From contig NZ_AGFF01000017.1 in NCBI RefSeq assembly GCF_000226215.1, forward strand, positions 1 to 64,000: a stretch of 64,000 nucleotides of DNA, in the 5' to 3' direction. The stretch is from Dietzia alimentaria 72. Lineage in GTDB: Bacteria; Actinomycetota; Actinomycetes; Mycobacteriales; Mycobacteriaceae. Shown piece by piece: positions 1 through 64,000 of the stretch (positions within the stretch are counted from its first letter, which is position 1; the number at the start of each line of letters is the position of its first letter). The notes under the pieces were generated by a model. That model saw only the letters and a program-made list of their open reading frames with translations. It was not told the origin of the DNA and searched no databases. Both the position numbers and the translations under genes were made by a program.

Positions 1-504
1 GGGACGACCACCTCGATCGTTAACACCAGCACCACCTCTGTAACACCGGCCTCGGATACGTCGGCTGAGACGACCAGCTCGGACTCGCCGACACCACAGC
101 CTCCGGCTCAGACCAGACCGGCGGCTGCGATCGTCGGCGAGGGCGCGGCGTGTGGTCCGCGGGGAGCCGTCGCGGTGTTCGTAGACGGGGCGACCGCGTA
201 CTGCGCCCGTCTCCAATACACCGACGGCGCAGCGTGGTCCCGCGATCCGGCACTGGCACCGAATCCCGCAGCCGAGGAGGCGTTCCGCCGGGCAGGCCCC
301 CAGATCGGGGACCAGTGCATCGGCGCCGACATCGGGCGCACCAGTGTTGACACCAACGGCACCGCGATCGTCTGCGACAACTACATGTGGCGGCAGGACG
401 TGGGCCAGGAACCGTCCCATCCCTGGGTCGACGAACAGGTGAGATGGACAGAGTGCCTGGAATCGTTCACGGCGGACGAATGCCGCGAACAACTCGGCAA
501 CTGA
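1..504 (+). CDS. Secreted Thr/Ser-rich protein, 5'-truncated by the window edge
   Basis: The reading frame is open from base 1 to the TGA at 502-504, so the start lies outside the window. The visible 167 residues begin with about 40 residues rich in Thr, Ser and Pro, as in the linker after a signal peptide or lipobox. A compact C-terminal part of about 120 residues follows with six cysteines, which suggests an exported domain stabilised by disulfides. Composition and layout resemble the lipoproteins at 17150 and 38394 in this window. I do not recognise a named family and no function can be given. Confidence 0.65.
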   Translation, partial: GTTTSIVNTSTTSVTPASDTSAETTSSDSPTPQPPAQTRPAAAIVGEGAACGPRGAVAVFVDGATAYCARLQYTDGAAWSRDPALAPNPAAEEAFRRAGPQIGDQCIGADIGRTSVDTNGTAIVCDNYMWRQDVGQEPSHPWVDEQVRWTECLESFTADECREQLGN

Positions 505-638
505 GCCACGCGTAATACTCCAGGGAGAGCCCCGCCACACCCCGGCCGAACCCCCACACCCTGCCAGGTTCCGCTCAGGATCATCCGACTAACCTGGATG
601 CGACCGGCGCCGAGCAGTCGGCGCGCAGCGACCGCCAG

Positions 639-2309
639 ATGGACCCCATGCCCACAATCGCCGCCGTCACCGCCTTTTTCCGCAATGCGTGGCGCACCCT
701 CACCGCCATGCGCACGGCACTGATCCTGCTGTTCCTGCTCGCCGTGGCCGCCATCCCGGGCGCCCTGCTGCCCCAGCGCAGCCTCAACGAGGGCAACGTC
801 AACGCGTACATCGAGGAAAACGGCTGGCTCGGCGAGGTCTACGACAAGCTCCAGCTGTTCGACGTTTTCTCCAGCTGGTGGTTTACGGCCATCTACGTGC
901 TGCTGTTCGTCTCGCTCGTCGGCTGCCTCACGCCGCGCACGTTCGACCTGGTCAAGCAACTGCGCACGCCCCCGCCGCTCACGCCGCGCAACCTCAGCCG
1001 ACTGCCGCACCACGCCGCGTACCGGACCACTGCCACTCCGGAGCAAGCCGCGGAGCAGGTGCGTCGCGAGCTCAAGGGCCGCGTCCGGCGCAACGACGGC
1101 GACGGCCGCGTCGCCGACACCATCGAATTCTCCACCGAACGCGGCTACTCCCGCGAGGTGGGCAACATCGTCTTCCACTTCGGCCTGCTGGCGCTGCTCA
1201 TCATGTTTGCCGCCGGCAAATTCGTGTACGCCGAGGGCATGCGCGTGATCATCGCCAACGAGGACTCACCGGCGTTCTGCAACACCACCCCCAGCGCCTA
1301 CGACTCGTTCCGTGCCGGACTGCTGGTCGACGGCACCGATCTTGAGCAGTTCTGCATCAAGGTCGAGGACTTCCGCGCCGACTACCTGCCCAACGGCCAG
1401 GCCGAGATGTTCACCTCCAACGTGCGCTACACCGACGAGGTCACGACCACTGACCCCGACACATGGCAGCAGTACAAGATGCAGGTCAATCACCCGCTGC
1501 GCGTCGGCTCCACCCGCGTGTACCTGCAGGGGCACGGCTTCGCGCCCACGTTCACGGTCACGTTCCCGAACGGCGAGACCCGCACAGACACCCAGCATTG
1601 GCAGCCCACTGAACTGCAGACATTCCTCTCGTCGGGCATCATGCGTTTCGACCCGCCGGCCGGTCTCTACCCGGACCTGGTCGAGCGGCGTACGCAGCAG
1701 ATCGCCATTCAGGGGCTGTTCGCGCCGACCGCCCAGTTCGACGGCACGCTGCTCAGCTCCAGGTTTCCGCGGATGGACGACCCGGCCGTGGCCATTGACG
1801 TCCACCGCGGCGACGCCGGCCTCGACACCGGCCGCCCACAGTCGATCTTCTCGCTGGAGCCCGACCTCATCGAATCCGGTGCGCTCAAGCGTGAGGCCCG
1901 CGTCAACCTTCGGCCGGGCGAATCCACCACCCTCGCCGACGGCACATCGATCCGGTTTGACGGCGCCGAGGAATTCGTCAACCTCCAGGTGTCCGAGGAT
2001 CCCACGCAGATCTGGGTGGGCGTGTCGGCGGCCGTGATGATGGCCGGGCTGGTGTTGAGCCTGATGGTGCGGCGCCGACGCATCTGGGCGCGAGTGGGTG
2101 TCGACGACGACGGCGTCACCCGCGTCGACCTGGGCGGCCTGGCAAAGACGGACCGATCAGGCTGGGGGAGCGAGTTCGACGACCTACGAAACCGGCTGGT
2201 CAAGACGTCGGCCGTCACACCCGTCTTGCCCGAACCCGCCAGCACGGACGACACTTCATCTAGTCGCGGCACCGACCCCGATGCCTCGCGGAAGGACGAC
2301 ACCCGGTGA
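639..2309 (+). CDS. resB: Cytochrome c biogenesis protein ResB
   Basis: 556 residues, the usual ResB size. ResB works with CcsB (ResC) in System II cytochrome c maturation, carrying and attaching heme to apocytochrome c outside the membrane. Three hydrophobic segments lie in the N-terminal 200 residues (about 20-40, 85-105 and 180-200). A large extracytoplasmic domain follows, then a last membrane segment near residue 460 followed by a basic RRRR stretch, matching ResB topology. The stop overlaps the ccsB start (GTGA), so the pair is translationally coupled. The usual ccdA and thioredoxin-like partners are not visible downstream and may lie before the window. Confidence 0.93.
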   Translation: MDPMPTIAAVTAFFRNAWRTLTAMRTALILLFLLAVAAIPGALLPQRSLNEGNVNAYIEENGWLGEVYDKLQLFDVFSSWWFTAIYVLLFVSLVGCLTPRTFDLVKQLRTPPPLTPRNLSRLPHHAAYRTTATPEQAAEQVRRELKGRVRRNDGDGRVADTIEFSTERGYSREVGNIVFHFGLLALLIMFAAGKFVYAEGMRVIIANEDSPAFCNTTPSAYDSFRAGLLVDGTDLEQFCIKVEDFRADYLPNGQAEMFTSNVRYTDEVTTTDPDTWQQYKMQVNHPLRVGSTRVYLQGHGFAPTFTVTFPNGETRTDTQHWQPTELQTFLSSGIMRFDPPAGLYPDLVERRTQQIAIQGLFAPTAQFDGTLLSSRFPRMDDPAVAIDVHRGDAGLDTGRPQSIFSLEPDLIESGALKREARVNLRPGESTTLADGTSIRFDGAEEFVNLQVSEDPTQIWVGVSAAVMMAGLVLSLMVRRRRIWARVGVDDDGVTRVDLGGLAKTDRSGWGSEFDDLRNRLVKTSAVTPVLPEPASTDDTSSSRGTDPDASRKDDTR

Positions 2310-3310
2310 ACACCTTGATTCTCGCGCAGGGACTCCCTGTCAACGAGACGCTCTCCAACCTCAGTGACCTCACGTTCCGTACGGCTTTCGGACTGTACGC
2401 ACTGGCCCTGCTGGCGTCGATGATCTACTACGCCGGATTCCGGGTGGCCAAGGTGGCCGAGCCGAACCGCGAGCTGGCCGGCGCGGGCGGTCCCGGGCTG
2501 ACGGAGTCCACCTCGATCACCGACACCGGTGATGAGGACCGCGCCTCCGCCGGCAGTACGCGGTGGGCGCGGATCGCGCAGATGTTCATCATGCTCGCCT
2601 GGCTGTTCCAGGCGGCCGCACTGGTGCTGCGCGGAGTGGCGACGAGCCGCTTCCCGTGGGGCAACATGTACGAGTTCATCCTGGCTTCCACCCTGTTGGG
2701 AGTGGGGGCCGGACTGATCTTCCTGCGCAAGCCTGCACTGGCCGTGGCCTGGCCGTACGTCCTGGTTCCGGTGCTGGCGCTGCTGTTCTTCGGCGGGACG
2801 CACCTGTACTCCGAGGCCGCTCCCGTGGTGCCGGCGCTGCGGTCGTACTGGCTGCCGATTCACGTCTCGATCATCTCGCTGGCCTCGGGCATTCTTCTGA
2901 TCGGCGGCGTCTCGTCGATCATGTATCTGATCCGTGTGTGGCAGCCGCAGGGCGCCGAGCACGGCTGGGGCGCCGCGATTGCCCGTCCGCTGCCCGCCGC
3001 CGACACCCTCGACCGGCTGGCCTACCGCACCACGGTCATCGGCTTCCCCATCTTCGGCGTGGGCATCCTGCTGGGCGCGGTCTGGGCCGAGAGTGCGTGG
3101 GGCCGCTTCTGGGGCTGGGACCCCAAGGAGACCGCCTCGTTCGTGTCCTGGGTCCTCTACGCCGGCTACCTGCACGCTCGTGCGACCTCGGGCTGGGGCG
3201 CCAAGAAGGCGGCGTGGATCAACATCGCCGGATTCTCGGTGTTGATCTTCAACCTGTTCTTCATCAACATCGTGGTCTCGGGCCTGCACTCCTACGCGGG
3301 TCTGAACTAG
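2306..3310 (+). CDS. ccsB: Cytochrome c biogenesis protein CcsB (ResC/CcsA type)
   Basis: 334-residue multi-pass membrane protein. The signature tryptophan-rich WWD heme-handling motif is present as WGRFWGWDPKETASF near residue 270, followed by two C-terminal membrane helices. Family knowledge: CcsB binds heme in the membrane through the WWD loop and flanking histidines and forms the heme lyase with ResB. The GTG start overlaps the resB stop by four bases. A basic and acidic cytoplasmic loop lies at residues 50-85. A perfect 24-bp inverted repeat just downstream (3366-3433) probably ends the transcript. Confidence 0.95.
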   Translation: MNTLILAQGLPVNETLSNLSDLTFRTAFGLYALALLASMIYYAGFRVAKVAEPNRELAGAGGPGLTESTSITDTGDEDRASAGSTRWARIAQMFIMLAWLFQAAALVLRGVATSRFPWGNMYEFILASTLLGVGAGLIFLRKPALAVAWPYVLVPVLALLFFGGTHLYSEAAPVVPALRSYWLPIHVSIISLASGILLIGGVSSIMYLIRVWQPQGAEHGWGAAIARPLPAADTLDRLAYRTTVIGFPIFGVGILLGAVWAESAWGRFWGWDPKETASFVSWVLYAGYLHARATSGWGAKKAAWINIAGFSVLIFNLFFINIVVSGLHSYAGLN

Positions 3311-3365
3311 CCGCCGAGCCCGGCCCGTCCCGCCGGCTCGCACCGCACCAGCCCCAGCGCCGCAA

Positions 3366-3433
3366 CAGCCGCGCCCTCCAGAGTCATCCGGACGCGATAT
3401 GTCCGGGCAGGATGACTCTGGAGGGCGCGGCTG
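3366..3433. repeat. 68-bp palindromic repeat, copy 1 (bidirectional terminator-like)
   Basis: Perfect 24-bp inverted arms (3366-3389 and 3410-3433) surround a 20-base centre. The centre can form a second hairpin (CCGGAC / GTCCGG around GCGATAT). It lies between convergent ccsB and the DJ-1 gene. Copies of identical 68-bp length occur at 24240-24307 and 29275-29342, all starting CAGCCGCGCC and ending GCGCGGCTG with a GATAT[AG]TC core. Confidence 0.9.
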
Positions 3434-3494
3434 CGGTTGGCGGGGTGCGGGGCTGCGGTTGGCGGGGTGCTGGGCTGCGGTTGGCGGGGTGCGG
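3429..3494. repeat. Three tandem 22-bp repeats
   Basis: Three head-to-tail copies of a 22-bp unit beginning GGCTGCGGTTGGCGGGGTGC, with one base differing in the middle copy. The first unit starts inside the right arm of the 68-bp palindrome, so the array appears to have grown from its edge. Copy 2 of the palindrome at 24.3 kb has a comparable G-rich array on the same side. Confidence 0.9.
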
Positions 3495-3552
3495 CGGATC
3501 GCGGGTAGTGAGACGCGGCCCGCTGACTCGGACCGCGACTGACGGAGGTGCG

Positions 3553-4254
3553 CTACTTGGAGAAGTCGGCGACAAGTCGCTGAGCGAGATCCGTCGAGGA
3601 CTGCGGGTTCTGGCCTGTGTACAGGTTGCGGTCCACAACAACGTGGGAGCCCCACGGCTCAGCGGCCGAGGAGTACTTCGCGCCCAGCTCAACCAGCTTG
3701 TCCTCGAGGAGCCAGGGTGCCTTGTCCGCCAACCCGGCCTGCTCTTCCTCGCGGTTGGAGAACGCGGTCATCTGGTAACCCGCGAACGGCGAGGACGCAG
3801 GATCCGCCGAGGCGGCCAGTACCGCGGCCGGGGCGTGGCACAGCATGGCCAGGGTTTTGCCGGAGGTCATCCGGTCGCTGAGAATCGCGCCGGAGGCCTG
3901 GTCGGTCGCCAGATCCTGGAGCGGCCCGTGCCCGCCCGGGTAGAAGACGAGGTCAAAATCTGCGTGATCGACGGTGGTCAGATCAGCGGGGGAATTCAGA
4001 ACCGGCTGCAGTCGTTCGAGCGAGGCCTTGACCCTCTGGAGGGTGTCCGGGTCGCCGGCGCCTTCGGCCAGACTCGCCTGGTCAACAGTGGGCGTGCGCC
4101 CGCCGGGGGTTGCCACGGTGACGGACCAGCCGGCATCGGTGAACACCTCGTAGGGGGCCACGAACTCCTCCGCCCAGAAACCGGTCGGATGCTCGGTCCC
4201 GTCCTTGAGGGTCCAGTGGTCGGCTGCGGAAAGAATCATCAGAACGTTTGTCAT
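3553..4254 (-). CDS. DJ-1/PfpI family protein (type 1 glutamine amidotransferase-like, Hsp31-type)
   Basis: 233 residues covering a complete DJ-1/PfpI fold. The nucleophile elbow reads AMLCHAPAAVLAA near residue 137, giving the conserved Cys followed by His. An upstream YPGGHGPLQDL motif carries the acid and glycine residues typical of Hsp31/GATase1-like proteins. Family members act as glyoxalase III, deglycase or holding chaperone; which applies here is not shown. It is a single gene with its stop facing ccsB across the palindrome at 3366. A DUF4287-like gene lies upstream on the same strand with 21 bases between. Confidence 0.88.
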   Translation of the reverse strand: MTNVLMILSAADHWTLKDGTEHPTGFWAEEFVAPYEVFTDAGWSVTVATPGGRTPTVDQASLAEGAGDPDTLQRVKASLERLQPVLNSPADLTTVDHADFDLVFYPGGHGPLQDLATDQASGAILSDRMTSGKTLAMLCHAPAAVLAASADPASSPFAGYQMTAFSNREEEQAGLADKAPWLLEDKLVELGAKYSSAAEPWGSHVVVDRNLYTGQNPQSSTDLAQRLVADFSK

Positions 4255-4275
4255 TTCCGCAAGCGTACGCCTCTG

Positions 4276-4821
4276 TCAGAGTTGCGCGAGCAAGTCTTTC
4301 CAGACGGGCCGCCAGTAGTCGATGGCCTCGGCTGAGTCGAGTTTGGTGTGCGTCAGCCCGACTGACGACCTGCTACCGGGCTTGTCACTGATGTGCACCG
4401 CCACGCGAGTGCCGTCCGCCAGCGGGACCCGCCAATAGCGCCACTTCTCCGTGCTCGACGTGGTGCCGGGTGCGGCGATGGCCACCCCACCGAACTCCTC
4501 ACGGTCCGCGACGAGATCCGACCATGCCTGCAGGGCAGCATCCTTGTCGGCCGAGATGGTCCGCGAAGTGGACAGCTGAAAGTCGCCGGTGCAGGACTGG
4601 CCCGGAACCCGTAGTCCGGTGTGCTGCCCGTACGCGATAGCCGTGCCCTGGGCCCACCACTCGCGACGCTCGACCGACTCCGGCATCTGGGCGAGCGCGA
4701 GAACGGCGATCGCGGAATGGGGCATCTCCCGCGCCCCTGCTGCGTCGAGCATCTCGACCCACTCGTCCCACGAGCGCCCGGTGGCGGAGGCGATGCCGGC
4801 GGTGTTGGAGGGCTTGACCAT
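4276..4821 (-). CDS. DUF4287-like / SRPBCC-type hypothetical protein
   Basis: About 181 residues. I chose the internal ATG at 4821 because the protein from there opens with the family-like stretch ATGRSWDEWVEMLDAAGA, while the 30 residues upstream are basic and low-complexity. N-terminal residues 10-70 resemble DUF4287 (kinase-associated or DUF5655-linked modules), with WDEW, AGAREMPH and WW motifs. The C-terminal part resembles an activator-of-Hsp90 or polyketide-cyclase-like fold (RYWRVPLADGTRVAVHISDK). Function is unknown. It follows the DUF4352-type gene at 4945 on the same strand with a 123-base gap, so co-transcription is possible. Confidence 0.7.
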   Translation of the reverse strand: MVKPSNTAGIASATGRSWDEWVEMLDAAGAREMPHSAIAVLALAQMPESVERREWWAQGTAIAYGQHTGLRVPGQSCTGDFQLSTSRTISADKDAALQAWSDLVADREEFGGVAIAAPGTTSSTEKWRYWRVPLADGTRVAVHISDKPGSRSSVGLTHTKLDSAEAIDYWRPVWKDLLAQL

Positions 4822-4944
4822 GCCCTCATGCTGCCGCAGAAGCGAGCGGGTGGACGCGCATTCGGGGCGTTGCGTCCGTACCCCGCCACCGTTGCGCCCG
4901 CCCGGCCACATTCGCGCCCGCGCGCCACAGGTGTCGGCGTGGAG

Positions 4945-5934
4945 TTACTCGACGGCGACAAACACCTCGCCGCCACCGAACGTGCCGAGATCGAGCCGCA
5001 GGAGCCCTGACTCGCCCTCGGGGACCGCCAGGTCGATGTTGCCGGTCGCGGAGGCGCCGGTGTAGAGCTCGCCCTCCAGCGGTTCGGGTGTGACGGCAGA
5101 GTGGTCGTACGAGCGGATGACGTTGCCGCCGTCGGTGACGAACGCCGCGCTGATGAAGTCAGCAAGCCCCGACTCGTCGCCGATGTAGGTAGCGGTGAGG
5201 TTCACCAGCGCGTACTGACTTCCCGCTGGCGGCGGGTCGTTGAACATGTTCGCGGCCATGACCTGATCGGTGGCATTGCGGGTGAAGCTGTTCACGACGA
5301 CCTCCCATTCCTCGGTCCTGAGGGTGTCGCCGATGGCCGAAGGGTTGGCCCGGGTGCCGACGGCCCCTCCGCTCTCGCCAGCCGCGGCCTCGCTGCCGGA
5401 GCTGCTCGAGTCGCCGGAGTCCGACCTCGCGACGGTCACATTCTCATCAAATGCATTGTCGAAGGCGTCGCCCACCACGGTGACGAAGAAGGCCATTGCC
5501 ATGATCGTCCCGATAATGGACACGATGACCGCGGCGATCGCAGTCCCCTTGGGCTTGCCGCTCATGAAAAGGCCGACGACGCCCAGGATGAAGCCGAAGG
5601 GCAGGAGGATCCATCCGACGATCGCGGCGCCCGGTACAACGGACATGATTGCGCCCAGGATGGCGACGACCAGGGCGACGATCCCGATGGTGTTCCGCGT
5701 CTTGACGGGCTCCTCGCCCGGGTAGGGCGCGTTTCCGTAGCCGGGAGGGCCGAACGGAGGAGGGGGTCCGCCGTACTGCGGTTGCGGGTTGGTTGGCCCA
5801 CCGTACGGCGGGTGGGGGCCCGGCGCCCCGGCGAATTCGTACCGAGGTTGAGAGCCGGTTTCGTTCCCCTGTTGGTTACCTGGGTTGGACGGTTCGGAGG
5901 GTCGTGCCGTCCAGGGACCTTTAGATTCTGACAT
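4945..5934 (-). CDS. Pro-rich DUF4190/DUF4352-type membrane protein
   Basis: 329 residues from the ATG at 5934 (MSESKGPW). Residues 1-85 are a Pro/Gly/Tyr-rich cytoplasmic tail of GGP and PPPFGPPG type, common in actinobacterial cell-surface proteins. Three hydrophobic segments follow at about 95-165, as in DUF4190. After an Asp/Ser/Gly-rich linker, a C-terminal domain of about 130 residues starts at GTRANPSAIGDTL. It resembles DUF4352, an immunoglobulin-like domain with tyrosine/valine beta strands. It is probably displayed outside the membrane. No catalytic residues are apparent and the role is unknown. Confidence 0.75.
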   Translation of the reverse strand: MSESKGPWTARPSEPSNPGNQQGNETGSQPRYEFAGAPGPHPPYGGPTNPQPQYGGPPPPFGPPGYGNAPYPGEEPVKTRNTIGIVALVVAILGAIMSVVPGAAIVGWILLPFGFILGVVGLFMSGKPKGTAIAAVIVSIIGTIMAMAFFVTVVGDAFDNAFDENVTVARSDSGDSSSSGSEAAAGESGGAVGTRANPSAIGDTLRTEEWEVVVNSFTRNATDQVMAANMFNDPPPAGSQYALVNLTATYIGDESGLADFISAAFVTDGGNVIRSYDHSAVTPEPLEGELYTGASATGNIDLAVPEGESGLLRLDLGTFGGGEVFVAVE

Positions 5935-6032
5935 GTGTCTAAGGATCACATAATGACACGCTGATCGCATGCTTCCTGGCGGACGAGGTGGTCGCTGCAT
6001 TGCTGAGCACACGTCCAGGTTTAAAGGTCCCG

Positions 6033-7754
6033 CTATGACCGGCCACCAGTGGAGCTGCTGGTCGTCGCCAGCGCCCGCACCTCACCCTTGGCCACCTTGC
6101 CGCCAGGCGCGGTCGGGAGCTCGTCCACCACCAGGAGCTTCTCCGGCAGGTACTCGCGGGTGACGCCTTCGGCGCGCAGCCAGTCGGTGAGCTCGGGCAG
6201 GGTGAGAGCGTCAGCGCCGGGCTCGAGCGTGACGACCACGCACAGGCGTTCACCGAACACCTCGTCCGGGACGCCGACTGCCGCGACCATCGCTACGGAT
6301 GGGTGCTCCCGGACGTGGTCCTCGACCTCCACGGCGGAGATGTTCTTGCCGCCCCGGATGATGAGGTCGGCCAGCCGCCCGACCACGCGGAGGCGATCCG
6401 ACTCGTCGATCTCCACCACGTCGCCCAGTAGGACCCACCCGTCGTCGGTGAACAACTCGGCATTGGCCGCGGGGTCGTTCCAGTATCCGGGAGAGGTCAG
6501 GACTCCTTTTACCGCTGGCTGACCCCGCCGGATGCCCGGGCCCGTGACCTCGCGGGGCCCGTCGAAGACGCGCACGCGCATCTCCGGGATGATGCGGCCG
6601 CCGGTCGTGAGCCGGGTCTCGTCGTCGTCGTGGATCGAGGTGGCGCTGGCAGCGCCCGTCTCGTTGGATCCGTAGAACTGCAACGACTTGGCCCCGGTGA
6701 CGTCTTCGAAGCGTTTCGCCTCGGCAAACGGGACCGCCTCACCACCAGTGAACATCACTCGCAGGTCCTCGAGTCGGTCCAGTGGCGGCTGCGAGCAGTG
6801 CAGCATCATCCGGAACTGCGTGCTCACACACGCCAGGACGGTCGCGCGGTGCTCGCGCATCATGGTGATGGCGGTGGGGGCGTCGAACCGCTCCATCACC
6901 AGGGCTGGCCGGCCCAGCAGCGCGGGCAGGAAGTGGGACGTCCACAGACCGAAGCCGAACGGTGCCGGCACGAACGCTGCGACGGTCTCGTTGGGGGTCA
7001 ACTCGGCGTTGCGACAGGCTAGTGCGGCGAATGCGGTCCACCGGAGTTGTGTCTGCGTGACCAGCTTGGGTCGACCGGTGGTGCCGGAGGTGCTGTTGAG
7101 CATGGAGACCTCATCGACGCCGAACGCGTGCCGGGGGTCGACGGGCACAGCGCGGGCGAGATCGATCCCGTCCGTGCCGCCAGCCTGGTCGTCCTCCCCA
7201 ACGCGTCCCTTCGCGATTGTTATTCCGTCGACCAGCAGGACACTGTCGACGGCGACGCCACGGTCCCGCAGGTCGGCGAGCAGGTCTGCCACAGGTACGC
7301 CACGCATGTGCGGCGCGGTGACCAGGACCCGTGCGCCGGCCGAGGCCATGATGTGGGCGACCTCGGCGGGTCCGGAGCGCGCGCCCATCGCGGCGACCCG
7401 GACCCCGGCGCGGTAGGCGCCCACCAGTGCGACGTGGAAACCGGCCGTGTCCGGCAGGTACACCGCCACCGACTCCGGGCGCTGCTCTGAGGAAAGCTCC
7501 GGGCCGGCGCCGTTGTCGGACCGCAGCGCGCTGTACACCCGATCGGCGGCGAGGTCGTACTCGGCCCACGTGGTGGTGCCATCGGGGCTGATGTAGGCGG
7601 GCTCGTCGCCGCGGGTGCGGGCCCAGTGGCGGACCATCTCGCTCACGGAGACGCCCGTGAACGCATCGGGGGCGGTGGTGAAGTCGTCGAGGGTTACGGG
7701 CCCGGGCCCGGGATGTGCTGCGTGCCGGTTCTTCACTAGCTCATACTTACCCAT
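6033..7754 (-). CDS. AMP-dependent acyl-CoA synthetase / acid-CoA ligase
   Basis: About 573 residues from the ATG at 7754 (MGKYELVKNRH); the longer frame to 7841 adds only a basic low-complexity leader. Adenylate-forming superfamily motifs are complete: P-loop-like STSGTTGRPK near residue 200, YGSNETG, GDVVEIDESDRLRVVGRLADLI, and the C-terminal PGGKVAK with the catalytic lysine. The enzyme activates a carboxylate to acyl-AMP and then a thioester. Aryl acids (DhbE/EntE-like) or medium acyl chains are possible substrates. No siderophore or beta-oxidation neighbours are present, so the substrate is open. The gene stands alone. Confidence 0.9.
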   Translation of the reverse strand: MGKYELVKNRHAAHPGPGPVTLDDFTTAPDAFTGVSVSEMVRHWARTRGDEPAYISPDGTTTWAEYDLAADRVYSALRSDNGAGPELSSEQRPESVAVYLPDTAGFHVALVGAYRAGVRVAAMGARSGPAEVAHIMASAGARVLVTAPHMRGVPVADLLADLRDRGVAVDSVLLVDGITIAKGRVGEDDQAGGTDGIDLARAVPVDPRHAFGVDEVSMLNSTSGTTGRPKLVTQTQLRWTAFAALACRNAELTPNETVAAFVPAPFGFGLWTSHFLPALLGRPALVMERFDAPTAITMMREHRATVLACVSTQFRMMLHCSQPPLDRLEDLRVMFTGGEAVPFAEAKRFEDVTGAKSLQFYGSNETGAASATSIHDDDETRLTTGGRIIPEMRVRVFDGPREVTGPGIRRGQPAVKGVLTSPGYWNDPAANAELFTDDGWVLLGDVVEIDESDRLRVVGRLADLIIRGGKNISAVEVEDHVREHPSVAMVAAVGVPDEVFGERLCVVVTLEPGADALTLPELTDWLRAEGVTREYLPEKLLVVDELPTAPGGKVAKGEVRALATTSSSTGGRS

Positions 7755-7856
7755 GCCGCGTCGTGATGTCGATGCGGCACCATCGGCGCAGCGCGGTTTG
7801 TGCGGCGCCGTCGACGCGGCGCGGTGGGGCCATCCGCGCAATGGCGTGCTCGGATC

Positions 7857-8576
7857 TCAGCAGGCGGGCTTGAGGAACGCCTTGAGGTAGCCGCCGGTCT
7901 CGTGGAGGAGCGCGTGTTTTCGCGACCGGGACAGGGGTTTGGGCGTGTCGGTGACGTAGACCGGTCCGTCAAAGCACTGCTCGAAGTACATCCGGACCCT
8001 CGATACGTGCCCCCAGTAGGTCACCGCCAGAAGCGATTCGTATCCGCGGTCGCGGGCGATGCGGGTGGCGGCGGTCGTCTCGCCTTCCGTGGTACCGATG
8101 TCCGGCTCAAAGCACTCGATCTGGATGCGGCGCCCGTCGCGTGCGGTGACGGGGCTTGCCGCGCAATAGGCCGTGATCGCGGCCGAGTAGGAGTCGCGGC
8201 CTCCTGGCGTGGGCTGTGAGACCAAGATCCGGTCGGTCACGCCTTCCTCTGCCAGGTGGCGCGCGTAGACGTAGCGGTCGTCGTTCGCTCCGGCGACCAC
8301 CACTATGGCGTCGACGTGGTCGGGTGAGTCGGTGCGCGGGAAGAGGACGGCGCTCGCGGCCGTCAACCCGGTCACAGTGGCGGCGACGGCGACGAGAACC
8401 GTCGCGAGAACTGCGATGCGGCGGCGTAGGGAGCGTGGTCTCTCTGCAGAGAGGTCACTGAGCGGGGCTGTGACGGGGCTGAGCCGCGCGCCGCTCGATG
8501 GATGCTGCCGCTGTCTGCCGCCGGACCGAAGCTGCCACGCGGCCGCGCTCGCCGCCCGCGGCCGATCGCAGCCCAA
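7857..8576 (-). CDS. DUF218 (YdcF/ElyC/SanA-like) membrane-anchored protein
   Basis: 239 residues. A basic N-terminus precedes one membrane helix near residues 55-75. The extracytoplasmic domain then has the DUF218 pattern: VVVAGANDDRY, a TEGETTAA acidic/Thr motif near residue 165, and LAVTYWGHVSRVRMYF, with a final cysteine. Related ElyC/SanA proteins affect envelope and peptidoglycan precursor metabolism in other bacteria. The canonical opening of the family is degenerate here. The start is uncertain because no strong ribosome site marks 8576. The gene lies downstream of ligD with a 218-base gap. Confidence 0.75.
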   Translation of the reverse strand: MGCDRPRAASAAAWQLRSGGRQRQHPSSGARLSPVTAPLSDLSAERPRSLRRRIAVLATVLVAVAATVTGLTAASAVLFPRTDSPDHVDAIVVVAGANDDRYVYARHLAEEGVTDRILVSQPTPGGRDSYSAAITAYCAASPVTARDGRRIQIECFEPDIGTTEGETTAATRIARDRGYESLLAVTYWGHVSRVRMYFEQCFDGPVYVTDTPKPLSRSRKHALLHETGGYLKAFLKPAC

Positions 8577-8588
8577 TCCGCGGGAGTT

Positions 8589-8640
8589 TTGTCGTGGTGG
8601 CTGCGAAGGAACAGCGATTTTTTCGCACTGAGCACGACAA
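8589..8640 (-). terminator. Nested inverted repeat after ligD
   Basis: The only structure I see in the 218 bases between ligD and the DUF218 gene. An outer perfect 8-bp stem (8589-8596 with 8633-8640) encloses an inner 6-bp stem (8602-8607 with 8622-8627). There is no T-run, so a terminator role is inferred from position only. Confidence 0.45.
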
Positions 8641-8794
8641 GACGGGGGCTGCGGTGGGCGACGCTGCGCGACGAGCGCCGCGGTGGGGGCGCAGGGAGTT
8701 GCGCGGGTAGCGACGAGAGGCAGCGAGCTTCGGCGGGGGCAGCGGGAGCGGCGAGTGTCTCCGGCGAGGTGCGGCTGCAGCAGCCCGAACCGGC

Positions 8795-11500
8795 CTACAG
8801 ATCCCCGGGCAGCTTGTCGCGGCGGATGTCACGCCACGAAGCTTGGCGGAGGACGCCGTCCTCGGTGAAACCCTGGTGGCGGACCTCTACGACAAGTTTC
8901 GGCAGGACCCACTTGGCGTCGCGGCGGGCGTCGGCGGGGAGTTCGGCCATGAACGGGCTTGTTTTGCGGGTCAGCGGCTTGAGTTCGTCGAGCAGGGCGC
9001 GCGCCTGCTTGTCGGTGAAGCCCGTGCCCACGCGGCCGATGTAGGTCAGACCCTTCTCGGCGGGCAGTCCCAGCAGGAGTGAGCCCACCGCGCCGCTGCG
9101 TCCGCCTTTGCCCGGCCGCCAGCCGCCCACCACTGCGTCGGTGGTGGTGAGCAGCTTCTGCTTGAGCCACGCCTGCGAGCGCCGTCCGGACTCGTACCGC
9201 GAGTCGCGGCGTTTGGCGACGATGCCCTCCCAGCCGTACTCCTCCGCCTCGGCCAGAGCGCGGTCGCCGGGTCCGTCCAGTACCGCCGGCACGTGTACCC
9301 GCTCCACCTGCGTCAACGCCGGGGTCAGCAGGTCCAGCACCTCCCGACGACGCTCCCACGCCTGCGACTGCAACTCCACGCCGTCGACCTCCAGCACGTC
9401 GAAGACGAACAGCTCCACCTTTGGCAGCGACGAGTCCTTCCCCTCGGCTGCGGCCTGCTTGGCCAGCGACGCGAAATCTGGGACGCCGCTGGGGCCCGGG
9501 ATCACGAGTTCGCCGTCGAGCACCGCCGGCCGCTCCAGGGCCTCGGCCAGCCCGGGGAACCCGTCGGCCAGCCAATCCATCGAGTTGCCGTTGCGGCTGA
9601 CCAGGCGCGTCTGCCCGCCGGACCCGCCGGACCTGCCGGACCCGCCGGACCCGCTGGTCGCGACGGTCACCCGGTAGCCGTCCCACTTGCCCTCGAACGC
9701 CCACTTGTCGTCGGGGAGTTCGGTCACTGTGCCGGCGGTGGGGATCATCGGAAGCGGGGGAGCGTCGGGGCGGTCGGCGGGGTCCGAGGCGCGGTTCGCC
9801 GAGTCGGCCAAGCTGCGGGAGCGCGCGTCGTCCGAGGCGCGGGTCGCCGAGTCGACCGAACTGCGAGTGCGCTTGGCGTCCGCGTCGCGGGGCGCCGCAT
9901 CGTCCGAGCCGCGCGCCCGTTTGTCGCCCGGCGGGTACGACGACTTCGGGTTCGATCGCCCGCCGTAGAAGGAATCCGGCGACTGATCCTTCATGAATTG
10001 CACGATCCACTGGTTCTTATCGGCGTTTGTGCGCACCAGCACGTATCGGCCGGAGACCTGCTCGCCATGGAGCCAGATGATGATCTCGTCGTCGCGCCAT
10101 TTCTCGCACCCGTACGTGCCGCGGTCCCAGATGCTCACGGTCCCGCCGCCGTATTCGCCCTTGGGAATGGTCCCGGAGAAGGTCTCGTAGCCCAGGGGGT
10201 GGTCCTCGGTCTGCACGGCCAGGCGCCGGTCCTTCGGCTCGGTCGGCAGGTTCTTGGGAACTGCCCACGAGACCAGCACGCCCTGGTGCTCGAGGCGGAA
10301 GTCGTAGTGCAGCCGGCGGGCGTGGTGCTCCTGGATCACGAAGATCGGGTCGTCGCCGTCGGAGCGATCGGTGTCGACCTCGCCCTCGAACGGCTCCGGC
10401 GTGTTGCGGCGATCCCGCTTGCGCCGGTACTCCTCGAGGCTGGTGACCACCGCGTCGTCGGACCGAGGCGTGGCGTCGCAGTCGGCGCGCTCGGGGTCGT
10501 CATCGTCCGAAGATGATGACGACGACGATGACGCCGAGGCCTTCTTCTTCCCGCCCGACTTCTTCTTCCGCGATGCCGAACCGGTAGTCGACGCCGACTT
10601 TTTAGTGGATCCGCCCTTGCGGCGCTTGCCCTCGAGGCTCTCGAGGAGGTCGCCGTCTGCGTCGAGACGTTTCAGGACCTCGTCCCAATGCAGGTGCTTC
10701 AGGTCGCCGTCGCCGAGTTCGTCCCACGACCTCGGAGCCGCGACCCACGGCTCGGCCCGCCCGCGCAGGGAGTACGGAGCGACGGTGGTCTTGGCGCCGC
10801 TGTTCTGGCTCCAGTCGACGAACACCTTCCCGTCGCGGATGGAGCGCTTCATGGTGGCGGTGACCAAATCCGGGGTCTGCTTGGCGAGCGACTGCGCGAT
10901 CTGCTTGGCCACGGCGGAGGCGCCCTTGGCGGTGACGGCCTTGTCCAGCCGGGCGTAGAGATGGATCCCCTTGGAGCCGCTGGTGACCGGGAATGATTGG
11001 AGCCCCGCCTCGTCCAGCAGGTCGCGGACGCGCAGGGCCACCTTTGCCGTGGTGTCCAGATCCACGTCCTGGCCGGGGTCCAGATCTATGACGATCCGGC
11101 GCGTCCTGCCCGGCTCGTCCCCGGAGAGGGTCCACTGCGGCACGTGCAACTCCAGCGCGGCCTGCTGGGCGAACCACGCGAGCGTGGCCGGGGAGTCGAG
11201 CACGGGGTAGGTGACGTCGCGCTTGGAATGCTCGAGCGTCACCCGCGGCACCCAGTCCGGCGCGTGGGAGGGGAGGTTCTTCTCGAAGAAGGACTTGTCG
11301 CTGGTGCCGTCGGGCCAGCGCTTGCGGGTCACCGGCCGCTGCCCCGCGTACGTGATGAGCAGGGGCGCCACGGCCTCGTAGTACTCCAGCACCTGCGCTT
11401 TAGTAGTGTCAGTGGCTTCGTAGAGCACCTTGTCGGAGTGGGTGAACCGCACGGTGCGACCGTCGACCTCGACCGAGTCTTTCTGCCCCTTGCTCGCCAT
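8795..11500 (-). CDS. ligD: Multifunctional ATP-dependent DNA ligase LigD
   Basis: 901 residues with three NHEJ modules in order. The primase-polymerase domain (about 1-290) has VIDLDPGQDVD and VFVDWSQNSGAKTTVAPYS. The 3'-phosphoesterase domain (about 375-530) has HHARRLHYDFRLE, and the ATP ligase domain (about 590-895) has the nucleotidyl-lysine motif EGKWDGYR. The order Pol-PE-Lig matches mycobacterial LigD. Linkers are low complexity: a Lys/Ser/Asp run near 290-330, and an Arg/Asp/Ser repeat near 545-600 with recurring ADSANRASD-like units. With Ku (23102) it repairs double-strand breaks. The two genes are not adjacent, unlike in many relatives. Confidence 0.96.
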   Translation of the reverse strand: MASKGQKDSVEVDGRTVRFTHSDKVLYEATDTTKAQVLEYYEAVAPLLITYAGQRPVTRKRWPDGTSDKSFFEKNLPSHAPDWVPRVTLEHSKRDVTYPVLDSPATLAWFAQQAALELHVPQWTLSGDEPGRTRRIVIDLDPGQDVDLDTTAKVALRVRDLLDEAGLQSFPVTSGSKGIHLYARLDKAVTAKGASAVAKQIAQSLAKQTPDLVTATMKRSIRDGKVFVDWSQNSGAKTTVAPYSLRGRAEPWVAAPRSWDELGDGDLKHLHWDEVLKRLDADGDLLESLEGKRRKGGSTKKSASTTGSASRKKKSGGKKKASASSSSSSSSDDDDPERADCDATPRSDDAVVTSLEEYRRKRDRRNTPEPFEGEVDTDRSDGDDPIFVIQEHHARRLHYDFRLEHQGVLVSWAVPKNLPTEPKDRRLAVQTEDHPLGYETFSGTIPKGEYGGGTVSIWDRGTYGCEKWRDDEIIIWLHGEQVSGRYVLVRTNADKNQWIVQFMKDQSPDSFYGGRSNPKSSYPPGDKRARGSDDAAPRDADAKRTRSSVDSATRASDDARSRSLADSANRASDPADRPDAPPLPMIPTAGTVTELPDDKWAFEGKWDGYRVTVATSGSGGSGRSGGSGGQTRLVSRNGNSMDWLADGFPGLAEALERPAVLDGELVIPGPSGVPDFASLAKQAAAEGKDSSLPKVELFVFDVLEVDGVELQSQAWERRREVLDLLTPALTQVERVHVPAVLDGPGDRALAEAEEYGWEGIVAKRRDSRYESGRRSQAWLKQKLLTTTDAVVGGWRPGKGGRSGAVGSLLLGLPAEKGLTYIGRVGTGFTDKQARALLDELKPLTRKTSPFMAELPADARRDAKWVLPKLVVEVRHQGFTEDGVLRQASWRDIRRDKLPGDL

Positions 11501-11758
11501 GGCACCACTCTGGCATCCGGGTCGGACATTGGCGACCGGCGTGGACGGCGAGGATGATCTGCCCGCCGAGGATCCTCATCGTCGACGACGGCTTGGTCAC
11601 GGGCTGAAGCGGGACCGCATGCGGTGAGGCGGCGGCGTCGTGGGCTTGCCGTAATCTATGCCTAGAACCCATTCGGCTTCGGCCAGGTGCGGGCTGCCAG
11701 CACGGGTGTTCTCGCCGAGTATCCGGACCGCGCCACTGGGAGGAGGTGCTGTTCTCCG

Positions 11759-12109
11759 ATGGCGTCTGAGGCTTTGCCTGTTCGCTTCTTCGATCGGCCC
11801 CAGCTTGCTGCGGCCGAGCAGGCTCGCGTGCGACTCAACGAGGAGCTTCGCGAATGGTCGGTCCAGCGATCGGCACTGACCGATGACGAGCTCGGCCAGA
11901 AGCCGCACCGCCGGGTACCTCGGGGCTGGCCTGACGAGGTGCTGGCGCGGGTAGAGATAACCGCGCGGCAGGCCTGCGTGATCGATGACGAGAGTGCTGC
12001 TGCGGAGGCGTCCAGGCTGGCGTGGTCGGCGTCGGCCAAGCTCCTCGGGGCTGCGATATCGCTTGGGGTCCCGCTCGCGGTTGTCATTGCGGTGGTGGCG
12101 GGGGCATGA
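11759..12109 (+). CDS. Small C-terminally membrane-anchored protein
   Basis: 116 residues from the ATG at 11759, preceded by GGGAGGAGG at 11738-11746, a strong ribosome site at usable spacing. The cytoplasmic part is charged and helical (PQLAAAEQARVRLNEELREW) and a single hydrophobic helix ends the protein (LLGAAISLGVPLAVVIAVVAGA), giving a tail-anchored layout. I recognise no family. The next gene on the strand starts 37 bases downstream and is also a one-helix membrane protein, so the two probably form a pair. Confidence 0.7.
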   Translation: MASEALPVRFFDRPQLAAAEQARVRLNEELREWSVQRSALTDDELGQKPHRRVPRGWPDEVLARVEITARQACVIDDESAAAEASRLAWSASAKLLGAAISLGVPLAVVIAVVAGA

Positions 12110-12146
12110 CTTCTTCCCGCGTTCTGCTCGACGGCCGGGGGACGCC

Positions 12147-12653
12147 GTGCTGAGGCTCATCATTCCGCTGCTGTTCCTGGCGATTGTGGCGGGATGGTTC
12201 TGGTACACCGCGTGGCTGGTGCGGACTGCAATTGATGAACTCGCGCACCGTCGCAGGCTCATGGCGGGGCTCGATCCGCTGCAGGTGACGGCCAGGAAAT
12301 CTCTCGAGGATGTGGAGGCGGCGCACGATTCCGCGCTCAGGGCCCTGTCGTTGACGGTCGAGGCCTGGTATGAGCTCCGGGAGACCCGGGCGGTGGGGAC
12401 TGCGCTGGTCGAGAGGTTTCCGAGTATCGAAGCCAGAGCTGCGCGTGAGCCGGAGTTCCTCGACGTTCTCGAGGACGCCGACGCGCTACTCAACGAGGCT
12501 CGTCCTGCCGGTGCCCTCCCGATCGACGATCTCCTCCAACGCACTGCCCGGATGGATGCGCTGAATCTGCGGATCCGGAAGCTCGTTCACCGCTACGACG
12601 CGTCCGAGCGGCGAGGTCGCGGACGCTTCTTCCCTCGATCGGGCCGCACATAG
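12147..12653 (+). CDS. N-terminally membrane-anchored helical protein
   Basis: 168 residues from a GTG at 12147 (VLRLIIPLLFLA) with GGGGGA just upstream. The frame is open further upstream but only as an Arg-rich shadow of the previous gene. One membrane helix at residues 3-22 is followed by long amphipathic helices rich in Ala, Glu, Arg and Leu, probably coiled-coil, ending in a basic tail. The topology is loosely LemA-like, but LemA motifs are not evident. No function is assigned. It is probably co-transcribed with the tail-anchored protein at 11759. Confidence 0.65.
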   Translation: MLRLIIPLLFLAIVAGWFWYTAWLVRTAIDELAHRRRLMAGLDPLQVTARKSLEDVEAAHDSALRALSLTVEAWYELRETRAVGTALVERFPSIEARAAREPEFLDVLEDADALLNEARPAGALPIDDLLQRTARMDALNLRIRKLVHRYDASERRGRGRFFPRSGRT

Positions 12654-12789
12654 CGCATGGCTGGGCTCAGGTGCTCACCCCGACGGAGATCGGCCCGCCA
12701 AAAGCGATACCTAGAGGCACTGACGGTTTGGATGCTGCAGCCCGACGACGCGGTGGATATAGGTGTGCCGACGCCCGTTATGGTGGGAG

Positions 12790-12872
12790 TCGGCACGGGG
12801 TGCTGCCCAACCGGGCGGCTGAGATCACACCCGTCGAACCTGATCTAGGTAGTTCTAGCGAAGGAATGTCGA
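12790..12872 (+). promoter_or_regulatory. TPP (THI-box) riboswitch
   Basis: All core THI elements are in order: CACGGGGTGC (12794-12803), a P3 hairpin GCCC-AACC-GGGC (12805-12816), CTGAGA (12819-12824), the CCCGT strand (12830-12834) that closes P2 with ACGGG (12795-12799), GAACCTGATC (12836-12845) and GCGAAGGA (12858-12865). P1 can form from TCGGCA (12790-12795) and TGTCGA (12867-12872). The ribosome site AAGGA and the ATG at 12866 lie inside the 3' part of the aptamer. Ligand binding would therefore directly block translation of the leader ORF, and through it the SDR gene. Confidence 0.9.
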
Positions 12873-13006
12873 TACGACGCCCTCAGTGGCGTCAGCGTCT
12901 GGGCCTCGGCCGGTGGCTGCGCACGCCGCCACGCAGCCGGCGAATGCCAGGCAGATATCGCATGCCTGCGCCGGAACTGCCGGGAAGCGAGAGTCATGCG
13001 CATTGA
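12866..13006 (+). CDS. 46-residue basic leader ORF under the TPP riboswitch
   Basis: The ATG at 12866 follows AAGGA, the last conserved part of the TPP aptamer. The frame runs 46 codons and ends at TGA 13004-13006, eleven bases into the next gene. The peptide is Arg/Pro-rich (MSIRRPQWRQRLGLGRW at the start) with no known domain. Its position and terminal overlap suggest a coupling ORF: translation gated by TPP opens the SDR start. A non-coding expression platform is the alternative. Confidence 0.6.
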   Translation: MSIRRPQWRQRLGLGRWLRTPPRSRRMPGRYRMPAPELPGSESHAH

Positions 13007-13760
13007 CGAGCAGATAGTCCTGGTCACCGGAGGCGCCCGCGGGCTGGGTGTGGAGATTGCCCGGGCGTTCGCGCGTGAGGGCGCCGTCGTCGTCGTCAAT
13101 TACCGTCGCAGCGAGGAGGCCGCCTCCGACCTGGTCCGTGAGCTCGGCGGGGACCGCGCCGTCGCACTCCGCGCCGATGTGACCGACGACGACGAGGTGC
13201 GCGCTCTCTTCGAGGCGGCCCGCGCCCACTTCGGGCGGCCCATCACCACGGTGGTCAACAACGCGCTCGCGGATTTCGAGTTCAACGGTGATGCGCGACC
13301 CTCGCCGGAGTCGATCACCTGGGAGCATTTCGAGGGGCAGTTGCGGGGTGCGGTCAAGGGCACGCTCGCCACCACGCAGGCGGCGTTGCCCGGGATGCGC
13401 GAAGCCGGGTTCGGACGGATCGTCACGATCGGCACCAACCTGTTCCAGCACCCGGTGGTTCCGTACCACGACTACACCGCCGCCAAGGCCGCTGCGCTCT
13501 CGCTCACGCGCACCCTGGCCACTGATCTGGGGCCGGAGAACATCACGGTGAACATGGTCTCCGGCGGCCTGCTCCGCACCACCGACGCCAGCGCGGCCAC
13601 GCCTGAGGAGGTCTTTGACCTCATCGCCTCCGGCACTCCGCTGCGTCGGGCGATCACCCCGCCCGAGCTCGCCGATGCCGTGTTGTTCTTCGCGTCCCCG
13701 TGGTCGCGGGCGGTGACGGGCCAGAATTTGATCGTCGACGGCGGATTGGTCAAGGGCTGA
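12996..13760 (+). CDS. Short-chain dehydrogenase/reductase (FabG-like), TPP-riboswitch controlled
   Basis: 254 residues, classical SDR size. The cofactor motif TGGARGLG is at residues 8-15 and the active-site YHDYTAAKAA at about 153-162. N-terminal NYRR after beta-2 suggests NADP preference. The end (GQNLIVDGGL) is standard FabG-like. It starts inside the end of the riboswitch leader ORF and is followed four bases later by the flavin monooxygenase gene, so the three are one unit. A thiamin-related substrate is inferred only from the riboswitch; SDR genes under THI elements have, as I recall, been noted in other bacteria. Confidence 0.9.
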   Translation: MRIDEQIVLVTGGARGLGVEIARAFAREGAVVVVNYRRSEEAASDLVRELGGDRAVALRADVTDDDEVRALFEAARAHFGRPITTVVNNALADFEFNGDARPSPESITWEHFEGQLRGAVKGTLATTQAALPGMREAGFGRIVTIGTNLFQHPVVPYHDYTAAKAAALSLTRTLATDLGPENITVNMVSGGLLRTTDASAATPEEVFDLIASGTPLRRAITPPELADAVLFFASPWSRAVTGQNLIVDGGLVKG

Positions 13761-13764
13761 GACG

Positions 13765-15081
13765 ATGCTGCACTTCAACGCTTTCCTGTTCGGTTGTGGC
13801 CATCATTCGGCGGCGTGGCGGCATCCGGACTCGCCGGTTGAGCGCGTGGGCGACATAGCCTTCTACGAGGAGCTCGCGCGTACCGCTGAACGTGGGTGCC
13901 TGGACGCGGTGTTCTTTGCCGACGGGCATTCGGTGCTCGACCCCGCCAGCGGCTCGTGGTGGTTCCTCGAGCCGCTGACTGCACTGGCGGCCATGGCGCG
14001 CGCGACCGAGCACGTGGGTCTGGTCACCACCATCTCCACTACCTTCTACACACCGTTCCACGCGGCCCGCTCGCTGGCGTCCCTCGACCACATCAGCTCC
14101 GGCCGGGTGGGCTGGAACGTGGTGACCTCGATGTTCGACGCGGAGGCGCGTAATCACGGCTACGAGAAGATGCCCGCTCACGCCGAGCGGTACGCGCGGG
14201 CCGACGAGTTCGTGGACGCGGCCCTCGCACTGTGGGACTCGTGGGACGCCGACGCGTTGGTGTTCGACCGCGACGGCGTGTGGGCCGACCCGGACAAGGT
14301 GCGGCCGATCCACCACCACGGTGAGCACTTCCTCGTGGACGGGCCGCTCACGGTGCCGCGGTCTCCGCAGGGGCGGCCGGTGCTGTTCCAGGCAGGGTCC
14401 TCCGAGTACGGGCGGGACCTGGCAGCGCGTCGCGCGGAGGGGATCTACGCGGTGGCGTACGACGTGGAGTCGTCGCTGGCGTACAACTCGGACATCCGCG
14501 AACGCGCGCGAGCGACCGAGCGCGGCCAGTCCGGTGCGGAGTCGATGGTGATCATGCCGGGACTCGTCACCTACGTGGGGTCCACCGAGGACGAGGCCCG
14601 CCGGAAGAAGGCCGAGCTGGACGCCCTGCTGCCGGTCGAGCAGTCGCTGGCGCAGCTATCCCTGTTCACCGAGCAGGATTGCTCCGACTGGGAGCTCGAC
14701 GCACCGGTGCCCGAGTTGCCGCCGCTCGCCGAGTTCACCGGGCCGCAGGGGCGGTACGAGACGATCCTGCGGATCATCGAGAAGGACTCGCCCACCGTGC
14801 GCGAGCTACTCGGAACCCTCGCCGCCGGGGGAGGGCACTGCACCATGGTGGGCACTCCCGAGTCGATCGCCGACCAGATAGAACACTGGCACCGGGTGGG
14901 CGCGGCCGACGGGTTCAACCTCATGCCGCCCATGTACCCGCACGGGCTGGAGGAGTTTGTGGACCACGTAGTGCCCGTCCTGCAGCAGCGGGGACTATTT
15001 CGGCGGTCCTACGAGCGGCCCGAGGGCGAGGCGGGCGGTCCCGGCGGGCCGATGACGCTACGGGAACTGCTCGGGCAGTAA
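13765..15081 (+). CDS. LLM-class flavin-dependent monooxygenase (NtaA/SnaA/DszA type)
   Basis: 438 residues, the size of the NtaA/SnaA/DszA subgroup of luciferase-like monooxygenases. It has the family opening LHFNAFLFGCGHHSAAWRHP, GWNVVTS near residue 113, and PVLFQAGSS near 208. Members use FMNH2 from a partner reductase to oxidise heterocycles, chelators or sulfur compounds. It is coupled to the SDR gene (four-base gap) downstream of the TPP riboswitch, so I infer oxidation of a thiazole- or pyrimidine-type thiamin fragment. No flavin reductase gene is adjacent. Confidence 0.9.
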   Translation: MLHFNAFLFGCGHHSAAWRHPDSPVERVGDIAFYEELARTAERGCLDAVFFADGHSVLDPASGSWWFLEPLTALAAMARATEHVGLVTTISTTFYTPFHAARSLASLDHISSGRVGWNVVTSMFDAEARNHGYEKMPAHAERYARADEFVDAALALWDSWDADALVFDRDGVWADPDKVRPIHHHGEHFLVDGPLTVPRSPQGRPVLFQAGSSEYGRDLAARRAEGIYAVAYDVESSLAYNSDIRERARATERGQSGAESMVIMPGLVTYVGSTEDEARRKKAELDALLPVEQSLAQLSLFTEQDCSDWELDAPVPELPPLAEFTGPQGRYETILRIIEKDSPTVRELLGTLAAGGGHCTMVGTPESIADQIEHWHRVGAADGFNLMPPMYPHGLEEFVDHVVPVLQQRGLFRRSYERPEGEAGGPGGPMTLRELLGQ

Positions 15082-15089
15082 CCGGCGAG

Positions 15090-15132
15090 CCCCGGCAGCA
15101 GGAGCCCGCGAGCGCTCGTCCTCCTGCCGGGG
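15090..15132. terminator. Bidirectional terminator between convergent genes
   Basis: A GC-rich hairpin with CCCCGGCAG (15090-15098) pairing with CTGCCGGGG (15124-15132), extendable inward with one mismatch. It lies in the 52 bases between the monooxygenase stop and the lipase stop, so it probably ends both transcripts. Confidence 0.75.
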
Positions 15133-15133
15133 T

Positions 15134-16912
15134 TCAGCAGGTCGGAGTGGGTTCCGCCCCGCTCCAGCGGTCGACGGTCCACTGCACCAGCTGCGGCGTC
15201 AGCGGCGAGTCCGCGGCGACCAGCCCGGTGTGGTCGAGGCCGGGGTAGGTCCGGTAGTCGAGCGGTTCGCCCGCGGAGCACCGGGCGTTCACCCACGTCT
15301 GCTGCATGGCGGGCTTGACCAGCGGATCGGCCAGGCCCTGCGCGATGAGTACGGGGGCCGGCCACGGTCCAGTTGGCGAGTTCGCGCGCAGGGTCTCGCC
15401 GAGGTCGCCGTTGAGCGTGGCGTCGGGGAATACCTGCTCGGGAATCTGGCTGCCGCGCAGGAGAGCGGCAATGACGTCCTGCTCGTTGAAGCAGAGATCG
15501 CCGACCTTCTCCACCCCGTGGGCGGTGCCGGGGTTGAGATGGCCGGCGAGATCGAGATCGGGGTAGATGCTGTTCCACGATTGCGCGATATAGGCGGAGA
15601 CCGTCTTACCGGCGAGCTCGTCCTTGCTGGCCTCGGCCAGGTCGAACAGGTCCGTGGCCGGCGCCATGCCGGCGATCCCCTTGATGGTCAGCTCGGGCGC
15701 GTAATCGCCCGCGATCTGCCCGGTCCACAGGGCCCCGTGCCCGCCCTGCGAGTGCCCCCACACCACGGTGTCGCGGCTCAGGCTCACGCTGTTGAGCTGT
15801 TGCGCGGCGCGAGAGGCATCCAGAACATTGCGCGCCTCGGCCTGTCCGACCAGGTAGGGGTGCATCTCTGACGTGCCCAGCCCCACGTAGTCCGAGGTGA
15901 CGGCGGCCCAGCCGTGGTCGGTGACCATCTCGGCCAGCGCCGTCCCCGCGCCGTCTGCGAACGGGGTGGGGCTTAGCGACGGCGCGCACCGCGGAACGAT
16001 GCCTGTCGTACCGTGGGCCACGCTGATCAGAGGCAACTCGTCCGCGCCCCGGCTGGCCGGAACGAGGACCGTGCCGCTCGCCGCGGTGATCGTGCCGTCG
16101 GGCCGGGTGGTGGTGTAGAGAATGCGCCAGGCCTCGGCGCCGTCGGGAACACCGGTGGTGAGGGTCTCGGCCCGGAGCAATACCCCGGGCTCGCCAGGTA
16201 GCGGTTCTACGGCCGTGTAGAAGTCGTCCGGTGCCGCGCGCTCGTCGCCGCGTAAGAGAACCGCGCTGCCGACGGCGAAGACGACGACGACGAGCAACGC
16301 CGCCGCAGAGAGAAGCGTCCGGCCCCAGCTGCGCACTCCGCTCGATCCAGCGCGGGATTCGGCGTGGGCATCGGCGCGGTTGCCGCGTGCGTGCACCAGC
16401 GGGCTGAGGAGTCCACGGAGCCCGACAAACACCAGCCAGGCACCGAACCCGAATCGGATCGACTGAATGGCCAGGACCGGCCAGACCAGGCACAACAGTC
16501 CGAAGAGGATCGCGGCGACACCACTGAGGGCCCCCGCCACACGGCGATCGGACCCGCTGCCCCGACTCGCTACGAGCGTGTGGACCCCGTGCACGATCAG
16601 CGCGGCGACCATCACCCACAGCAGGGTGCGGATGCTCGCCGAGTGCCAGGCCAGCACCACGACGCCGGCCGAGATAGATGCCAGCCCGGAGACCACACGG
16701 GTCCACCGCCGTGAGTGGCCTCCGCCCCCGTCGACCAGTGCCAGGGTCGCTACCCCGACGACGACGAGACCAGCGCCTGCCACCCAGACGATCTGCGGGA
16801 CGGTCAGGTGGGCGAGGATCAACGCGACCCCGAGCGCGATCGCCGCGAGCGTCAGGATCAACCGCATGACCCATCTCATCCGGCCGGACCGGTCAGTGAC
16901 CAACTCGCTCAT
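15134..16912 (-). CDS. HdeD-like membrane domain fused to a secretory lipase
   Basis: About 592 residues from the ATG at 16912 (MSELVTDRSGR), preceded by GAAGGG. Residues 10-195 hold six hydrophobic segments in the HdeD/DUF308 pattern, and a further helix near 215-235 exports the rest. The remaining 350 residues are an alpha/beta hydrolase of the actinobacterial/fungal secretory lipase (LIP) family: GTTGIVPRCAPS, nucleophile elbow WGHSQGGHGALW, and a late DHTGL with the catalytic His. The lipase would sit outside the membrane, tethered by seven helices. This fusion is unusual; stand-alone LIP lipases normally have only a signal peptide. Confidence 0.85.
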   Translation of the reverse strand: MSELVTDRSGRMRWVMRLILTLAAIALGVALILAHLTVPQIVWVAGAGLVVVGVATLALVDGGGGHSRRWTRVVSGLASISAGVVVLAWHSASIRTLLWVMVAALIVHGVHTLVASRGSGSDRRVAGALSGVAAILFGLLCLVWPVLAIQSIRFGFGAWLVFVGLRGLLSPLVHARGNRADAHAESRAGSSGVRSWGRTLLSAAALLVVVVFAVGSAVLLRGDERAAPDDFYTAVEPLPGEPGVLLRAETLTTGVPDGAEAWRILYTTTRPDGTITAASGTVLVPASRGADELPLISVAHGTTGIVPRCAPSLSPTPFADGAGTALAEMVTDHGWAAVTSDYVGLGTSEMHPYLVGQAEARNVLDASRAAQQLNSVSLSRDTVVWGHSQGGHGALWTGQIAGDYAPELTIKGIAGMAPATDLFDLAEASKDELAGKTVSAYIAQSWNSIYPDLDLAGHLNPGTAHGVEKVGDLCFNEQDVIAALLRGSQIPEQVFPDATLNGDLGETLRANSPTGPWPAPVLIAQGLADPLVKPAMQQTWVNARCSAGEPLDYRTYPGLDHTGLVAADSPLTPQLVQWTVDRWSGAEPTPTC

Positions 16913-17149
16913 CGTCATCCCTTCAGGACGGCCTGCTCCGGCTCGCGAGAACACGGGGACGCGGGACCAGCGGGGTTCGTCAATCGCTCTGTCGGTGCAC
17001 CATATCGCTTCCGTCTCGACCTGAGTTGCCCATGCTCACGCTGGTCCGCCAACTCTGCGCAACCCGCGTCGAAGGTTCCCCGTCAGAGGTCGTGATGAAA
17101 ACTGGCGTTTCCACCGCAAACTCACGATTTCAGCGTAAACATACTCGGC

Positions 17150-17662
17150 ATGGGTGCTAAGTACCGTCTTCTATTCGCGATTCTGCTAGGCGCCGGGTTG
17201 GTGGGGTGTGGCTCGAGCGAGACCCCGGCGCCGCAATCGGCCACCGCTTCAACAAGCGAGCGGTCGACGAGTAGCGAGGCTTCGACAGTCACCGTTACTT
17301 CAACGGTCGCGGCGCCGGTCAACGAGGAGGTTCCTGCCGCGGTCGAGGCGCCCTCCATAGTCGACTGTCAGATGGGACTCGGGCCGGTAGAGACATACTG
17401 GTCGGACGGAAGCGTGACCGGGTACTCCGATTACTGCCAAGCGGTTCACGACCGCACTTTGCAAGGTGAGGCTGCGGCCAACTCACCGCAGTGCGACGGA
17501 ACGGTCTGCAGGTATCCGTCCGGTGCCACGATGCGCGATCCAAATGCGACCCCCGACGATCGGTGTACCAACCAGATCAATTACGCGAACGATCCTCGAT
17601 CCAATGCGGAAATCAATTCGATCGGCGCGGAAACTGGTCAATGCCCGGAACCTATCTCGTAA
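17150..17662 (+). CDS. Cys-rich lipoprotein of unknown function
   Basis: 170 residues starting MGAKYRLLFAILLGAGLVGCGSS, a signal peptide with lipobox LVGC giving a lipidated Cys at residue 20. A Thr/Ser/Ala linker (about 25-65) leads to a small domain with at least six cysteines. It contains YWSDGSVTGYSDYCQAVHD, which matches a pattern in the lipoprotein at 38394 (SDGSYGYHPQCAAL). No characterised domain is recognised. The gene is monocistronic and convergent with the MFS gene. Confidence 0.75.
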   Translation: MGAKYRLLFAILLGAGLVGCGSSETPAPQSATASTSERSTSSEASTVTVTSTVAAPVNEEVPAAVEAPSIVDCQMGLGPVETYWSDGSVTGYSDYCQAVHDRTLQGEAAANSPQCDGTVCRYPSGATMRDPNATPDDRCTNQINYANDPRSNAEINSIGAETGQCPEPIS

Positions 17663-17680
17663 GCGCACTTCAGCGCCGTT

Positions 17681-19348
17681 CTAAACCGAAGTAGCTCCAG
17701 CTTCAGCGTTGACACTCATATCCTCCTGCCCAACCCCACCCCGCCGCGCCGCCACCCACACGGCCCCGGCAGCGAGCAGACCCAGCACCAGGAATCCGGT
17801 GGTGCTGTAGAGGGTCCAGCGGGTGGCGTCTGCGAAGCCACTAGCAAGGACATTCACCACGGCATCCGGCGCACCCTGCGCGCGTAGGCCCGAAATGACT
17901 CCGCCAGCCGAGCTGCGGGTGGCGTCGGCGAACTGGGCTGCCGGCCCGGTCACCGACGCGAAACTTTGAGCCAGTCCCAGGGATAGGACCGAGCCTGCGA
18001 TCGCGGCGCCGATCGCCGCGCCCACCTGCCGGACGGTGCTCTGGGTGGCGGAGCCCTGCCCGGAGGAGGACACCGGGATGTCGTGAAGGACGGTGCTGGT
18101 CAGTTGTGCGGAGGCGAGCCCCAGGCCGACGCCGTAGATCACCAGGATCGCGCCGATCAGCACGGGCGAGGTGCCGGAGTGGATGGTCAGCGCCAGGATC
18201 AGCACGCCCACGACCTCCAGAGCCACGCCCACCAGGACGGTGCCGGCGGCGCCGATGAGCGCGGCCAGATGGCGGGCCAGGGCGCCGGCGACAAAAGCTC
18301 CGAGTGCCATGGTGGCCAGGACGAAGCCGGTTGCCATGGTGCCCAGCCCCACGGCGTTGATGAGGAACAGCGGCAGCACAAAGATGAGGCCGAACTCGCC
18401 GATTGCGATCATCATGGCCGCGATGTTGCCCAGGCTGAAGGTGGGGATGAAGAACAGGTTCAGGTCCAGCAGCGCGGAGCGGCGAACGCGTTCGCGGTGA
18501 CGTTCCCAGAACCCGAACAACACGAGCGCCACCGCGGCCACGCCCAGCAGAATCGGCACGATCGAGACGGGCATGTCCTGCGACCAGGTCAGACCAAACA
18601 GGTGCAGGTCGGCCAGCGGCTTCCACCAGCCGAGGGTCGAGCCCTCGATGATCGCAAAGACCAGCAGGCCGAAGCCGATAAAGCTCAGCAGGAGGCCGTC
18701 GACGTCGTATCCCTTACGCCCGGACGGCGCAGTGGTCTCGGGTACGGCGATGAGCGCGGCGACCACCAGTGCGACGCCGATCGGCACGTTGACCAGGAAG
18801 ATCCACTCCCACGCGAACGTGCTGGTCAGCCACCCGCCCAACAATGGACCGAGGGCGGCGGCGCCGGAGATCACCGCGCCCCACACGCCGAACGCGGCGG
18901 CTCGGTCCTTTCCGCGGAACGTGTCGTTGACCGTGGACAGCGTGGTGGGCAGGATGCAGGCGCCGCCGACGCCCTGCAGGACGCGGGCGCTGATGAGGGC
19001 GGTGGCGTCGCCGGCGGTGGCGGCCCAGATGCTGCCGGCCACGAACAGCGCGATGCCCGCGATGAACAGCCGCCGTCGGCCGAGGCGGTCGCCCAGGCTG
19101 CCGGCGGTGAGCAGTAGGGCGGCCAAGACCACCGAGTACAGGGAGTTGACCCATTGGGCGTCGGTGAGATCGAGGTCCAGGTCGTCGATGATGGTCGGCA
19201 TGGAAACGGCGACGATGGTGCCGTCCATGACGATCATCGCCAGGCCCACCGCCAGTACGATCAGGGCCCACCACTTGCTCGGTCGCGGGCGCGAGTGCGG
19301 CTCGGCGGGGGAGCGTTGGTCTGTGGTGGTGGGCTGCTCACTCGTCAT
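17681..19348 (-). CDS. MFS drug-efflux transporter, DHA2 (14-helix) family
   Basis: 555 residues, long enough for 14 membrane helices as in EmrB/QacA-type exporters. Motif A is seen as GSLGDRLGRRRLF after helix 2, and motif C-like glycine/proline-rich sequence follows in helix 5 (GAALGPLLGGWLTSTFAWEW). The N-terminal DGTIVAVSMPTI motif of helix 1 is characteristic of DHA2 proton antiporters. The substrate is unknown. No regulator lies beside it; a quinone reductase gene lies 68 bases upstream on the same strand and may share its transcript. Confidence 0.92.
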   Translation of the reverse strand: MTSEQPTTTDQRSPAEPHSRPRPSKWWALIVLAVGLAMIVMDGTIVAVSMPTIIDDLDLDLTDAQWVNSLYSVVLAALLLTAGSLGDRLGRRRLFIAGIALFVAGSIWAATAGDATALISARVLQGVGGACILPTTLSTVNDTFRGKDRAAAFGVWGAVISGAAALGPLLGGWLTSTFAWEWIFLVNVPIGVALVVAALIAVPETTAPSGRKGYDVDGLLLSFIGFGLLVFAIIEGSTLGWWKPLADLHLFGLTWSQDMPVSIVPILLGVAAVALVLFGFWERHRERVRRSALLDLNLFFIPTFSLGNIAAMMIAIGEFGLIFVLPLFLINAVGLGTMATGFVLATMALGAFVAGALARHLAALIGAAGTVLVGVALEVVGVLILALTIHSGTSPVLIGAILVIYGVGLGLASAQLTSTVLHDIPVSSSGQGSATQSTVRQVGAAIGAAIAGSVLSLGLAQSFASVTGPAAQFADATRSSAGGVISGLRAQGAPDAVVNVLASGFADATRWTLYSTTGFLVLGLLAAGAVWVAARRGGVGQEDMSVNAEAGATSV

Positions 19349-19416
19349 TCTTGAGACCTTAACGAGGTGGGTTGTGCGCGGTCATCAATCGAATGGTTGA
19401 GATCCTCGCCGCAACG

Positions 19417-20382
19417 TCACCGGGTGAAGTCGATAACCAACCGTCCGCGCGTGCCGCCGGCTTCGAGTCGCTCGTGTGCTCGCCCCGCGTCGTCGGGCGA
19501 ATAGCTGTCTGCCACACGCAGTGTGACCACGCCATCTTCCGCCAGCTGGCGCAGCTCGTCGAGTTTGTCCTGCTCCTCGGCCATATCCATCACGCTCACG
19601 GCATGGACCTTGACGTCGTGTTTGCCGTCGCCCTGGTACCAACGCACGGTGGCCACCGACCCACCGGTCTTGACCGCGGGCAGGACTGCGGCGTCTTGCA
19701 CGGATCCGTCGAAGAGGCCGTCGACACCGTCGGGGTAGAGCTCCAGAATGCGGTCGGCAACGCCGTCTCCGCGCCTGACGATCTGATCTGCGCCGAGCGA
19801 GCGCACAAGGTCTTCGTCTGACTCGGACGCATCGGCCACCACCACGAGGCCGTCGTGCTTGGCCAGCTGCAGCACATATCCGCCGGTCGATCCGGCCGCT
19901 CCGGTGACCGCGAGAGTCTGCCCGGGCTTAAGATCGAGCAGGTCGAGAGCGCGGCGAGCGGTCAGGCCGTTCATCGGGAGCGTTGACGCGGCGATGGCGT
20001 CGGTATCGCGGGGTGTGGCGACGATTGACCGCGCAGGCAAGACAATGTCCTCGCGGTATGCGCCGTGCTCGTCGCGGGGGACCACGATGCCCATTACCTT
20101 GTCGCCGACCGACAGGGAGGTGTCTGCGTCCTCGCCGATCTCGACGAGTGTTCCGGCGATATCCATGCCCGGAATATCTGCGGCTCCGCGGGGAGTTCCG
20201 GTCTTCGAACGGGAACCGTTGCGGGTGTAGGTGTCCGTGGGGTTGATGGTCGCGGCCTCGACCCGCACGCGAACTCCGGTCGGTGCGAGTTCTTGTTTGG
20301 GGACCTGAACGACCTGCAGCGCCTCGGGGCCACCGTAGGTCGTTACGCCGACGGCGCGGACTAGTTCAGACGAGTCGCTCAT
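19417..20382 (-). CDS. NADPH:quinone reductase-like MDR oxidoreductase
   Basis: 321 residues, zinc-independent medium-chain dehydrogenase of the QOR type. The GroES-like N-terminal domain carries the opening VGVTTYGGPEALQV, and the Rossmann part carries VTGAAGSTGGYVLQLAKHDGL near residue 150. No structural-zinc cysteine cluster is present. Family members reduce quinones or enones with NADPH, often in oxidative or xenobiotic stress. It precedes the MFS exporter on the same strand with 68 bases between, which would fit a detoxification pair. Confidence 0.9.
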   Translation of the reverse strand: MSDSSELVRAVGVTTYGGPEALQVVQVPKQELAPTGVRVRVEAATINPTDTYTRNGSRSKTGTPRGAADIPGMDIAGTLVEIGEDADTSLSVGDKVMGIVVPRDEHGAYREDIVLPARSIVATPRDTDAIAASTLPMNGLTARRALDLLDLKPGQTLAVTGAAGSTGGYVLQLAKHDGLVVVADASESDEDLVRSLGADQIVRRGDGVADRILELYPDGVDGLFDGSVQDAAVLPAVKTGGSVATVRWYQGDGKHDVKVHAVSVMDMAEEQDKLDELRQLAEDGVVTLRVADSYSPDDAGRAHERLEAGGTRGRLVIDFTR

Positions 20383-20484
20383 TGATTCTCATTCCCGCAG
20401 AACCGGCAGAAATGCGCCGCTCTGCTTGATTGGTGACGCGATTGACTACTCGTTCGCAGGGTAACCGCGCCCGCACCCGGGCCG

Positions 20485-21264
20485 TCAGAACACCCCGGTG
20501 ACGTGGGCGAGCCCGCGCGCCAGAGTGGTGAGTGCGCCGGCGGTGACGACGACGACGGCGATCGTACGGCCCGTCCCTGCGTTGACCCGCCGGGAGATCG
20601 GGCCGCCGAGTGCGATCCCGACGGGCACCATGGCCAGGACGAGCGCGATCACGATCAGTGGCGGCAAATCGCTGATCGGCGCCGCCCCCAGACCAACCTT
20701 GCTCACCACGGACACCGCGCCCATCGTCAGGAAGATCGGCTGCAGCGTGGCGGCAAAAGAACGCTGGCCCCAGTTGGTGGCCTGCGCGTAGACGAGCATC
20801 GCGGGCGAGGCCACGCCCACCGCGGTGTTGAGGAATCCACCTGCCGTGCCTGCGACCGCAGCCGGGAGGCGACCGCTGACGGGCGGAATGTGCACGAGGG
20901 CTGTGGTGGCGAGGGTGGCCAGGAGGACAGCGCCGATCACCACCTCGAGCCAGTTCCGGTCCACCGCACCCACCAGTAGAGCGCCGAGGACCGACCCCAC
21001 CACGATCAGGGGCGCGAGCCCGCGGTACCGACGCCAGTCGATGTCCCGACGGAGGGTGACGGCAATGAGCGCGGCGGAGACCACCGTCGTGAGGTTGGTC
21101 AGCAGCACGCCGGTGACCGGCCCGAGGAGCAACACGAGCGTGGGGGAGACCACCAGCCCGACGCCCATCCCGCTGACCCGTTGCAGCACTGAGCCCAGGA
21201 TGACGGACGCGGCCGCGATGAGCAGAAGGTGGAGACCGAAGTCTGCGGGCATGCCCGTCAGCAT
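20485..21264 (-). CDS. TSUP family membrane transporter (TauE/SafE-like)
   Basis: 259 residues with eight likely membrane helices and the internally repeated TauE/SafE pattern, including GSVLQRVSGMGVGLVVSPTLVLLLGP at the start and GGFLNTAVGVASPAMLVYA in the second half. TSUP proteins export or import sulfite, sulfoacetate and related organosulfur anions, or act as permeases for small organic anions. The substrate cannot be told here. The start could be either ATG at 21264 or 21252. It is a single gene, divergent from the binding-protein gene at 21391. Confidence 0.88.
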   Translation of the reverse strand: MLTGMPADFGLHLLLIAAASVILGSVLQRVSGMGVGLVVSPTLVLLLGPVTGVLLTNLTTVVSAALIAVTLRRDIDWRRYRGLAPLIVVGSVLGALLVGAVDRNWLEVVIGAVLLATLATTALVHIPPVSGRLPAAVAGTAGGFLNTAVGVASPAMLVYAQATNWGQRSFAATLQPIFLTMGAVSVVSKVGLGAAPISDLPPLIVIALVLAMVPVGIALGGPISRRVNAGTGRTIAVVVVTAGALTTLARGLAHVTGVF

Positions 21265-21390
21265 TCCAGGTGCCTTTGGTGAAAGCGTCAGCTGGCCGGA
21301 CTAGGCGATAACGCAGACGATCCACGTGAGCACCCTTTACGTTTGAAGAGTCACCATGACGTCGGTACTCATCCCCCTGTCTGGAGCATC

Positions 21391-23004
21391 ATGAAACTCA
21401 TCACCACGGCAGTTCTCACCGCAGCTGCGCTGACCCTGACGGCGTGCGGCGGCGGGACCGATGACGCCTCGGAAGGCGCTGATTCGGTGTCCGCCACGGG
21501 CAATCAGGGTCGCACTCCGGACGAGTCGGGGGAGTGCACCGAGGACAAGGCGGGCGGGACCATCACGATGGGCGAGTTCGTGATGCTGCCCTCGTTCGCA
21601 CCGGGCCAGGGCCACTATGGACTTCGTGGAGGGGCCCAGTCTGCTGCTGTGTACGACCGGCTGATGCGCTGGAACCCCGAGGCCGGGGAATACGAGCCCC
21701 AGCTCGCCGAGTCCCTGGAGCCGAACGACGATCACTCGGTCTGGACCCTCAAGCTCCGCGACGATGTCCGCTTCTCTAACGGTGACCCGCTTACGGCGGA
21801 CGATGTGGTGTTCACGATGAACCTCCACAAGGACCCGGCGACCAAATCCTTGGCATTGACCGATGTCGAACAGATCGAGTCGATGCGCGTGGTCGATCCG
21901 CAGACCGTGGAATTCACTCTTGATGAACCGTGGGTCGGTTTCCCGTTCGCGCTGGCGCGATCGGCGGGCGAGGTGATCCCCGAGAAGGCGTACTCGCAGG
22001 CGACGCCTGAGGAGTGGGCCGCGAATCCAATCGGAGCGGGAGCGTTCGTCCTGGACAGGAGTATTCCTAACCAGGAGGTCGTCCTGACTCCGAACCCGGA
22101 CTATTACGGCGGCCCGGTGTGCCCGACGCTACGGTTCGTCGCTATCCCGGGTTCGCAGGGCACGCTCGAGGCGTTCCAGAACGGCGAGGTCGAGGTGGGG
22201 TTCCTGCGCGGGGCGGAGTTCGTCAACGCGGCATGGGACGCCGACGAGCAGGGTTTCTACGAAGCTGTGAGTTCGGGCCGGGCAATGGTCATGAACAACG
22301 GCAAGGCGGGATACGACGGCATCTTTACCGACGTGCGGGCGCGCCAGGCCGTGGCGTACGCGCTGGATACCGAGCTCATGGACGAGCGGCTGACGGGCGG
22401 GCTCGGTCAACCGACGTCGGCGCTGCTGGCGGAGTCGTCGCGCTTCTATGACGGACAGCAGGGCCTCGAGTTCGATCCCGAGCAGGCCAAGGCGCTCGTC
22501 GACGAGCTCAAGGAGGACACGGACTGGAACGGCGACATCACCCTGCTCGCCAATACCAGTCCCGAGAATGTCGAGACGGGCGTCATCACCAAGGCGCTCC
22601 TCGATGCGGTGGGCTTCAACGTGACTCTGGAGAACGTGCCCTCGTCCCAGCAGGCCGCGAGGTTGTTCACCGGTGACTTTGAGATCATCGTGGGCGGGAT
22701 GAATCCCTCGGACGGCGACGCGTCGGCGAGCTTCCTGGCCAACATGGTGCCCGACGGGTCGACCAACGTCAGTGGCGTGGACAATCCCGAGCTCGCGGCC
22801 GCGGCCAGGGAACTCAAGTCTGCTCCCACCCTCGAAGAGCAGAGGGCCGCCAACACCCGGGTCCAGGAAGTGTTCAACCGAGTCGTGCCGTTCGCGGTGT
22901 TCGCCAATGCGGAGCAGTACGTGGTGGTGGACGAGTCGGTGAAGGGCGTGACCCCGACCGTGGCGTCCACGATGCTCTTCGACGATGCGTACCTCGAGCA
23001 GTGA
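21391..23004 (+). CDS. ABC transporter substrate-binding lipoprotein, family 5 (oligopeptide/nickel type)
   Basis: 537 residues from the ATG at 21391, giving signal peptide MKLITTAVLTAAALTLTAC with the lipobox Cys at residue 19. Family 5 (SBP_bac_5/DppA-like) features include a periplasmic-binding fold with YDRLMRWNPEAGEYEPQLAESL and FSNGDPLTADDVVFTMN. Such proteins deliver peptides, nickel complexes or other solutes to ABC permeases. No permease or ATPase genes are adjacent, so it is an orphan binding protein that must work with a distant transporter. Ku follows 97 bases downstream. Confidence 0.92.
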   Translation: MKLITTAVLTAAALTLTACGGGTDDASEGADSVSATGNQGRTPDESGECTEDKAGGTITMGEFVMLPSFAPGQGHYGLRGGAQSAAVYDRLMRWNPEAGEYEPQLAESLEPNDDHSVWTLKLRDDVRFSNGDPLTADDVVFTMNLHKDPATKSLALTDVEQIESMRVVDPQTVEFTLDEPWVGFPFALARSAGEVIPEKAYSQATPEEWAANPIGAGAFVLDRSIPNQEVVLTPNPDYYGGPVCPTLRFVAIPGSQGTLEAFQNGEVEVGFLRGAEFVNAAWDADEQGFYEAVSSGRAMVMNNGKAGYDGIFTDVRARQAVAYALDTELMDERLTGGLGQPTSALLAESSRFYDGQQGLEFDPEQAKALVDELKEDTDWNGDITLLANTSPENVETGVITKALLDAVGFNVTLENVPSSQQAARLFTGDFEIIVGGMNPSDGDASASFLANMVPDGSTNVSGVDNPELAAAARELKSAPTLEEQRAANTRVQEVFNRVVPFAVFANAEQYVVVDESVKGVTPTVASTMLFDDAYLEQ

Positions 23005-23101
23005 GGTGACCTCGGCCCCGCTCTCCCGCTGACCCGCCCAGCCGCCGGTCTCCTGACTCGTCCGGCTGCCGAGCCCGCCCGTCTGACGCATACTCATTCC
23101 C

Positions 23102-24139
23102 ATGCGATCCATCTGGAAGGGCGAGGTTTCCTTTGGCCTGGTGAACGTGCCGGTCAAGGTGTACGCGGCGACGGAGGACCACGATCTGCACGCGCACCAG
23201 GTCGACAAGTCCGACGGCGTGCGCATTCGCTACAAGAAGGTGCGCGACGACAACGGCGAGGAAGTGGAGTTCGCCGACATCGCCAAGGCGTACGAGACCG
23301 ACGACGGCGAGACAGTCATCCTCACTAAGGACGATCTGGCCAGCCTGCCGGTGGAGCAGAATCACGAGATCGAGGTCACGGAGTTCGTCCCGGCCGACCA
23401 GGTGGATCCGGTGGCCTTTGACAACGCGTACTTCTTGGAACCGGCGTCCCGCTCGAATCGGGCCTACGTGCTGATGCGCGAGGCGCTGGAGTCCACGGAT
23501 CGGCTGGCGATCTGCACGTTCACGCTGCGCAGCCGCACCCGCCTGTGCGCGCTGCGGGTGTACAAGGATGTCCTCATGCTGCAGACGCTCCTGTGGCCTG
23601 ACGAGATCCGCCCCGCGATCCTGGACGGTCTGGATAAGGAGGCCAAGGTCCGGCCGCAGGAGGTCAAGATGGCGGCGTCGCTCATCGAGACGATGGCGGC
23701 GGACTTCGAGCCGGAGAAGTACCAGGACGACTACCAGGAGCAGCTCCGCGAACTCATCGAGGCCAAGGCGTCCGGTGGCGAGGCGTTCACCGTGGAGGAG
23801 CGCGAGTCCTCGGACGACGACGGTGACGACGAAGTCGCCGACCTCCTGGCAGCCCTGCGCGCGAGCGTGAAGGACCGCGGCGGTGACGCGGACGCCAGCG
23901 ACGATGACGACCAGGACGACAACGACGACGACGACACCTCGAGCTCCAAGAAGAAGTCGCCGGCAAAGAAGAGCGCCAAGTCCTCTACCAAAAAGACTCC
24001 CGCCAAGAAGCAGGGGGCAAAGAAGGCGCCGGCCAAAAAGGCGCCGGCTAAAAAGGCAGCGGCAAAGAAGTCCACAGCCTCCAAGTCGACCGCAAAGAAG
24101 GCTCCTGCAAAGAAGGCGGCGGCCAAGAAGTCGGCCTGA
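23102..24139 (+). CDS. ku: Bacterial Ku, non-homologous end-joining protein
   Basis: 345 residues. The Ku core (about 1-260) opens MRSIWKGEVSFGLVNVPVKVY, the classical bacterial Ku start. After an acidic Asp-rich linker (about 260-285) the last 60 residues are lysine/alanine repeats of the KKAPAKKAAAKKS type, an extended basic tail as in some actinobacterial Ku proteins that gives added DNA binding. Ku clamps broken DNA ends and recruits LigD (8795-11500, 12 kb away on the other strand). The repetitive tail could vary in length between strains. Confidence 0.96.
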   Translation: MRSIWKGEVSFGLVNVPVKVYAATEDHDLHAHQVDKSDGVRIRYKKVRDDNGEEVEFADIAKAYETDDGETVILTKDDLASLPVEQNHEIEVTEFVPADQVDPVAFDNAYFLEPASRSNRAYVLMREALESTDRLAICTFTLRSRTRLCALRVYKDVLMLQTLLWPDEIRPAILDGLDKEAKVRPQEVKMAASLIETMAADFEPEKYQDDYQEQLRELIEAKASGGEAFTVEERESSDDDGDDEVADLLAALRASVKDRGGDADASDDDDQDDNDDDDTSSSKKKSPAKKSAKSSTKKTPAKKQGAKKAPAKKAPAKKAAAKKSTASKSTAKKAPAKKAAAKKSA

Positions 24140-24160
24140 CCGCACCCGCCCGCCGCAGTC

Positions 24161-24212
24161 CCTCCCACACAGCCCCTCCCACACAGCCCCTCCCACACAG
24201 CCCCTCCCACCC
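24161..24212. repeat. Tandem 14-bp repeats downstream of ku
   Basis: About three and a half head-to-tail copies of CCTCCCACACAGCC directly after ku and before palindrome copy 2. They have no coding potential. The array may reflect replication slippage at the edge of the palindrome region. Confidence 0.85.
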
Positions 24213-24239
24213 CGCAGTCGCCGGAGCGCGCTCACCTCG

Positions 24240-24307
24240 CAGCCGCGCCGTCCAAAGTCATTCGGCCGCGATATATCAGGGCCAGATGACCTTGAGCGGC
24301 GCGGCTG
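24240..24307. repeat. 68-bp palindromic repeat, copy 2
   Basis: Same length as the copies at 3366 and 29275, with shared ends and the core GCGATATATC. The arms are imperfect but keep many pairs by G-T compensation. It lies downstream of ku and is followed by G-rich tandem units beginning GCGGCTGCGGGGAGG (24301-24360). Confidence 0.85.
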
Positions 24308-24388
24308 CGGGGAGGGAGGCGGTGACGCGGCTGCGGGGAGGTAGGCGGCGGCGCGGCTGCGCGAGGGGGCGGGGCCTGCCAAGAAACC

Positions 24389-24554
24389 GGCTCTTCCCAG
24401 ATGAGGGTGTAGGTCGGCCGGGCGCGTCGGTCCGCAGATAGACGTCGAGATCTCCCGACGACGGAGGTTCCTACGCCATCCATCCGAGAGACCTCGACGT
24501 GTCCGACGCTACCCCGCCGGCCGGCTTCGGCCGCCCTGACCTGACCGCCTTCGC
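24389..24554 (+). mobile_element. Truncated ISL3-family IS, left end only
   Basis: 166 bp nearly identical to the left end of the IS at 26665 through the transposase start region (GTGTCCGACGCTACC), breaking off at ACCGCCTTCGC. It keeps the terminal repeat but no functional transposase. Its terminal repeat matches the right repeat of the full IS better than the full IS's own left repeat does. It bounds the composite element on the left. Confidence 0.9.
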
Positions 24555-24782
24555 GTCTTATCCCAATCGACTCTGATCGGGTCTGCTGATCCTCTCGACG
24601 AGAACGCAGCGACATCACAGCCACCCAACCCCGACCGTCCGGGAAGCCGGGACACGTCACATGGCCTGTGCTGCGGGCGTGTCGATTGGGTCGTCCAGGG
24701 GCGACGCAGGAGCGTCGACGCGACGTGCTGAGAGGTGGTTCCAGTCGAGCACTAGCACACCGGCTACAGGCATGGCGATAGG
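24555..24782. other. Non-coding stretch inside the composite element
   Basis: 228 bases with no convincing gene. It opens GTCTTATCCCAATCG, which resembles the outer end of the ISL3-type right repeat (GGCTCATCCCAATCG), and contains a 10-bp inverted repeat CCCAATCGAC (24562-24571) / GTCGATTGGG (24681-24690). This may be debris of a second related element. Nothing else is evident. Confidence 0.5.
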
Positions 24783-25724
24783 TCAGGAACGGCGTCGCTC
24801 CCTACGCAGGAGGGAGCGCAGAGTCTCGGCGTTCGCGTAGCCGACCCGTAGCGCGATATCGGCGGAGGTGAGGTCCGTGGTTGCTGAGAGGTGCCGAGCT
24901 CGTTCGATGCGAAGCCGTTGGACGAAGCCGAGCGGAGTGAGGTTGAGCGCCGCACGGACTCGTCGTTCGAGGGTGCGCCGGCTGGTGCCGAGCGACTGCG
25001 CGACGAAGGCGACGTTCAACGGTTCGTCCAGGCGGGCGCGCACGAAGCGTTCGAACTCGACCACGATCGGGTCCTCGTGCCGGAGATGTTCGTAGGCGAC
25101 GAAGGCCGCCTGCGACGGGCGCTCGTCGATGATGAGGAGCTTGGCGACATGTTGGGCCAGGTCGGGGCTGATCGATCGCACGAGTGAGAGCGCGAGGTCG
25201 ATGTGGGCGAACGCGGCGCCGGCGGTGACGAGGTTCCCGTCGACCACGACCATGGTGTCGAGATCGAGGGCGACGGTCGGATAGCGCTTCAGGAACTCCG
25301 GCCCCAGGAACCAGCTGGTCGTCGCCCGCCGATGATGCATCCGTCCGGTCTCGGCGACAGCGAACACGCCGGTGCACGCCGCGGCGATCCGGGTGGTCGC
25401 CTCGTCGAGGCGCCCGAGCGAGGCGATGACCGAACGAGCATCTCGGCTCTGGAGGGCGTCGTTGGTAGCGGCGGCCGTAAGGGTTCCAAGCGCAGGGACG
25501 ACGACCACGTCGAACTCTGCGGACTCCGACAGCGGGTGGTCCACCGACAGGGTCATCGATGCCGTCGTGGTCACTCGCCGTTTCGGTCCGAGGATGGCGA
25601 GTTTGATCGGGTCGATCCGCGGGTCGACATCGCCGCGGGCTCCGTCGGCCACCCGCACGATGTCGATGATCGACGCGATAGCCGAACCGAAGCAGCCGTC
25701 GATCGCGATCAGTCCGATACGCAT
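24783..25724 (-). CDS. GlxA-family transcriptional regulator (DJ-1/PfpI domain plus AraC HTH)
   Basis: 313 residues from the ATG at 25724 (MRIGLIAIDG). The N-terminal 180 residues are DJ-1/PfpI-like, with AAACTGVFAVAETG at the position of the nucleophile loop. The C-terminal 100 residues hold two helix-turn-helix motifs of AraC/XylS type (VAQSLGTSRRTLERRVRAALN and ADIALRVGYANAETLRSLLRR). Such regulators often activate a divergent gene. Here the divergent neighbour is the ABM-domain gene at 25832, with a 107-base AT-richer gap between. It is cargo of the composite element. The ligand is unknown. Confidence 0.9.
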   Translation of the reverse strand: MRIGLIAIDGCFGSAIASIIDIVRVADGARGDVDPRIDPIKLAILGPKRRVTTTASMTLSVDHPLSESAEFDVVVVPALGTLTAAATNDALQSRDARSVIASLGRLDEATTRIAAACTGVFAVAETGRMHHRRATTSWFLGPEFLKRYPTVALDLDTMVVVDGNLVTAGAAFAHIDLALSLVRSISPDLAQHVAKLLIIDERPSQAAFVAYEHLRHEDPIVVEFERFVRARLDEPLNVAFVAQSLGTSRRTLERRVRAALNLTPLGFVQRLRIERARHLSATTDLTSADIALRVGYANAETLRSLLRRERRRS

Positions 25725-25831
25725 GACGTAAACAATAGCATTACTGCCGTATACGCCACTTCCCACCGGCCCTCGCTCGTCATACGCTGAACTCGTCCCA
25801 CGAAGAACCCCGATTTCAAGGAGAGTCCCTC

Positions 25832-26143
25832 ATGTCCACACCCGCATCACTTCCGTATGCCTTCGTCGCCAAGATCGTCGCGGCCGATGGACAGCACGAC
25901 GCGCTCGCCGATCTGCTCGCCGGCGCTGTCGCACTCGCCAACGAAGAAGCAGGAACGATTGTCTGGTTCGCGGTCAGGACCCACGCCGACACCTTCTGGA
26001 TCTTCGATGCATTCCCCGACGAGGCCGCTCGCGACGCCCACGCCAACGGCGCCATCGTCGCAGCCCTGATGGCCAACCAGCACCTCCTCGGCGCAGCACC
26101 CGAGATCCTGGCGGCCGACGTCCTCGCGTCCAAGCTCCCGTAG
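25832..26143 (+). CDS. Antibiotic biosynthesis monooxygenase (ABM) domain protein
   Basis: 103 residues with the single ABM (dimeric ferredoxin-like) fold: PYAFVAKIVAADGQHDALADLL, TIVWFAVRTHADTFWIFDAFPDEAARDAHANG and LLGAAPEILAADVL. Members include quinone-forming monooxygenases, heme-degrading enzymes and stress proteins. The Trp/Phe-rich strand is typical of the putative quinol monooxygenase YgiN group. AGGAGAG precedes the ATG. Divergent from the GlxA-type regulator, which probably controls it. Both are carried between the IS copies. Confidence 0.85.
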   Translation: MSTPASLPYAFVAKIVAADGQHDALADLLAGAVALANEEAGTIVWFAVRTHADTFWIFDAFPDEAARDAHANGAIVAALMANQHLLGAAPEILAADVLASKLP

Positions 26144-26361
26144 TCCGCCAACGCACGAGACGATCGCGCCCCGCCGAGCCGTCGCCAGGTCGCGACGCAA
26201 CGCCATGCTGCGTTGCCGAGCGGTGCGAGGCCTATCGGCACACGGACAGGCTGCCGGCCGCGAGCGCTCAGCCGGCGAGGGGTCCGTCGCAGAGGAGAGC
26301 GACGTCGGTGTCGGGCAGAGCCGTGAGGCCAGCGCATCGCGCGACCACCAGAACCGAACCG

Positions 26362-26391
26362 CCCCTGTCCTGCGTTTACGCAGGTCAGGGG
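26362..26391 (-). terminator. Hairpin terminator after the tRNA fragment
   Basis: Stem CCCCTGTCCTGCG (26362-26374) and CGCAGGTCAGGGG (26379-26391) with one mismatch and a TTTA loop. It lies just downstream of the tRNA-like 3' end when read on the minus strand, where tRNA terminators are expected. Confidence 0.75.
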
Positions 26392-26402
26392 CTGTTCGCC
26401 GG

Positions 26403-26433
26403 AGCCGCCTGTCGGAATCGAACCGACGACCTA
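26403..26433 (-). pseudogene. tRNA 3'-end fragment (T-arm and acceptor strand)
   Basis: On the minus strand the sequence gives variable-loop-like AGGTC, a perfect T-arm (GTCGG TTCGATT CCGAC, 26411-26427) and an acceptor strand AGGCGGC. A matching 5' acceptor (GCCGCCT), D-arm and anticodon stem cannot be found upstream, so only the 3' part is present. AGGCGGCTCC ends are common in actinobacterial tRNA-Thr, but identity is a guess. Such fragments are typical attachment-site scars of integrative elements. Confidence 0.5.
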
Positions 26434-26664
26434 ATCACGTCGGCTTTGCGTCTATCGCTTGATGCGCCCACTGGGCGAACGAGCCGCTGACCTGCGCAAA
26501 CGCCGAGCGTGGGGGCGCCGCCATCCGGTGGAGACCGACGACGACCGACCAGTACCGACCGTTTCACCGGAGCTTGCGGCGGCGTCGAAGCCGAGCAAGC
26601 TCCATTCCTTTAGCTCACCGCGCCCTCCTCCTCGCCGGTCCCGTCGTCGTCGAAGACGTTTCAG

Positions 26665-28103
26665 GGGTCTTCTCAGATGACGGTGTAGGTCGGCCGGGCG
26701 CGTCGGTCCGCAGATAGACGTCGAGATCTCCCGACGACGGAGGTTCCTACGCCATCCATCCGAAAGACCTCGACGTGTCCGACGCTACCCCGCCGGCCGG
26801 CTTCGGCCGCCCTGACCTGACCGCCTTCGCTCGACTCGACGGCCTCGGTCTGAGCGTGACCGGACAACGACTTGAACCGGATCGTGCGGTCCTCGCGTGC
26901 CGCGTGGTGGAACCAGATCAGTGGTGCCGACGGTGCGGCAGCGAAGGCGCTGCTCGTGACACCGTGATCCGGCGGTTGGCCCACGAGCCGCTGGGCTGGC
27001 GACCGACCGTGCTGGAAGTTGTAGTGCGCCGCTACCGCTGTGCCGACTGCGGACACGTGTGGCGCCAAGACACCAGCGCCGCGGCGGAGCCACGCGCGAA
27101 GCTCTCGCGCACCGGGCTGCGGTGGGCGCTGGAAGGGATCGTGGTCGCACACCTCACCGTCGCCCGTGTCGCCGAGGGACTCGGGGTCGCGTGGGACACC
27201 GCCAACAACGCGGTCCTGGCTGAAGGCAAGCGGCTGCTGATCAACGACCCCACGCGGTTTGAGGGCGTGAAGGTCATTGGCGTCGATGAGCACGTCTGGC
27301 GCCACACCAGGCGTGGCGACAAGTACGTCACCGTGATCATCGACCTCACCCCTGTCCGCGATGGCGCCGGCCCAGCAAGGCTGCTGGACATGGTCGAGGG
27401 CCGGTCGAAGGCGGCGTTCAAGACCTGGCTCGCCGACCGCGACGACGCCTTCCGTGACGCGGTCGAGGTGGTCGCGATGGACGGCTTCACCGGGTTCAAG
27501 ACCGCCGCTGCAGAGGAGATCCCGGACGCGGTCACGGTGATGGATCCCTTCCACGTCGTGCGCCTGGCCGGTGACGCCCTCGACAGGTGCCGGCGCCGGG
27601 TCCAACTCGCGATCCACGGGCACCGTGGGTTCAGGGACGACCCGCTCTACAAGTCGCGGCGCACGCTGCACACCGGCGCGGACCTGCTCACCGACAAGCA
27701 GAGCGACAGGCTACGCGCGCTGTTCGTTGATGACGCTCACGTCGAGGTCGAGGCGGCCTGGGGTGTCTACCAGCGCATGATCGCCGCCTATCGCCACGAG
27801 GACCGGCAACGTGGCCGCGAGCTCATGGAGAAGCTGATCACCGACCTCAGCGCCGGCGTCCCCAAGGTGCTCACCGAGCTCACCACCCTGGGCCGGACCC
27901 TGAAGAAGCGAGCCGCTGACGTGCTCGCCTACTTCGAACGACCCGGCACCAGCAACGGGCCGACCGAGGCGCTCAACGGACGGCTCGAACACCTGCGCGG
28001 CTCCGCACTCGGGTTCCGCAACCTGACCAACTACATCGCCCGAAGCCTGCTCGAGACCGGCGGCTTCAGACCCCAACTCCTACACCCCCGATTGGGATGA
28101 GCC
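26665..28103 (+). mobile_element. Complete ISL3-family insertion sequence
   Basis: About 1.44 kb bounded by imperfect 25-bp terminal repeats that share GGTGTAGG at their inner end (26665-26689 and 28079-28103). It encodes one intact ISL3-type transposase whose stop codon lies inside the right repeat. The left outside octamer (CGTTTCAG) does not match the right one (AAGAAACC), so it did not insert alone at this site. Confidence 0.9.
26775..28100 (+). CDS. tnp: ISL3-family transposase
   Basis: 441 residues with a GTG start. An N-terminal zinc-finger-like part has CRRCG (CX2C) and CADCGHVW, followed by a helix-turn-helix (VARVAEGLGVAWDTANNAV). The DDE core follows: VIGVDEHVWRH with the first Asp, VVAMDGFTGFK with the second, and GPTEALNGRLEHLRG with the Glu near residue 400. 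The size and order match ISL3 transposases. The frame is intact, so the element may be active. The stop TGA lies in the right terminal repeat. Confidence 0.95.
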   Translation: MSDATPPAGFGRPDLTAFARLDGLGLSVTGQRLEPDRAVLACRVVEPDQWCRRCGSEGAARDTVIRRLAHEPLGWRPTVLEVVVRRYRCADCGHVWRQDTSAAAEPRAKLSRTGLRWALEGIVVAHLTVARVAEGLGVAWDTANNAVLAEGKRLLINDPTRFEGVKVIGVDEHVWRHTRRGDKYVTVIIDLTPVRDGAGPARLLDMVEGRSKAAFKTWLADRDDAFRDAVEVVAMDGFTGFKTAAAEEIPDAVTVMDPFHVVRLAGDALDRCRRRVQLAIHGHRGFRDDPLYKSRRTLHTGADLLTDKQSDRLRALFVDDAHVEVEAAWGVYQRMIAAYRHEDRQRGRELMEKLITDLSAGVPKVLTELTTLGRTLKKRAADVLAYFERPGTSNGPTEALNGRLEHLRGSALGFRNLTNYIARSLLETGGFRPQLLHPRLG

Positions 28104-28219
28104 AAGAAACCTGCCCGAAGTCGCTGTCTTCCTCGCCCGCGCAATTCCTTTTGCTTTTTGCGGTGCTTAGCCGGATAGTCGGCATTAGCTAGCTATTGGT
28201 AGTTACTGAAAGGACTGTT

Positions 28220-28963
28220 ATGGAAACCCAGGATTCGATCGGCGATTTCTTCCGAGGTGTGGAGACACCCGGCATGATCGACTGGACCACGATGCCGACG
28301 TACAACACGGTGATGGCGCTGGCGGTTGGTGCAGGCCTGGTGGGTCTAGTGCTCTTCTTCCGGGCGGTGCGTGCGGACGCCTCGGACGTCAGCGTCACCG
28401 GCTGGGCCCTCAACTTCGGTTCCCTCGGTCTGATCCTGACCACTATGGGTCTCCACATGTCCTTGACTTGGCCGCTCGCCGCCGGCGGATTTGCGTTCGA
28501 CAACATCATCTTCGGCGAGCCGAGCCTCGCGTTTGGTGTGCTCCTGCTGGCCGCGGCGGTGTATCTGTGGTCGAAGCGCGAGGTTGGTGTGACAGCACGT
28601 GGGGTGGCGAAGGACTCGCAACCCATGACGATCTTCGTGGTGGGGCTCGGCCTGGCGATGCTCGCCATCGGCCTCGCGGGTGTTGTCTACCAGCTGTTCG
28701 CGGCACCGCCGCAGGAGCCGATCTCCGGATTCTTCGGTCAGTGGGCGATTCTCGAGGCGATCTTCATCTCCGCGCTTTACGCAGCAATTGGGGTAGGAGC
28801 ACTTCTCACACCGTTCGCAACTAAACGGATCTCTCGAGGTCTGGAAGGCGGCGTCGTTGTCAGCATCATCGGCTGGTGCTGGGCGATCACAGGCACCATC
28901 TGGGTGCTCTTCGGTGCGCTGAACTTCTATTCGCACATCGGGCTTGTCGTTAACACGATGTGA
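28220..28963 (+). CDS. DUF981-like multi-pass membrane protein
   Basis: 247 residues from the ATG at 28220, preceded by GAAAGGA. Seven hydrophobic helices are visible. The loop WALNFGSLGLILTTMGLHMSLTWPL and the following FDNIIFGEPSLAFGVLLL resemble the DUF981 family of uncharacterised membrane proteins. No catalytic motif is apparent. The gene begins 109 bases outside the composite element. Upstream, TTGCTT and GGATAGTC spaced like promoter boxes are possible. Confidence 0.75.
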   Translation: METQDSIGDFFRGVETPGMIDWTTMPTYNTVMALAVGAGLVGLVLFFRAVRADASDVSVTGWALNFGSLGLILTTMGLHMSLTWPLAAGGFAFDNIIFGEPSLAFGVLLLAAAVYLWSKREVGVTARGVAKDSQPMTIFVVGLGLAMLAIGLAGVVYQLFAAPPQEPISGFFGQWAILEAIFISALYAAIGVGALLTPFATKRISRGLEGGVVVSIIGWCWAITGTIWVLFGALNFYSHIGLVVNTM

Positions 28964-28984
28964 GGCAACTCCGGTGAGTTCGCG

Positions 28985-29216
28985 CCGCGGACCACCGTTC
29001 AGAACACCCCGGCCACATCCCGACCGTCGGGCCGTTCGCGGCGATTGATCTGCGCGGCCGCACCGGCGGATTCACTCTCGGTGAGTTGAAGACTTCCGTT
29101 GACTCCGAGGTACTGCGCGTGTCCGGTGAGCCGATCCCCGGGCTCTTCGCCGCGGGCCGCTGCACGTCCGGTATCTGCGCGGGCGGGTATGTGAGCGGAG
29201 CCAGCCTCGGCGCTCC
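28985..29216 (+). pseudogene. C-terminal fragment of a FAD-dependent dehydrogenase (KstD/fumarate reductase type)
   Basis: A frame without a normal start encodes GPFAAIDLRG...GELKTSVDSEVLRVSG and then PIPGLFAAGRCTSGICAGGY, ending VSGASLG. This is the C-terminal FAD-binding signature of fumarate-reductase-like / 3-ketosteroid dehydrogenase flavoproteins, in which PIPGLYAAGR and GGYxSGxSLG are highly conserved. The N-terminal 400 or more residues are missing and the normal end is replaced by repeat sequence. It is therefore a remnant, lying between the DUF981 gene and palindrome copy 3. Confidence 0.8.
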
Positions 29217-29274
29217 CAGAAGGAGTCGCCGGCAAAGGGTCAGCCTGACCGCCCCCAGCACGCATCCCTCCCGG

Positions 29275-29342
29275 CAGCCGCGCCTTCCAAGGTCATCCGG
29301 CCCTGATATATCGCGGCCGAATGACTCTGAGCGGCGCGGCTG
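29275..29342. repeat. 68-bp palindromic repeat, copy 3
   Basis: Same length and ends as the other two copies. The centre CGGCC-CT-GATATATC-GC-GGCCG is a near-perfect inner palindrome with bases changed on both sides relative to copy 1, that is, compensatory change. It lies between the flavoprotein remnant (+) and the minus-strand gene ending at 29380. Confidence 0.85.
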
Positions 29343-29379
29343 CAGGGCGGCGGCTGCGGGGAGGGGCAGGGCCCCAGGC

Positions 29380-29943
29380 TCAGCTTCTGTGGGCCTCGCG
29401 GTCGAATCCCTCGTGGCAGCTGGTGCGGCCGCCGTAGCTGGCGCCGCCGCGGCCGGTCTCGGTGGCGCCGATCGACGAGATGGTGATCATGTCGCCGAAG
29501 TCGTTGATGAAGTCGGCCATGGCGTGCCCGCTGTCGAGGGGGAGCTCGCTGCGCGTGGTGAAGCCGTGTTCGGCCAACACAGTCTGGATCTGCTGCCGGG
29601 ACTCCGCGGTGAGGTAGTGGCCGGCGGCGGTGTACATGGGGCCGCTGTACTCGCCCTGCGTCTCGTGGCCGGTGCAGGCGATGGTGTAGGGCTCCCGGCG
29701 CTGCCTCCACTGATCGGCGGGAATGACGTCAAACAGAACGGGTTCGAGGTCGGCGATGGCCGCGTCCATCGCTTCGGTGGCTTCGGCGATGGTGGGGCGT
29801 TGCTGCTGCACGCCGGACTGTTCGATAGTCACGGTGGGGGCCTCCCGCTTGTCGTTGATCAGTTCCGCGGATGCGGCGGCCGCCATCAGGACCAGGGCGG
29901 CTGCGCCGAGAACCCACACGGTGCTCGGGGTCTTGCGTGTCAT
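29380..29943 (-). CDS. Exported or membrane-anchored protein, LppA-like
   Basis: 187 residues. One N-terminal hydrophobic segment (about 8-26, WVLGAAALVLMAAAASA) acts as signal peptide or anchor; no lipobox Cys is present. The mature part has two cysteines (ACTGHE and TSCHEG) and the stretch QGEYSGPMYTAAGHYL, reminiscent of mycobacterial LppA-type proteins. Its start overlaps the stop of the hydrolase gene by four bases (ATGA), so the two are made together. I infer a partner or immunity-type role to the hydrolase; this is not proven. Confidence 0.65.
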   Translation of the reverse strand: MTRKTPSTVWVLGAAALVLMAAAASAELINDKREAPTVTIEQSGVQQQRPTIAEATEAMDAAIADLEPVLFDVIPADQWRQRREPYTIACTGHETQGEYSGPMYTAAGHYLTAESRQQIQTVLAEHGFTTRSELPLDSGHAMADFINDFGDMITISSIGATETGRGGASYGGRTSCHEGFDREAHRS

Positions 29944-31748
29944 CGTCTCCCCAGATCGGGTCGGCCCGCCGCGATGGCGGCGAGGTTGTACTGCGACGTG
30001 GTCATGGCATTGGGAAAGGCGCTGTGTGCACCCACATCGTGGTGGTCGGGGTTCTGGCTGCGCATGTGGTGGTTCAATCCGTCCACGTCGTAGCGTTGTT
30101 CGATCTCGCCATCGGGATACGAGACCACCGCACTCTCGGTGGACAGCGGCGTCATGCCCCAGGAGGAGGGCCTCTCGCCGAGCCCGAGCGGGGTGTACTC
30201 GCCCACGTCGCCGATCACGCCGGAGACGGGATCGCCGGGGTTCTCCATGAAGTACGCGCGGGAGGGATCCAGTCCCATGGAGTCGAGGTCCAGTGCGGAC
30301 CCGTTGGCGGGGTCCCGCTCGTGGAGGGGAACGCCCGGGCTGCCGTAGAGCACCAGGTTGTCGACAGGGGTGCCGCCGGAGCTGTTGAGCAGCTGCGCGG
30401 CGATCCCGGCGGTGGTGGAGCCGTAGGAGTGCCCGAACAGGGAGAGGTTGAGGTCGGCGCCGCCGTTGGTGGCCTGGATGCCGTGCATGGTGGTGGACAG
30501 CGACCGGGCCCCCTCCTCGGCTGCGCCGGTGCCGGCCACGCGGAAGTCCCAGTTCGGCAGTGCGTCCTGGGGTGCCTGGTAGCCGATAAAGGCGACAGCA
30601 GCAGTTTTCTGGTCCGGGTCGATGCGCTCGGCGGTCTCCTTCAAGGCCCGGGCCTCGTCGGCCATCGAGCCGAAGCTGTCGTACACATTGGTCGTGTACC
30701 CGGGCGTGGTCACGGTGACGTTGTGTGCGGTGTCCGGGTTGCCCACGGCGTAGACGGCCTGGAGCTGGGGCGTGGAGTCGTTGTACTCGATGAGGAACGA
30801 GTCGGTCGACCGCAGCTTGTCTTCCAGTCGCGTGAGGGTGTCCCGCTCGCGGACGGCTGCCTCGAGAGCATTGATCAGCGACTGGCGTTCTGCGCGCAGG
30901 TGGCCGTAGCCGGGGGCCGCGCCGGGGGAGGGGAGCTCATCCCATCTATGCGTGCGATCGAAAGCCTCGAGTTGCGCCTGAGCGTCCGCGACGGCCGCTG
31001 TGGCGGGGCCGCGGTCCGCGGCCAGCGCCGCGCGATTGAGCTCGTTGCGGGCGGCGGTGTCGATGCCGGCGAGGTTGCGGATCTGCTCGCCGCGCTCACG
31101 CCGGACGTGGTCCTTCTCGTCGTCGGACAGGCTCTCCCACCACATGTTCACGCGCATCGGGTCGGTCCCGGCGGCGGGGGGTTCGGCCACGCTCATCTGG
31201 GAGCGGACGGCTTCGTCCACGGTGGCCGCGCCGCCGTCGTGGATGCGGCCGTCCACGATTCCGGTGAGGCCGGCGGCGGCGTCGTCCTCCACGATCTGGC
31301 CTTTGGCGATAATCTCCCGGACGGATTGTTCGAGGTTGGTCCGGGCGTTGCGCCGGACGTAGAGGTGTTCCCGGGTGACGGTGGTGCCCGGCTTGAGGTC
31401 CACGACTTCGCCGGAGCCGAGGATGAGGAACGAGTACTTGCTGGCCAGTTCCTCGATGCCGATGATGTCCTGGTGCAGGGCGTGGACGGCGTCGGCGACT
31501 CCGGCGGCCAGTCGGCGCAGGGCGGTGGCGTCGGCGGCGAGGTCGGTCACGCGGTCACCGAGGGCGCTGATGGCGTGGGTGGCGGCTTGTTCGCCGTGGG
31601 ATCCAGACCAGGACGCGGACCAGTCGCCGCCGCGCCGGAGGTCGTCCTCGACCCACTGGAGTGCGGTGACGCGCTGGTTCATGGCATCGGCCAGGAGGTC
31701 GGCGTCGTCTGACCGCCAGTGCTTGATCTGTGTGTACGACAACGCCAT
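29940..31748 (-). CDS. WXG-like N-terminus fused to an alpha/beta hydrolase (DUF1023 type)
   Basis: 602 residues. The first 100 residues are helical with a WXG100-like hairpin (DWSASWSGSHGEQAATHAIS), as in ESX substrates. A helical middle follows, then a DUF1023-family alpha/beta hydrolase with nucleophile elbow LFGHSYGSTTAG near residue 440 and a late DPGDPVSG-like acidic segment; a histidine follows near the end (DGLNHHMRSQNPDHHDVG). No signal peptide is present, so export by a type VII system is the likely route. It is divergent from the EspC-like gene at 31851 and overlaps the lipoprotein-like gene at 29380. Confidence 0.85.
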   Translation of the reverse strand: MALSYTQIKHWRSDDADLLADAMNQRVTALQWVEDDLRRGGDWSASWSGSHGEQAATHAISALGDRVTDLAADATALRRLAAGVADAVHALHQDIIGIEELASKYSFLILGSGEVVDLKPGTTVTREHLYVRRNARTNLEQSVREIIAKGQIVEDDAAAGLTGIVDGRIHDGGAATVDEAVRSQMSVAEPPAAGTDPMRVNMWWESLSDDEKDHVRRERGEQIRNLAGIDTAARNELNRAALAADRGPATAAVADAQAQLEAFDRTHRWDELPSPGAAPGYGHLRAERQSLINALEAAVRERDTLTRLEDKLRSTDSFLIEYNDSTPQLQAVYAVGNPDTAHNVTVTTPGYTTNVYDSFGSMADEARALKETAERIDPDQKTAAVAFIGYQAPQDALPNWDFRVAGTGAAEEGARSLSTTMHGIQATNGGADLNLSLFGHSYGSTTAGIAAQLLNSSGGTPVDNLVLYGSPGVPLHERDPANGSALDLDSMGLDPSRAYFMENPGDPVSGVIGDVGEYTPLGLGERPSSWGMTPLSTESAVVSYPDGEIEQRYDVDGLNHHMRSQNPDHHDVGAHSAFPNAMTTSQYNLAAIAAGRPDLGRR

Positions 31749-31850
31749 CCCGGTGACCCACCCTCCTCAACGGGGGTGACGCTAGCATCGCGGTGATCGC
31801 CGTGGTGGGCCCATCTGAGGCGGATGCGAGGCGGGCGGCAAGGGGGAGAA

Positions 31851-32162
31851 ATGACGCAGGAACCGTTGAACATCGATCCTGGCCAGGTGCGCGTTCACGG
31901 CGGGATCCTGTCGGACGCGGCGCGGGAGGCAGACCGGTCGTTGGCGGCGTCGCGCGAGGCCGCGGCGGCGGCACGGGCGGGGTTCCCGGGGGCGGCCGCG
32001 GGGCCGTTCGAGGCGATGCTCGTCGCGTTGGAGGCCTCCGACACGGCGCTGGTGGAGGCGATCGACCGCGCCGGGTCCACCGTGGGCGAGGCGGCGTACA
32101 CCTACGAGGTCTGCGAGGAGCGCAACACGGAAGTGCTGCGGAACTCGTGGGTGGAGTTCTGA
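31851..32162 (+). CDS. EspC-like / WXG100-like type VII secretion-associated protein
   Basis: 103 residues from the ATG at 31851, preceded by GGGGGAGAA. It is an all-helical, Ala-rich protein with the layout of EspC/DUF2580 proteins: LNIDPGQVRVHGGILSDAAREADRSL, a central FPGAAAGPFEAML, and AAYTYEVCEERNTEVL, which carries a YxxxE-like export signal. It has no signal peptide. Divergent by 102 bases from the WXG-hydrolase, suggesting one module. The core ESX secretion genes (EccA-E) are not in the window. Confidence 0.8.
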   Translation: MTQEPLNIDPGQVRVHGGILSDAAREADRSLAASREAAAAARAGFPGAAAGPFEAMLVALEASDTALVEAIDRAGSTVGEAAYTYEVCEERNTEVLRNSWVEF

Positions 32163-32203
32163 CCCCAGAGCCCCAGACCGAGCCCTAAACCGAGCCCACC
32201 CCC

Positions 32204-32884
32204 TCACGCCAGGTCCGCGAACCTCTCGGCGTCCCGCACCTTCCCGGACACGATGATCGTGTCGCCCGGCTCCACCATCGTCTCCGCCGTGGCGTAGGTG
32301 AACCCCTCACCCTGGCGTTTGATGGCCACCACGGTGACGCCGTAGTCGCTGCGGATGCTGCTCTGGCCGAGGGTTTTGCCCAGCGCGAAGGCCGGGGGAG
32401 TGGTCTTGACCATGGCGAAGCCGTCGTCGAACTCGATGTAGTCGATCATCCGCCCGCCCACCAGGTGGGCCACGCGTTTGCCCATGTCGTGCTCGGGCCG
32501 CACCACATGGTGGACGCCGATCTGGGTGAGGATCTTGGCGTGCGAGTTGCTGGTGGCTTTGGCCCAGATGGTGGGCACGCCCAGGTTGATCAGGGCGGAG
32601 GCGGTGAGCAGGCTGGCCTCGAGGTCGGAGCCCATGCCCACCACGGCCCGATCGAATTCGTGGACCGAGAGTTGCCGCAGGGATTCCTCGTCGGTGGTGT
32701 CGGCCACCACGGCGTGGGTGAGCCGGGTGGAGACCTTCTGCACCACGGAGTCGCTGGCGTCGATGCCTAAGACCTCGGCGCCCTGGGCCATGAGTTCCAG
32801 GGCGAGGGAGCGTCCGAAGCGGCCGAGTCCGAGCACTGCCACCACGTGCGGGGCGGTGCGTTTGTGGGCGGGGCGTTTAGCCAA
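32204..32884 (-). CDS. ktrA: Potassium uptake regulatory subunit, TrkA/KtrA (RCK domains)
   Basis: About 226 residues. RCK-N Rossmann domain with VVAVLGLGRFGRSLALELMAQGAEVLGID, the NAD/ATP-binding GxGxxG followed by Asp, and RCK-C from about residue 145. I prefer the TTG start at 32884, which follows GAAAGG at good spacing and overlaps the trkH stop by a few bases; an in-frame ATG at 32911 lacks a ribosome site. The protein gates the TrkH/KtrB channel encoded directly upstream in response to nucleotides, and possibly c-di-AMP through RCK-C. Confidence 0.92.
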   Translation of the reverse strand: MAKRPAHKRTAPHVVAVLGLGRFGRSLALELMAQGAEVLGIDASDSVVQKVSTRLTHAVVADTTDEESLRQLSVHEFDRAVVGMGSDLEASLLTASALINLGVPTIWAKATSNSHAKILTQIGVHHVVRPEHDMGKRVAHLVGGRMIDYIEFDDGFAMVKTTPPAFALGKTLGQSSIRSDYGVTVVAIKRQGEGFTYATAETMVEPGDTIIVSGKVRDAERFADLA

Positions 32885-34265
32885 TGAGCGGCCTTTCTGT
32901 GGGGAGGTCATAGCGCCGGATGCGCTGGCGCGCCGCGAGGGCGGTGACCATGGTGATGGGTCCGATCCGCCCGAGGTACATGAGCAGTATGAGTACCCAC
33001 TGTCCCCAGTGGGGGAGTTGTGCGGTGATGCCGGTGGAGAGGCCGGCGGTGGCGAACGCGGAGGTGACCTCGAAGAGCAGTTCGTTGAGCCCGAAGGGGG
33101 TGCCGGCAATCAGGACGATGGTGGAGGAAATGACGAGCCCCACGCCGATCAGGACGATCGCCAGCGCCTGGCGTTGGACGCGGGTGTCGATGCGGCGGTC
33201 GAGGATCCTCACGGACTTCTCACCGCGCACCTCGGCCAGGATGATGAACAGCAGCACCGCGAACGTGGTGACCTTGATCCCGCCGGCGGTGCCGCCGCTG
33301 CCGCCGCCGATGAACATGAGCACATCGGTCACGAGCAGGGTGGCCTCGTCCATCTGGGCGTAGTCGACGCTGTTGAACCCGGCGGTGCGCGGCATGATGC
33401 CCTGGAACGCGGCGACCAGCAGTTTGTCGGCCACGCCGAAGCCTTGCAGCGTGTGCCGCCATTCCAGCGCCAGTACGGAAGAAAAGCCGGTGACGATCAA
33501 CCCGGCGGTGGTGCCGACGACCAGGCGGGTGTGCAGACTCCACCGCCGCCATCCTCGGCCCCGGGCGGCGGGCCGGAGGCGTCGTCCCACTTCAAAGAGC
33601 ACGGGGAAGCCGATCCCGCCCAGGACCACCGCGGTCATGAGGGGGACGCAGATCCAGGGGTCGGTGGCAAAGCCGACCATGTTGTTGCTGTACAGCGCGA
33701 ACCCGGCGTTGTTGAACGCGGACACGGCGTGAAAGACGCCCAGCCACACCGCGCGCGGCAGCGGTTCGTCGTACCCCACCGCGAACCGCGCCGTCAGGGC
33801 GACGGCAATCAACGCCTCGATGCCCAGGCTCAGGCGCACCACGCCCAGCACCACGTCGCGGACGTTGCCGATGTCGGAGGTGCGTGCCTCTGCGGTGGTG
33901 TTCATGCGGGCTTTGAGGCCGATGCGGTTGGCGAGCAGCAGCCCCACCAAGCTGGCGAGGGTCATGATGCCCAGGCCGCCCACCTGGATCAGCGCCACGA
34001 TCACGCCGTGTCCGAAGCCGGACCAGTGGACGGGGGTGTCCTCCACGATCAGGCCGGTCAGGCTCACGGCGGAGGTGGCGGTGAACAGCGCGGAGGTGAC
34101 GGTGGTGCTCTGCCCGGGTGCCGCGGCGGCGGGCAGGAGCAGGAGGGCGGTGCCCACGATGATTGCGGCGGCAAAGCTCAGCGCCACGACCCGGACCGGG
34201 GTGAGCGTCAGCCGGTCGAGGAGGCGGCGGGGTGCGGCCGAGGGCACGCGCCCGTTCAGTGTCAC
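32877..34265 (-). CDS. ktrB: Potassium uptake channel subunit, TrkH/KtrB family
   Basis: 462 residues with the four-fold M1-P-M2 repeat pattern of SKT proteins. Selectivity-type glycines occur in the pore loops, for example ATSAVSLTGLIVED, HAVSAFNNAGFAL, GIMPRTAGFNSVDY and VTSAFATAGLSTG. It imports potassium, usually with sodium coupling, together with the RCK subunit encoded next. The stop overlaps the ktrA start. With kdp (52-60 kb) the window holds two independent potassium importers. A strong hairpin lies in the leader at 34325-34362. Confidence 0.94.
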   Translation of the reverse strand: MTLNGRVPSAAPRRLLDRLTLTPVRVVALSFAAAIIVGTALLLLPAAAAPGQSTTVTSALFTATSAVSLTGLIVEDTPVHWSGFGHGVIVALIQVGGLGIMTLASLVGLLLANRIGLKARMNTTAEARTSDIGNVRDVVLGVVRLSLGIEALIAVALTARFAVGYDEPLPRAVWLGVFHAVSAFNNAGFALYSNNMVGFATDPWICVPLMTAVVLGGIGFPVLFEVGRRLRPAARGRGWRRWSLHTRLVVGTTAGLIVTGFSSVLALEWRHTLQGFGVADKLLVAAFQGIMPRTAGFNSVDYAQMDEATLLVTDVLMFIGGGSGGTAGGIKVTTFAVLLFIILAEVRGEKSVRILDRRIDTRVQRQALAIVLIGVGLVISSTIVLIAGTPFGLNELLFEVTSAFATAGLSTGITAQLPHWGQWVLILLMYLGRIGPITMVTALAARQRIRRYDLPTERPLIG

Positions 34266-34324
34266 GAGCAGTCACTGTAGACCTGGCTCGCGGCTTATGG
34301 GTATACCGCGGGGAACGACGACGA

Positions 34325-34362
34325 CAATGCCGCCGCCACCGGGGCCGGCGGGTGGGGCATTG
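34325..34362 (-). promoter_or_regulatory. Hairpin in the ktrB leader
   Basis: CAATGCC (34325-34331) pairs with GGCATTG (34356-34362), with further CACC/GGTG pairing inside. It lies about 60 bases upstream of the ktrB start. I tested it against the c-di-AMP (ydaO) riboswitch pattern and saw no convincing match. Its role is unknown. Confidence 0.5.
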
Positions 34363-34669
34363 CAGGGGATCTGGGGGCATTTTTGAGTTGACAGTTGTGT
34401 AGTTGCTCGGTCCGGGTTACTGTCAGAACGGTCGGTGGCGAAACCTGATACCCCCCTCAAGTTGTCGCCGACGTGCCGCGATGTGCGTACGTATGCAGAC
34501 CATCCCCCTGGTCGCGACCAGCACATTGCGCGACAGAGTCGCCGGCGGCCGCGTGATCCCCCTTCCGCGGCCCCGGCGATTCGCCATTCCTGCCGCTTGT
34601 TGCTGCAATCACCGGCGATAGACGTCGAGCCGCGAACCATGCTCTTGGTTGACAGTTTGATCATCGAGA

Positions 34670-34792
34670 ATGAGGGATCTCCCGACAGGGAGCGCTATTG
34701 CAGACCAAGAGAAGACGGTCCTGGTGGTGACCTCCGCGTCCACCGATGAAAAGCCGCTCACCGCGGCCGGTCTGACGCACTGCGTGCACTGA
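34670..34792 (+). CDS. Possible 40-residue small protein
   Basis: An ATG at 34670 opens a 40-codon frame with coding-like composition (AIADQEKTVLVVTSASTDEK) ending at TGA 34792. A TTGACA box lies 22 bases before it. There is no strong ribosome site and no recognised family. It could be a true small protein or a leftover piece of a decayed gene. Confidence 0.35.
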   Translation: MRDLPTGSAIADQEKTVLVVTSASTDEKPLTAAGLTHCVH

Positions 34793-34916
34793 CATCGGGG
34801 GAGCAACCGTCGCGGTCTCTGAGTTGGAGCCATGCTGCGGCGCTGCCGTTCCCATTCGCGCCTGCGACCCTTTTCATCTAACCCGCGCCAGCAGCCTGCC
34901 GCTCTGTCGATCCCCC

Positions 34917-34957
34917 GATCTCACGTCACCGCAGCGAACATTGCAGGTCGTCGACGG
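34917..34957 (+). pseudogene. Fragment homologous to the secreted-protein gene at 51127
   Basis: DNA here parallels 51433-51472 closely and the encoded peptides agree: PDLTSPQRTLQVVD against RDLTSPQRSLQFVD. Flanking sequence does not extend the match into a full gene. This is best explained as the remnant of a second family member. Confidence 0.65.
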
Positions 34958-35202
34958 AGTCGTCTCTGTCCGGCTCACCGTGAATGCGCCGGTCCTCTCA
35001 GGATGCGACCATTTTTTCCAGGTGGGCGCGCACGAACCCCTGGCCCAGTTGAACGGAAGTCCTCGTCGTCGTTGAGCGTGCTCCATTCGGATGGTGGCCG
35101 TCCACCGACCCCGCGTGGGGAATCTGGCGCCCGGAGTCCTAAAGTAGAGTGCAGTCCGTTTTTCGATCTGGACTTACGTACCAACTACCCGGGATCAACA
35201 TC

Positions 35203-36024
35203 ATGACCACTGCCCCCGAGAGCCACGAGCCCTCCGGCTCGCAGAACATTACGGACGCCGACCGCGCTACCGACCACACCAACGCTGATCCCGCCGACGT
35301 CGACCACAGCGAGACTAACCGCGGTGAAACGGGCCGTGCCGAATCAGAGCATCCCGCGCCGGCGATTCGCGCCGTCGGCCTCGGGCTGGTGGGCGACCAC
35401 GGCCGGGTCTTTGGCCCACTGGACCTGGAGATCTCGCGCGGCGGCCTCACCGTCCTGCGCGGACACCCCGGGAACGGTCGGACGTGCCTTCTGCTGAGCC
35501 TGGCCGGCCGCATGGCGCCGAGCGAAGGGGAGCTGGAGGTGCTCGGCCGCACCGGCACCCGCGAGATCTTCACGCAGTCCGCGATCGCCGGGTTCTCCGG
35601 CATCGACACCCTGGACCCGGCCGTCACGGTGCGCACGGTCGTGGCCGAGCAACGCGCCTGGATGAGCCCGTGGTGGAAACTGCGTAGCCGCACGGGCCCC
35701 GCCGAACTGCGCGAGGTGCTTGGCCCGGTCTACGGCGACCTGCGACTTCCCGACCCCGCCAGCTACGTAGGCGACCTCACGGAACTCGACCGCATGCTCG
35801 TCCGCGTGGCCCTGGCCCGCTACGAGGGCACGCCGATCCTGGTGGTGGACGACATCGAACAGGTCCGCGTCCTCGAGGACCGCGCCCGGTTCCTGGGCCG
35901 CCTGGCCGAGATCGCCCACGCCGACGGGACCACCATCATCCTGTCCTCCGTCGACGACCTGCCCGCCGGCTCGCCCGCCCACCACCTGGTCACGGTCCCC
36001 GCCACCAAGGAAGGCCTCGAATGA
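35203..36024 (+). CDS. ABC-type ATP-binding protein with degenerate motifs, partner of YhgE/Pip
   Basis: 273 residues from the ATG at 35203. An Asp/Glu/Thr-rich N-terminal tail of 55 residues precedes the nucleotide-binding fold. Walker A reads GHPGNGRTCLL, so the invariant Lys is Arg. Walker B is ILVVDDIEQV with Asp where catalytic Glu normally stands. The LSGGQ signature is replaced by LTELDRMLVRVALAR. ATP hydrolysis is therefore doubtful; binding or a structural role is possible. The stop overlaps the start of the YhgE/Pip gene (ATGA). Similar pairs are known in Mycobacteriales. Confidence 0.82.
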   Translation: MTTAPESHEPSGSQNITDADRATDHTNADPADVDHSETNRGETGRAESEHPAPAIRAVGLGLVGDHGRVFGPLDLEISRGGLTVLRGHPGNGRTCLLLSLAGRMAPSEGELEVLGRTGTREIFTQSAIAGFSGIDTLDPAVTVRTVVAEQRAWMSPWWKLRSRTGPAELREVLGPVYGDLRLPDPASYVGDLTELDRMLVRVALARYEGTPILVVDDIEQVRVLEDRARFLGRLAEIAHADGTTIILSSVDDLPAGSPAHHLVTVPATKEGLE

Positions 36025-38174
36025 TCTCCGGACTGTCCATCGGCAGTGAGCTCAAGCGCTTTGGCCGCGGACGGCTGCCGCGCGTGGCGATTGTGGTGCT
36101 GGTGCTCATGCCGCTGCTCTACAGCGCCCTGTACCTCACCGCCTTCTGGGACCCGTTCGGCAAGACCTCCGAGCTGCCGGTCGCCCTGGTCAACGACGAC
36201 GCCGGCACCCGCGTCGACGGCGAGCCGCTGCGCGCAGGCGACCTCGTGGTGGACGAGCTCGCGCAGAACGATGAGCTCGACTGGCGGGTCGTCGACGGCG
36301 CCGAGGCCGACGCCGGCCTGGCCGAGCACAAGTACCACTTTGTGGTGCGGCTGACGCCGGACTTCAGCGCGTCCGTGGCCTCACCCACCGGCCAGGATCC
36401 CCGGCAGGCAGCGATCACCGTCACCTACGACCAGTCCGGCAACTACCTGTCCAGCCTCATCGGCCGCAGCGCCACTGCCGAACTCCACAACGCCGTGGGA
36501 TCGGCCATCTCGGCCCAGGCGGTCGACAAGGTGCTGGTGGGGGTTCAGGACGCCGGCGCCGGACTACGCGAGGCCGCCGATGGTGCCGCCCAGCTCGACG
36601 ACGGCGCAGGGAAGCTCGACGACGGCATCACCGAGCTCGCCGGGAAGTCCACGGAACTCGACGAGGGCGCCCGCGCTCTCGGCGACGGCGCCGCCACCCT
36701 GGCCGCCGGCAACCACGAGTTGGCCACCAAGATTCACCAGGCCCGCTCGGGCGTGGACCAGCTCGCCGGCGGCATCGGCGCCGCCGCCGACGGAGCCGGG
36801 GAGTTGAGCGACGGCGTCCAGCGCCTCAGCGGGGGAGTGCAGCAGCTCGGAGACGGGGCCGCGCAGGTCAGCGGGGGAGTCGACCAGCTCACCGGCACGC
36901 TTGATCAGCTCTCGCAGGCGCAGAACGCGGCTGTGACCCCGCTGCGGCAGGCCGCCGCGCAGATGCGGCAGCTCGAGGTCACCACGGGCGTGGGGGCGTC
37001 GGGTTCTGCGGGCTCTGCTGGGTCGGCGGGTCCCGCCGGTGTTCCCATGTCGGTGCAGCTGGAGACGCTGGCCGACCAACTCGAGACCCAGGGGCTGGGG
37101 GCCGGGTCGTCGCAACTGGCGGACCTCCACCGACTGCGCGACGGCGCCCGCCAGCTGTCCTCGGCGCTCAACGACTCGTCGGGCGAACTGCTCTCCGGCG
37201 TGACCGCGCTGGGGGCCGGCGCCGCACAACTCAACGACGGGCTCCAGCGCCTGGATGGCGGCGCGGCCACCCTGGTCGACGGCGTGCGGCAACTCGACGA
37301 CGGCGCAGCTCGACTCGACGACGGAGCGGCAACTCTGGCCGCCGGCACCGGGACACTGACCGACGGCACCGGCCGACTGGTCGAGGGCACCGGGAAACTC
37401 GCCGACGGCTCACACACCCTCGTCGACGGCACCGGGCGACTGTCGACCGCGTTGGCCGACGGCGCTGACGAGGTCCCGCAGTGGAACGACGACCACCGCG
37501 ATCAGATGGCCCGGACCATCGGCGACCCGATCACCCTGACCTCGATGTACGACAACCCGGCGCAGACCTTCGGCTACGGGTTCGCGCCCTTCTTTGTGCC
37601 CCTGGCGCTGTTTGTTGGCGGCATCATGATCTGGCTGCTGCTCAAGCCGCTGCAGCCGCGCGCCGTGGGCACCCGCCTGCATCCGCTGCGGGTGGTGATG
37701 GCTTCCCTGCAACCGGCACTGCTGATTGCGACCGGACAGGCCGTGGTGATTCTGGCGGTGCTGCGGTTCGGCCTGGGCATGACGCCGGTGCACCCGCTGG
37801 GGGCGCTGGGCATTATGGCGCTGTCCGCGGTGGCGTTTGTGGCGGTGATCCAGATGCTCAACATCGTGTTTGGCCCCTCTGTCGGCAGAGTGCTGTCGAT
37901 GGCGCTGCTCATGCTCCAGCTGACCTCCGCCGACGGCATCTACCCGACCGCGGTCGAACCCGCGTTCTTCCGCTGGATCCACCCGCTCAACCCCATGAGC
38001 TACACAGTCGAAGGTCTGCGGCAGACCATCATGGGCGGGGCGGGCTCGCAGATTGCGATACCGGTGCTGGTGCTCTGTCTGGTGACCGCCGGCGCGATCG
38101 GCATCAGCACCTGGGCGGCACACCGCAACCGCGTGTGGACGCTGGAGCGACTGCACCCGCCGGTGGCGGTGTAG
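36021..38174 (+). CDS. YhgE/Pip-family (ABC-2-like) membrane protein
   Basis: 717 residues. One N-terminal helix (RVAIVVLVLMPLLYSALYLTAFWDPFG) is followed by a large extracytoplasmic region. Five to six C-terminal helices (about 520-700) form the ABC-2 permease part. Between residues 180 and 490 lie many imperfect repeats of the type LDDGAxxL/LADGxxxL, which form long helical rods in YhgE/Pip proteins; similar proteins include the phage-infection protein Pip and the ESX-linked EsaA. It is coupled to the upstream degenerate ATPase. Export of a cell-envelope component is possible. Confidence 0.9.
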   Translation: MISGLSIGSELKRFGRGRLPRVAIVVLVLMPLLYSALYLTAFWDPFGKTSELPVALVNDDAGTRVDGEPLRAGDLVVDELAQNDELDWRVVDGAEADAGLAEHKYHFVVRLTPDFSASVASPTGQDPRQAAITVTYDQSGNYLSSLIGRSATAELHNAVGSAISAQAVDKVLVGVQDAGAGLREAADGAAQLDDGAGKLDDGITELAGKSTELDEGARALGDGAATLAAGNHELATKIHQARSGVDQLAGGIGAAADGAGELSDGVQRLSGGVQQLGDGAAQVSGGVDQLTGTLDQLSQAQNAAVTPLRQAAAQMRQLEVTTGVGASGSAGSAGSAGPAGVPMSVQLETLADQLETQGLGAGSSQLADLHRLRDGARQLSSALNDSSGELLSGVTALGAGAAQLNDGLQRLDGGAATLVDGVRQLDDGAARLDDGAATLAAGTGTLTDGTGRLVEGTGKLADGSHTLVDGTGRLSTALADGADEVPQWNDDHRDQMARTIGDPITLTSMYDNPAQTFGYGFAPFFVPLALFVGGIMIWLLLKPLQPRAVGTRLHPLRVVMASLQPALLIATGQAVVILAVLRFGLGMTPVHPLGALGIMALSAVAFVAVIQMLNIVFGPSVGRVLSMALLMLQLTSADGIYPTAVEPAFFRWIHPLNPMSYTVEGLRQTIMGGAGSQIAIPVLVLCLVTAGAIGISTWAAHRNRVWTLERLHPPVAV

Positions 38175-38199
38175 CCCGCGCGGCAGGTCGCCCGGGTCA

Positions 38200-38259
38200 T
38201 CGCGAAGAGCATTTCGCGCGCATCCGCCGAGAAGCAGGTGCGCGAAACGCTCTTCGCGA
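38200..38259. terminator. Long hairpin downstream of the YhgE/Pip gene
   Basis: 20-bp arms (38200-38219 and 38240-38259) match at 19 of 20 positions around a 20-base loop, with GCCCGGGTC-like pairing further outside. No T-run follows. The sequence differs from the 68-bp palindromes but has the same arm-loop-arm proportions. It probably ends the ATPase-YhgE operon. Confidence 0.8.
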
Positions 38260-38393
38260 CGGCGGCCCGGGTCCGGTTACGCGGACCTTCGCCTTTGCAG
38301 GCCGGACCCGGCGCCGCTCGGCGCTGGAGGTCTGTGCGCAGGGCATGATTGTCGGGATGTCTCGCCCACCTGAGCACTGAAGAAGGGCCCGCG

Positions 38394-39002
38394 ATGAGCG
38401 CACCTACCCGCCACAACTTTCACAACTCGCGGTGGAAGGCAGTCGGCCTCGCCTTGTCCTCGCTAATTCTATTGGCAGGCTGCAGCGGCGAATCGAACAC
38501 TGACGCCCCGGCGGACGGGAGTGACTCCAGCTCGAGAACGTCTACGCGCACCTCGACGACCTCGACGACCTCGACAAGCGCGACCACGACTCCAGCGGCG
38601 AAGGCGGAAATTCGGGAAAGTGCCACCCCTTCCGGGGCCGGCCCTGCGGCGGTCGGTCCGACGCTCGTCGAGTGCATCTACGGCGGGGGAGCCTGGACCG
38701 ATAACGGATGGATGAGCGACGGTTCGTACGGTTACCACCCGCAGTGTGCAGCTCTGCGCAATGAGCAGTTGGCCCGGTACCCGTATGTGTGCCCGCAGAC
38801 TGACCACCATGTGGCGGACCTATCCGAATGCGCCTATCCGACGGGCATCCCCATCCCTCCAGTCGAACAGGAACCTTCCGCGGTGGATGAGCCGGCGGAG
38901 TCAGCGGAGTCCATTGAGCCACCCATCGAACCGGAAGTCGGCACCGAGACCGGAACTGACCTGTGCGAATCCGACAACACCTCCGCGGTGTGTCAGAAGT
39001 AG
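38394..39002 (+). CDS. Cys-rich lipoprotein, paralogue of the 17150 gene
   Basis: 202 residues from the ATG at 38394, preceded by GAAGAAGGG. The signal peptide ends in lipobox LLAGC. A Ser/Thr/Asp linker (about 30-70) leads to a domain with VECIYGGGAWTDNGWMSDGS and YGYHPQCAALRNEQL, whose SDGS-x-GY-x2-C pattern recurs in the 17150 lipoprotein. The C-terminal tail is Pro/Glu-rich and ends with two cysteines. It is probably outer-surface or membrane-tethered. No function is known. Confidence 0.78.
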   Translation: MSAPTRHNFHNSRWKAVGLALSSLILLAGCSGESNTDAPADGSDSSSRTSTRTSTTSTTSTSATTTPAAKAEIRESATPSGAGPAAVGPTLVECIYGGGAWTDNGWMSDGSYGYHPQCAALRNEQLARYPYVCPQTDHHVADLSECAYPTGIPIPPVEQEPSAVDEPAESAESIEPPIEPEVGTETGTDLCESDNTSAVCQK

Positions 39003-39096
39003 CGGCCAGCCACGGGCGCGCCGCAGCCGGGTGTGAACGCTGGAGCGGCTGTACCCGCCCGCCGGCGACGAGTGCGCGTTGCTCTCTCACCTTGGC

Positions 39097-39714
39097 CTAC
39101 CGGTCCGGCTTGAGACCGTTCTCGATACCCCACGCCACGGCCTGAGCGCGGGTGGTCACGCCCATCTTTCGATAAGCCGACCGCACGTAGGTCTTGACGG
39201 TGTTGGGGGAGAGGTAGCACTGGTCGGCGATCTGCTCGTTGGACAGGCCCTGCACGATGAGTCCCAGAATCTCGGACTCCCGGGGTGACAGCCCGGCCTC
39301 TTTCGCCGGCCACTGGTCGGGGCCCATGTAGGAAAGGCCCGTTCCGGTGAGCGTCACGCGGTTCCCCGCGGCGATCTGCTCTATGCCGTCCACCAGTTCG
39401 GCCGCGGTCAGCGACTTCGACAGGAACCCCTGCGCCCCTGATTCGAGGCTGTCGGTGACCGCGGCGGGGTCGGAGGTGAACGAGTAGACGGCTACGGCCC
39501 CGACGGTCGGATCCTGCAGGAGCGTCGTCATGCCGACACTCGCACCCAGGGGTGAGGCGAAGGAGTCGTAGAGGGCCACGTCCACCGTGGCCTCCCCGCT
39601 GGTGACCGTGTCGTTCTCCACCATCTCGATCCGGTCCGAGTAGGGGGCCAGGAAGGTGTTCACTCCGGCGACGACGACGAGGTAGTCGTTGACCACCGTG
39701 ACCCTGATTGGCAT
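39097..39714 (-). CDS. LuxR-family response regulator (NarL type), orphan
   Basis: 205 residues. The N-terminal receiver-like domain is shortened and divergent: NDY replaces the usual Asp pair, a candidate phosphorylation Asp lies in VALYDSF, and a Lys in FLSKSLTAAEL. The C-terminal LuxR helix-turn-helix is canonical (LSPRESEILGLIVQGLSNEQIA through SPNTVKTYVRSAYRKMG). No histidine kinase is adjacent, so control may be independent of phosphorylation. It is divergent from the whiB gene, with a 14-bp palindrome in the shared 132-base gap. Confidence 0.88.
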   Translation of the reverse strand: MPIRVTVVNDYLVVVAGVNTFLAPYSDRIEMVENDTVTSGEATVDVALYDSFASPLGASVGMTTLLQDPTVGAVAVYSFTSDPAAVTDSLESGAQGFLSKSLTAAELVDGIEQIAAGNRVTLTGTGLSYMGPDQWPAKEAGLSPRESEILGLIVQGLSNEQIADQCYLSPNTVKTYVRSAYRKMGVTTRAQAVAWGIENGLKPDR

Positions 39715-39760
39715 CCGCAGACTCTAGCAACAGGCGAGGGCGCGGTCACACCGGCGATCA

Positions 39761-39774
39761 CACCCCTAGGGGTG
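39761..39774. promoter_or_regulatory. 14-bp perfect palindrome in the luxR/whiB intergenic region
   Basis: CACCCCTAGGGGTG is a perfect dyad lying 47 bases upstream of the LuxR start and 73 bases upstream of the whiB start. It is a candidate operator for one of these regulators. A degraded version (CACCCAGGGGTG) lies inside the luxR coding region near 39549. Confidence 0.6.
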
Positions 39775-39846
39775 AGGCGCCCGTGCGCGAGACGTGGGAC
39801 GATCGGGTGTTCCACATCCTTCTGATCATCTGCCACAGGAGATCGA

Positions 39847-40125
39847 GTGCCACGATTTCGTACCCTCACACCCACCTCAGAGTTCTGGGAATGGAGGGAC
39901 GACGGCGCGTGCATCGGACACGAGGACCTCTTCTACAGCGCAGAAGATGAACCCAAGGGCGAGCGTCGGCGTAAAGAGCAGGCGGCCGTAGCGGTCTGCG
40001 AGACCTGCCCAGTACGCGAGGTGTGCCGCAGGTTCGCCATCGAGGCGGAGGAACTGTACGGAGTCTGGGGCGGGATGACCGAGATGGACCGGCACAGGTT
40101 GGCGGGACGGCAGCGGACCGGTTGA
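39847..40125 (+). CDS. WhiB-family iron-sulfur transcription factor
   Basis: 92 residues from a GTG at 39847, with CAGGAG just upstream. The four cluster-binding cysteines are present (GAC near residue 22, then CETC and VC) in the C-x-n-CxxCxxxxxC arrangement. The GVWGGMTE turn and a basic C-terminus follow. Wbl proteins bind a 4Fe-4S cluster and partner with sigma factors, controlling division, redox or antibiotic responses only in Actinobacteria. Which subfamily this is cannot be settled here. A bidirectional terminator follows. Confidence 0.95.
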   Translation: MPRFRTLTPTSEFWEWRDDGACIGHEDLFYSAEDEPKGERRRKEQAAVAVCETCPVREVCRRFAIEAEELYGVWGGMTEMDRHRLAGRQRTG

Positions 40126-40134
40126 GACGCGCGC

Positions 40135-40164
40135 GGGCCGCACCCTCGACGAGGGGTGCGGCCC
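40135..40164. terminator. Bidirectional terminator between whiB and dps
   Basis: Perfect 11-bp stem GGGCCGCACCC (40135-40145) / GGGTGCGGCCC (40154-40164) with an 8-base loop, midway between convergent stops. Confidence 0.9.
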
Positions 40165-40188
40165 GAGTGCTTGTTGGGTGAGACCCGA

Positions 40189-40731
40189 TCAGGCAGTCGC
40201 GGAGCCGGCGGCGCCCTTCTCGGAGGAGTCGTCCGCGGTGGGCAGGCTGCCCGAGGAGTTCTCGAGGTGGGCGCGCACGAACCACTGGAACTTCTCGAGC
40301 TCGGCGGTCTGGCCGATGAGGATGTCCTCGGTCACCGGGTCCACCTTGCCTGCCATGGTGATGGCCTTGCGGTGGTCGGAGATCATCCCGTCGTAGACCT
40401 TGTCCAGGGCGCCGAGGTGCGCCAGGGCGGTGTCGCGGCCCAGGGAGTAGTCATCCCACGAGCGGTGATCGGCATTGGCGCCCATCGTTCCGACCGGCGA
40501 TCCGCCCAGGGTGGCGATGCGCTCGGCCAGGACGTCTGCGAACCCGCGGACCAGCTCGACCTGCGGGTCCAGCATCTCGTGGACGGCGATGAAGTTCGGG
40601 CCCACCACGTTCCAGTGCACGTGCTTGAGGGTCAGGTGCAGGTCGTTGCACGCCGTCAGGCGCTTCTGCAGCGTCTTCGCGAGCGGGGTGGAATCTTCGA
40701 CGGACAATCCGGGAACAGTAAATTTCGTCAT
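40189..40731 (-). CDS. dps: Dps-family DNA-protection ferritin
   Basis: 180 residues. The ferroxidase-centre region is clear: HLTLKHVHWNVVGPNFIAVHEMLDPQ with the paired His and Asp/Glu ligands of Dps. A four-helix bundle follows, with a C-terminal Ala/Ser/Asp-rich tail of about 20 residues. Dps oxidises Fe(II) with peroxide, stores the iron and in some species coats DNA in stationary phase. The gene stands alone. A 24-bp piece of its 3' end has a near-identical match at 35020. Confidence 0.94.
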   Translation of the reverse strand: MTKFTVPGLSVEDSTPLAKTLQKRLTACNDLHLTLKHVHWNVVGPNFIAVHEMLDPQVELVRGFADVLAERIATLGGSPVGTMGANADHRSWDDYSLGRDTALAHLGALDKVYDGMISDHRKAITMAGKVDPVTEDILIGQTAELEKFQWFVRAHLENSSGSLPTADDSSEKGAAGSATA

Positions 40732-40889
40732 GGCTTCGACGGTAACCGCGTCAGCGAAGTGATGCGACCGCTGACGGCGACGGCACGTCGGTCCTGTCGG
40801 GTCATCTGGCCGCCAAACACATGGCTTACTGATAGACAGGGCCAGTCGGCCAACGACACCCCCTCTACAACCTCAGGAGATATATCCAT

Positions 40890-41660
40890 ATGGACACGAG
40901 TACCAGGCTTGCCGGTAAAACCGCCGTGATCACCGGCGGAGGCCAAGGTGTGGGACGCGGAATCGCCCTGGCTCTGGCGGCCAGCGGTGCCTCCGTATTT
41001 CTGGTCGGGCGCACGCAAAGCAAGCTCGATACCGTGGTCGGCGAGATCCGCGACACCGGCGCGACGGCAGCAGCAATGGAGGTGGACATCACCTCTGACG
41101 GCGCGGCCGAGCGCATCATCGAGGCGGCATGCAACGAGTTCGGCGGTGTCGACATCCTGGTCAACAACGCGAACTCGTCGGCCCCCGTGCCACTGGTCGA
41201 CTCGGAGGAGTCGTTCTTCCTCAGCTCCTTCAAAACGGGACCGCTGGCGGGACTGTCACTCATGAAGGCAGCGCGACCCCGCATGGCCGAGCGCGGCGGC
41301 GGCGTGATCATCAACATGGCCAGCTCGACGGCCGTGCGGTGGGACGCCACCGGCTACGGGGTGTACGCCGCGATCAAGGAGGCACAGCGGTCGCTCGCCC
41401 GGACCGCGGCGCACGAATGGGCGGAACACGGGATCCGCGTGCTTTCTGTGGCACCTCACGCGCACTCGCCCGGGCTGGACTGGTGGATGGAAAATTACCC
41501 CGAGAAGGCGGAGAGCTTCATCAATTCCATCCCCGCGAAGCGGATCGGCGACCCCGTCACCGACATCGGCATGCCCGTCGCTTGGATGTGCTCCGATGAG
41601 GCGTCCTACCTCACCGGCGCCACGATCCCGCTCGACGGCGGGCAGGCACGCTGGTCCTGA
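40890..41660 (+). CDS. Short-chain dehydrogenase/reductase
   Basis: 256 residues. Cofactor motif TGGGQGVGRGIA at residues 15-26, NNAN (NNAG variant) near 88-91 and active-site YGVYAAIKEA near 154 (YxxxK). The final GATIPLDGGQARWS matches classical SDRs. AGGAG precedes the ATG. The substrate is unknown. It is convergent with the NadE fusion gene and not part of an evident operon. Confidence 0.9.
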   Translation: MDTSTRLAGKTAVITGGGQGVGRGIALALAASGASVFLVGRTQSKLDTVVGEIRDTGATAAAMEVDITSDGAAERIIEAACNEFGGVDILVNNANSSAPVPLVDSEESFFLSSFKTGPLAGLSLMKAARPRMAERGGGVIINMASSTAVRWDATGYGVYAAIKEAQRSLARTAAHEWAEHGIRVLSVAPHAHSPGLDWWMENYPEKAESFINSIPAKRIGDPVTDIGMPVAWMCSDEASYLTGATIPLDGGQARWS

Positions 41661-41702
41661 CCACGTTCCGATCTTCAACCAAGGCAATCGCCCACGCGCC
41701 AT

Positions 41703-43100
41703 CTAGTGGTCGGGCCACGAGCCGGTTCGAAGCAGCTCCATGCTCGCCTGCTGGTCTATGACCGGCTGGCGCATCTGATCGACGCAAAAATCCAACAGCG
41801 CCTCCGACAGGGCCGAGTTGTCGGAGGCGATGGCTCCGCGCGCGATCGCGACGTGCAGGTTCTCGGCGAACCCGTCGATCGCAGTCTGCGAGACGCAGCT
41901 GTGCGTCGACACCCCGCACAACAGCAGGTGATCCACGCCCAGTTGCTCGAGCTGGGCCGTGAGGTCGGTGTCAAAGAAGGCACTGTCGCGGGTCTTGGTC
42001 ACCTCCACGTGCTCGCCGGTGACCAGCTCGTCGAGGAACTGCGCCTGCTCCGTGCCGGGGAAGGCGAAGCCCTGGTCGTCCTCGCACATGTTGAGCGTCC
42101 ACGTGGACTTGTCCCGGGCGTGTTCGGTACGCACCAGCACCACCGGGCGGCCAGCCTCGTGGGCCGTGCGGATGAGTTCGTTGACCCGCTCCACCAGGTC
42201 CTCGCGCTCCCGTGCCAGGTCGGGGAACTCGAAGTACGAGTTTTGCATGTCGATCACCACCAACGCGACCTGCTCGCCCGGGCGCCACCACGTGTCGGAG
42301 ACCTCGACCGGGGTGGTGCGCTTGTGCCGGTTGCGGTGCCAGACGGACTCGATCGTCTCTGCAACCTGCTCGGGCACGTCGCGGCCCTCGAGGTAGTCGT
42401 CGATGTCGTCGTAGCGTAGGCCCAGCTCGTCCTCGTCGGTTTGCCCCGCCTTGTCGTCGAGTAGGTCGGCGGTGGGCACCTTGTCCCACAGCTGCCGCGG
42501 CGCTCCGAGGTGACGCAACAGTGCGCGTCCCTGGCGCTTGTTCAGGCTCGACAGCGGCAAGACGTCGGCGGCGCCGTCGCCGAACTTGGTGAAGAACCCG
42601 GTGACGTTCTCGGCGGCGTGGTCCGCGCCGATCACCAGCAGTCCCCGGTCCCCGGCGAGCGCGTACTGGGCGACCATCCGGTGCCGCGCCTTGGCGTTGC
42701 CCTTGGTGAAGTCGGAGAGCTCGGCGCCCGTGGCCGCACTGATCTCCCCGTTGAGCGCATCGACCCCCGGAGCCACGTTGACGGTGACTGTCTCGTCGGC
42801 GTCGACGAACTCCACCGCGGCAGCCGCGTCGGCCTCGTCGTGTTGGACCCGGTAGGGCAGGCGCATACCCACGAACACCGCGTCACGCCCGTCGGCGCGC
42901 ACGCGTTCCACCGCGAGCTGGGCCAGCCGGCCGGCGAGAGTGGAGTCGACCCCGCCGGAGATCCCCAGCACGTAACCCTTCGCACCGCTGGTCCTGAGGT
43001 AGTCGACGAGGAAGCGCACGCGTCGTTCGACCTCGGCGGCCGGGTCGACGTGGGGCCTGACCCCGAGTGCGTTGATGATCGTCCGTTGTAACTCACGCAT
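41703..43100 (-). CDS. nadE: Ammonia-dependent NAD+ synthetase fused to an isochorismatase-like cysteine hydrolase
   Basis: 465 residues. Residues 1-275 are a complete NadE: PP-loop LGISGGVDSTLAGRLAQ, GADHAAENVTGFFTKFGDGAADVLPL and the substrate loop KAGQTDEDELGL. Residues 280-465 form an isochorismatase/nicotinamidase-fold hydrolase with catalytic Asp in VVIDMQNSYFEF, VLVRTEH, and nucleophile Cys in LCGVSTHSCVSQTA. No glutaminase domain is present, so NadE needs ammonia. The metal-binding residues of true nicotinamidase (PncA) are not evident. The fusion suggests the hydrolase supplies ammonia or feeds the NAD salvage route. Confidence 0.92.
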   Translation of the reverse strand: MRELQRTIINALGVRPHVDPAAEVERRVRFLVDYLRTSGAKGYVLGISGGVDSTLAGRLAQLAVERVRADGRDAVFVGMRLPYRVQHDEADAAAAVEFVDADETVTVNVAPGVDALNGEISAATGAELSDFTKGNAKARHRMVAQYALAGDRGLLVIGADHAAENVTGFFTKFGDGAADVLPLSSLNKRQGRALLRHLGAPRQLWDKVPTADLLDDKAGQTDEDELGLRYDDIDDYLEGRDVPEQVAETIESVWHRNRHKRTTPVEVSDTWWRPGEQVALVVIDMQNSYFEFPDLAREREDLVERVNELIRTAHEAGRPVVLVRTEHARDKSTWTLNMCEDDQGFAFPGTEQAQFLDELVTGEHVEVTKTRDSAFFDTDLTAQLEQLGVDHLLLCGVSTHSCVSQTAIDGFAENLHVAIARGAIASDNSALSEALLDFCVDQMRQPVIDQQASMELLRTGSWPDH

Positions 43101-43149
43101 GAATCCATTGTGGGAAAACTGCGCGTTCGTGCCACCGCAGCGGTGGCGT

Positions 43150-44080
43150 TTATGGAGCGTCGGAGGCGGCGGTCCCGGCGACCGGCTCGGCTTCCTGCAG
43201 ATCGACCGGATCGCCCTCGTTGATCGTGCCGGGGGTGACCACGCGGAGGTAGACGCCCAGCTCCATCCCCGTGTTGGTGGCCAGCGCCTTGAGGATTGCC
43301 CGGTCGTGTGGCAGTTCAGCCTGAGGCAGGCCCACCATGATGCACCGTGCGATGGGCATCACCACATCGCACACCACCTCGCCGATATGCACCTGGCGGC
43401 CCACCCAGTCGAGTTCCGGGCAGCCGCCGATGTCAGGGTCGGTGTTCACGATGATGTTCTTGCGGAACCGTCGAGAATCGATCGCCGAGTCCGGTGCCGC
43501 ACGACGGACAGTGTCCAGGGAGGCGGTGGTGAGCAGAGACAGCGGCATCGCGTCGAAGTACGTGCCACCTGGAGTTGTCCGGAATGTTGCCCGGTGGGGT
43601 GGCAAACCGGGACAGTTAGGCCAGCACGTCCTCGGGCAGGGCGGAGAAGTCGGGAAACGGGTCATCCGGGCCCAGGTCGTGCTGCGCGAGCATCTCTGTC
43701 TTGCTGGCTCGCGCTCGGCGGTAGTGCTCGTGGTCGTCACGCGGCATACGCGGCCACACTGTGACATCCCGGCCGACCGCTTCGGACAGAGCGGCGTGAA
43801 TGTTGTCGTCGTCGCTTCGCCGCACTGACCCGTCTGGGAAGGTGATCTCGACCGGCGGCGTCGACGGCCCGTCCGGCTCTTCGAGGTATCGGGCGTGGAA
43901 CTGCATCAGGGCGGTGATCCGCTTGGCGCCGCGGATCTCCCGCGCGGTCTCATCGCGCAGTCCCCAGCCTCGGTCGCCCGGCACGCCCCAACTCGTGGTG
44001 ATCTCCGCTGTGGGCAGACGATCGCCCTGCATCGACTTGACGGGGTACCGCCACAGTTCGCCGACCCGGCCCACGCGCAT
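43150..44080 (-). pseudogene. Broken MOSC-domain protein (YcbX-like)
   Basis: The 5' half (start ATG 44080, MRVGRVGELWRYPVKSMQGDRL) is the MOSC N-terminal beta-barrel domain and stops at TAA 43616-43618. Translation beyond that stop in the same frame gives LSRFATPPG, a conserved MOSC segment. The expected continuation (TYFDAMPLSLLTTASL to RRFRKNIIVNTD) lies in another frame. A 25-base segment, 43564-43588, sits exactly between the two and accounts for the shift. So one nonsense change and one insertion seem to have inactivated the gene. MOSC proteins carry sulfur for molybdenum cofactor-type chemistry. Confidence 0.75.
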
Positions 44081-44266
44081 GCTGCACTCACCTTGTCCGC
44101 CGGGCACCGTCGTCCCGGGCATGGTTCGCACCGTAACAAGTAATTGACACCTGTTAGGCCAGATCAGCGATCCTGTTTCGCGGGTGATTCACCTGTCCCG
44201 CTGGGGGTCGGCCCCACTCCCGCAGGTGGTGACCGCGTTACCTGAAATCGCGCGGCCTTTGCGGCT

Positions 44267-44310
44267 TGTGCTGCCCGAATGGTCCCGACACGCAGCGTGA
44301 GTCGGGTGTG
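44267..44310. repeat. Dispersed 44-bp repeat, copy A
   Basis: Shares GAATGGTCCCGACACGCAGC and flanking bases with 51859-51902. Both copies contain an inverted repeat (GCTGC ... GCAGC). It lies in the 328-base gap upstream of the LLM gene at 44409, which otherwise holds nothing recognisable. Confidence 0.8.
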
Positions 44311-44408
44311 TGCGTACCTGCGCCCAGCGCAAGTCAAGGAGGCGCGCTCGACGACGGCTCTCCGTACGGTGGGCTGCAGAGACGGCACCGCAGCAGAGGG
44401 GATCACAC

Positions 44409-45437
44409 GTGAGGCTTTCGATTGTCGACCTGGGGACCGTGGCTCCCGGCACCACGGAGAAGGAAGCCCTGGCCGATTCCCTTGAGGGTGCCCGGCATGC
44501 GGAGGCGGCCGGGTTCCATCGTGTGTGGTTTGCCGAGCATCATCTGAGCCGGTCGGGGGCCTCGCATCATCCGGAGTTGCTGATCGCGGCGGCTGCTATG
44601 CAAACCTCCGAGATCCGCCTGGGCTCGGGCGCGGTGCTGATGAACCACTACAGCCCGTTCAAGGTCGCCGAGATGTTCAAGCAACTCGAGGCAATGGCGC
44701 CCGGGCGGATCGACCTGGGGATGGGGCGGGCCACCGCCGGGCGGGTGCTGGATCTGGCGCTGCAGCAGAACCGTGAGCATCCCGCGCAGGTCGATCACCA
44801 GCAGCAGGTGCTGGAAACGCTGGCGTGGCTGTACGGCACGTTCCCTGAGGACCACCCGTTCGCCGGGCATCAGCTGATGGCGAGCGTTCCGGAGATCCCG
44901 CAGACGTGGCTGCTGGGCTCGAGCCCGAACGGATCTAACCTGGCCGCTGGGCTGGGCATCGGCTACACGTTTGCCGGGTTCATCAACCCTCGTGGCGCGG
45001 CGCCGGCGCTGCAGCATTACCGGGAGTCGTTCCAGCCGCAGAACTTCGGACTGGAGAGCCCCCGCGCGATCCTCGCGGTCAACGTGACCGTGGGCGACAC
45101 CACTGCCGAGGGGCTGCACCTGGCCAACTCGCCGAAGGGGTTCTACTCGCGACTGGGCCGAGCCGGGCGAGCTGCGGGCCAGGTGACGGTGCCGTCGGCG
45201 GCGGACGGGGCCCGCGAGATGACCAATGCCGAGCGGGACGAGCCCACGTCGATCGTCGACGGGCAGTGGCCGCGCTTTGTGGCCGGCGGGCCCGACGACG
45301 TGCGGGCGACGCTGGAGCAGATGCTCGACGAATCCGGAGCCGACGAGCTGATGGTCCAGGACATGATCGCGGACCCGGTCGCCCGGCGGCACTCCCACGC
45401 CCTGTTGGCCGAGATGTTCGGGCTGACGCCGCGGTGA
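44409..45437 (+). CDS. LLM-class flavin-dependent oxidoreductase (luciferase-like)
   Basis: 342 residues from the GTG at 44409 (VRLSIVDLG), with AGAGGGATC upstream. It opens with the YhbW/MsnO8-type pattern LADSLEGARHAEAAGFHRVWFAEHH, then SSEIRLGSGAVLMNHYSP and PGRIDLGMGRATAG. These enzymes bind FMN or F420 and oxidise organic substrates; the exact one is unknown. The protein is distinct from the longer NtaA-type enzyme at 13765. The XRE operator region begins right after its stop. Confidence 0.9.
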   Translation: MRLSIVDLGTVAPGTTEKEALADSLEGARHAEAAGFHRVWFAEHHLSRSGASHHPELLIAAAAMQTSEIRLGSGAVLMNHYSPFKVAEMFKQLEAMAPGRIDLGMGRATAGRVLDLALQQNREHPAQVDHQQQVLETLAWLYGTFPEDHPFAGHQLMASVPEIPQTWLLGSSPNGSNLAAGLGIGYTFAGFINPRGAAPALQHYRESFQPQNFGLESPRAILAVNVTVGDTTAEGLHLANSPKGFYSRLGRAGRAAGQVTVPSAADGAREMTNAERDEPTSIVDGQWPRFVAGGPDDVRATLEQMLDESGADELMVQDMIADPVARRHSHALLAEMFGLTPR

Positions 45438-45447
45438 GATGACAAGA

Positions 45448-45473
45448 ATCCTTGACGTTTTGGTGTCAAGGAT
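45448..45473. promoter_or_regulatory. Palindromic operator upstream of the XRE gene
   Basis: ATCCTTGAC (45448-45456) and GTCAAGGAT (45465-45473) form a perfect 9-bp dyad around GTTTTGGT. A third half-site GCTTGAC follows at 45474-45480, leading into AT-rich TTTATGC. It lies 75 bases before the XRE start and probably overlaps the promoter, as expected for autoregulation. Confidence 0.75.
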
Positions 45474-45547
45474 GCTTGACTTTATGCATCGGGCACCACA
45501 GTCCGACGAGCAACATCCAGCAGGACAGGCCGTAAGGAGGGGAGCGC

Positions 45548-45757
45548 GTGTCCACAACCGACGGCACCGCATCCCCGCTCAAGGCGGCCCGCAAACTGCG
45601 TGGCCTCACGCAAGCCGAGCTCGCCCGCGAGGTCGAGGTATCGCGACAGACCGTCGTCGCCATGGAACGCGGCGACTACGCGCCCAGCGTCTACCTGGCG
45701 CTGCGCACCGCCCGCGCGCTCGAGACCACGGTGGAAAAGCTCTTCCCGCTGGAGTGA
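45548..45757 (+). CDS. XRE-family transcriptional regulator (YgzD/Cro-like)
   Basis: 69 residues, a single helix-turn-helix domain: AARKLRGLTQAELAREVEVS then RQTVVAMERGDYAPSVYLAL and ALETTVEKLFPLE, the standard small XRE repressor that is often paired with a membrane protein. AAGGAGG precedes the GTG start. The next gene, a four-helix membrane protein, follows after 16 bases. The upstream perfect palindrome is its likely operator. Confidence 0.9.
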   Translation: MSTTDGTASPLKAARKLRGLTQAELAREVEVSRQTVVAMERGDYAPSVYLALRTARALETTVEKLFPLE

Positions 45758-45773
45758 GAAGGAAAGGACCATC

Positions 45774-46313
45774 ATGAACACCGCAGCGTCACACGATCGG
45801 TTCACAGCTCTGGCGGACATTGTCAGCGGCTTTGATGATCCGTCCATGGGAGACGAGCGCGAACGCGAGGTGATCCTGCGCGCCTACACCTTCGCGATGC
45901 AGCTGGGCCTGTACCTCTCGCTGGTCCTGGCCATCTGGCTTTCGGTGGTGGGCGCCGGGCAGTGGTCGCTGCTGCCCGTGCTGTTCGCCGGACTCTCCTC
46001 GTGGGCGGCCATCTGGTACTGCTCCCGGGCAGGCGTCGACCTGATGGCCCTCACCCGGCGGGTCCGCCCCAGGAGGCGCCGCGTGGTGACCGCACTGATG
46101 ACGCTCCTCGTGGCCGCCTGGGGGATCGCACTGGGCGCACACGTGCTGACCGGGTCGCCGCTCTGGGACACCGGAATCGAACTCGGCAGCACGGAGCTGT
46201 CCGGCTCCACCCTGGCAGGAGTGGTGGTGGGAGCGATCGCGGGCGTCGTCGTCGTAGTCGTCCTGTCCGCGTATATCCGGCGCCGCACCGAGAGGCTCGA
46301 CGACGACGAGTGA
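45774..46313 (+). CDS. Membrane protein paired with an XRE regulator
   Basis: 179 residues from the ATG at 45774, with GAAAGGA upstream. Four hydrophobic helices are visible (about 38-58, 60-78, 103-123 and 145-167) with a basic loop RRVRPRRRRVV in between and an acidic C-terminus. Proteins of this type (DUF2178/DUF3796-like) commonly follow small XRE regulators in Gram-positive bacteria, but the function is unknown. Family assignment is tentative. Confidence 0.72.
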   Translation: MNTAASHDRFTALADIVSGFDDPSMGDEREREVILRAYTFAMQLGLYLSLVLAIWLSVVGAGQWSLLPVLFAGLSSWAAIWYCSRAGVDLMALTRRVRPRRRRVVTALMTLLVAAWGIALGAHVLTGSPLWDTGIELGSTELSGSTLAGVVVGAIAGVVVVVVLSAYIRRRTERLDDDE

Positions 46314-46380
46314 CAGGTGCCCGGCAGAGTTCTCGGCGCGATTCCTGCGCGGAGGGCATCGCACGCGACATGATGGCCCC

Positions 46381-47367
46381 ATGGGATTTCTGCGCACCGC
46401 CCGCCACCTTCTCGCTGCCGGCGCGGCCGGATACGCGCTCGCGACGCTGCTGCCCGCGCTGAGAGACGCCCGGCTGGCCAAGGCCATCGACCCGGGCAGT
46501 CGGGAGCCGTTGCCCGTGCCGTACACCTTCCTCAGCGGGGCGCTGCGCGAGATCATCACGCCCGGTTCGACGTTGCTGGGGGCGAACAACTGGGAGTGCC
46601 GCCCGTCGCCGGAAAAGCCCAGGCCGGTGATCCTGCTCCACGGCACGGCCGGCAGCGGGGCCACCAACTGGGCGACGTACGGCCCGCTCCTGAACAACGA
46701 GGGGTTCTGCGTCTTCAGCCTCACCTACGGGGCCCGGCCCGGGGCGACGTGGCCGGTCAGCGAACTCGGCGGGCTCGCCGACATCGAGAAGGTGTCGATG
46801 CCGGAGGTGGGCAGGTTCATCGACCGCGTGCTGGAGGCGACCGGCGCGGAGCAGGTCGATCTGGTGGGGCATTCGCAGGGGTCGATGGTCGCGGGACTGG
46901 TCGCCAAGTTCGAGCGGCCGGGGCTGGTGCACACGGTGGTGTCGATTTCGCCGCTGTGGAAGGGCAGTGGGGGAGACTTCTCGCTCCGGGCCCTCGGCGC
47001 ACTGCCCGGTGGGCGCGGTCAGGCCGAGCGCCTGATCCCGCCGTACCTCGAGCAGGTCTCCCCGGGCTCGCGGTTACTACAAAAGTTGTGGACCGGATTC
47101 ACGCCGTACGCTCCGGGCGTTCGCTACACCAATATCGCCTCGCGCTACGACGGCGCCATCTGGCCGTTCGACTCCGGTCTGGTGCCGGGGGAGGACGTGA
47201 CGAACATTCTCGTGCAGGACGGGTGCAGCAAGGACTATTCCGATCACGTCGCGATGGCCTCGTCGCCGCGCGTGGCGGATTTTGTGCTGTCCGCGCTCGA
47301 CCCGGACACGCCACGGGTTCCCCGGTGCGTGGCTATTGCGCCCATCCACGGACCGTTTGGGATGTGA
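46381..47367 (+). CDS. Secreted or membrane-associated triacylglycerol lipase (class 2 type)
   Basis: 328 residues. A hydrophobic N-terminus (RHLLAAGAAGYALATLLPAL) can serve as anchor or signal. The alpha/beta hydrolase shows oxyanion-region PVILLHGTAGSGATNWATYGPLL, nucleophile elbow DLVGHSQGSMVAG near residue 162, and a catalytic-His context SKDYSDHVAMAS. This is the lipase class 2/EstA-type family that hydrolyses esters or triacylglycerols. No clear ribosome site marks the start. It is a single gene followed by a 195-base gap. Confidence 0.85.
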   Translation: MGFLRTARHLLAAGAAGYALATLLPALRDARLAKAIDPGSREPLPVPYTFLSGALREIITPGSTLLGANNWECRPSPEKPRPVILLHGTAGSGATNWATYGPLLNNEGFCVFSLTYGARPGATWPVSELGGLADIEKVSMPEVGRFIDRVLEATGAEQVDLVGHSQGSMVAGLVAKFERPGLVHTVVSISPLWKGSGGDFSLRALGALPGGRGQAERLIPPYLEQVSPGSRLLQKLWTGFTPYAPGVRYTNIASRYDGAIWPFDSGLVPGEDVTNILVQDGCSKDYSDHVAMASSPRVADFVLSALDPDTPRVPRCVAIAPIHGPFGM

Positions 47368-47562
47368 GAGGGGTGCGGTTCGTCGTCCGCGGTCCAGTTC
47401 CGGATGCGGCAGAACGTGGATGGCGGTAACATCGCAAGTGGCCGTCAGGTGTCGAAGTCCTTGGCGGCGTCAACGTATGCGGGTGGAGCGGGATGGTCCG
47501 ACTGCGCGCGCCAATAGTCCGGCCTTACTCGGAGGGCCGAGTGAGGGTGGCTCGCCTACTGA

Positions 47563-48060
47563 TCAGGCGGGGGTGATCTCGCTCAGCCCGCCGTCGGCGA
47601 CGTTGTAGACGAACCCCCGGACCGCGGTTTCGTGGAGGAGGAACGGGTCGGACTGGACCCGGGCGATCGATTGCCGCACGTCCGCTTCCGGATCGGGGAA
47701 CGACTCCGGCGCCCATCGCGGCCGCATGCCGGTGTCCGACTGAATCTGGTCCTTGAAGTCGTCGTCTCGGAAGGTGAGCATCCCGCAGTCGGTGTGGTGG
47801 ATCAGCACTATCTCCTCGGTGCCAAGGAGTCGCTGGCTGATGGCCAGGGATCGCAGGACGTCGTCGGTGACCACCCCTCCCGCGTTGCGGATGACGTGAG
47901 CATCTCCCTCGGTCAGTCCGAGAAGTCCGTACGGATTCAGGCGGGCATCCATGCAGGCCACCACGGCAATCTTCCGACCGGGAGGCATGGGCAGATCGCC
48001 CTTGTCGAAGTCGGCCGCGTAGGCGCGGGCGCTCTGGAGCAGTTCATCGGTGACGGACAT
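47563..48060 (-). CDS. Beta-class carbonic anhydrase
   Basis: 165 residues from the ATG at 48060; a GTG six bases upstream is an alternative. Zinc ligands are visible: Cys in VACMDARL (CxDxR) and His/Cys in HHTDCGML (HxxC). This is the compact Mycobacterium Rv1284-like form of beta carbonic anhydrase, which interconverts CO2 and bicarbonate. The gene stands alone. The 541 bases upstream, towards OsmC, hold the riboswitch and leader peptide described separately. Confidence 0.95.
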   Translation of the reverse strand: MSVTDELLQSARAYAADFDKGDLPMPPGRKIAVVACMDARLNPYGLLGLTEGDAHVIRNAGGVVTDDVLRSLAISQRLLGTEEIVLIHHTDCGMLTFRDDDFKDQIQSDTGMRPRWAPESFPDPEADVRQSIARVQSDPFLLHETAVRGFVYNVADGGLSEITPA

Positions 48061-48176
48061 GTCCACAACCTAGTGCTTAGAACCTCGAGCCGCCAGGGTC
48101 CCCGGGCGGGCACTCAGCAGTCGGTGGAGGTGGCTTCCCCGCGGAGGCTGCCATCGGCTACTGTGGTCCTCGCCAG

Positions 48177-48265
48177 CTATCCAGAGCAGTCGAGAAACCT
48201 GGTTCGACGACACTGCAGCAACCCCCCGCGCGAGCGGGTGAGGGTGCTCCCGCCAGGAACGATGG
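48177..48265 (+). promoter_or_regulatory. SAM-clan (S-box-like) riboswitch
   Basis: Core features of the SAM-I/IV clan in order: TATCCAGAG (48178-48186), a P2 stem GCAGT (48186-48190) / ACTGC (48212-48216), GCAACC (48217-48222), P3 CCCGC-GCGA-GCGGG (48225-48238), GGGTGCT (48242-48248), P4 TCC (48248-48250) / GGA (48256-48258), and P1 closure by CTATC (48177-48181) with GATGG (48261-48265). The ribosome site AGGA of the following leader peptide lies within the 3' part. Some loop positions depart from the SAM-I consensus, so a SAM-I/IV variant is likely. Confidence 0.72.
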
Positions 48266-48269
48266 GTGA

Positions 48270-48380
48270 GTGTTCCACGTGCTTTCCGGTAAACCGACTA
48301 TCGCGCTGCTGACAACGCGCGCGCACATCGACCTGTGCCGCGTTTCCGCGTCCACGGGGCGAATGCTCATCGGCCGGTAA
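48270..48380 (+). CDS. 36-residue putative leader peptide (cysteine type)
   Basis: A GTG at 48270, right after the riboswitch, opens a 36-codon frame with LLTTRAHIDLCRVSAS in the centre. This ARxHIDLxR-type sequence matches the small putative leader peptides found upstream of sulfur-metabolism genes in Actinobacteria, where a Cys codon senses charged tRNA-Cys. It ends at TAA 48380, followed by GC-rich inverted repeats that could form an attenuator. An internal GTG at 48279 could also be used. Confidence 0.6.
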   Translation: MFHVLSGKPTIALLTTRAHIDLCRVSASTGRMLIGR

Positions 48381-48607
48381 CCCACCGGCCCGCCGCGGAC
48401 GGGTAGTCGACACTTCCCGCGCGAAATCCTGCGCGCCCTGATCTCTACGGGCGCCCCACCCGCTCAATCGCGAGCGCGTCCGATCATGTCCGGGCGCGAT
48501 CTCGCGCGTGCCAGGTGGGCTCGGATCCGCCGTCGTGTGTTCCTCCCGTCCGGGGTGGCTCCCAGCCGACCGCGACACTTTCCCAAAACGAAACGAGCAC
48601 TCCTGCC
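48381..48607. other. Untranslated leader between leader peptide and osmC
   Basis: 227 bases. GC-rich inverted sequences follow the leader stop (CCGGCCCGCCGCGG) and again near 48480-48520. They could act as an attenuator of the downstream gene. No gene is seen. Confidence 0.5.
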
Positions 48608-49108
48608 ATGACCATCACCGACACCACCACGGCCACCGCTGATCAGGCCGCCGGGCAGCACGCCCTCCGGGTGCACACCCGTGCGGCCCTCGTGCCGGGT
48701 ACGGCAACCCAGGTGCGCATCGACGCCCGCGATCATCAGTTTGTGGTCGACGAGCCCGCCGACCTCGGCGGCAACGACGCCGGGGCCAACCCGGTTGAAC
48801 ACCTTCTCGCCGCGCTCGGTTCGTGCCAGGTGATCACCTATCAGGTGTGGGCTCAGAAGTTGGGCCTCACGCTGGACAACGTGGAGATCGACCTGGCCGG
48901 TGACATTGACCTGCGCGGATTCTTCGGCCTCGACCCGGACGTGCGCGCGGGTTTCCAGACCATTACCGCGACAATCCGGATCACCGGCCCGGAGGAGCAG
49001 GCCCGCTACGACGAGCTGATCGCCACGGTCGAGAAGCACTGCCCGGTGGGCGACACGCTCGTCGCCGGGGTGCCGGTGCACGTGGCCGTGGACGTCGCCG
49101 CGCGCTGA
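48608..49108 (+). CDS. OsmC-family thiol-dependent protein
   Basis: 166 residues from the ATG at 48608. It shows the OsmC/Ohr-fold signature cysteines: first in LAALGSCQVITYQVWA near residue 75, second in EKHCPVGDTL near 145. The sequence ANPVEHLLAALGSC is family-diagnostic. OsmC-type proteins use these thiols against organic hydroperoxides or in sulfur handling. The long leader carries a SAM-type riboswitch and a Cys-type leader peptide, so expression is probably tied to sulfur amino-acid supply rather than to peroxide stress. Confidence 0.92.
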   Translation: MTITDTTTATADQAAGQHALRVHTRAALVPGTATQVRIDARDHQFVVDEPADLGGNDAGANPVEHLLAALGSCQVITYQVWAQKLGLTLDNVEIDLAGDIDLRGFFGLDPDVRAGFQTITATIRITGPEEQARYDELIATVEKHCPVGDTLVAGVPVHVAVDVAAR

Positions 49109-49367
49109 TCGGTCGCACGCGCTGGTTATAGGAACCCGCACCGCGCCCGTCGCCGCCTGCACCTCCGTGCGGGCGGCGACGGTAGTGGGCAAGATTGCGG
49201 ACTGGCAGAGTTACCTAACACCCGTCAAAATGTGATGCTAATCTCCGCAAAGGCCGCCCGCTGATGACGTAAACCCCTCCGCCGCCGACCTGCTGCAACG
49301 CCAGCAGGCTGCCCAGACCGCCGTCGCCCCTCCCTCCGCCGACGGGCGTCGCGCTCGCCTCCAGTCC

Positions 49368-50681
49368 GTGATCGACCTGCTGGTTCGTCATCATGACGAG
49401 TTCGCGGACGCGCTGGACGCCGACTTCGGCGGACGCCATCGCGGCTACTCGCTCATGACCGACATCCTGGGCTCGCTGGGCCCCCTCAAGCACGCCCGCG
49501 ACAACCTCGAGACCTGGATGCAGGCAGACGAGCGGCCCGCCTATTCGCCGTACGACCAGATGGGCGCCCGCGCCGAGATCCGGTACGAGCCCAAGGGATC
49601 GGTGGCGGTCCTGGGTACCTGGAATGCTCCGCTGTTCACCCTGTTCGCGCCGCTGGGCGGGGTCCTGGCCGCCGGCAACCGCGCGGTGCTCAAGCCGTCC
49701 GAGATCACTGCCCGCACCGCCGAGCTCCTCCAGCGGCTGGCCGCGGCCGAACTCGACCCGGACGTGGTCGCAGTGATCACTGGCGGCCCCGATGTGGCGG
49801 AGGAGCTCACGCTACTGCCGTTCGACCACATCGTCGTCACCGGTAGCGCCCCTGTCGGTCGGGCGGTCATGGCCAACGCCGCCCGCAACCTCGTGCCCGT
49901 CACCCTGGAGCTGGGCGGCAAGTCGCCCGTCATCCTGGGCCGCACGGCCGACCTGACCGACGCCGCCACCAAGGTCGCGGTGGCCAAGGGCACCAACGGC
50001 GGCCAGATCTGCGTCAGCCCCGACACCGTCTACGTGCCGCGCGAGCACTGCGACGCGTTTTCTGACGCCGTGTCGGAGGCGTTCCGCGCGATGTACCCGG
50101 CCGCCGGCAGCAACGACGACGTGATCGCGGCCGTCAACGAGCGCCACCTTGACCGGGTCGACGGCTACGTCCGCGATGCCGTCGAGCGCGGCGCCCGCGT
50201 GGTGACCGCGCCGGCCGAGGACCCGTCCACCGCTGACCGGCGCCGCCCACTTCGCATCGTGATGGACCCGCCGGCCGACGCAGCCATCCGCGGCGAGGAA
50301 ATCTTTGGCGCCGCCATGGTGGTGCAGCCCTACGACACGATCGACGAGGTGGTGACCGCCGTCGCCGCCGGCCCCACCCCGCTCGCGTTGTACTACTTCG
50401 GTAACGACGACGACGAGCGCGAAGACGTCCTGGCCCGCACCCGCTCGGGAGGCGTGACGATCAACAACGTCATGATGCACCCCGGCATGAACGACGCCCC
50501 CTTCGGCGGACTCGGCGACTCCGGCATGGGCCACTACAACGGTCGAGAAGGGTTCCTCGAGTTCAGCCACGCCCGCACGGTCTTTCACGCACCCGACGCG
50601 GACCCGCGGGGGGAGTGGGGCATGCTGCCGCCGTACGGCGAGCACTTCACCGACATGATGGCGGCGCAGATCACGCCGTGA
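49368..50681 (+). CDS. Aldehyde dehydrogenase (coniferyl aldehyde dehydrogenase type), start uncertain
   Basis: 437 residues from a GTG at 49368. NAD-dependent ALDH motifs: GTWNAPLFTLFAPLGGVLAAGN, TLELGGKSPVILG with catalytic Glu near residue 184, and GQICVSPDTVYVP with the nucleophile Cys near 218. The start region DEFADALDADFGGRHRGYSLMTDI is typical of the CalB/ALDH3-like group. The frame upstream to about 49249 encodes family-like LLQRQQAAQTAVAPPSADGRR but has no ATG/GTG/TTG before a stop. Either the protein is shorter than relatives or a frameshift cuts off its true start. Confidence 0.88.
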   Translation: MIDLLVRHHDEFADALDADFGGRHRGYSLMTDILGSLGPLKHARDNLETWMQADERPAYSPYDQMGARAEIRYEPKGSVAVLGTWNAPLFTLFAPLGGVLAAGNRAVLKPSEITARTAELLQRLAAAELDPDVVAVITGGPDVAEELTLLPFDHIVVTGSAPVGRAVMANAARNLVPVTLELGGKSPVILGRTADLTDAATKVAVAKGTNGGQICVSPDTVYVPREHCDAFSDAVSEAFRAMYPAAGSNDDVIAAVNERHLDRVDGYVRDAVERGARVVTAPAEDPSTADRRRPLRIVMDPPADAAIRGEEIFGAAMVVQPYDTIDEVVTAVAAGPTPLALYYFGNDDDEREDVLARTRSGGVTINNVMMHPGMNDAPFGGLGDSGMGHYNGREGFLEFSHARTVFHAPDADPRGEWGMLPPYGEHFTDMMAAQITP

Positions 50682-50702
50682 GCGCGCCCAAGCGAAACCG
50701 CG

Positions 50703-50900
50703 CTACGCGTCGATAGTCGGTTCCGCGCCGACTTCGTCGTCGCCATCAGGCACGTCAATCAGCTGATCGGCAACGTCGGCGGGGTCGGCCTCGATAGTGG
50801 CGTCTTCGATGCTGGCCTCGGGCTCGTACTCCTCCGGTGCGGTGAGCGAATCCGGTCCTGGGATGTATTCGTCCGGGTCGGGGCGGTCCTCGATGGTCAT
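50703..50900 (-). CDS. Small acidic protein of unknown function
   Basis: 65 residues, strongly acidic (Asp/Glu about one third), with no cysteine and little predicted structure: PDPDEYIPGPDSLTAPEEYE. AGAGAGGAG precedes the ATG on the minus strand, a good ribosome site, which supports it as a gene. It resembles the small acidic DUF5709-type proteins of Actinobacteria only in composition. No function can be assigned. Confidence 0.65.
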   Translation of the reverse strand: MTIEDRPDPDEYIPGPDSLTAPEEYEPEASIEDATIEADPADVADQLIDVPDGDDEVGAEPTIDA

Positions 50901-51126
50901 CGCGCACTCCTCTCTTGCGGGGCCGTCAGCAGCCCGCGGGCTCCGACCCCACCTTTAGCACCTCCCAGCGGGCGGCGCTAGTGGCCGGGGAACGGACGAC
51001 GCGGCCGCGCGTCGAATTCTCCAGCGGGTTGCAGGCCGGGCTGAAGCTGCGTTGACCCGCCTTCTCGTCGCGTAGCGGGATAGCGTCACAGCAGACCCAG
51101 TCGCGACCAACCGGAGGCCACCGCTG

Positions 51127-51588
51127 ATGACCACGACAGACCCGATGAATGCCCGACGTTTGATGATGCGGGTCGGGACCGCAGTTGCCGCATCCGCCCT
51201 GGGAGCGATCTGCGTGGTGGGGGCCGCTCCCGCCGGTGCGCAGCCGGCCGCCCCGCCGATCCCGCGAGGGATGCCGATGGTGGTCAGCGATGTCCTGGGG
51301 CCGGGTGATGTCGGGTTCTGGGACCCCGCGGTCAGCGGTACGCGCGTGTGGACGCCGGTTGCGCCCGGGGTCGAGGTGGCGTGCGCGACGGGTTTCACCC
51401 CGGTCATCTCCTGCTCGACACTCGACATGCGGGATCTCACCTCGCCGCAGCGGTCGTTGCAGTTCGTCGACCTGCCCACCTTCAGCGGTCCGCCATTGCG
51501 TATGTGGTTCGACTACCCCCGCTGGGGAGACGGCTCCACTGCCGAAGTGAACGACCGCATCATTGCCAGGTTGATGCAGCGACGCTGA
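51127..51588 (+). CDS. Secreted protein of unknown function
   Basis: 153 residues. A twin basic N-terminus and hydrophobic core end in PAGAQPAAPP, a signal peptidase I site near residue 38. The mature domain has two cysteines (VACATGF and ISCSTL) and the motif RDLTSPQRSLQFVDLP near residue 105. A fragment of a second copy, encoding DLTSPQRTLQVVD, lies at 34917. No known domain is recognised. A 30-residue membrane peptide may be coupled downstream. Confidence 0.75.
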   Translation: MTTTDPMNARRLMMRVGTAVAASALGAICVVGAAPAGAQPAAPPIPRGMPMVVSDVLGPGDVGFWDPAVSGTRVWTPVAPGVEVACATGFTPVISCSTLDMRDLTSPQRSLQFVDLPTFSGPPLRMWFDYPRWGDGSTAEVNDRIIARLMQRR

Positions 51589-51597
51589 CCAGGCGGG

Positions 51598-51690
51598 TTG
51601 CTTTGGCTGGTGTGGACTGCGGTCGTCGTCGTCGTTCTTGTTCTGGGGGCGGCGGGGGAGTGGATCACCTACGGGCTCGGGTGGCGATAA
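51598..51690 (+). CDS. Possible 30-residue single-helix membrane peptide
   Basis: A TTG at 51598, nine bases after the preceding stop, opens 30 codons: a Trp/Val/Leu helix (LVWTAVVVVVLVLGAAGEW) and a short tail. Composition fits a real membrane peptide. The ribosome site is weak. It may be translated by coupling to the upstream secreted-protein gene. Confidence 0.4.
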   Translation: MLWLVWTAVVVVVLVLGAAGEWITYGLGWR

Positions 51691-51858
51691 CCCTCCAAGT
51701 GAAACTCTCTGGCGGCATCAGCTTTGTGGGGTGGTCCGACGGGCAGACGCACGCGGAGCAGCGGTTCTCGACATGCCTGAGCGGTCGGGGTGGACGTAGA
51801 CGGTCGGCGTGGACATAGAGCCATCGCATCTGGCCGGAGGTTCGCTGCCCGTGTGACC

Positions 51859-51902
51859 TGCGCTGCGGGAATGGTCCCGACACGCAGCGTAGGCGGGGTG
51901 TG
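51859..51902. repeat. Dispersed 44-bp repeat, copy B
   Basis: Shares 22 consecutive bases ending CGACACGCAGCGT with copy A at 44267-44310. Here the hairpin is better: GCTGCG with CGCAGC and, inside, GGGA with TCCC around ATGG. Confidence 0.8.
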
Positions 51903-51966
51903 ACCGTGCATTCTGGCAGCGCGAGGCGTGGAGGCAGCGTATGCGGAGGGACTTGTGCTGGCAGCT

Positions 51967-52010
51967 GGCCAGGTGCGAAGTCAGAGCCGGCCAGGTGCGG
52001 AGTCTGAGCC
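51967..52010. repeat. Two tandem 22-bp units
   Basis: Two adjacent units GGCCAGGTGCGNAGTCNGAG + CC with two differences, ending 11 bases before the kdpE stop codon. They may belong to the transcript end of the kdp operon. Confidence 0.8.
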
Positions 52011-52021
52011 CGAGGCCACTT

Positions 52022-52750
52022 TCACCTCTCGGGGGGCAAAGTTTCTTCCCCGTCGTTCTCCCGCGCCGCTCTCGCCACGAACCGGTACCCGCGCCCCGGT
52101 TCGGTGATCAGGTGTCGCGGTGCGGCGGAGTCGTCCTCGAGCTTGCGACGCAACTGCGCCATGTAGACCCGCAGGTAATGGGTCTCCTTCTGGTAGCCCT
52201 CACCCCACACCGCGCGCAGGATCTCCTGCTGCGTGACCAGTCGGCCGGGATTGCGGACGAGCATCTCCAACACGCCCCATTCGGTGGGTGTCAGGCGAAC
52301 GGGCTGGCCGTGGCGGGTGACCGTGGAGGTGCGCAGATCGATGGAGAAGCCGGGCGTCTCGATCACCGCCGGGCCCGTTGGCGCGGGAGCCTGCACTCGG
52401 CGCAGCGCGGCGCGGACCCGGGCAAAGAACTCGTCCATCGCGAACGGTTTGGTCACGTAGTCGCTCGCACCGGCGTCCAGGGCCTCCACCTTGTCCGACG
52501 AGTCAGTGCGCGCAGACAGCACGAGCACCGGCGCCCGCGACCAGCCCTGCAGACCATGCAGCACCTGGACGCCGTCCATGTCCGGCAGGCCCAGGTCCAG
52601 GATGATGAGATCGGGATCAGCGTCGGCCGCGCGGGTCAGGGCGTCGGCAGCGGTCGCGGCGGTCACCACCGTCATCCCGCGGGCCCGCAGGTTGATTCGA
52701 AGGGCGCGCAGCAGCTGCGGGTCGTCGTCCACCACCAACACGGTCGTCAT
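52022..52750 (-). CDS. kdpE: KdpE response regulator
   Basis: 242 residues from the ATG at 52750, which overlaps the kdpD stop by four bases. The OmpR-type receiver has VLVVDDDPQLLRAL, the phosphoacceptor Asp in IILDLGLPDMDG and Lys in DYVTKPF. The winged-helix C-terminus has YLRVYMAQLRRKLEDD and EPGRGYRF. KdpE, phosphorylated by KdpD under potassium limitation or osmotic stress, activates kdpFABC. It lies at the end of the operon. Confidence 0.97.
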   Translation of the reverse strand: MTTVLVVDDDPQLLRALRINLRARGMTVVTAATAADALTRAADADPDLIILDLGLPDMDGVQVLHGLQGWSRAPVLVLSARTDSSDKVEALDAGASDYVTKPFAMDEFFARVRAALRRVQAPAPTGPAVIETPGFSIDLRTSTVTRHGQPVRLTPTEWGVLEMLVRNPGRLVTQQEILRAVWGEGYQKETHYLRVYMAQLRRKLEDDSAAPRHLITEPGRGYRFVARAARENDGEETLPPER

Positions 52751-55263
52751 CGCACCGCACTCTCCGCCAGGGTCGCCTCGCACGCCGGCAGGTCCACCTC
52801 CACGGTGGTGCCACCGCCCGGCGTCTCGTCAATCGACACGGTCCCGCCCATCGCCTCCACGAACCCCCGCACCACGGACAGGCCCAGACCGATCCCGGAG
52901 GAGGCGTTGGAATCGCCCTCCCGGTGGAACGCGCGCAGGACCGTCTCGCGCGACCCCTCGGGGATCCCCTGGCCCCGGTCGGCCACGGCGATCAGCGTGC
53001 GCGCATGCCCCTCCACCCGCACCGTCCGGGCGGTCAGCCGGATCTGTGATTCGGGCGCGTGGCGCAGTGCGTTGTCCAGCAGGTTGCCCAACGCCCTTTC
53101 CACCAGTCCCTCGTCGGCCCAGACGGTGGCCCCCGCGGTGTCCACGGTGACGCGCTCGCGGTCGGATGCACGGCCCACCGTCGCCGCCAGTAGCGCGGTC
53201 ACGGCCGTCTCCTCCACATCCACCTCGCGCGGCACCGGGTGCACGGCGCCGGCCGCCAACCGCGAGGAGTCCAGCAGGTTGTCCACCAGCGAGACCAGAT
53301 GGTCCACGGACTCGTCGATGGTGACCAGCAGCTCGGCGGTGTCCTCGGGACCGAAGTCCACGTCGGTGGCCCGCAGGGAGGACACCGAGAGCTTGACCGC
53401 GGCCAGTGGGGTCCGCAGGTCGTGGCCCACGGCGCTGAGCAGTGACCGGCGCAAGCGGTCGGTCTCGGCCATGGCCTGGGCCCCGGCCGCGATCCGCGCC
53501 AACTCGCCGTGGCGCACCAGCGACGATGCGTGGCCCGCCACCACGTCCAGGATCTCCCTGTCGTGACCCGTCAGCTCGGGGCCCGCCAGGAGCAGGTGGT
53601 CGCCGGCGGCCGTGGTCACCGCAGTGGTGGCGTCCTCGGCACGGATCGGGGCGCCCGCCCCCGCGCTCGCGAGGACCGCCCCGCCCGCGTCGACCAGTGC
53701 CGCGCCGTCCTGTGTGTAGACGTTGCGCACCTTCTCCAGCAGGTCGTCAAGCCGGTGCGTCCGCAGCGCCGAGCGGGCGAACAGAGTGAGTAGTTCGGCA
53801 TCGCGTGCGGACCGGGAGGCCTCGCGGTGCCGCCGCGCCGACAGGTCCACCAGCAGCGAGACCGCGATCGCCACCGCCACCATCGCCAGCAACGAGACCA
53901 TGTTGTTGGGGTCGGCCACCGTCAGGCTGCCGACCGGGGGAGTGAGGAAGAAATTCAGGGCCAGCGCAGAGATCAGCGCGCACACCGATGCCGGCCACAC
54001 CCCGCCCAGTAGGGAGACCGCCAGCACGCCGACCAAAAAGAACCAGCCGTGCGCCGTCACATCCCACCGCTGGTCCACCAGTTGGGTGACCCCCAGGATC
54101 GAGGCGGGGACGGCCACGGCACCCACCCACGCCAGCACCCGGCGGGCGGCCGGCCGAGGCACCGGCAGTGGGCGCGCGTCCGAGGATTCGGCGTGAGTGA
54201 CCATGTGCACGTCGATCGGCCCGGACTGCTGGAGCACCGACGAGCCGATGCCCTCATCGAACAAGCGCCTCCACCGGCTGCGGCGCGAGGTGCCCAGGAC
54301 CAGCTGCGTGGCGTTGACTCCGCGGGCGAACTCCACCAGCGTGGTGCGCACGTCGTCGCCGGCCACCACGTGGACACTCGCCCCGCAGCTCGCGGCGACC
54401 TCGCGCACCTGGGGCAGGTGGTTGCGGGACGTGGCCAGCCCGTCCCCGCGCAGGACGTGCACCACCACCAGATCAGCCGAGGAGCGGGAGGCGATCCGGC
54501 TCGCGCGGCGCACCAGCATCGTGGACTCCGGGCCCCCGGTCACCGCCACCACCACGCGTTCGCGGGCCTCCCAGGTGTCGGTGATCTGCTCGGCGTGCCG
54601 GTAACGGGACAGGGCCTCGTCCACCCGGTCGGCCAGCCAGAGCAGTGCGAGCTCCCGCAGGGCGGTGAGGTTGCCCACCCGGAAATAGTTGCCCAGCGCG
54701 GGGTCCACCTGCTCGGCCCGGTACACCTGCCCGGCGCTGAGACGGCTGCGCAGCTGCTCGGGGCTCACGTCGATCAGTTCGATCTCGTCCGCCGCCCGCA
54801 CCACCGCGTCCGGGACCGTCTCCTGTTGCTCGGTGCCCGTGATGCGCGAGACCACGTCGTTGAGGCTCTCCAGGTGCTGGATATTGAGCGTGGAGTGCAC
54901 GTCGATCCCGGCATCGAGCAGGGCGGCGATGTCCTGCCAGCGCTTGACATGCTCGGCGCCCGGCACGTTGGTGTGGGCCAGCTCGTCCACCAGGGCGATC
55001 TCGGGGTCGCGGGCGAGGACCGCCGGCAGATCCATCTCACCCATCACGGTGCCGCGGTAGGTGAGCTCGCGGCGCGGGACCTGCTCGAGGCCCTCGAGGG
55101 CTGCCGCGGTCCCGGTGCGCCCGTGCGTCTCCACCAGGCCCACCACCACGTCGTGACCATCGTCCTGCAGCTGCTGGGCCCGGCGCAGCATCTCGGTGGT
55201 CTTACCCACACCCGGCGCCGACCCCAGGTAGATCAGCAGGCGTCCCCGCGCAGAGCCCGTCAT
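52747..55263 (-). CDS. kdpD: KdpD sensor histidine kinase
   Basis: 838 residues with the full KdpD architecture. The N-terminal KdpD domain has Walker A SAPGVGKTTEML at residues 12-23, then a universal-stress-like domain (about 245-365). Four membrane helices follow (about 390-475), then a GAF-like region. The HisKA phosphorylation site is SAVGHDLRTPLAAVK near 620 and the HATPase has NLLDNALRHAPES and DRGQGIPEGS. It senses low potassium and phosphorylates KdpE. It is coupled to kdpE (ATGA) and follows kdpC after nine bases. Confidence 0.97.
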   Translation of the reverse strand: MTGSARGRLLIYLGSAPGVGKTTEMLRRAQQLQDDGHDVVVGLVETHGRTGTAAALEGLEQVPRRELTYRGTVMGEMDLPAVLARDPEIALVDELAHTNVPGAEHVKRWQDIAALLDAGIDVHSTLNIQHLESLNDVVSRITGTEQQETVPDAVVRAADEIELIDVSPEQLRSRLSAGQVYRAEQVDPALGNYFRVGNLTALRELALLWLADRVDEALSRYRHAEQITDTWEARERVVVAVTGGPESTMLVRRASRIASRSSADLVVVHVLRGDGLATSRNHLPQVREVAASCGASVHVVAGDDVRTTLVEFARGVNATQLVLGTSRRSRWRRLFDEGIGSSVLQQSGPIDVHMVTHAESSDARPLPVPRPAARRVLAWVGAVAVPASILGVTQLVDQRWDVTAHGWFFLVGVLAVSLLGGVWPASVCALISALALNFFLTPPVGSLTVADPNNMVSLLAMVAVAIAVSLLVDLSARRHREASRSARDAELLTLFARSALRTHRLDDLLEKVRNVYTQDGAALVDAGGAVLASAGAGAPIRAEDATTAVTTAAGDHLLLAGPELTGHDREILDVVAGHASSLVRHGELARIAAGAQAMAETDRLRRSLLSAVGHDLRTPLAAVKLSVSSLRATDVDFGPEDTAELLVTIDESVDHLVSLVDNLLDSSRLAAGAVHPVPREVDVEETAVTALLAATVGRASDRERVTVDTAGATVWADEGLVERALGNLLDNALRHAPESQIRLTARTVRVEGHARTLIAVADRGQGIPEGSRETVLRAFHREGDSNASSGIGLGLSVVRGFVEAMGGTVSIDETPGGGTTVEVDLPACEATLAESAVR

Positions 55264-55272
55264 AAGATGAAC

Positions 55273-55926
55273 CTACTCCCGCGCATCGCACGCAGGTGCG
55301 GTGAGCCCCAGCGCCACGTTGAGCTCGGTCACCCGTACCCGGGGCTCGCCCAGGAAACCCCACTGCCGGCCGTCGGTGTGAGCCTCGACCAGCTCGCTGA
55401 CCTGCTGCTCGTCCATACCTGTGGCGCGCGCGACCCGGGGGATCTGGAGCGCGGCGTACTCCGGCGAGATGTGTGGGTCCAGCCCGGAGCCGGAGCCGGT
55501 GACCGCGTCCACGGGCACCTGGTCAGGCGTGACGCCCTCGCGCTCGGCGATCACCCGGCGGCGCAGCTGCACCCAGTCGGCCAGGTCCGGATTGGACGGG
55601 CCCCGGTTGGACGGCAGCCCGCCGGACGGGTCCCCGGGGGCCATGGCGGCCGCAGTGGGGTCGGCTTCATCCCCGCTGCCGGCGACGCGGGAGTGGAAGT
55701 AGACGTCCGGCGCGCCGGGGCCGACCTGCGGGTCGGTGGCCTGGAGCGCCGAGCCCACCGCGCAGCCGGCGGAGTCGTGGACGATCGACCCCTCTGCCGA
55801 GTCGGCGTCCAGGCGGGACACCGCCCACACGGCGCCCGGATAGACCAGGCCGCACAGGACGGTGAAGACGGCGACGGCGATCAGCGCAGGCCGCAGTTGA
55901 CGGAGAAACATCTGGAGAGTGGTCAT
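55273..55926 (-). CDS. kdpC: KdpC subunit of the potassium-transporting ATPase
   Basis: 217 residues. One N-terminal membrane helix (LRPALIAVAVFTVLCGLVYPGAVWAV) precedes a soluble extracytoplasmic domain. KdpC signatures include the QATDPQVGPGAPDVYFHSR region, SNRGPSNPDL and DPHISPEYAALQIPRVARA. The subunit sits between KdpA and KdpB and is thought to raise potassium affinity. It starts three bases after the kdpB stop. Confidence 0.96.
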   Translation of the reverse strand: MTTLQMFLRQLRPALIAVAVFTVLCGLVYPGAVWAVSRLDADSAEGSIVHDSAGCAVGSALQATDPQVGPGAPDVYFHSRVAGSGDEADPTAAAMAPGDPSGGLPSNRGPSNPDLADWVQLRRRVIAEREGVTPDQVPVDAVTGSGSGLDPHISPEYAALQIPRVARATGMDEQQVSELVEAHTDGRQWGFLGEPRVRVTELNVALGLTAPACDARE

Positions 55927-55929
55927 GAT

Positions 55930-58059
55930 TCACGCGATCCCGGGCAGGTGGCGGATGAGGAGGTCGATGAGCCAGATCCCGGCGAAGGGGGCCGCGATGC
56001 CGCCCACGCCGTAGATCAGGAGGTTGCGCCGCAGGAGAGACGCGGCCGAGCCGGCCCGGTACCGGATGCCCCGCAGAGCGAGCGGCACCAGCAGGACGAT
56101 CACTAGTGCGTTGAAGATCACCGCGGACAGGATGGCCGACTCCGGGCTGGCCAGCCGCATCACGTTGAGCACCTCGAGCTGCGGGAACACCCCCACGAAC
56201 AGGGCGGGCAGGATGGCGAAGTACTTGGCCAGGTCGTTGGCCAGCGAGAAGGTGGTGAGCGCGCCGCGCGTGATGAGCAGCTGCTTGCCGATGCCCACGA
56301 TCGCGATGAGCTTGGTGGGGTCCGAGTCGAGGTCGATCATGTTGCCGGCCTCTTTGGCGGCCGTGGTGCCGGTGTTCATGGCCACGCCCACGTCGGCCTG
56401 CGCGAGGGCGGGGGCGTCATTGGTGCCGTCGCCGGTCATGGCGACCAACCTGCCGCCCGACTGCTCCTCGCGGATGCGGCGCAGTTTGTCCTCCGGGGTG
56501 GCCTCGGCCAGGAAGTCGTCGACCCCGGCCTCCTCCGCGATCGCCGCGGCCGTGATCGGGTTGTCCCCGGTGATCATGACCGTGCGGATCCCCATTGCAC
56601 GCAGCTCCGCGAACCGCTCCCGCATACCCGGCTTGACCACATCCGCGAGCTGCAGCACTCCGACCACGGGATCGGAGTCGATCACGGTGTCGTCGTTGTC
56701 GTCGTCCCCACCGTCGAGGGTGGTGACATCGACGACGACGAGGGGGGTCGCACCCCGGCGCGCCACGGTCTCCACGGTGGCGCGAACGCCGTCGGGCGCC
56801 CGGCCGCCGAGCTGGTCCAGCCATGCCAATACCGAATCGGACGCGCCCTTGCGGATCCGGCGGGTGCGGCCGGCTCCGGCGGGCAGGTCGACGCCCGAGA
56901 GGCGGGTGTGGGCGGAGAACGCCACGGTGACCGCGTCGTGGGGCAGCGTGTGGTCGGCCGGGCCGACTTCCCGAGTACACAGTTCGACGATGCTGCGACC
57001 CTCCGGCGTCTCGTCGGTCAGGCTGGCCAGCAGCGCGGCCCGGGTGACCTCCTCGGAGGTCGACCCGTCGGCCGGGTACACAGCCACGGCGCGGCGGGAC
57101 CCGAACGTGATGGTGCCGGTCTTGTCCAACAACAGGGTGTCGATGTCGCCGGCGGCCTCCACCGCCCGCCCCGATCGGGCCAGAACGTTGTGCTGGACCA
57201 GCCTGTCCATGCCGGCGATGCCGATGGCGGAGAGCAGGGCCCCGATGGTGGTGGGGATGAGGCAGACCAGCAGGGCGATCAGCCGGATGGGGTCGACCTG
57301 GCCGCCGGAGTAGGCGAGCATCGGGCCCAATGCCACCACGGCCACCAGCAGGACGATGGTGAGCATCGCCAACAGGATGTCCAGGGCGATCTCATTGGGC
57401 GTCTTGCGGCGCTCAGCGCCCTCCACCAGCGCGATCATGCGGTCCACAAAGGACTCACCGGGGGAGGAGGTGATGCGCACGACGATCCTGTCGGACAGCA
57501 CCACGGTCCCTCCGGTCACGGCGCTGCGATCGCCGCCGGATTCGCGGATCACCGGCGCGGACTCGCCCGTGATGGCCGACTCGTCCACGGTGGCGATGCC
57601 TTCCACCACGTCGCCGTCGCCGGGGATGGTCTCGCCCGCGACCACCTCCACCAGGTCGCCGATCCGTAGTTCACTCGACGGCACGGTCTCGGGGCTGCCG
57701 GGGCTGCCGGGGCCTCGGAGGACGCGGGCCGTGGTCTCCCGGGTGATCGCGCGCAGACTGTCGGCCTGGGCCTGCCCGCGGCCTTCCGCCACGGCCTCGG
57801 CGAGGCTGGCGAACAGGACGGTGGCCCACAGCCACGCGGCGGTCGCCCAGCTGAACACGCTCGGGTCCATCGCGGCCAGCACGGTGGTGAGCAGCGAGCC
57901 GACCCACACCACAAACAGCACAGGATTGCGCGCCTGGTGCCGCGGGTTGAGTTTGCGCACAGCTGTGGGCAGGGCGGCGCCCAGAGTCCGGGTTAGCGGG
58001 GCCGCGGACGGGTTGCGCCGGGCCGGTCGGGGGTCGTCAAGGGTGGGCGATGCGGTCAC
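55930..58059 (-). CDS. kdpB: KdpB P-type ATPase subunit
   Basis: 709 residues. P-type ATPase motifs: [10 protein letters not shown] (A-domain TGES), [11 protein letters not shown] with phosphorylated Asp, [10 protein letters not shown], and [21 protein letters not shown] in the P-domain. The KdpB-type membrane layout has seven helices. It hydrolyses ATP to drive uptake through KdpA. The N-terminal 40 residues are Pro/Arg-rich. The start overlaps the kdpA stop (ATGA), keeping the operon coupled. Confidence 0.98.
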
Positions 58060-59756
58060 TGGAGTGCCTCCGCGATGGGTCCGAGGGTCAGGACGGGTAG
58101 GAACGTGAGAGCGGCCACCAGCAGGATCACGCCGGCGAGCAGACCGGCGAACAGGGGCCGGTTGGTCGGCAGGGTGCCGGGTCCGGGCGTGCTCCGGGAC
58201 TGTGCGGCGAACGCGCCCGCCATAGCCAGGACCAGGATGATCGGCAGGAACCGACCGAGCATCATGACCACGCCCAGCGCGGCCTGGAACCAGTGGTCGG
58301 TGACGGTGAGGCCACCGAACGCCGAGCCGTTGTTATTGGCGGCGGAGGCAAAAGCGTAGAGGTATTCGCTCAACCCGTGTGCGGCGTTGGGCGAGCCCGG
58401 GTCGCCGCTGTTGCCCTGGGCGTCGAGCGCGGCGGGAAGCAGCGCGGTCACCGCGACGCCGGTCAGCACCAGTACGGGCATGACCAGCAGCGAGAGGCTG
58501 GCGCATGTGATCTCGCGGCGGCCGATCTTCTTGCCCAGGAACTCGGGGGTCCGGCCGACCAGCAGTCCGCCCACGAACACCGCGAGCACCGCCAGGACCA
58601 GGATCCCGTAGAGACCGGTCCCCACACCGCCGGGCGCGACCTCACCGAAGAGCATGTTGAGGATCAGTGCGCCGCCGCCGAGCGCCGAGTAACTGTCGTG
58701 GGCCGAGTTGACCGCGCCCGTGGACGTTCCCGTGGTGGACACGGCGAACAGGGTGGAGCCGGGAATGCCCATGCGGACCTCCTTGCCCTCCAATTGCGCG
58801 CCGGCGGCACCCGCGGCCACTCCCACCGCGTGGTACTCGGCCCAGGTGACTACCGCGAGCATGCTGGCCCAGAGTCCGGCCATCACGCCGAGGATCGTCA
58901 GCCCGTGCGCGCGGCTTCCGGCGCCCGAGCGGGCGAGCATCGTGCCGAACGTGCGGGTCAGGCACACCGGGATGCACAGCAGCGCCAGGATCGACAGGAG
59001 GTTCGCGACCGGGGTGGGGTTCTCGAACGGGTGCGCCGAGTTGGCGCCAAAGATGCCGCCGCCGTTGGTTCCGAGCAGCTTGATGGCCTCCTGGGACGCC
59101 GCAGGGGCGGTGGCAATGGTCTGCGCGGTGCCGTCCAGGGCGGTGACCGCGGCGCCGCTGCCGAAGGACTGAACGACCCCCTGGCTGAGGAACAGCACGG
59201 CGAACACCATGCTCACCGGGAGCAGTACCCGGATGATCGCGCGGGTGAGGTCCACCCAGAAGTTGCCGATCTCGTCGGTGCGGACCCGGCATAGGCCGCG
59301 GACCACAGCTATGGCTACGCAGATGCCCACGGCCGCCGAGACCACGTTCTGCACCGTCAGCCCGGCCATCTGGGTGAGGTTGGTCAGGGACCCCTCGGGG
59401 AGGTAGGACTGCCAGTTGGTGTTGGTGACGAACGAGGCCGCGGTGTTGAAGGCCATGGGCGGGTCGACGGCGACGTGATCGGTACCCATCGACGGCAGCA
59501 GATGCTGCGCGCGCTGGAGGGCGTAGAGCGCCAGGAAGCTGAGCGCGGAGAACGCGATCACGCTCAGCGCGTAGACCCGCCACGTCTGCTCGCGCCGCGC
59601 GTCCACCCGCAGAACGCGGTAGACTAGGCGCTCCACCTTCAGATCGCGCTCGCTGGAGAAGACCCGCGCCATGTGGTCGCCGAGCGGGACGTACAGGCAG
59701 GCCAGAAGCGCGAGCAGGGCGGCGACCTGCAGTCCGGCCGCGATCGCGGGGCTCAT
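58056..59756 (-). CDS. kdpA: KdpA potassium channel subunit
   Basis: 566 residues from the ATG at 59756 ([10 protein letters not shown]), which overlaps the kdpF stop. Ten membrane helices are expected. The selectivity filter segments are visible: [47 protein letters not shown] and [12 protein letters not shown]. It forms the high-affinity potassium path in the KdpFABC complex. Confidence 0.98.
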
Positions 59757-59854
59757 GAGAACCGCTCCGGATCCATCAGCGCGGCCAGCAGGTAGCCGAG
59801 CAGGGCTATAGCGATCGCGATGAGCAGCACGGACGTGACGCCCGCGACGGTCAT
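59753..59854 (-). CDS. kdpF: KdpF small subunit
   Basis: 33-residue single-helix peptide starting MTVAGVTSVLLIAIAIALLG and ending near DPERFS, too short for usual gene prediction. The family-typical LGYLLAALxxPERF end is present. GGAGGG precedes the ATG. It overlaps the kdpA start (ATGA) and the stop of the small ORF upstream (ATGA), so four coupled starts run in a row. KdpF stabilises the KdpABC complex. Confidence 0.95.
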   Translation of the reverse strand: MTVAGVTSVLLIAIAIALLGYLLAALMDPERFS

Positions 59855-60018
59855 CGCTCGCCCTCCGGCGCAGTCGCGGTGTGTGGGGCGGGTGCGCTGG
59901 CGGCGGGTGTGCCGCTGGCGGCGGGCACCAACTTCTCCGACCGGGCCAGCCGGTCGATGACCCCAACGCAGCCGGCCATGCAGGCCAACATCAGCGCGAG
60001 GTAGGCGATATCGAGCAT
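59851..60018 (-). CDS. Small membrane protein leading the kdp operon
   Basis: 55 residues from the ATG at 60018 (MLDIAYLALMLACMAGCVGV), one helix then RLARSEK and a Pro/Ala/Ser-rich tail. The stop overlaps the kdpF start. The frame extends 16 codons further upstream to 60066. A comparable small one-helix ORF precedes kdpF in many Actinobacteria, but its role is unknown; it could be an additional Kdp subunit or a coupling ORF. Confidence 0.8.
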   Translation of the reverse strand: MLDIAYLALMLACMAGCVGVIDRLARSEKLVPAASGTPAASAPAPHTATAPEGER

Positions 60019-60196
60019 CGCAGGGCAGTCGCTTTCTCTAGAGATCGGTGCGGCGGTCGCCGACACTGCCCCTTGAGCGTCCTGCCTAAAACCTGCGCCC
60101 GGTAGGGGCGTTTACGCACTCTTGACGCCCCGGCCGGGGATCTTTACCCCGCCCTGACACCGCGCGTGACCACCGGTCCGGGCGCGTATCCGAGAG

Positions 60197-60859
60197 CTAG
60201 AGCAGCGGCGGCGTGGAGAAGCGCAGGAGATACTCCCCGCGCCGGGTCTGCGGTGCGGTGAGCAGGCCCACGATCGAGTCAATGAGGAAGTAGCCGACGT
60301 CCAGCCAGCTGCCCTTCGCAGTCTGGTCCTGGCGCTGGGCCTCGTACTCGGCGCAGGCACCGAACACCAGGTGGCTGAGGATTCCGATTCGGGCGCGCAA
60401 CACCTCGCTGGAAACTCCAGTCGAGAATTGCGACATCCGGGTCACCAGGTCATCGAGCTCCCCGGTGTCATTCGGGCTTGTCGCGAGGACCGACTCGAGC
60501 GAGGGGGTCTGGCGGACTTGGGCGAGGAACCGGGCCCGCCAGCTGGGTACGGGTAGCGAATCGAGTTGCTCGACCCACGGCAAGATCCTGCATGCCACCA
60601 CGTCGTGAAACTCCGGATCGGTACCCAGAGCCGCAACCAACTCGGCGCGGCGCTCCGCCACCGACTCGAGATGACGGTTGATCAACGCGCGGACGAGCCC
60701 GTCCCGACTGCCGAAGTGGTAGGTGACCGCCGAATGATTGGCCGTGCCAGCGCGTTCGGTGATTCGCCGAAGCGATACCGCATCGATGCCGTGTCGGGCG
60801 AAGAGCTCCTCCGCCGAATCCATCAATGCCTCCTGCGCCTTGTCGCTGCGCTGCCCCAC
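60197..60859 (-). CDS. TetR-family transcriptional regulator
   Basis: 220 residues from the GTG at 60859, preceded by a perfect AGGAGG at five-base spacing; the longer frame to 61006 lacks this. The helix-turn-helix is ALMDSAEELFARHGIDAVSL then RITERAGTANHSAVTYHFGSRDGLVRAL. The rest is the ligand-binding helical domain. Divergent from the duplicated membrane-transporter gene at 60997 with a 137-base gap containing a dyad, so it probably represses that gene. Confidence 0.92.
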   Translation of the reverse strand: MGQRSDKAQEALMDSAEELFARHGIDAVSLRRITERAGTANHSAVTYHFGSRDGLVRALINRHLESVAERRAELVAALGTDPEFHDVVACRILPWVEQLDSLPVPSWRARFLAQVRQTPSLESVLATSPNDTGELDDLVTRMSQFSTGVSSEVLRARIGILSHLVFGACAEYEAQRQDQTAKGSWLDVGYFLIDSIVGLLTAPQTRRGEYLLRFSTPPLL

Positions 60860-60939
60860 GATCGCCTCCTGCTCTCGGCCGATCCGGTCGGCGTCGTTGA
60901 TCCCCCGTCGCGTGGATCTGATCACAGAGTGCCAGAGTT

Positions 60940-60957
60940 TTACGCCAAGTGTCGTAA
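60940..60957. promoter_or_regulatory. Dyad operator candidate between tetR and the transporter gene
   Basis: TTACG (60940-60944) and CGTAA (60953-60957) around CCAAGTGT, extending imperfectly to AGTTTTACG / CGTAATCT. It sits about 40 bases upstream of the transporter start, a usual location for a TetR operator. Confidence 0.55.
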
Positions 60958-60996
60958 TCTCGAGAAGTCGCACCATTCTTTTGTGAGGAGACCCAG

Positions 60997-63108
60997 TTGA
61001 GCGCAACGTCCGAGGCCGCAGCCGCCCTGAAGAAGGAAAAGGCGGAGATGGTGGGCCGGTACGCGGCGCTGTTCGTCATGCCGATCCTCATGGTCGGCAT
61101 GATGATCACCGGCTACCTCGGGGCCATGCACTCACCGGCCCCCAACAACATGCCGATCGTCGTGGCCGGCGCTGTCACCGAGGCCGCGCCGTTCGCGGAA
61201 TCCCTCGAGAATGCCGACCCGGGAGCGGTGGAGACCAGGGTCGTCGAGGACGCAGGGCAGGCCCGCCGATTGGTGATCGATCGCGAGGTTGCCGGTGCCG
61301 TCTCCCTGGACGGCGACACCGCGACCCTCTACACCGCCGGCGGTGCGGGCGCCTCCCAGCGTTCGGTGGTCACGTCGATCGTGACCCCGCACGCCCTCGC
61401 GCAGGGGATGACGGTCACGGCCGAGGACCTCGCCCCGCTCCCGGATACCGACATGTCCGGGCTGGGAGCCATGTTCATGGCCACCGCGCTGGCTTTGGCG
61501 GGATACCTCCCGTTCAGCGTCGTGGTCTCCAACTCCCCGGAACTGCTCAGATTCCGTCGCGCGGTTCCACTGCTCGCCGCGTGGTCAGCGATCGTCGCGG
61601 CCCTGGTGTGGGTGGTCACCGGCCCGCTTCTCGGGGTCGTCCACGGTCACACCGCCCAGGTGCTTGCGATTTCCTGGCTGGCAGTGTTCGCCATCGGCAG
61701 CGTGCAATTGTTCTTGACCCGCATTTTTGGCGCCATGGCAGTGCTGGTCGGGATGCTGTTCCTCATGGCGCTCGGCATACCCGCATCGAACATGGGCATG
61801 TCCATCTACACCTTGCCGTCGCTGTACCCGGTCCTCCACGCGTTTCTGCCCACCCCAGCCACTGGTGAGGCCCTCCGATCGGTGCTCTACTTCGACGGGG
61901 CCGGGGTCCTGCCGCACCTTGTAGTGCTGGCGCTCGGCGCCACCGCGGGTCTCGGTGCGACCGTCCTTGTGGACCGTCGGCGCGAACGTAAAAACCCCTC
62001 GCCGGATCCGGTGGTGATCTCCATGCCGTCCCTGCACGGTGGCCCCCGTCCGCGCAGCCGGTTCTGGCGCTACACGTCGCTGTTCCTCTTCCCCTTCCTC
62101 ATGGTCGGCATGATGATCTCGGTGATGCTTGGCGCGATGGACAAACCGACCCCGCGCGAGATGCCCGTCGCGGTGGTCGGGACCACCATCGAGCAGGCGC
62201 AGCAGACCATCGACGGGCTCAACTCGCAGATGGAGGGCCTGTTTGACCTGGATGCTGTCGCCACCACCGAGCAGGCCCGTGAGCGGGTCGCTGCTCGCGA
62301 GGTCGTGGGCGCTTTTGTTCTGCCGACGCCCGGGGCGCCCGCGGCCACCCTGCTCGTCAACGAAGCCGGTGGAAGCCCCGCGCAGCAGATCGTCAGCCAG
62401 GTGTTCGCTCAAGTGGCCAGCGGGCAGCAGGTGGACCTCGTCACCGAGGACGTCGCTCCGCTACCCACCTCCGACAGCGCAGGGAACGTGAGCATGTACA
62501 TCGCCATGGGGTGGATCCTCGCCGGATTCCTCGTGATCGTGGTGGGCGCCAACGCGGCCCCCACGAGCCGGCCCCTGCGCCGGTTGCTCCCCATCACCGC
62601 CGTGTATGCGGTCGTCATGTCCGGGTTCGTGTGGCTCATCGCCGGCCCCATCACCGGGGCGATCTCCGAACACTTCTGGCCACTGCTCGGTGTCGGAGCC
62701 ATCGCGATCTTCTGCGTGGCGATGTTCTCGGCGGTACTCGAGAGACTCCTCGGGATGCTCGCGGTGATCCCAGTGGTGGGAGTCCTGATGTTCCTCGGGG
62801 TCCCGTCATCCAACGGAGCACTATCGATCTATATGGAACCGACGATCTTCCGCATCCTGCACGACTACCTGCCTATGCCGGCGGCAGTCGAGTCGATACG
62901 GTCGATCCTGTACTTCGACGGCGACGTCGTGCCCGGCCACCTGCTTACCTTCGCAATCGTGGGAGTGATCTCGCTGGTGCTGGTGATGCTCATCGACCGC
63001 ATCAAGCCGCTGCGGACCACCATCGACCATCACACCGAACCCGCGACCCCGCCGGCACCGGCTCCCGCGGCACCCGGCAGCGACGCCAGCGAACTCGCCC
63101 GGGTCTGA
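60997..63108 (+). CDS. Tandem-duplicated ABC-2-like / YhgE-type membrane protein
   Basis: 703 residues from a TTG start with TGAGGAG upstream. Residues 20-330 and 355-680 are two copies of one unit. Each opens with an RY...LF..P.LMVGMMI..(Y/M)LGAM helix (residues about 22-48 and 360-386), followed by a helical extracytoplasmic domain, then four to five helices ending with (L/I)Y.L or IYMEPT and a SILYFDG motif before the last helix. The unit resembles ABC-2/DUF3533 half permeases; here two are fused in one chain. Export of a toxic or envelope compound is probable under TetR control. No ATPase is adjacent. Confidence 0.85.
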   Translation: MSATSEAAAALKKEKAEMVGRYAALFVMPILMVGMMITGYLGAMHSPAPNNMPIVVAGAVTEAAPFAESLENADPGAVETRVVEDAGQARRLVIDREVAGAVSLDGDTATLYTAGGAGASQRSVVTSIVTPHALAQGMTVTAEDLAPLPDTDMSGLGAMFMATALALAGYLPFSVVVSNSPELLRFRRAVPLLAAWSAIVAALVWVVTGPLLGVVHGHTAQVLAISWLAVFAIGSVQLFLTRIFGAMAVLVGMLFLMALGIPASNMGMSIYTLPSLYPVLHAFLPTPATGEALRSVLYFDGAGVLPHLVVLALGATAGLGATVLVDRRRERKNPSPDPVVISMPSLHGGPRPRSRFWRYTSLFLFPFLMVGMMISVMLGAMDKPTPREMPVAVVGTTIEQAQQTIDGLNSQMEGLFDLDAVATTEQARERVAAREVVGAFVLPTPGAPAATLLVNEAGGSPAQQIVSQVFAQVASGQQVDLVTEDVAPLPTSDSAGNVSMYIAMGWILAGFLVIVVGANAAPTSRPLRRLLPITAVYAVVMSGFVWLIAGPITGAISEHFWPLLGVGAIAIFCVAMFSAVLERLLGMLAVIPVVGVLMFLGVPSSNGALSIYMEPTIFRILHDYLPMPAAVESIRSILYFDGDVVPGHLLTFAIVGVISLVLVMLIDRIKPLRTTIDHHTEPATPPAPAPAAPGSDASELARV

Positions 63109-63123
63109 CCCACGGGTGCCGGG

Positions 63124-63924
63124 TCAGACGTCGCCCGGGCTGAGGACCGTCCGGCCCAGGCTCTGCGAGACCGAGGCGCCCCACGGGGGCTTCAGCCTGG
63201 CCGAGGCGAGCAATTCCTGATCGCGCAGCACGTCGTGGGCCGGCCCGCGCGTGAGGCTGCCCCCGGCGAGTACCACGGCCTCATCGGCCCAGGCCCACGC
63301 GAGATCTACATCGTGGGTGGCCATGACGATCGCGGTGCCCTTCTGGTGGAGGGCGTTGAGCTCGGCGATCAGGTCGTCGCAGGCGAGCGGGTCGAGTCCG
63401 GCGGTCGGTTCGTCGAGCAGCAGGACGCGGGGTCGCATCGCCAACGCCCCGGCCAACGCCACCCGCTTGCGCTGGCCGAACGACAGGTGGTGAGGGACAC
63501 GATCCGCGAGGTCTGAGATCGCCAACGAGGCCAAGGCGTCGTCGACCCGGCGCGTCACCTCGTCGGGCCCGAGCCCCAGATTGACGGGGCCAAAGGAGAC
63601 GTCGGCGCGCACGGAGGTGGCAAAGATCTGGTCCTCGGGCTCTTGGAGCACCATCTGCACGGACTCCCGCAGACGAACCCGGTCCGCACGCCGATCCCGG
63701 ACCTCCGCGCCGTCGAGTTCGAGCGCCCCGGCGTCGGGCTGGGCGAGTCCCACCAACAGCCGCATCAGAGTGGTTTTGCCGCTGCCGTTCCCGCCGAGCA
63801 GCGCGATCCGCGCCCCGGCAGAGACAGCCAGGTCCACGCCGTCGAGCACGGTGTGTCGGCGTGCGCCCGTCGTATCGGCGCGCCGGTAGGAGAAACGGCC
63901 ACCGGTGAGCGACAGGATGGTCAT
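63124..63924 (-). CDS. Energy-coupling factor ABC ATPase (CbiO/EcfA type)
   Basis: 266 residues. Walker A LLGGNGSGKTTLM near residue 43, Q-loop LQEPEDQIFATSV (CbiO/EcfA-typical), signature LSFGQRKRVALAGALA, and Walker B RVLLLDEPTAGLDP. These features mark the cobalt/ECF importer branch. It is coupled to the upstream gene whose stop lies two bases before the start. A CbiMNQO-type cobalt or other vitamin/metal transporter is likely; the substrate gene lies outside the window. Confidence 0.93.
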   Translation of the reverse strand: MTILSLTGGRFSYRRADTTGARRHTVLDGVDLAVSAGARIALLGGNGSGKTTLMRLLVGLAQPDAGALELDGAEVRDRRADRVRLRESVQMVLQEPEDQIFATSVRADVSFGPVNLGLGPDEVTRRVDDALASLAISDLADRVPHHLSFGQRKRVALAGALAMRPRVLLLDEPTAGLDPLACDDLIAELNALHQKGTAIVMATHDVDLAWAWADEAVVLAGGSLTRGPAHDVLRDQELLASARLKPPWGASVSQSLGRTVLSPGDV

Positions 63925-63925
63925 G

Positions 63926-64000
63926 TCATCACCCCCACAATTGCGACGGCCACCAGGACAAACGCGAACACGGCCACGCGAGCGGGGGAGACCGGTCGCG
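63926..64000 (-). CDS. C-terminus of a permease gene, truncated by the window edge
   Basis: The last 24 residues read VSPARVAVFAFVLVAVAIVG with VMT at the end, a hydrophobic helix, stopping at 63926-63928, two bases before the ATPase start. Its position directly upstream of a CbiO/EcfA gene suggests a CbiQ/EcfT or CbiN-type membrane component. Too little is present for a family call. Confidence 0.5.

Follow-up and report, generated by a model that had tools for sequence, protein, structure and literature searches.

A TPP riboswitch before an SDR-monooxygenase gene pair in Dietzia alimentaria 72 and its possible part in thiamin salvage

The enzymes that convert environmental breakdown products of vitamin B1 to its pyrimidine (HMP) are partly known. 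TenA and YlmB are hydrolases. Together with ThiXYZ they are described, in part of one paper, as a salvage system for degraded thiamin that serves HMP recovery (PMC10470507). According to passages of a paper on marine microbes, HMP auxotrophy is the commonest version of B1 auxotrophy, and in SAR11 the candidate importer of HMP is ThiV, a TPP-controlled protein of the SSF family (PMC11452348). A regulatory arrangement that resembles the one described below has been seen in Corynebacterium glutamicum, in which RNA-seq showed the 5' UTR of the SDR gene cg0825 to contain a TPP riboswitch (PMC3890552, relevant passage). The gene has also been termed a putative beta-ketoacyl-ACP reductase (PMC4046766, relevant passage), a name that is usual for the SDR group studied here; the likeness is one of published description. 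The passages on the switch and the SDR in these two papers assign no function.

The finding of a TPP riboswitch ahead of an SDR gene is thus not new, as one had been printed earlier for C. glutamicum. An SDR-like gene, 'oarX', is also said to be listed among THI-regulated genes in a comparative-genomics paper on thiamin from 2002. In our literature search 'oarX' was not found together with 'thiamin' or 'THI-element', and those portions of the main text of a 2013 riboswitch-regulon survey that were available contain none of the words 'monooxygenase', 'oxidoreductase', 'reductase' or 'oarX' (PMC3766115). Among the matches listed in a search of titles and the beginnings of abstracts, with subscription journals mostly outside its reach, no publication on a TPP-controlled pair of SDR and NtaA genes was found.

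We describe such a pair in Dietzia alimentaria 72 (contig NZ_AGFF01000017.1, positions 1-64,000; this whole stretch of 64,000 nucleotides is called the window). Its host resembles bearers of the TenA/YlmB/ThiXYZ system in having tenA and a TPP-controlled NMT1/THI5-like importer, but the pair in the window consists of an oxygenase and a reductase rather than hydrolases. We put at about 0.5 the probability that the unit serves the TPP-riboswitch-controlled salvage of a thiamin building block, most likely the pyrimidine half.

The aptamer, its leader and the two genes

The features of the locus are collected in Table 1. The earlier note on this DNA, made from the letters alone, had read a complete THI-box aptamer here, and the covariance-model search it called for agrees: RF00059 matches at 65.4 bits (E 1.4e-10), above its gathering score of 54.3, and its alignment spans model positions 1-105 of 105, so the aptamer is full length. 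A search of the whole 3.35-Mb genome recovered the same aptamer and gave two TPP aptamers in total. With just two aptamers in the genome, and with the same order found in many others, the association between aptamer and genes is beyond chance.

Table 1. Features of the TPP-riboswitch locus, in window positions
Feature	Position	Strand	Basis
Mechanical 'leader ORF', 111 aa, judged non-coding	12671..13006	+	Open frame only
Candidate promoter, -10-like hexamer TATGGT directly 5' of aptamer	12779..12784	+	Dietzia leader alignment, by eye
TPP riboswitch aptamer (THI element)	12786..12883	+	RF00059 covariance model
Linker / putative expression platform	12884..12981	+	Between aptamer and ribosome-binding stretch
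Ribosome-binding stretch GGGAAGCGAG of SDR gene	12982..12991	+	Five-Dietzia leader alignment
SDR-family reductase, PRK08642 group, 254 aa	12996..13760	+	NCBIfam NF006393
NtaA/DmoA-family FMN-dependent monooxygenase, 438 aa	13765..15081	+	TIGR03860

An alignment of five Dietzia leaders shows conservation of the aptamer and of the ribosome-binding stretch (at most two differences in the latter), but not of the linker sequence. The hexamer TATGGT is a weak candidate for the -10 element of a promoter: judged by eye, its position reads TAnnnT in four of the five leaders and TGTGCT in the remaining one, and a sigma-70 consensus scan of the leader gave no match. A terminator-type switch was considered but found little support: no intrinsic terminator was detected between the aptamer and the SDR gene and the folding of the leader hardly exceeds that of shuffled sequences (MFE z-score -1.19); a clear anti-SD structure was not seen in this interval either. 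In three relatives with short linkers (L014, L027 and L118), an SD-like GGAGG or GAAGG was located by eye inside the 3' part of the aptamer, 8-10 nt before the ATG, and its position suggests translational control by the riboswitch in those relatives. For the unit in the window, repression by TPP is what the known behaviour of this riboswitch class would predict.

An overlapping leader ORF had been counted earlier among the genes under TPP control. The frame exists, but it is probably not a gene, nor was it retained as a leader peptide: it contains the aptamer itself, begins 5' of the candidate promoter, and gave no hit to Pfam or NCBIfam families at E values up to 0.001, and its stretch from aptamer to SDR gene varies in length and is unconserved in the five Dietzia leaders.

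The identities first given to the two genes that follow were upheld. On the SDR, the NF006393/PRK08642 equivalog model scores 436.4 bits against a cut-off of 292; FabG equivalog models fall far under theirs (e.g., 160.7 against 296), and the annotated name '3-oxoacyl-ACP reductase' is for that reason probably misleading. Tyr160 and Lys164 are invariant across 90 close rows of an alignment, and the usual Ser of the catalytic triad is replaced by Thr147. Thr occupies that position in all 57 rows that bear the TPP label, which is pattern-based and includes one row (L087) without an Rfam match, and in 97% of the 33 others.

The monooxygenase gene begins after a gap of 4 nt. Its product scores 519.5 bits on TIGR03860, far above the subfamily cut-off of 279.7, and in this is like the FMN monooxygenases NtaA, YtnJ and DszA. 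The nearest solved sequences in a PDB comparison are MoxC and YtnJ, which we take to be CmoJ; the 15 PDB sequences listed include none with the name of a thiamin enzyme. By eye, the ORF list of the window shows no flavin reductase next to the pair. CmoJ-type relatives in the NtaA family cleave C-S bonds with release of an aldehyde, according to part of one paper (PMC10863075), and an aldehyde reductase would be the natural partner of an enzyme of that kind.

Recurrence with TPP aptamers and thi genes

A search for THI elements before the same gene pair, which the earlier note had also proposed, found the arrangement in several phyla. The comparison covered the best 80 related SDR loci, in which a TPP signature was defined as the pattern CTGAGA...GAACYTG within 400 nt upstream (a pattern scan, not Rfam) and an adjacent NtaA as a gene product with >50% identity over >150 residues, encoded within 700 nt. 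The signature preceded the SDR in 47 of the 80 loci (again 47 with a stricter pattern), NtaA was adjacent in 40, and both were present in 36. Eleven loci had the signature without an adjacent NtaA; a contig end intervenes in two of them, and another (L020) has a divergent NtaA-like gene. Eighteen of the pattern-positive loci were put to Rfam, which verified the aptamer in each. The pattern match of L087 was not upheld by Rfam, and the operon-head aptamer of L077 was found by Rfam and missed by the pattern. Plasmid records with the pair in Rhodococcus, Pseudochrobactrum and Mesobacillus likewise have Rfam-confirmed aptamers. In D. massiliensis a separate TPP aptamer precedes the monooxygenase gene, which stands by itself on a contig other than that of the SDR, so each enzyme is linked to TPP separately. 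In all, the TPP-controlled pair was found in Actinomycetota, in alpha-, beta- and gammaproteobacteria, in Bacillota and in Verrucomicrobiota.

The SDR gene also occurs within thi operons. At seven loci from three bacterial groups it follows a TPP-headed thiM-thiE-thiD, an order seen in L047, L068, L077 and four rhizobial plasmid records (seven such records were among 16 SDR matches, and four of the seven were opened). In the rhizobial operons the SDR is the fourth gene, whereas in the window it is paired with NtaA and not with thiMED; in L068 and L077 NtaA comes next after the SDR. Transporter genes form a further part of the neighbourhood. An SSF symporter gene lies no more than about 5 kb from the SDR in 12 of the 80 loci, and in 11 of the 12 a TPP aptamer of its own precedes it; these symporters resemble ThiV in family and in TPP control, but around the pair in the window no SSF symporter gene was noticed. 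The Cryobacterium locus (L030) has, beside the SDR, an ABC system under TPP control whose binding protein is NMT1/THI5-like; it is of the same type as the TPP-controlled system in the genome of D. alimentaria (28% identity, E 1e-19). ABC genes of the OpuA/choline type near the pair (L013 by Pfam OpuAC; L020, L029, L038, L039, L046 and L063 by clustering) were not counted as thiamin genes, since no TPP aptamer is reported for them.

Ordinary sulfur or amine catabolism, with the genes behind a thiamin switch by chance, would accord with the mostly catabolic roles of the named NtaA-family relatives and with the 29 of 80 loci, mostly in Xanthomonadales and Burkholderiales, that have neither the TPP pattern nor NtaA. 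In part of a study of the Rhodococcus qingshengii proteome, 'nitrilotriacetate monooxygenase component A' proteins are given a probable role in sulfur acquisition (PMC8557817), a link to the window gene by name alone. The association, however, is repeated in several phyla, within thi operons, and for each gene separately, and chance placement seems to us very improbable.

Unrelated genomes thus conserve the link of the unit to TPP switches and thi genes, among comparative loci and plasmid records alike, and the assignment of the unit to thiamin metabolism is well supported by these genomic comparisons. The two enzyme genes accompany TPP riboswitches and thiamin genes across several phyla, and the pair is therefore best read as salvaging or converting a thiamin precursor. 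The first reading of this locus had suggested such a role as an undescribed one; the role is supported by the recurrence, but a TPP switch before an SDR had already been printed, for cg0825.

Thiamin genes of the SDR genomes and the choice of precursor

Of thiC the host genome has just a remnant, about 107 of the 618 residues, spread over two frames. The genome has thiG, thiE, thiO and tenA, the thiG call resting on Pfam PF05690 (the frame tested for thiG gave no NCBIfam match), and a TPP-controlled ThiXYZ-like importer whose NMT1/THI5-like binding protein scores 166.6 bits on NMT1. The SDR-monooxygenase unit itself includes no TenA hydrolase; tenA is on another contig (G000:C36), away from both TPP aptamers of the genome. 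Gene content was compared across 51 genomes: the host and 50 of the best 80 SDR loci, picked for having a TPP signature, or NtaA or thiD as a neighbour. Outside these tests were two MAG contigs (L004, L062) and 28 loci without such marks. TenA is present in 40 of the 51 genomes, the host included, so the pair is not simply a substitute for it.

Full-length thiC is kept in 29 of the 51 genomes and missing in 22 (four of which have fragments). Since 19 of the 22, the host among them, keep thiG, one might propose an oxygen-dependent bypass of ThiC in which HMP is made from a common metabolite. Against it are the 29 genomes that retain thiC, the NMT1-type importer of the host, superfluous for a de novo maker, and the lack of a class-wide link between thiC loss and the SDR; we give a bypass hardly any credence. 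Within the family of the host, 3 of 42 genomes lack thiC, all of them among the 4 SDR carriers (Fisher p 3.5e-4, without correction for relatedness); two of these three belong to one genus, and in the fourth carrier (G074) Rfam does not confirm an aptamer at the SDR locus. In a sample of the class, thiC was present in 4 of 9 SDR carriers and 177 of 385 others (p 1.0), and thiC loss was not supported as a class-wide correlate of the SDR, the association holding only within the host's own family. Among thiG-positive genomes of that sample, thiC was absent from 5 of 9 SDR carriers and 56 of 226 others (p 0.053). Loss of thiC with thiG kept, in 61 genomes as against 7 with the converse, is common generally.

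The presence of the SDR in genomes with both thiC and thiG, including the 29 with full thiC, would also fit repair or detoxification of whole, damaged thiamin or an analogue, with TPP merely timing expression to shortage. Two Williamsia loci, in which a TPP-controlled SDR has no adjacent NtaA with 8 kb downstream in view, point the same way. The position of the SDR behind thiM-thiE-thiD and near TPP-controlled importers argues instead for supply, and we consider repair quite unlikely.

If a building block is salvaged, it could be the thiazole half, the pair restoring an oxidised or carboxylated hydroxyethylthiazole for phosphorylation by ThiM. The shared thiM-thiE-thiD-SDR operons are headed by thiM, the gene of a thiazole-handling enzyme, and among the NtaA relatives, DszA and dimethyl-sulfide monooxygenase have sulfur compounds as substrates. 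However, full-length thiG is present in 47 of the 51 SDR genomes, and in the class sample thiG was found in 9 of 9 SDR carriers compared with 226 of 385 others (p 0.013), so that salvage of the thiazole would be unnecessary; the adjacent TPP-controlled transporters are moreover of pyrimidine-linked kinds. A thiazole substrate is in our judgement unlikely, and the evidence of genomes and neighbourhoods leans toward a pyrimidine precursor.

A proposed route to HMP

For salvage of the pyrimidine half we infer a substrate and two enzyme reactions as follows. When TPP is scarce, the leader would permit synthesis or translation of the SDR-monooxygenase mRNA; when TPP is bound, expression would drop. 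Using reduced FMN from a separate enzyme, the monooxygenase would oxidise the CH2 of an imported 4-amino-2-methylpyrimidine-5-CH2-X compound, X being an amine, formamide, thioether or sulfonate remaining from thiamin breakdown. This step would yield the HMP aldehyde, which the SDR would convert to HMP; ThiD would then phosphorylate HMP, and ThiE would couple the product with thiazole phosphate made by ThiG. Such an O2-dependent B1 route, in which NtaA frees a pyrimidine aldehyde, a Thr-for-Ser SDR reduces it, and ThiC-less bacteria use pyrimidines closed to TenA, is a tentative proposal that we would expect to fail sooner than to hold in all its parts.

If the salvage reading is true, the pair would add a salvage branch to vitamin B1 metabolism, and a function would be at hand for SDR genes that currently bear the name '3-oxoacyl-ACP reductase'. 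Should cg0825 be an ortholog, the TPP switch before that gene in C. glutamicum would also be explained.

The riboswitch and the two enzymes

The complete TPP (THI-box) aptamer claimed in the earlier note was confirmed by the Rfam model, which matched it at full length; the leader ORF proposed with it did not hold up as a gene, its frame (12671-13006) spanning the aptamer and having no family match. When five Dietzia leaders were aligned, the aptamer and a ribosome-binding stretch were kept and the linker between them was variable. By eye, a -10-like hexamer lies directly upstream of the aptamer; it reads TATGGT in the window, and of the five Dietzia leaders four have TAnnnT and one TGTGCT. The transcript therefore probably starts at the aptamer itself. 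No terminator was found in the window leader. Among short-linker relatives, the 3' end of the aptamer includes, by eye, an SD-like sequence just before the ATG, which fits translational control.

The SDR and monooxygenase genes are 4 nt apart. FabG models scored far under their cut-offs on the SDR, making '3-oxoacyl-ACP reductase' a weak name for it. Its Tyr160-Lys164 is invariant in an alignment of the close SDR set, and the usual catalytic Ser position aligns with Thr. The closest solved relatives of the monooxygenase by sequence are YtnJ and MoxC, followed by nitrilotriacetate monooxygenase, DszA and dimethyl-sulfide monooxygenase.

Features of the window and of two further loci
Feature	Location	Strand	Evidence or remark
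DNA ligase D-type gene, three-domain	8795-11500	-	matches PRK09632 at 1029 bits and each of the polymerase, phosphoesterase and ligase domain models
TPP aptamer, full	12786-12883	+	Rfam, 65.4 bits, E 1.4e-10
SDR reductase	12996-13760		PRK08642 equivalog model, 436.4 bits
NtaA/DmoA-family monooxygenase	13765-15081		family match
SAM (S-box) riboswitch aptamer	48174-48268	+	51.1 bits vs 44.4
thiC remnant	L105 8352-8668 (contig C26 of this genome)		few kb from thiG, thiE, thiO
Lone NtaA-type gene, D. massiliensis	L118 3949-5315		ATG directly after conserved core of its TPP aptamer

Recurrence of the unit and its neighbours

Scanning GTDB genomes for the SDR gave more than 80 loci, of which the best 80 were kept. 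A comparative search for THI elements before the same gene pair bore out the association: by pattern, 36 of these 80 had both a TPP signature within 400 nt (47 loci in all) and an adjacent NtaA gene (40 in all), 11 had TPP alone, 4 NtaA alone and 29 neither. In two of the TPP-only loci the contig runs out no more than 366 nt from the SDR, and a third, L020, has a divergent NtaA-like gene; in two NtaA-only loci (L068, L077) a longer operon begins with the aptamer. Rfam placed an aptamer before the SDR in 9/9 and 9/9 loci of two pattern-positive sets. In 13 loci mostly picked as pattern-negative it found four, before the SDR in L085 and at the operon head in L047, L068 and L077, and no TPP aptamer in the other nine.

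On a tree of 96 SDR rows, the pattern-based TPP label changed 11 times, compared with 30.2 in shuffles, a difference to which near-copies add. Conserved residues were common to TPP-labelled and other close rows, and no position was >85% one residue in the former and >85% another in the latter, so SDRs with and without the switch may catalyse the same reaction. Seven Stenotrophomonas and Luteimonas loci of the same SDR group (L045, L049, L054, L060, L065, L069, L078) lack the TPP pattern and share a conserved ~1090-aa gene on the opposite strand near the SDR.

The four rows closest to the window's SDR are Dietzia. In D. massiliensis the two genes lie on separate contigs, and the monooxygenase is preceded by a TPP aptamer of its own (69.6 bits). 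Williamsia, Tomitella and several Dietzia have the SDR behind TPP without adjacent NtaA, and the Tomitella and D. aerolata genomes gave no NtaA match anywhere at E 1e-60. One genome (G607) has two SDR copies ~64 kb apart (L100, L104), the second with a TPP aptamer and a neighbouring NtaA match of just 129 residues within a 455-codon open frame. The TPP-SDR-NtaA order also occurs on plasmids of Rhodococcus, Pseudochrobactrum and Mesobacillus; a plasmid copy from Caballeronia lacks the TPP aptamer.

Elsewhere the SDR sits among thiamin genes. The order TPP aptamer-thiM-thiE-thiD-SDR was found in Leifsonia (L047), Arthrobacter (L068) and Cephaloticoccus (L077), with NtaA next in the latter two, and on plasmids of one Neorhizobium (annotated thiM, thiE, thiD, fabG) and three Rhizobium (unannotated; thi genes located by tblastn), these being the four examined for gene order among 7 rhizobial records of 16 plasmid matches.

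Transporter genes also lie near it. Twelve of the best 80 loci, all beta- or gammaproteobacteria, have an SSF symporter gene within ~5 kb, with its own TPP aptamer in 11 (eight by direct Rfam scan; L036, L048 and L066 from positions of whole-genome matches) and none in L073. A passage of PMC11452348 presents the SAR11 SSF protein ThiV, likewise behind a TPP switch, as the best candidate HMP importer. In Cryobacterium (L030) the pair adjoins an ABC system that is under TPP control and includes an NMT1/THI5-like binding protein. The binding proteins encoded at this position in L030, L031 and L037 are 26-28% identical to the one in this genome. OpuA/choline-type ABC genes, established as such in L013 and by clustering in L038, L039, L063, L020, L029 and L046, lie near the pair in gammaproteobacteria and Arthrobacter, and Rfam scans of those loci reported no TPP aptamer for them.

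Pyrimidine or thiazole half

The window's assembly (3.35 Mb, 39 contigs) has two TPP aptamers by whole-genome search. The second precedes an ABC gene set (ATPase, permease, NMT1/THI5-like binding protein) like ThiZ-ThiX-ThiY in make-up. thiG is present, with thiE and thiO beside it, both above cut-offs. On another contig, tenA scores 164.5 bits with Pfam TENA_THI-4 and 126.8 with NCBIfam salvage_TenA, slightly under the cut-off of 130. The sole thiC match, a stop-containing fragment, retains in two frames residues 236-342 of the 618 in the D. massiliensis protein (about 107 residues); with thiC only a remnant, this genome should depend on external pyrimidine.

Full-length thiG was found in 47 of 51 SDR genomes and full-length thiC in 29; 19 kept thiG without full thiC, one showed the reverse and three lacked both. 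Across 394 genomes sampled from the class, thiG was present in 9/9 SDR carriers vs 226/385 others (p 0.013), and thiC did not differ (4/9 vs 177/385, p 1.0). Among thiG-positive genomes, thiC was absent in 5/9 carriers vs 56/226 others (p 0.053). Within the window's family as a whole, it was absent in 3/4 SDR carriers vs 0/38 others (p 3.5e-4, uncorrected for kinship). SDR carriers thus appear able to make thiazole, some probably relying on external pyrimidine, which together with the neighbouring transporters favours the pyrimidine half over the thiazole half as the salvage target. Loss of thiC with thiG kept is commoner than the reverse in the background too (61 vs 7), so the gene-loss data are support, not proof.

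A proposed route to HMP

NtaA-family enzymes attack a carbon beside N or S, and the bond is split to leave a carbonyl. For CmoJ, a passage of PMC10863075 derives the aldehyde oxygen from O2. The monooxygenase could act likewise on a pyrimidine-CH2-X compound to give the pyrimidine aldehyde; because HMP is an alcohol, a reductase would then be needed, and the SDR fits this role, reducing the aldehyde to HMP. An SDR useful alone as a reductase also fits its occurrence behind TPP without adjacent NtaA. Since TenA is present in 40/51 SDR genomes, X is perhaps other than the simple amine that TenA handles. The substrate, the direction of reaction and repression of the pair by TPP are what we infer.

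A TPP switch-SDR link has already been published for C. glutamicum, in passages of PMC3890552 and PMC4046766; among the matches listed, no title or abstract opening concerned the pair, how widely it occurs, its position within thiMED operons or its chemistry. We file the unit as thiamin salvage under a known riboswitch, by enzymes whose folds are known and whose role in it is putative.
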